From assembly GCA_021816665.1 (NCBI GenBank), contig JAKAXI010000121.1:1-6260 (forward strand): 6,260 nucleotides of DNA, given 5' to 3'. The notes beneath the pieces were generated by a model. That model had not been told where the DNA came from, made no database searches, and saw only the letters and a list, made by a program, of their open reading frames with translations. Position 1 is the first letter of the stretch. Each line of letters begins with the position of its first letter. The DNA is from Bacillota bacterium (GTDB lineage Bacteria; Bacillota; Bacilli; Alicyclobacillales; Alicyclobacillaceae). Position numbers and translations under genes: made by a program. Positions 1 to 6,260 of this stretch are shown one piece after another.

Positions 1-7
1 TACTGCA

Positions 8-14
8 CCTCCCC
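8..14 (-). promoter_or_regulatory. Ribosome binding site of the next gene, cut by the left edge
   Basis: On the minus strand this reads GGGGAGG, a near-perfect complement of the 16S rRNA 3' end. Seven bases follow it before the window ends, so the start codon should lie exactly at or just beyond the edge. It comes 26 nt after the tlyA stop codon and therefore announces another gene in the same direction. In Bacillus-type clusters the gene after tlyA/yqxC is often ahrC/argR, but nothing of the protein is visible here, so its identity is unknown. Confidence 0.6.
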
Positions 15-40
15 GTTACGTTTCGTCGGTCGAGTGTCCT

Positions 41-934
41 TCAGTCCCGGTTGAGAAGTACCCCTGACACATCCTCATTACGCAGTTCTCGCCAAGCTTC
101 CGTGACCACACGAAATGCATCGGTTTCACACTGGGGTATGTGGCTCGTACTGTCATCGTTCTTCCACCAACCGAGGAACTCCAAGTTCCCGTCGCCACCT
201 GCGACTGGAGAATAGTCGATACCTCGGCATGTGAGTCCAACCTGTGGTAAAAACGACATCAGCCCGCGAAGGACACTGAGGTGGACAAGCGGATCGCGAA
301 CGATTCCGCCTTTCCCGACATGTTCCCGTCCGGCTTCAAATTGCGGTTTGATGAGGCTAATGATGTCGAAGTCGCCTGACAAACTCGCCCGCAAATTTGG
401 GAGCAGCAAGCGCGTGGAAATAAACGAAACATCCATGACCCCCACATTTGGCGGAGGGTTAAAGGAATCCGGGTCCACGTGGCGAAAGTTTGTCCGCTCC
501 ATGACAACGACGCGCTCATCGTTGCGCAAACGCCAGTCGAGTTGACCGTACCCTACATCAACGGCATACACGTGTGCGGCCCCGTGCCGCAGCGCGCAGT
601 CCGTAAAGCCACCTGTTGAAGCCCCGACATCCAAAACCACTCGTTGTTCGAGTTTGACGCCGAATCGGCTTAAGGCTCGTTCGAGTTTGAGTCCGCCGCG
701 ACTCACAAAGTCGTGGGCTGGGCGAGCGACGTCAAAAACCGTCCCAGGCGTAACAAATGTGCCCGGTTTATCCACGGGCACTCCTTGAATAGACACAATG
801 CCAGCCATGACCGCCCGGCGTGCAGCTTCGCGACTCGGAAACAGCCCCTGTTCGGCCAAGAGGACGTCAACCCGAACCCGTTTCGTTGCTACATTGGATG
901 GCGTTTCTGGACGCTGCTCACTCCGACTGCCCAT
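41..934 (-). CDS. tlyA: TlyA/YqxC family rRNA 2'-O-methyltransferase (S4 + FtsJ-like domains)
   Basis: This is a 297-residue protein with an N-terminal S4 RNA-binding domain (about residues 19-61, KRVRVDVLLAEQGLF onward) and a C-terminal FtsJ/RrmJ-type methyltransferase domain. The SAM-binding motif DVGASTGGFTD lies at about 102-112. The K-D-K-E tetrad of this fold is visible as K83 (GGLKLE), D168 (VMDVSF), K196 (LIKPQFE) and E252 (NLEFLGW). Family members methylate ribose 2'-OH groups on rRNA; mycobacterial TlyA modifies 16S C1409 and 23S C1920 and makes cells sensitive to capreomycin. Old haemolysin annotations of this family are misleading. I chose ATG at 934 because GGGGGG stands 5 nt upstream. 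An in-frame GTG at 961 would add nine residues but has only a weak site. It follows oapA by 37 nt and is presumably co-transcribed. The usual family length is about 270-280, so the protein is complete. Confidence 0.93.
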   Translation of the reverse strand: MGSRSEQRPETPSNVATKRVRVDVLLAEQGLFPSREAARRAVMAGIVSIQGVPVDKPGTFVTPGTVFDVARPAHDFVSRGGLKLERALSRFGVKLEQRVVLDVGASTGGFTDCALRHGAAHVYAVDVGYGQLDWRLRNDERVVVMERTNFRHVDPDSFNPPPNVGVMDVSFISTRLLLPNLRASLSGDFDIISLIKPQFEAGREHVGKGGIVRDPLVHLSVLRGLMSFLPQVGLTCRGIDYSPVAGGDGNLEFLGWWKNDDSTSHIPQCETDAFRVVTEAWRELRNEDVSGVLLNRD

Positions 935-971
935 GTCTGCCCCCCGTTCATGTGTCTGCACAGAAGTCTCA

Positions 972-1541
972 CTAGCGGCGACTCCGACCAGGCGACCGCC
1001 GATAAAACAAAACGCTGTCGGCGATGCGGGCGGCCGTCAAAACAATTGGGGTCGGTACACGAATGGCGAGTGTTTTCCCGATGGCCTTGACAGCAACCGT
1101 CATGGCAGTGGTCAGCGCTGTCAACAAGATGATGACCAACTCTCTATGCCATGACGTTACGTGCATCGTGCTCGACAATTGGGCCCCGACTGCAAGAGCG
1201 CCTGCACCGCTTAGCACCCCAGCAATATCGCCGATCACGTCGCTGCAGATGCTGGATACCCGTTCTGCATTTCGCACGATTGAGATAGCCCGTCTCGCCC
1301 CGAACAGGCGTTTGGAAGCCATGGCGTGGAACGGCGTCTCGGATGCTACAGCCGCTGCCACCCCCAACATGTCGAACAGCGCCCCTACCACCACGATCAC
1401 GAGGATGGCAATGGCGCCAATAAACCAGAGTGCATGATTTAAAAAAACGGTGGATGTGTCAAACACGCCACCGAGAACGAATGATAATCCCGCAACCGTC
1501 AACGCGAACCGGATGGCCCGGCGCCACGGTGTTCTTTTCAT
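972..1541 (-). CDS. oapA: OapA-like OLE-associated membrane protein
   Basis: This 189-residue, strongly hydrophobic protein has about four predicted membrane segments (roughly residues 10-27, 37-66, 103-122 and 134-153). A basic stretch around 77-94 (KRLFGARR...R) lies between the second and third, and the C-terminus is arginine-rich (RRSPGRSRR). The middle contains FDMLGVAAAVASETPFHAMA, a helix break with acidic and small residues that slightly recalls DUF21/CNNM-type membrane domains; that likeness is my impression only. The start ATG at 1541 has GGGAGG 6 nt upstream. The assignment to OapA rests on size, topology and position: OLE RNA genes are characteristically followed at once by oapA, and this gene sits about 20 nt beyond the proposed OLE RNA. 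In Bacillus halodurans OapA binds OLE RNA and anchors the complex to the membrane. Sequence alone would support only a conserved small membrane protein; context raises the confidence. Confidence 0.82.
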   Translation of the reverse strand: MKRTPWRRAIRFALTVAGLSFVLGGVFDTSTVFLNHALWFIGAIAILVIVVVGALFDMLGVAAAVASETPFHAMASKRLFGARRAISIVRNAERVSSICSDVIGDIAGVLSGAGALAVGAQLSSTMHVTSWHRELVIILLTALTTAMTVAVKAIGKTLAIRVPTPIVLTAARIADSVLFYRRSPGRSRR

Positions 1542-1547
1542 TATGTA

Positions 1548-1553
1548 CCTCCC
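1548..1553 (-). promoter_or_regulatory. Ribosome binding site of oapA
   Basis: GGGAGG stands 6 nt before the oapA ATG. It is the tail of CTTGGGAGG, and CTTGGG is a hexamer that also occurs four times inside the OLE RNA. Its complement CCCAAG occurs once inside the RNA (1971-1976), so an alternative pairing could mask this site; that is speculation. Confidence 0.8.
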
Positions 1554-1631
1554 AAGGCTTGTCCAACAGCAAAACCAGGTGGCAGCTCCTTGAGTAAATG
1601 CTGTGGCTTAGGTCCAGTAGGTTTTCCCAAG

Positions 1632-1661
1632 GACGCGCTCGCGCGTCACCGCACGGGCGGT
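1632..1661 (-). other. Two abutting hairpins in the OLE RNA 3' part
   Basis: In transcript order, ACCGC-CCGT-GCGGT (1661-1648) is followed without a gap by GACGCG-CGAG-CGCGTC (1647-1632). These are perfect 5-bp and 6-bp stems with tetraloops, able to stack end to end. No U-run follows, so they are not a terminator. Confidence 0.7.
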
Positions 1662-1761
1662 TTCCCTTTCAGCGTCCCTTGTCAGCGTCGCCGTCTGTCA
1701 GACTGGATTACCACTCAGTCCACACTATAATCCCCAAGGAGCCACGCAATTGGCGAACAGT

Positions 1762-1798
1762 CTAGGCGTTTTCCGCGACAACCGCTGCTGTTTCCTAG
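1762..1798 (-). other. Hairpin within the OLE RNA
   Basis: CTAGG (1798-1794) pairs with CCTAG (1766-1762) and encloses an A-rich internal region around a small GCG...CGC stem. It is moderately convincing, and the inner pairing is short. Confidence 0.45.
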
Positions 1799-1832
1799 CC
1801 TCTTTTGCAGTTTCGATTTCACGCGGCACCAA

Positions 1833-1859
1833 CGGTCCTTCTTGGCCAAGAAGTGACCG
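1833..1859 (-). other. Strong palindromic hairpin within the OLE RNA
   Basis: CTTCTTGGCCAAGAAG is a perfect 16-nt palindrome flanked by CGGTC and GACCG, with a single bulged A on the 5' side. As RNA it folds into 6 bp plus 5 bp capped by a GGCC loop. Because it is self-complementary, it could also pair between two RNA molecules. Confidence 0.7.
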
Positions 1860-1938
1860 CCTGAATCCCGCGATCCCCTCCAAACCACTCAAGGCAGGCT
1901 ACGCTGCACACAGATTGCCTCCGCATGCAGGTTCATAC

Positions 1939-1976
1939 CCCAAGCCATAACTGCGCGAGGCAGCCACGCACTTGGG
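1939..1976 (-). other. Hairpin within the OLE RNA
   Basis: CCCAAG (1976-1971) pairs with CTTGGG (1944-1939), and immediately inside on the 5' strand TGCG can pair with CGCA. The six outer pairs are perfect. CTTGGG recurs elsewhere in the RNA, so alternative pairings are possible. Confidence 0.55.
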
Positions 1977-1983
1977 CCTCCGC

Positions 1984-2030
1984 GGAAGCTGGGTCGGGTT
2001 TCGCATGCCGTTGCGAACCGCCCACCTTCC
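1984..2030 (-). other. Long hairpin in the OLE RNA 5' half
   Basis: The stem consists of GGAAG with CTTCC, TGGG with CCCA, and GGTTCGCA with TGCGAAACC (one bulged A), separated by small internal loops and capped by ACGGCA. With about 17 base pairs it is the strongest local stem in the region. Confidence 0.75.
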
Positions 2031-2100
2031 TTAACTCCCAGCAGAAGCCCAGGGCTGGGCGCCCCAAGCCACCACCAGGAACTTCATCGATGTGCCCTTT

Positions 2101-2120
2101 GGCGGATTTTTAGCCCCGCC
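2101..2120 (-). other. Small hairpin near the OLE RNA 5' end
   Basis: GGCGG (2120-2116) pairs with CCGCC (2105-2101) around a 10-nt loop ending in AAAAAT. It sits just inside the second long-range helix. Confidence 0.55.
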
Positions 2121-2169
2121 TTCAGAAACAGACGGCTGACTAGAATACTGCGCCACCTGTGTCGCGATG

Positions 2170-2206
2170 TGTTCCCATTATAGCACACGAGCGTCAGCGG
2201 CTCGAA
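2170..2206 (-). promoter_or_regulatory. Promoter of the OLE RNA (extended -10)
   Basis: A consensus TATAAT (2182-2177) is preceded by TG one base upstream (2185-2184), giving TGCTATAAT, the extended -10 form read by the housekeeping sigma factor. The best -35 candidate, TTCGAG (2206-2201) with an 18-nt spacer, matches TTGACA poorly, as is common with extended -10 promoters. Transcription should begin near 2168-2171. The spacer region carries the inverted repeat CGAGC-N7-GCTCG (2204-2188), a possible regulator site. The promoter lies about 115 nt after the ispA stop codon, so the RNA need not depend on operon read-through. Confidence 0.78.
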
Positions 2207-2296
2207 TGCGAACACGCCCGGCCGCGCTGTGCTATGTGCCTTCCTCACACTCTGGCTTTCCCGCACGCTGTCGCAGTCATGTATGCTCGTTGTTCG

Positions 2297-3202
2297 TCAA
2301 ACGCCGCGATCGATCACGAAGTTTGCCAAGCTGCGCAGCAGAGGAGCGTCGATTTGGACACTGTCCAAGGCTGTCAACGCGTCGGCGTGAGCCACTTGCA
2401 TGAGACGCTTTGTCTCGTCTACGCCGACTAGCTTCGGGTACGTCAGCTTGGACATCCGCTCATCGCTCCCAACCGTCTTTCCGAGTGCAGCAGTATCTCC
2501 GATGACATCAAGCAGGTCATCTGCAATCTGAAAGGCGAGTCCAAGCGATCGACCGAATCTGCAAAGGGCTTCCTCGACGGCTGCCTCTACACCAGCAAAA
2601 ATCGCACCTAGCTGTACGGATGCCTCGATTAGTCGCGCCGTTTTGTGAAGGTGAATAAAACGAAGCGCATCCATTGAGCCTGGCGTACCTTCTGCCTCCA
2701 GGTCCGCCACTTGACCGGCAACCATACCAAAGCAACCGGCTGCACTGGCAAGTACCTGAACCATCCGGAGTTGGCGTTGCGCAGGAATAGCAGCTGGTTT
2801 TGCAAGTTGTTCGAAGGCGTAGGTTAACAGGGCGTCTCCTGCGAGCAGGGCAGTTGCTTCACCAAAAACTCGATGGTTCGTCGGTTGACCACGGCGCAAG
2901 TCGTCGTCATCCATGGTGGGGAGGTCATCGTGAATCAGCGAGTACGTATGGAGAATTTCCAGTGCAACGGCCACGGGTAACAAATCGGCTTCCGACACGC
3001 CAAAACTTCGCCCCACGGCCAGACATAGCACCGGTCGAAGTCGCTTGCCGCCTGCCATCAAGCTGTAATGCATGGAGTCAAATAAGGATTTCGGCTGGTG
3101 CGGGTCAGAGAAAAGCCGCTGGAGTTCTTCTGACACGAGTGCCGCCTGTTCTGCGAGGTACGCAGGCGCCAAGGATAAGGCGCCTTCTTGCGGATCAGTC
3201 AT
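2297..3202 (-). CDS. ispA: Farnesyl diphosphate synthase (short-chain trans-prenyltransferase)
   Basis: IspA condenses DMAPP with two isopentenyl diphosphates to give farnesyl diphosphate, the precursor of undecaprenyl carrier, quinone side chains and, in some Bacillota, hopanoids. The 301-residue protein has all family signatures: GGKRLRP (51-57), the first aspartate-rich motif in LIHDDLPTMDDDDLRRG (D92, D93 and D98-D101), the HKTARLIEAS region (about 186-195), and the second aspartate-rich motif FQIADDLLD (D228, D229, D232). This is the bacterial type II short-chain arrangement, although chain length cannot be fixed from sequence alone. I chose ATG at 3202, with AGGGAG just upstream; an in-frame TTG at 3217 would add five residues. 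The start overlaps the xseB stop by 8 nt, implying translational coupling. dxs, often the next gene, is replaced here by OLE and oapA. No terminator is visible in the 126 nt between its stop codon and the start of the OLE RNA. Confidence 0.95.
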   Translation of the reverse strand: MTDPQEGALSLAPAYLAEQAALVSEELQRLFSDPHQPKSLFDSMHYSLMAGGKRLRPVLCLAVGRSFGVSEADLLPVAVALEILHTYSLIHDDLPTMDDDDLRRGQPTNHRVFGEATALLAGDALLTYAFEQLAKPAAIPAQRQLRMVQVLASAAGCFGMVAGQVADLEAEGTPGSMDALRFIHLHKTARLIEASVQLGAIFAGVEAAVEEALCRFGRSLGLAFQIADDLLDVIGDTAALGKTVGSDERMSKLTYPKLVGVDETKRLMQVAHADALTALDSVQIDAPLLRSLANFVIDRGV

Positions 3203-3458
3203 GGCTCTCCCTCTCAATTAGCCCACTGCCGTCTACGGCCTTCAAAGCGGGGCCATTCTGACCGTCGACAAGCTGCTCAATCTGAAACTCTGCAGCGTCC
3301 AGTTGCTGCCGACAAAATGCCACGAGCTGCATAGACTCCTTGTACCGCTCGATCGAATCGGTCAAACTTAGCTCACCCGATTCCAGTTGTCGGACGGCTT
3401 CTTCAAGTTTTCTCAAGGCCGACTCAAAGGTCAAGTCGGAGTTGTTTCCCTCGCTCAT
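3195..3458 (-). CDS. xseB: Exodeoxyribonuclease VII small subunit
   Basis: This 87-residue helical protein has the family core: FESALRKLEEAVRQLESGEL (about residues 10-29), then LSLTDSIERYKESM and CRQQLDAAEFQIEQL. XseB binds several copies along the coiled-coil arm of XseA to form exonuclease VII, which degrades single-stranded DNA from either end into short acid-soluble pieces. I chose ATG at 3458 because AGGAGG stands 9 nt upstream; a TTG at 3497 would add 13 residues rich in arginine that do not look like the family. The gene starts inside the last 35 nt of xseA and ends inside the start of ispA. This makes a translationally coupled trio, expected for subunits that must be made together. 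The tail after residue 65 (DGQNGPALKAVDGSGLIERE) is slightly longer than in many relatives and is probably disordered. Confidence 0.94.
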   Translation of the reverse strand: MSEGNNSDLTFESALRKLEEAVRQLESGELSLTDSIERYKESMQLVAFCRQQLDAAEFQIEQLVDGQNGPALKAVDGSGLIERESHD

Positions 3459-4839
3459 GGGATTCGCCCTCCTCACCATCGATACGCGCGTGCGCAAACC
3501 CGTCTTGCATTTGAATGCGTACTCGCTGACCCTGTACGAGGTTACTGACGCTGCTCAGCACATTGTCTGTGGTCTCGTCAAGGACAACACTGTACCCTCG
3601 GGACAAAACGGCGAGCGGATTCAAAGCTTGAAGTTGGCTGATTCGCTGTTCCAGCGTGGCGTTCTCCCGCTCTGATTTTCGGCGTACTGCCACAGTGGCC
3701 CGTTCGCAGTGTGCATCCACACTTGTTTTCGCTTGGTCAATACGACGGCGAATGTCAACCCGGTAAAGTCTCTCTGTCATCGCGCTGAGCTTGCGACCTG
3801 CCTGTTGAACCGGCGTCTGAATGAATCTCGCTGCACGAGCCTCCAGGTAGTCTACGGTTTGTTTTCGCTGGTCCACCAACTTCATGGGATCCCGTAACAC
3901 AGCGGTCTTGCTCAGCGCCGCCAAGGTCTGTCTGCGTGCTACATGAGCGAATCTCAGCGCCGTTACCGAGCGCTTGTGCCATTCTTGCAGTTGAGCCGCT
4001 ACGTCCTGCAGATTCGGTGCCGCCAACTCTGCCGCAGCCGTAGGTGTAGCAGCGCGAACATCTGCCACAAAGTCACAGATCGTCGTATCCGTTTCGTGGC
4101 CTACGGCGCTGATCACGGGAATCGGGTACGAAGCGATCGCTCGGGCCACGACTTCTTCATTGAACGGCCACAACTCTTCCAGAGACCCACCGCCTCGACC
4201 CACAATCACGACATCGATGGACGTACCCGTTTGATGCAAGACAGATAGTCGTTCGAGAGCACGCACGATGGTGTCAGCTGCACCGGGGCCCTGAACAGCC
4301 GCTGGTGAGAGGACAACGGAAGCTAATGGATAGCGGCGCGACAAGGTGGTGCAAATGTCTCGAATTACGGCACCAGTTGGGGAGGTCACTACGCCGATCC
4401 GCCTAGGGTGCGCAGGCAGTGGTCGCTTGCGTCCGGGATCAAAGAGGCCCTCCTGTTCCAGCTTGTCTCGAAGCTGAAGGAAAGCAACGTAGAGAGCCCC
4501 CACGCCGTCTGGCTGCATCTCGTCGACGTAGAGCTGATATTGGCCATCGCGTTCAAATACGCCGATCGAACCCGTACAAATGACGCGCATACCATCCTTC
4601 GGCACAAACCGCAAAAAACGGTTGCGGCCCGCAAACATGATCCCGCGGACACGGCTCTTGTCATCTTTCAGAGTGAAGTACATATGCCCGCTGGAATGAT
4701 GCTTGAAGTTGGACAACTCTCCAGCTACCATGCAGTGCATGAGGCCGGGATCAGACTCGATCCGACTTTTAATTCGATCTGTCAACTCGGCCACAGTCCA
4801 GACATCTGAACGCTCTGAATACGCCACGGCCGTTGACAC
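3424..4839 (-). CDS. xseA: Exodeoxyribonuclease VII large subunit
   Basis: This 471-residue protein is the catalytic subunit of exonuclease VII, acting on single-stranded DNA in repair and recombination. Domains in order: an N-terminal OB-fold that binds DNA (about residues 12-110, with VAGELSNFKHHSSGHMYFTL), the catalytic domain (about 115-275, with TSPTGAVIRD, VGRGGGSLEELWPFNEE and SAVGHETDTTICDFVADVRA), a long helical coiled-coil arm (about 275-400), and the C-terminal segment LNPLAVLSRGYSVVLDE (406-422) typical of the family. Length is slightly above the usual 440-460. I chose GTG at 4839, one base after the folD stop, with GGGGGG 8 nt upstream; GTG at 4827 is a second option. TTG at 4875 would extend 36 nt into folD and add non-conserved residues. 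The 3' end overlaps xseB, its partner subunit. Confidence 0.95.
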   Translation of the reverse strand: MSTAVAYSERSDVWTVAELTDRIKSRIESDPGLMHCMVAGELSNFKHHSSGHMYFTLKDDKSRVRGIMFAGRNRFLRFVPKDGMRVICTGSIGVFERDGQYQLYVDEMQPDGVGALYVAFLQLRDKLEQEGLFDPGRKRPLPAHPRRIGVVTSPTGAVIRDICTTLSRRYPLASVVLSPAAVQGPGAADTIVRALERLSVLHQTGTSIDVVIVGRGGGSLEELWPFNEEVVARAIASYPIPVISAVGHETDTTICDFVADVRAATPTAAAELAAPNLQDVAAQLQEWHKRSVTALRFAHVARRQTLAALSKTAVLRDPMKLVDQRKQTVDYLEARAARFIQTPVQQAGRKLSAMTERLYRVDIRRRIDQAKTSVDAHCERATVAVRRKSERENATLEQRISQLQALNPLAVLSRGYSVVLDETTDNVLSSVSNLVQGQRVRIQMQDGFAHARIDGEEGESHERGKQLRLDL

Positions 4840-4840
4840 C

Positions 4841-5698
4841 TTAGTTGCCCCCCACGCCGCGCCGCCACTCACCAAGGCGGACTGTGTTTGCCATCAACAT
4901 CGCGATTGTCAGTGGGCCAACGCCACCGGGGACAGGTGTAATCGCTCCAGTGATCGATTCAACTTCGTCAAATGCGACGTCCCCCGTCAACTTGCCATCT
5001 ACCCGGTTCATACCGACGTCAATCACGACAGCGCCAGGTTTCACTCCTGTCGCTCGGATCAAATTCGGACGTCCCACAGCCGTCACAAGGAGATCGGCTT
5101 GTCGGGTAAAGTCCTCCAAGTTCCTCGTTCGTGAGTGGCAGATGGTTACTGTTGCGTTCGCTTCGAGCAACATCATGGCCATCGGCTTCCCGACAATGTT
5201 GCTGCGCCCGACCACGACAGCGTGCTTACCTGCTACGTCAATGTCGCTGCGTCGCAGCATTTCCATAATTCCAGCAGGCGTACACGGCCACACAGCATTG
5301 AGGCCGACAAAGTTCCGTCCCGCGTTGACCGGATGAAACCCATCTACGTCTTTCTGCGGGTCGATTCGCTGCAAGACCTCTGTGGTTGCGACATGACTTG
5401 GCAGCGGTAACTGAACCAAGATTCCATCCACAGCGGGATCGGCATTTAAACGCTCGACTTCGGCAAGCAGTTCAGCTTGACTGACATCCTCGCCGAGTTG
5501 GATGAGCTGGCTCGCGATGCCAACTTTACCGGCCGTCCGCTGCTTGTTACGGACGTAGGTTGCAGAGGCAGGATGGTCGCCAACTAAGATCACGGCCAAA
5601 GTGTAGGTGGTACCTCGGCTGGCTGCCGCTTCTACCCGCACTGCTACATCGGCTTGAATATCTGCCGCGATGGCTTTTCCGTCCAGTCGTACGGCCAT
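4841..5698 (-). CDS. folD: Bifunctional methylenetetrahydrofolate dehydrogenase / methenyl-THF cyclohydrolase
   Basis: FolD oxidises 5,10-methylene-THF with NADP+ and hydrolyses the product to 10-formyl-THF, supplying one-carbon units for purine and formyl-methionine synthesis. The 285-residue length is typical. Visible motifs: SATYVRNKQ with Y48 and the catalytic K52, GILVQLPLP with Q96, the DVDGFHPVN signature with D119, PCTPAGIMEML, the nucleotide-binding GRSNIVGKP (164-172), TICHSRT, and the C-terminal PVPGGVGPLTIAML. The start ATG at 5698 has GGGGGG 6 nt upstream. It is followed with a 1-nt gap by xseA, the standard Bacillus-type order, and preceded by the reductase gene after 36 nt with no visible terminator, so all may share a transcript. 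Confidence 0.97.
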   Translation of the reverse strand: MAVRLDGKAIAADIQADVAVRVEAAASRGTTYTLAVILVGDHPASATYVRNKQRTAGKVGIASQLIQLGEDVSQAELLAEVERLNADPAVDGILVQLPLPSHVATTEVLQRIDPQKDVDGFHPVNAGRNFVGLNAVWPCTPAGIMEMLRRSDIDVAGKHAVVVGRSNIVGKPMAMMLLEANATVTICHSRTRNLEDFTRQADLLVTAVGRPNLIRATGVKPGAVVIDVGMNRVDGKLTGDVAFDEVESITGAITPVPGGVGPLTIAMLMANTVRLGEWRRGVGGN

Positions 5699-5734
5699 GC
5701 CGGTCCCCCCGTTTGTTTTACGAGAATGTCCTTG

Positions 5735-6260
5735 TCACTCTTTGCGGCTGCTGCTGTGTCCAGGAGACAACCGAGCTTTCGGGTCAATGAATGTCTTCGC
5801 GTTATTCACCGCTGTCGGCGCCTCGCCAAACCCGGTTGCGATCAGTTTAACCTTACCTGGGTAGGTAACGATGTCACCTGCCGCGTAAACGCCAGGAATG
5901 TTTGTTTCCATTCTGGTGTTGACCACAATCTCGTTGTTTTCAATCTCGAGTCCCCAGTCATTCATTGGACCGAGTGCAGCAGAAAAACCAAGACCACTTA
6001 CGACCGAGTCGATTGTGATTTTTTCAGTTTCCTTCGTCTTGTTGTTGACGAGGGTCGCAGACTCGAGTCGTGCGTGGCCATCTAAAGTCTGTAACTCTGT
6101 AAAGGTGCGGATTTTCACCTTGGATTCATAGAGTTGTTTCACACTTTCTTCGTGGGCGCGGAATTGATCGCGTCGGTGAATGAGGGTGACCTCTGTCGCC
6201 ACATTTTCGAGCATCAACGCGAAGTCGACGGCTGAGTCGCCACCGCCAACGACCAGAGAT
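5735..6260 (-). CDS. Ferredoxin/flavodoxin-NADP+ reductase, YumC (TrxB-like) type, C-terminal part
   Basis: The right window edge cuts this gene; the last 174 residues are present. It is a two-dinucleotide-binding flavoprotein of the thioredoxin reductase-like ferredoxin-NADP+ reductase family, which passes electrons between NADPH and ferredoxin or flavodoxin in the cytosol. The fragment opens with the NADPH-binding glycine motif VVGGGDSAVDFA, followed by LIHRRDQFRAHE, whose arginines contact the NADPH 2'-phosphate. The FAD-binding return segment GVYAAGDIVTYPGKVKLIA and GFGEAPTAVNNA lie near the end, and the tail PGHSSSRKE is typical of YumC proteins. No CxxC redox pair of thioredoxin reductase is seen, but that motif would lie near the missing part or between the domains; the residues just before the NADPH motif are outside the window. 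The family tail argues against true TrxB. Its place upstream of folD is not the usual Bacillus order. Confidence 0.88.
   Translation of the reverse strand, partial: SLVVGGGDSAVDFALMLENVATEVTLIHRRDQFRAHEESVKQLYESKVKIRTFTELQTLDGHARLESATLVNNKTKETEKITIDSVVSGLGFSAALGPMNDWGLEIENNEIVVNTRMETNIPGVYAAGDIVTYPGKVKLIATGFGEAPTAVNNAKTFIDPKARLSPGHSSSRKE

Follow-up and report, generated by a model that had tools for sequence, protein, structure and literature searches.

The window analysed here, which makes up one entire contig (6,260 bases) of a draft assembly that is 72.6% complete, encodes on its minus strand an OLE RNA which, judged from its sequence, is an intact and typical member of this known but little-understood class of large bacterial RNAs. 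Its likely job lies in coping with stress and in metal-ion balance. We consider it highly probable that the locus has its own promoter and yields an RNA of some 610 nt, that this RNA would dimerise and dock, as predicted, on OapA, a membrane protein encoded by the adjacent gene, and that the resulting OLE-OapA complex would adjust the balance of metal ions and the tolerance to stress.

The OLE RNA gene and its putative promoter

The genes of the minus strand follow each other in the order thioredoxin-reductase-like oxidoreductase (truncated at its 5' end by the window edge), folD, xseA, xseB, ispA, a gap, oapA and tlyA. An earlier note on this DNA had pointed to some 600 nt free of genes and assigned them to OLE, as a known class. 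From the ispA ORF to the start codon of oapA (an ATG that ends at 1541), 755 nt carry no assigned gene; mechanical ORFs of 60-90 amino acids overlap this gap. Inside it, the Rfam OLE model (RF01071) matches positions 2172-1563 over its full length (model 1-616) with 520.3 bits and E 1e-150, ten times the gathering score of 50. No other Rfam family matches the window at E<=1. The covariance search thus agrees with the identity proposed in that note, and the interval given there, 1562-2170, was right within 2 nt.

We compared the window with an alignment of 181 distinct OLE sequences, composed of the window, its relatives, 80 named OapA loci, a phylum-wide draw and a few single loci. Partial OLE sequences (L051, L054), hitless loci (L167, L168), non-OLE loci (including L038, a contig end of genome G022) and identical copies were left out. 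OLE was found in 284 of 398 genomes drawn across the phylum; 30 loci supplied from this draw and 60 more fetched by place were used, which is not a census. In this alignment, the window included, 189 positions reach a conservation of at least 97%, and the window copy carries the consensus base at every one of them. It also forms standard pairs at 146 of the 158 two-sided Rfam pairs. The search for OLE in phages gave no blastn match and no exact 19-mer in viral contigs, although divergent copies would escape such searches. As a separate observation, Pusillibacter faecalis pMM59_01 (NZ_AP023421.1; L037 4986-5650), a 504-kb replicon typed as conjugative, contains an unannotated full-length OLE (399.8 bits), after which come a gene for a protein with a CNNM domain and then dxs, tlyA, a gene for NAD kinase, and argR.

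The copy had been described beforehand as divergent and GC-rich. Its G+C content is indeed 59%, compared with 45-61% across 30 loci, the window's included. Divergent, however, it is not: it shares 98% identity with the OLE of Alicyclobacillus sp. ALC3, the closest relative among the genomes compared (OapA 97%), 86% with that of G001, a member of the same genus, and 83% with the next six rows listed, and its score falls inside the range of 503.5-541.8 bits of the 37 hits in the search of the relatives' genomes.

Table 1. Positions of the OLE RNA gene, its elements and its neighbours in the window
Feature	Positions	Strand	Basis
ispA, farnesyl diphosphate synthase, upstream neighbour	2297..3217	-	NF045485, 359 bits
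Extended -10 promoter element TGCTATAAT of the OLE gene, putative	2177..2185	-	sequence and conservation across loci
OLE RNA gene	1563..2172	-	RF01071 full-length match; 189/189 highly conserved positions kept
Helix P1, 5' strand (RNA 14-21), closes the whole RNA	2152..2159	-	pair 15-596 above every null value
Helices P3/P3.1, 5' strand (RNA 36-49)	2124..2137	-	covariation of 44-383, 45-382, 46-381; 14 predicted pairs
Loop L9.3 UUGGCCAA, palindrome for the predicted OLE-dimer kissing contact	1842..1849	-	GGCC
Helices P3/P3.1, 3' strand (RNA 378-393)	1780..1795	-	covariation and predicted pairs
Helix P1, 3' strand (RNA 590-597)	1576..1583	-	covariation
oapA ribosome-binding site GGGAGG	1548..1553	-	sequence; about 10 nt past the OLE model end
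oapA, 189-aa CNNM-like membrane protein, likely OLE partner	972..1541	-	
tlyA-family rRNA methyltransferase, downstream neighbour	41..961	-	TIGR00478, 248.7 bits

The own promoter claimed for the RNA was found as the extended -10 element TGCTATAAT, located just before the start of the OLE model, although a consensus promoter scan of the window had missed it; the one promoter-like site of that scan lies inside oapA. Of 178 OLE loci, 143 have the motif TGnTATA(A/C)T, but only 1 of 178 simple shuffles does, when the 70 nt ending 5 nt before the conserved GCAGUAU are scanned (3 of the 181 rows were not usable). We infer that the element is active and that transcription would start there.

In G001, dxs is located between oapA and tlyA, a place from which it is missing in the window, and this could be taken as a hint that the gap is a decayed protein gene such as dxs. 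We give this reading, which the earlier note had itself considered, practically no chance, because the gap is OLE at E 1e-150 with its 189 conserved positions intact, the position of the missing dxs is on the other side of oapA, and an intact dxs is encoded on another contig of the same genome (C189:1491-3317). The order oapA-dxs-tlyA was checked in G001 and in G017, tlyA being recognised by eye. By coordinates, dxs directly follows oapA in 26 of the 37 genomes of the window's family and lies elsewhere in 11, including the window's genome and ALC3, where it is found at 1.68 Mb (C1:1676656-1678482), away from OLE at 4.78 Mb. Four genomes (G007, G008, G035, G036) have dxs beside oapA plus a second dxs. 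This suggests an order of events in which a second copy likely arose first and the operon copy was lost later.

The genome also encodes candidate partners of the RNA. OapB and bS21 are found elsewhere in it by sequence similarity, and a candidate for OapC (YbxF), which may instead be the paralogue YlxQ, is present at L047:2074-2367 (minus), with E 5e-16 to YbxF structures. Its gene follows an ORF recognised by eye as rpoC-like and precedes rpsL, which we take to be the usual place of ybxF. The incomplete assembly could still accommodate a non-functional relic in a lineage past needing OLE. We regard this as extremely improbable, given that every highly conserved position is intact, that partner genes are present and that OLE occurs in all 37 genomes of the family.

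Pairing within the RNA and predicted pairing between RNAs

Covariation was scored by a G-test with average-product correction over 176,715 column pairs, against null columns evolved on a FastTree tree in 12 replicates; this null is our own simplified tree-aware version. Twenty-five pairs exceeded every null value, namely 21 Rfam pairs, pair 15-596 in P1 and pairs 44-383, 45-382 and 46-381 in P3.1. Four further non-Rfam pairs with E<1 all fall within P1 and P3/P3.1, and the P1 pairs 14-597 and 16-595 have E values of 0.5 and 0.67. Since the covarying pairs outside the Rfam structure fall in P1 and P3/P3.1, we consider real the nested end-to-end pairing that had been noticed from the letters, in which P1 joins the two ends of the RNA. 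Helices P1-P3 are named in the published OLE model, as excerpted from PMC12265935; the assignment of positions 14-21/590-597 to P1 and of 36-49/378-393 to P3/P3.1 is ours. Both helices (RNA 14-597 and 37-392 inward) covary yet are missing from the structure line of RF01071, which could be improved by adding them.

Kretsch et al. (excerpts of PMC12286853) described a dimer of OLE whose kissing loop, L9.3, is palindromic. The window has GGCC in this loop, as do 150 of the 181 rows; another palindrome is present in 19 and none by script in 12, three printed rows of which show GGCC by eye. A palindrome is expected in about 28% of random loops of even composition.

Lyon and Breaker proposed, in the same excerpts of PMC12265935, that P3 crosses the membrane, for which about 14 pairs were reckoned. 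P3 has 14 predicted pairs in the window and 13-15 in 138 of the 175 rows that were parsed (6 of 181 were not). A membrane-crossing P3 was predicted to be unusually fixed in length, but two other sequence-variable helices are more constant: across 180 rows, the deleted form described below being dropped, the standard deviation of total strand length is 0.94 nt for P3, compared with 0.17 and 0.38 nt for those two. Because these helices are more fixed than P3, the length test is non-discriminating and speaks neither for nor against the membrane-crossing model.

The deleted form, kept among the 181 rows, belongs to Paenibacillus sp. NAIST15-1 (L124 2082-2452). Its OLE measures 371 nt, about 295 nt below others of the genus, by an apparent deletion, real or an assembly fault, that takes out P5-P8 together with the 5' half of P9 (labels ours), and oapA and dxs come next. 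It is the only such form among the genomes of its genus having OLE (10 of 19).

Unlike the OLE of Halalkalibacterium halodurans, the window copy is devoid of the CCUCC sequence that mimics an anti-SD in the 3' strand of P6. CCUCC is present there in 30 of the 181 rows and is not a defining OLE feature. According to excerpts of PMC12054373, the mutants M1-M3, in which the mimic is altered, still bound bS21.

OapA and its likely pairing with OLE

The oapA-like membrane protein gene that the earlier note saw after OLE encodes an OapA homologue with a DxxxD motif (D101-V-I-G-D105) and a predicted CNNM-like membrane fold. Its 189 residues gave no CBS or CorC_HlyC match, and comparison with PDB sequences, as a single sequence and as a profile, gave no match either.

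Of the 80 named OapA loci, 78 have OLE sequence directly ahead of oapA; among those 78, a contig end truncates L051 and L054, and L124 is the deleted form. The two OapA loci without adjoining OLE are both from Pullulanibacillus, a genus represented here by L080 (NZ_BMFV01000007.1, 2501-3058), L161, L079 and L160. They were rejected as cases of OapA without OLE at the genome level, since both genomes carry OLE elsewhere. P. camelliae has a native-type oapA beside OLE and a second, distant oapA. In P. pueri, only the distant OapA was found; between OLE and the dxs that follows there is only a short stretch holding frameshifted remnants of the native oapA. The P. pueri OLE is nevertheless a full-length match of 500.8 bits. 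The ORF just past the distant P. pueri oapA is mpfA-like by eye.

Its persistence in P. pueri after the loss of the adjoining oapA bears on the possibility that the stretch is an unusually long structured cis leader controlling oapA, and not a free RNA. Such a leader would suit the preference for a place upstream of oapA and the end of OLE about 10 nt before the ribosome-binding site. However, besides its survival in P. pueri, the OLE of H. halodurans is reported in excerpts of PMC12265935 and PMC9723947 to be abundant and to act as a ribonucleoprotein (RNP). We thus think a mere leader improbable, and retain the reading of OLE as an RNA that would act together with OapA.

The distant OapA proteins of Pullulanibacillus fall inside a clade of 15 rows with support 96/99, in which all the remaining rows belong to Alicyclobacillaceae or to unnamed Bacillota. 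The two Pullulanibacillus OLE RNAs are 87% alike, and 70-72% identical to Bacillaceae-type rows as against 65-66% to the window. As the clade of the protein and the affinity of the RNA differ, we conclude that OapA has moved without its RNA. A foreign, Alicyclobacillaceae-type protein is the sole OapA found in P. pueri, and its pairing with OLE is putative. P. pueri thus offers a natural test of whether an OLE RNA works with a foreign, distant OapA. None of the 8 open-access papers listed by a text search names Pullulanibacillus together with OLE or OapA.

Apparent exchange with MpfA and comparison with known systems

We compared 61 genomes, 37 from the window's family (whose members matching named records are Alicyclobacillus), 18 from a sister family of the same order and 6 other members of the class. 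In the window's family, OLE and OapA are present in all 37 genomes, OapB in 34 and the CorC_HlyC domain of MpfA-type exporters in 3. The sister family has none of the first three and CorC_HlyC in 16 of 18. Thirty-six of the OLE copies come from the search, one of them from model position 50 onwards. The remaining one is in G022, for which we rejected a loss of OLE: the contig breaks off 104 nt ahead of oapA but still includes model positions 528-616. The three genomes missing OapB are 62-91% complete and the two missing CorC_HlyC are 88% and 73% complete; the OapA and OapB tallies were made with one query sequence each, by which distant forms could be missed. The other class members all have CorC_HlyC (6/6). 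OLE and OapA are absent from five of them, two of which have OapB, and G060 has OLE, OapA, OapB and CorC_HlyC together. An apparent OapA in G057 was discarded as a chance match (E 2e-4, three stops).

Within one order, then, OLE with OapA and OapB and the MpfA-type exporters swap almost wholly between two families. The general anticorrelation of OLE and MpfA has already been published (excerpts of PMC11332333); our addition is a sharp local case of this exchange, probably one evolutionary switch. OapA would supply a CNNM-like domain in the membrane, comparable to that of the Mg2+ exporter MpfA but minus the CBS and CorC parts; any ion transport by OapA is putative. The regulatory CBS/CorC parts carried by MpfA would be replaced by OLE RNA with OapB, OapC and bS21. 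OLE as a stand-in for these parts was proposed by its discoverers (PMC11332333, in part), and the family contrast fits such a replacement but does not prove it.

The same excerpts raise the idea of a ribozyme and report no ribozyme activity for OLE. OLE could chiefly be a catalyst (e.g. the proposed c-di-AMP synthase) for which OapA is a mere anchor, and its size, its intricate fold and the 189 of 610 positions conserved to at least 97% do resemble large ribozymes. The reciprocal pattern with MpfA, however, suits a transport-linked role better, and we judge a primarily catalytic RNA unlikely. It is tempting to propose, rather tentatively, that OLE acts as the regulatory half of a CNNM metal transporter and can be exchanged. 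The family swap and, in Pullulanibacillus, the takeover from the native OapA beside OLE by an imported, distant one would then make RNA and transporter separable modules that can be paired anew.

OLE with OapA and without any CorC_HlyC domain found is the state of 34 of the 37 genomes of the window's family. Consequently, an MpfA-type exporter would likely not mask a deletion phenotype in them, which makes this family useful for learning what OLE does. No paper on OLE RNA together with Alicyclobacillus was found in open-access texts. In H. halodurans the OLE RNP, located at the membrane, is required for coping with cold, alcohol, high Mg2+ and poor carbon sources, as described in parts of PMC12054373 and PMC10898510. 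By analogy, we infer that the window copy may act likewise, at the membrane and under the same conditions (with ethanol as the alcohol).

Taken alone, the window holds one more standard OLE RNA, and the interest sits in the comparative by-products. OLE copies have been studied in H. halodurans, Clostridium acetobutylicum and C. botulinum. The window copy resembles the class (RF01071) in its full-length match, conserved nucleotides, P1 and P3.1, L9.3 palindrome, promoter type and adjoining oapA; its identity to the other 180 rows has a median of 66% and is 59% at the lowest. As a further difference, dxs no longer lies at the locus. From the ALC3 copy (NZ_CP066784.1; L024, L050) the RNA differs by small substitutions only, and the gene order is the same, including the absent dxs. 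Compared with the MpfA/CorC/CNNM exporters of Mg2+, OapA shows no CBS or CorC_HlyC match in its 189 residues, has the DxxxD motif and is paired with an RNA.
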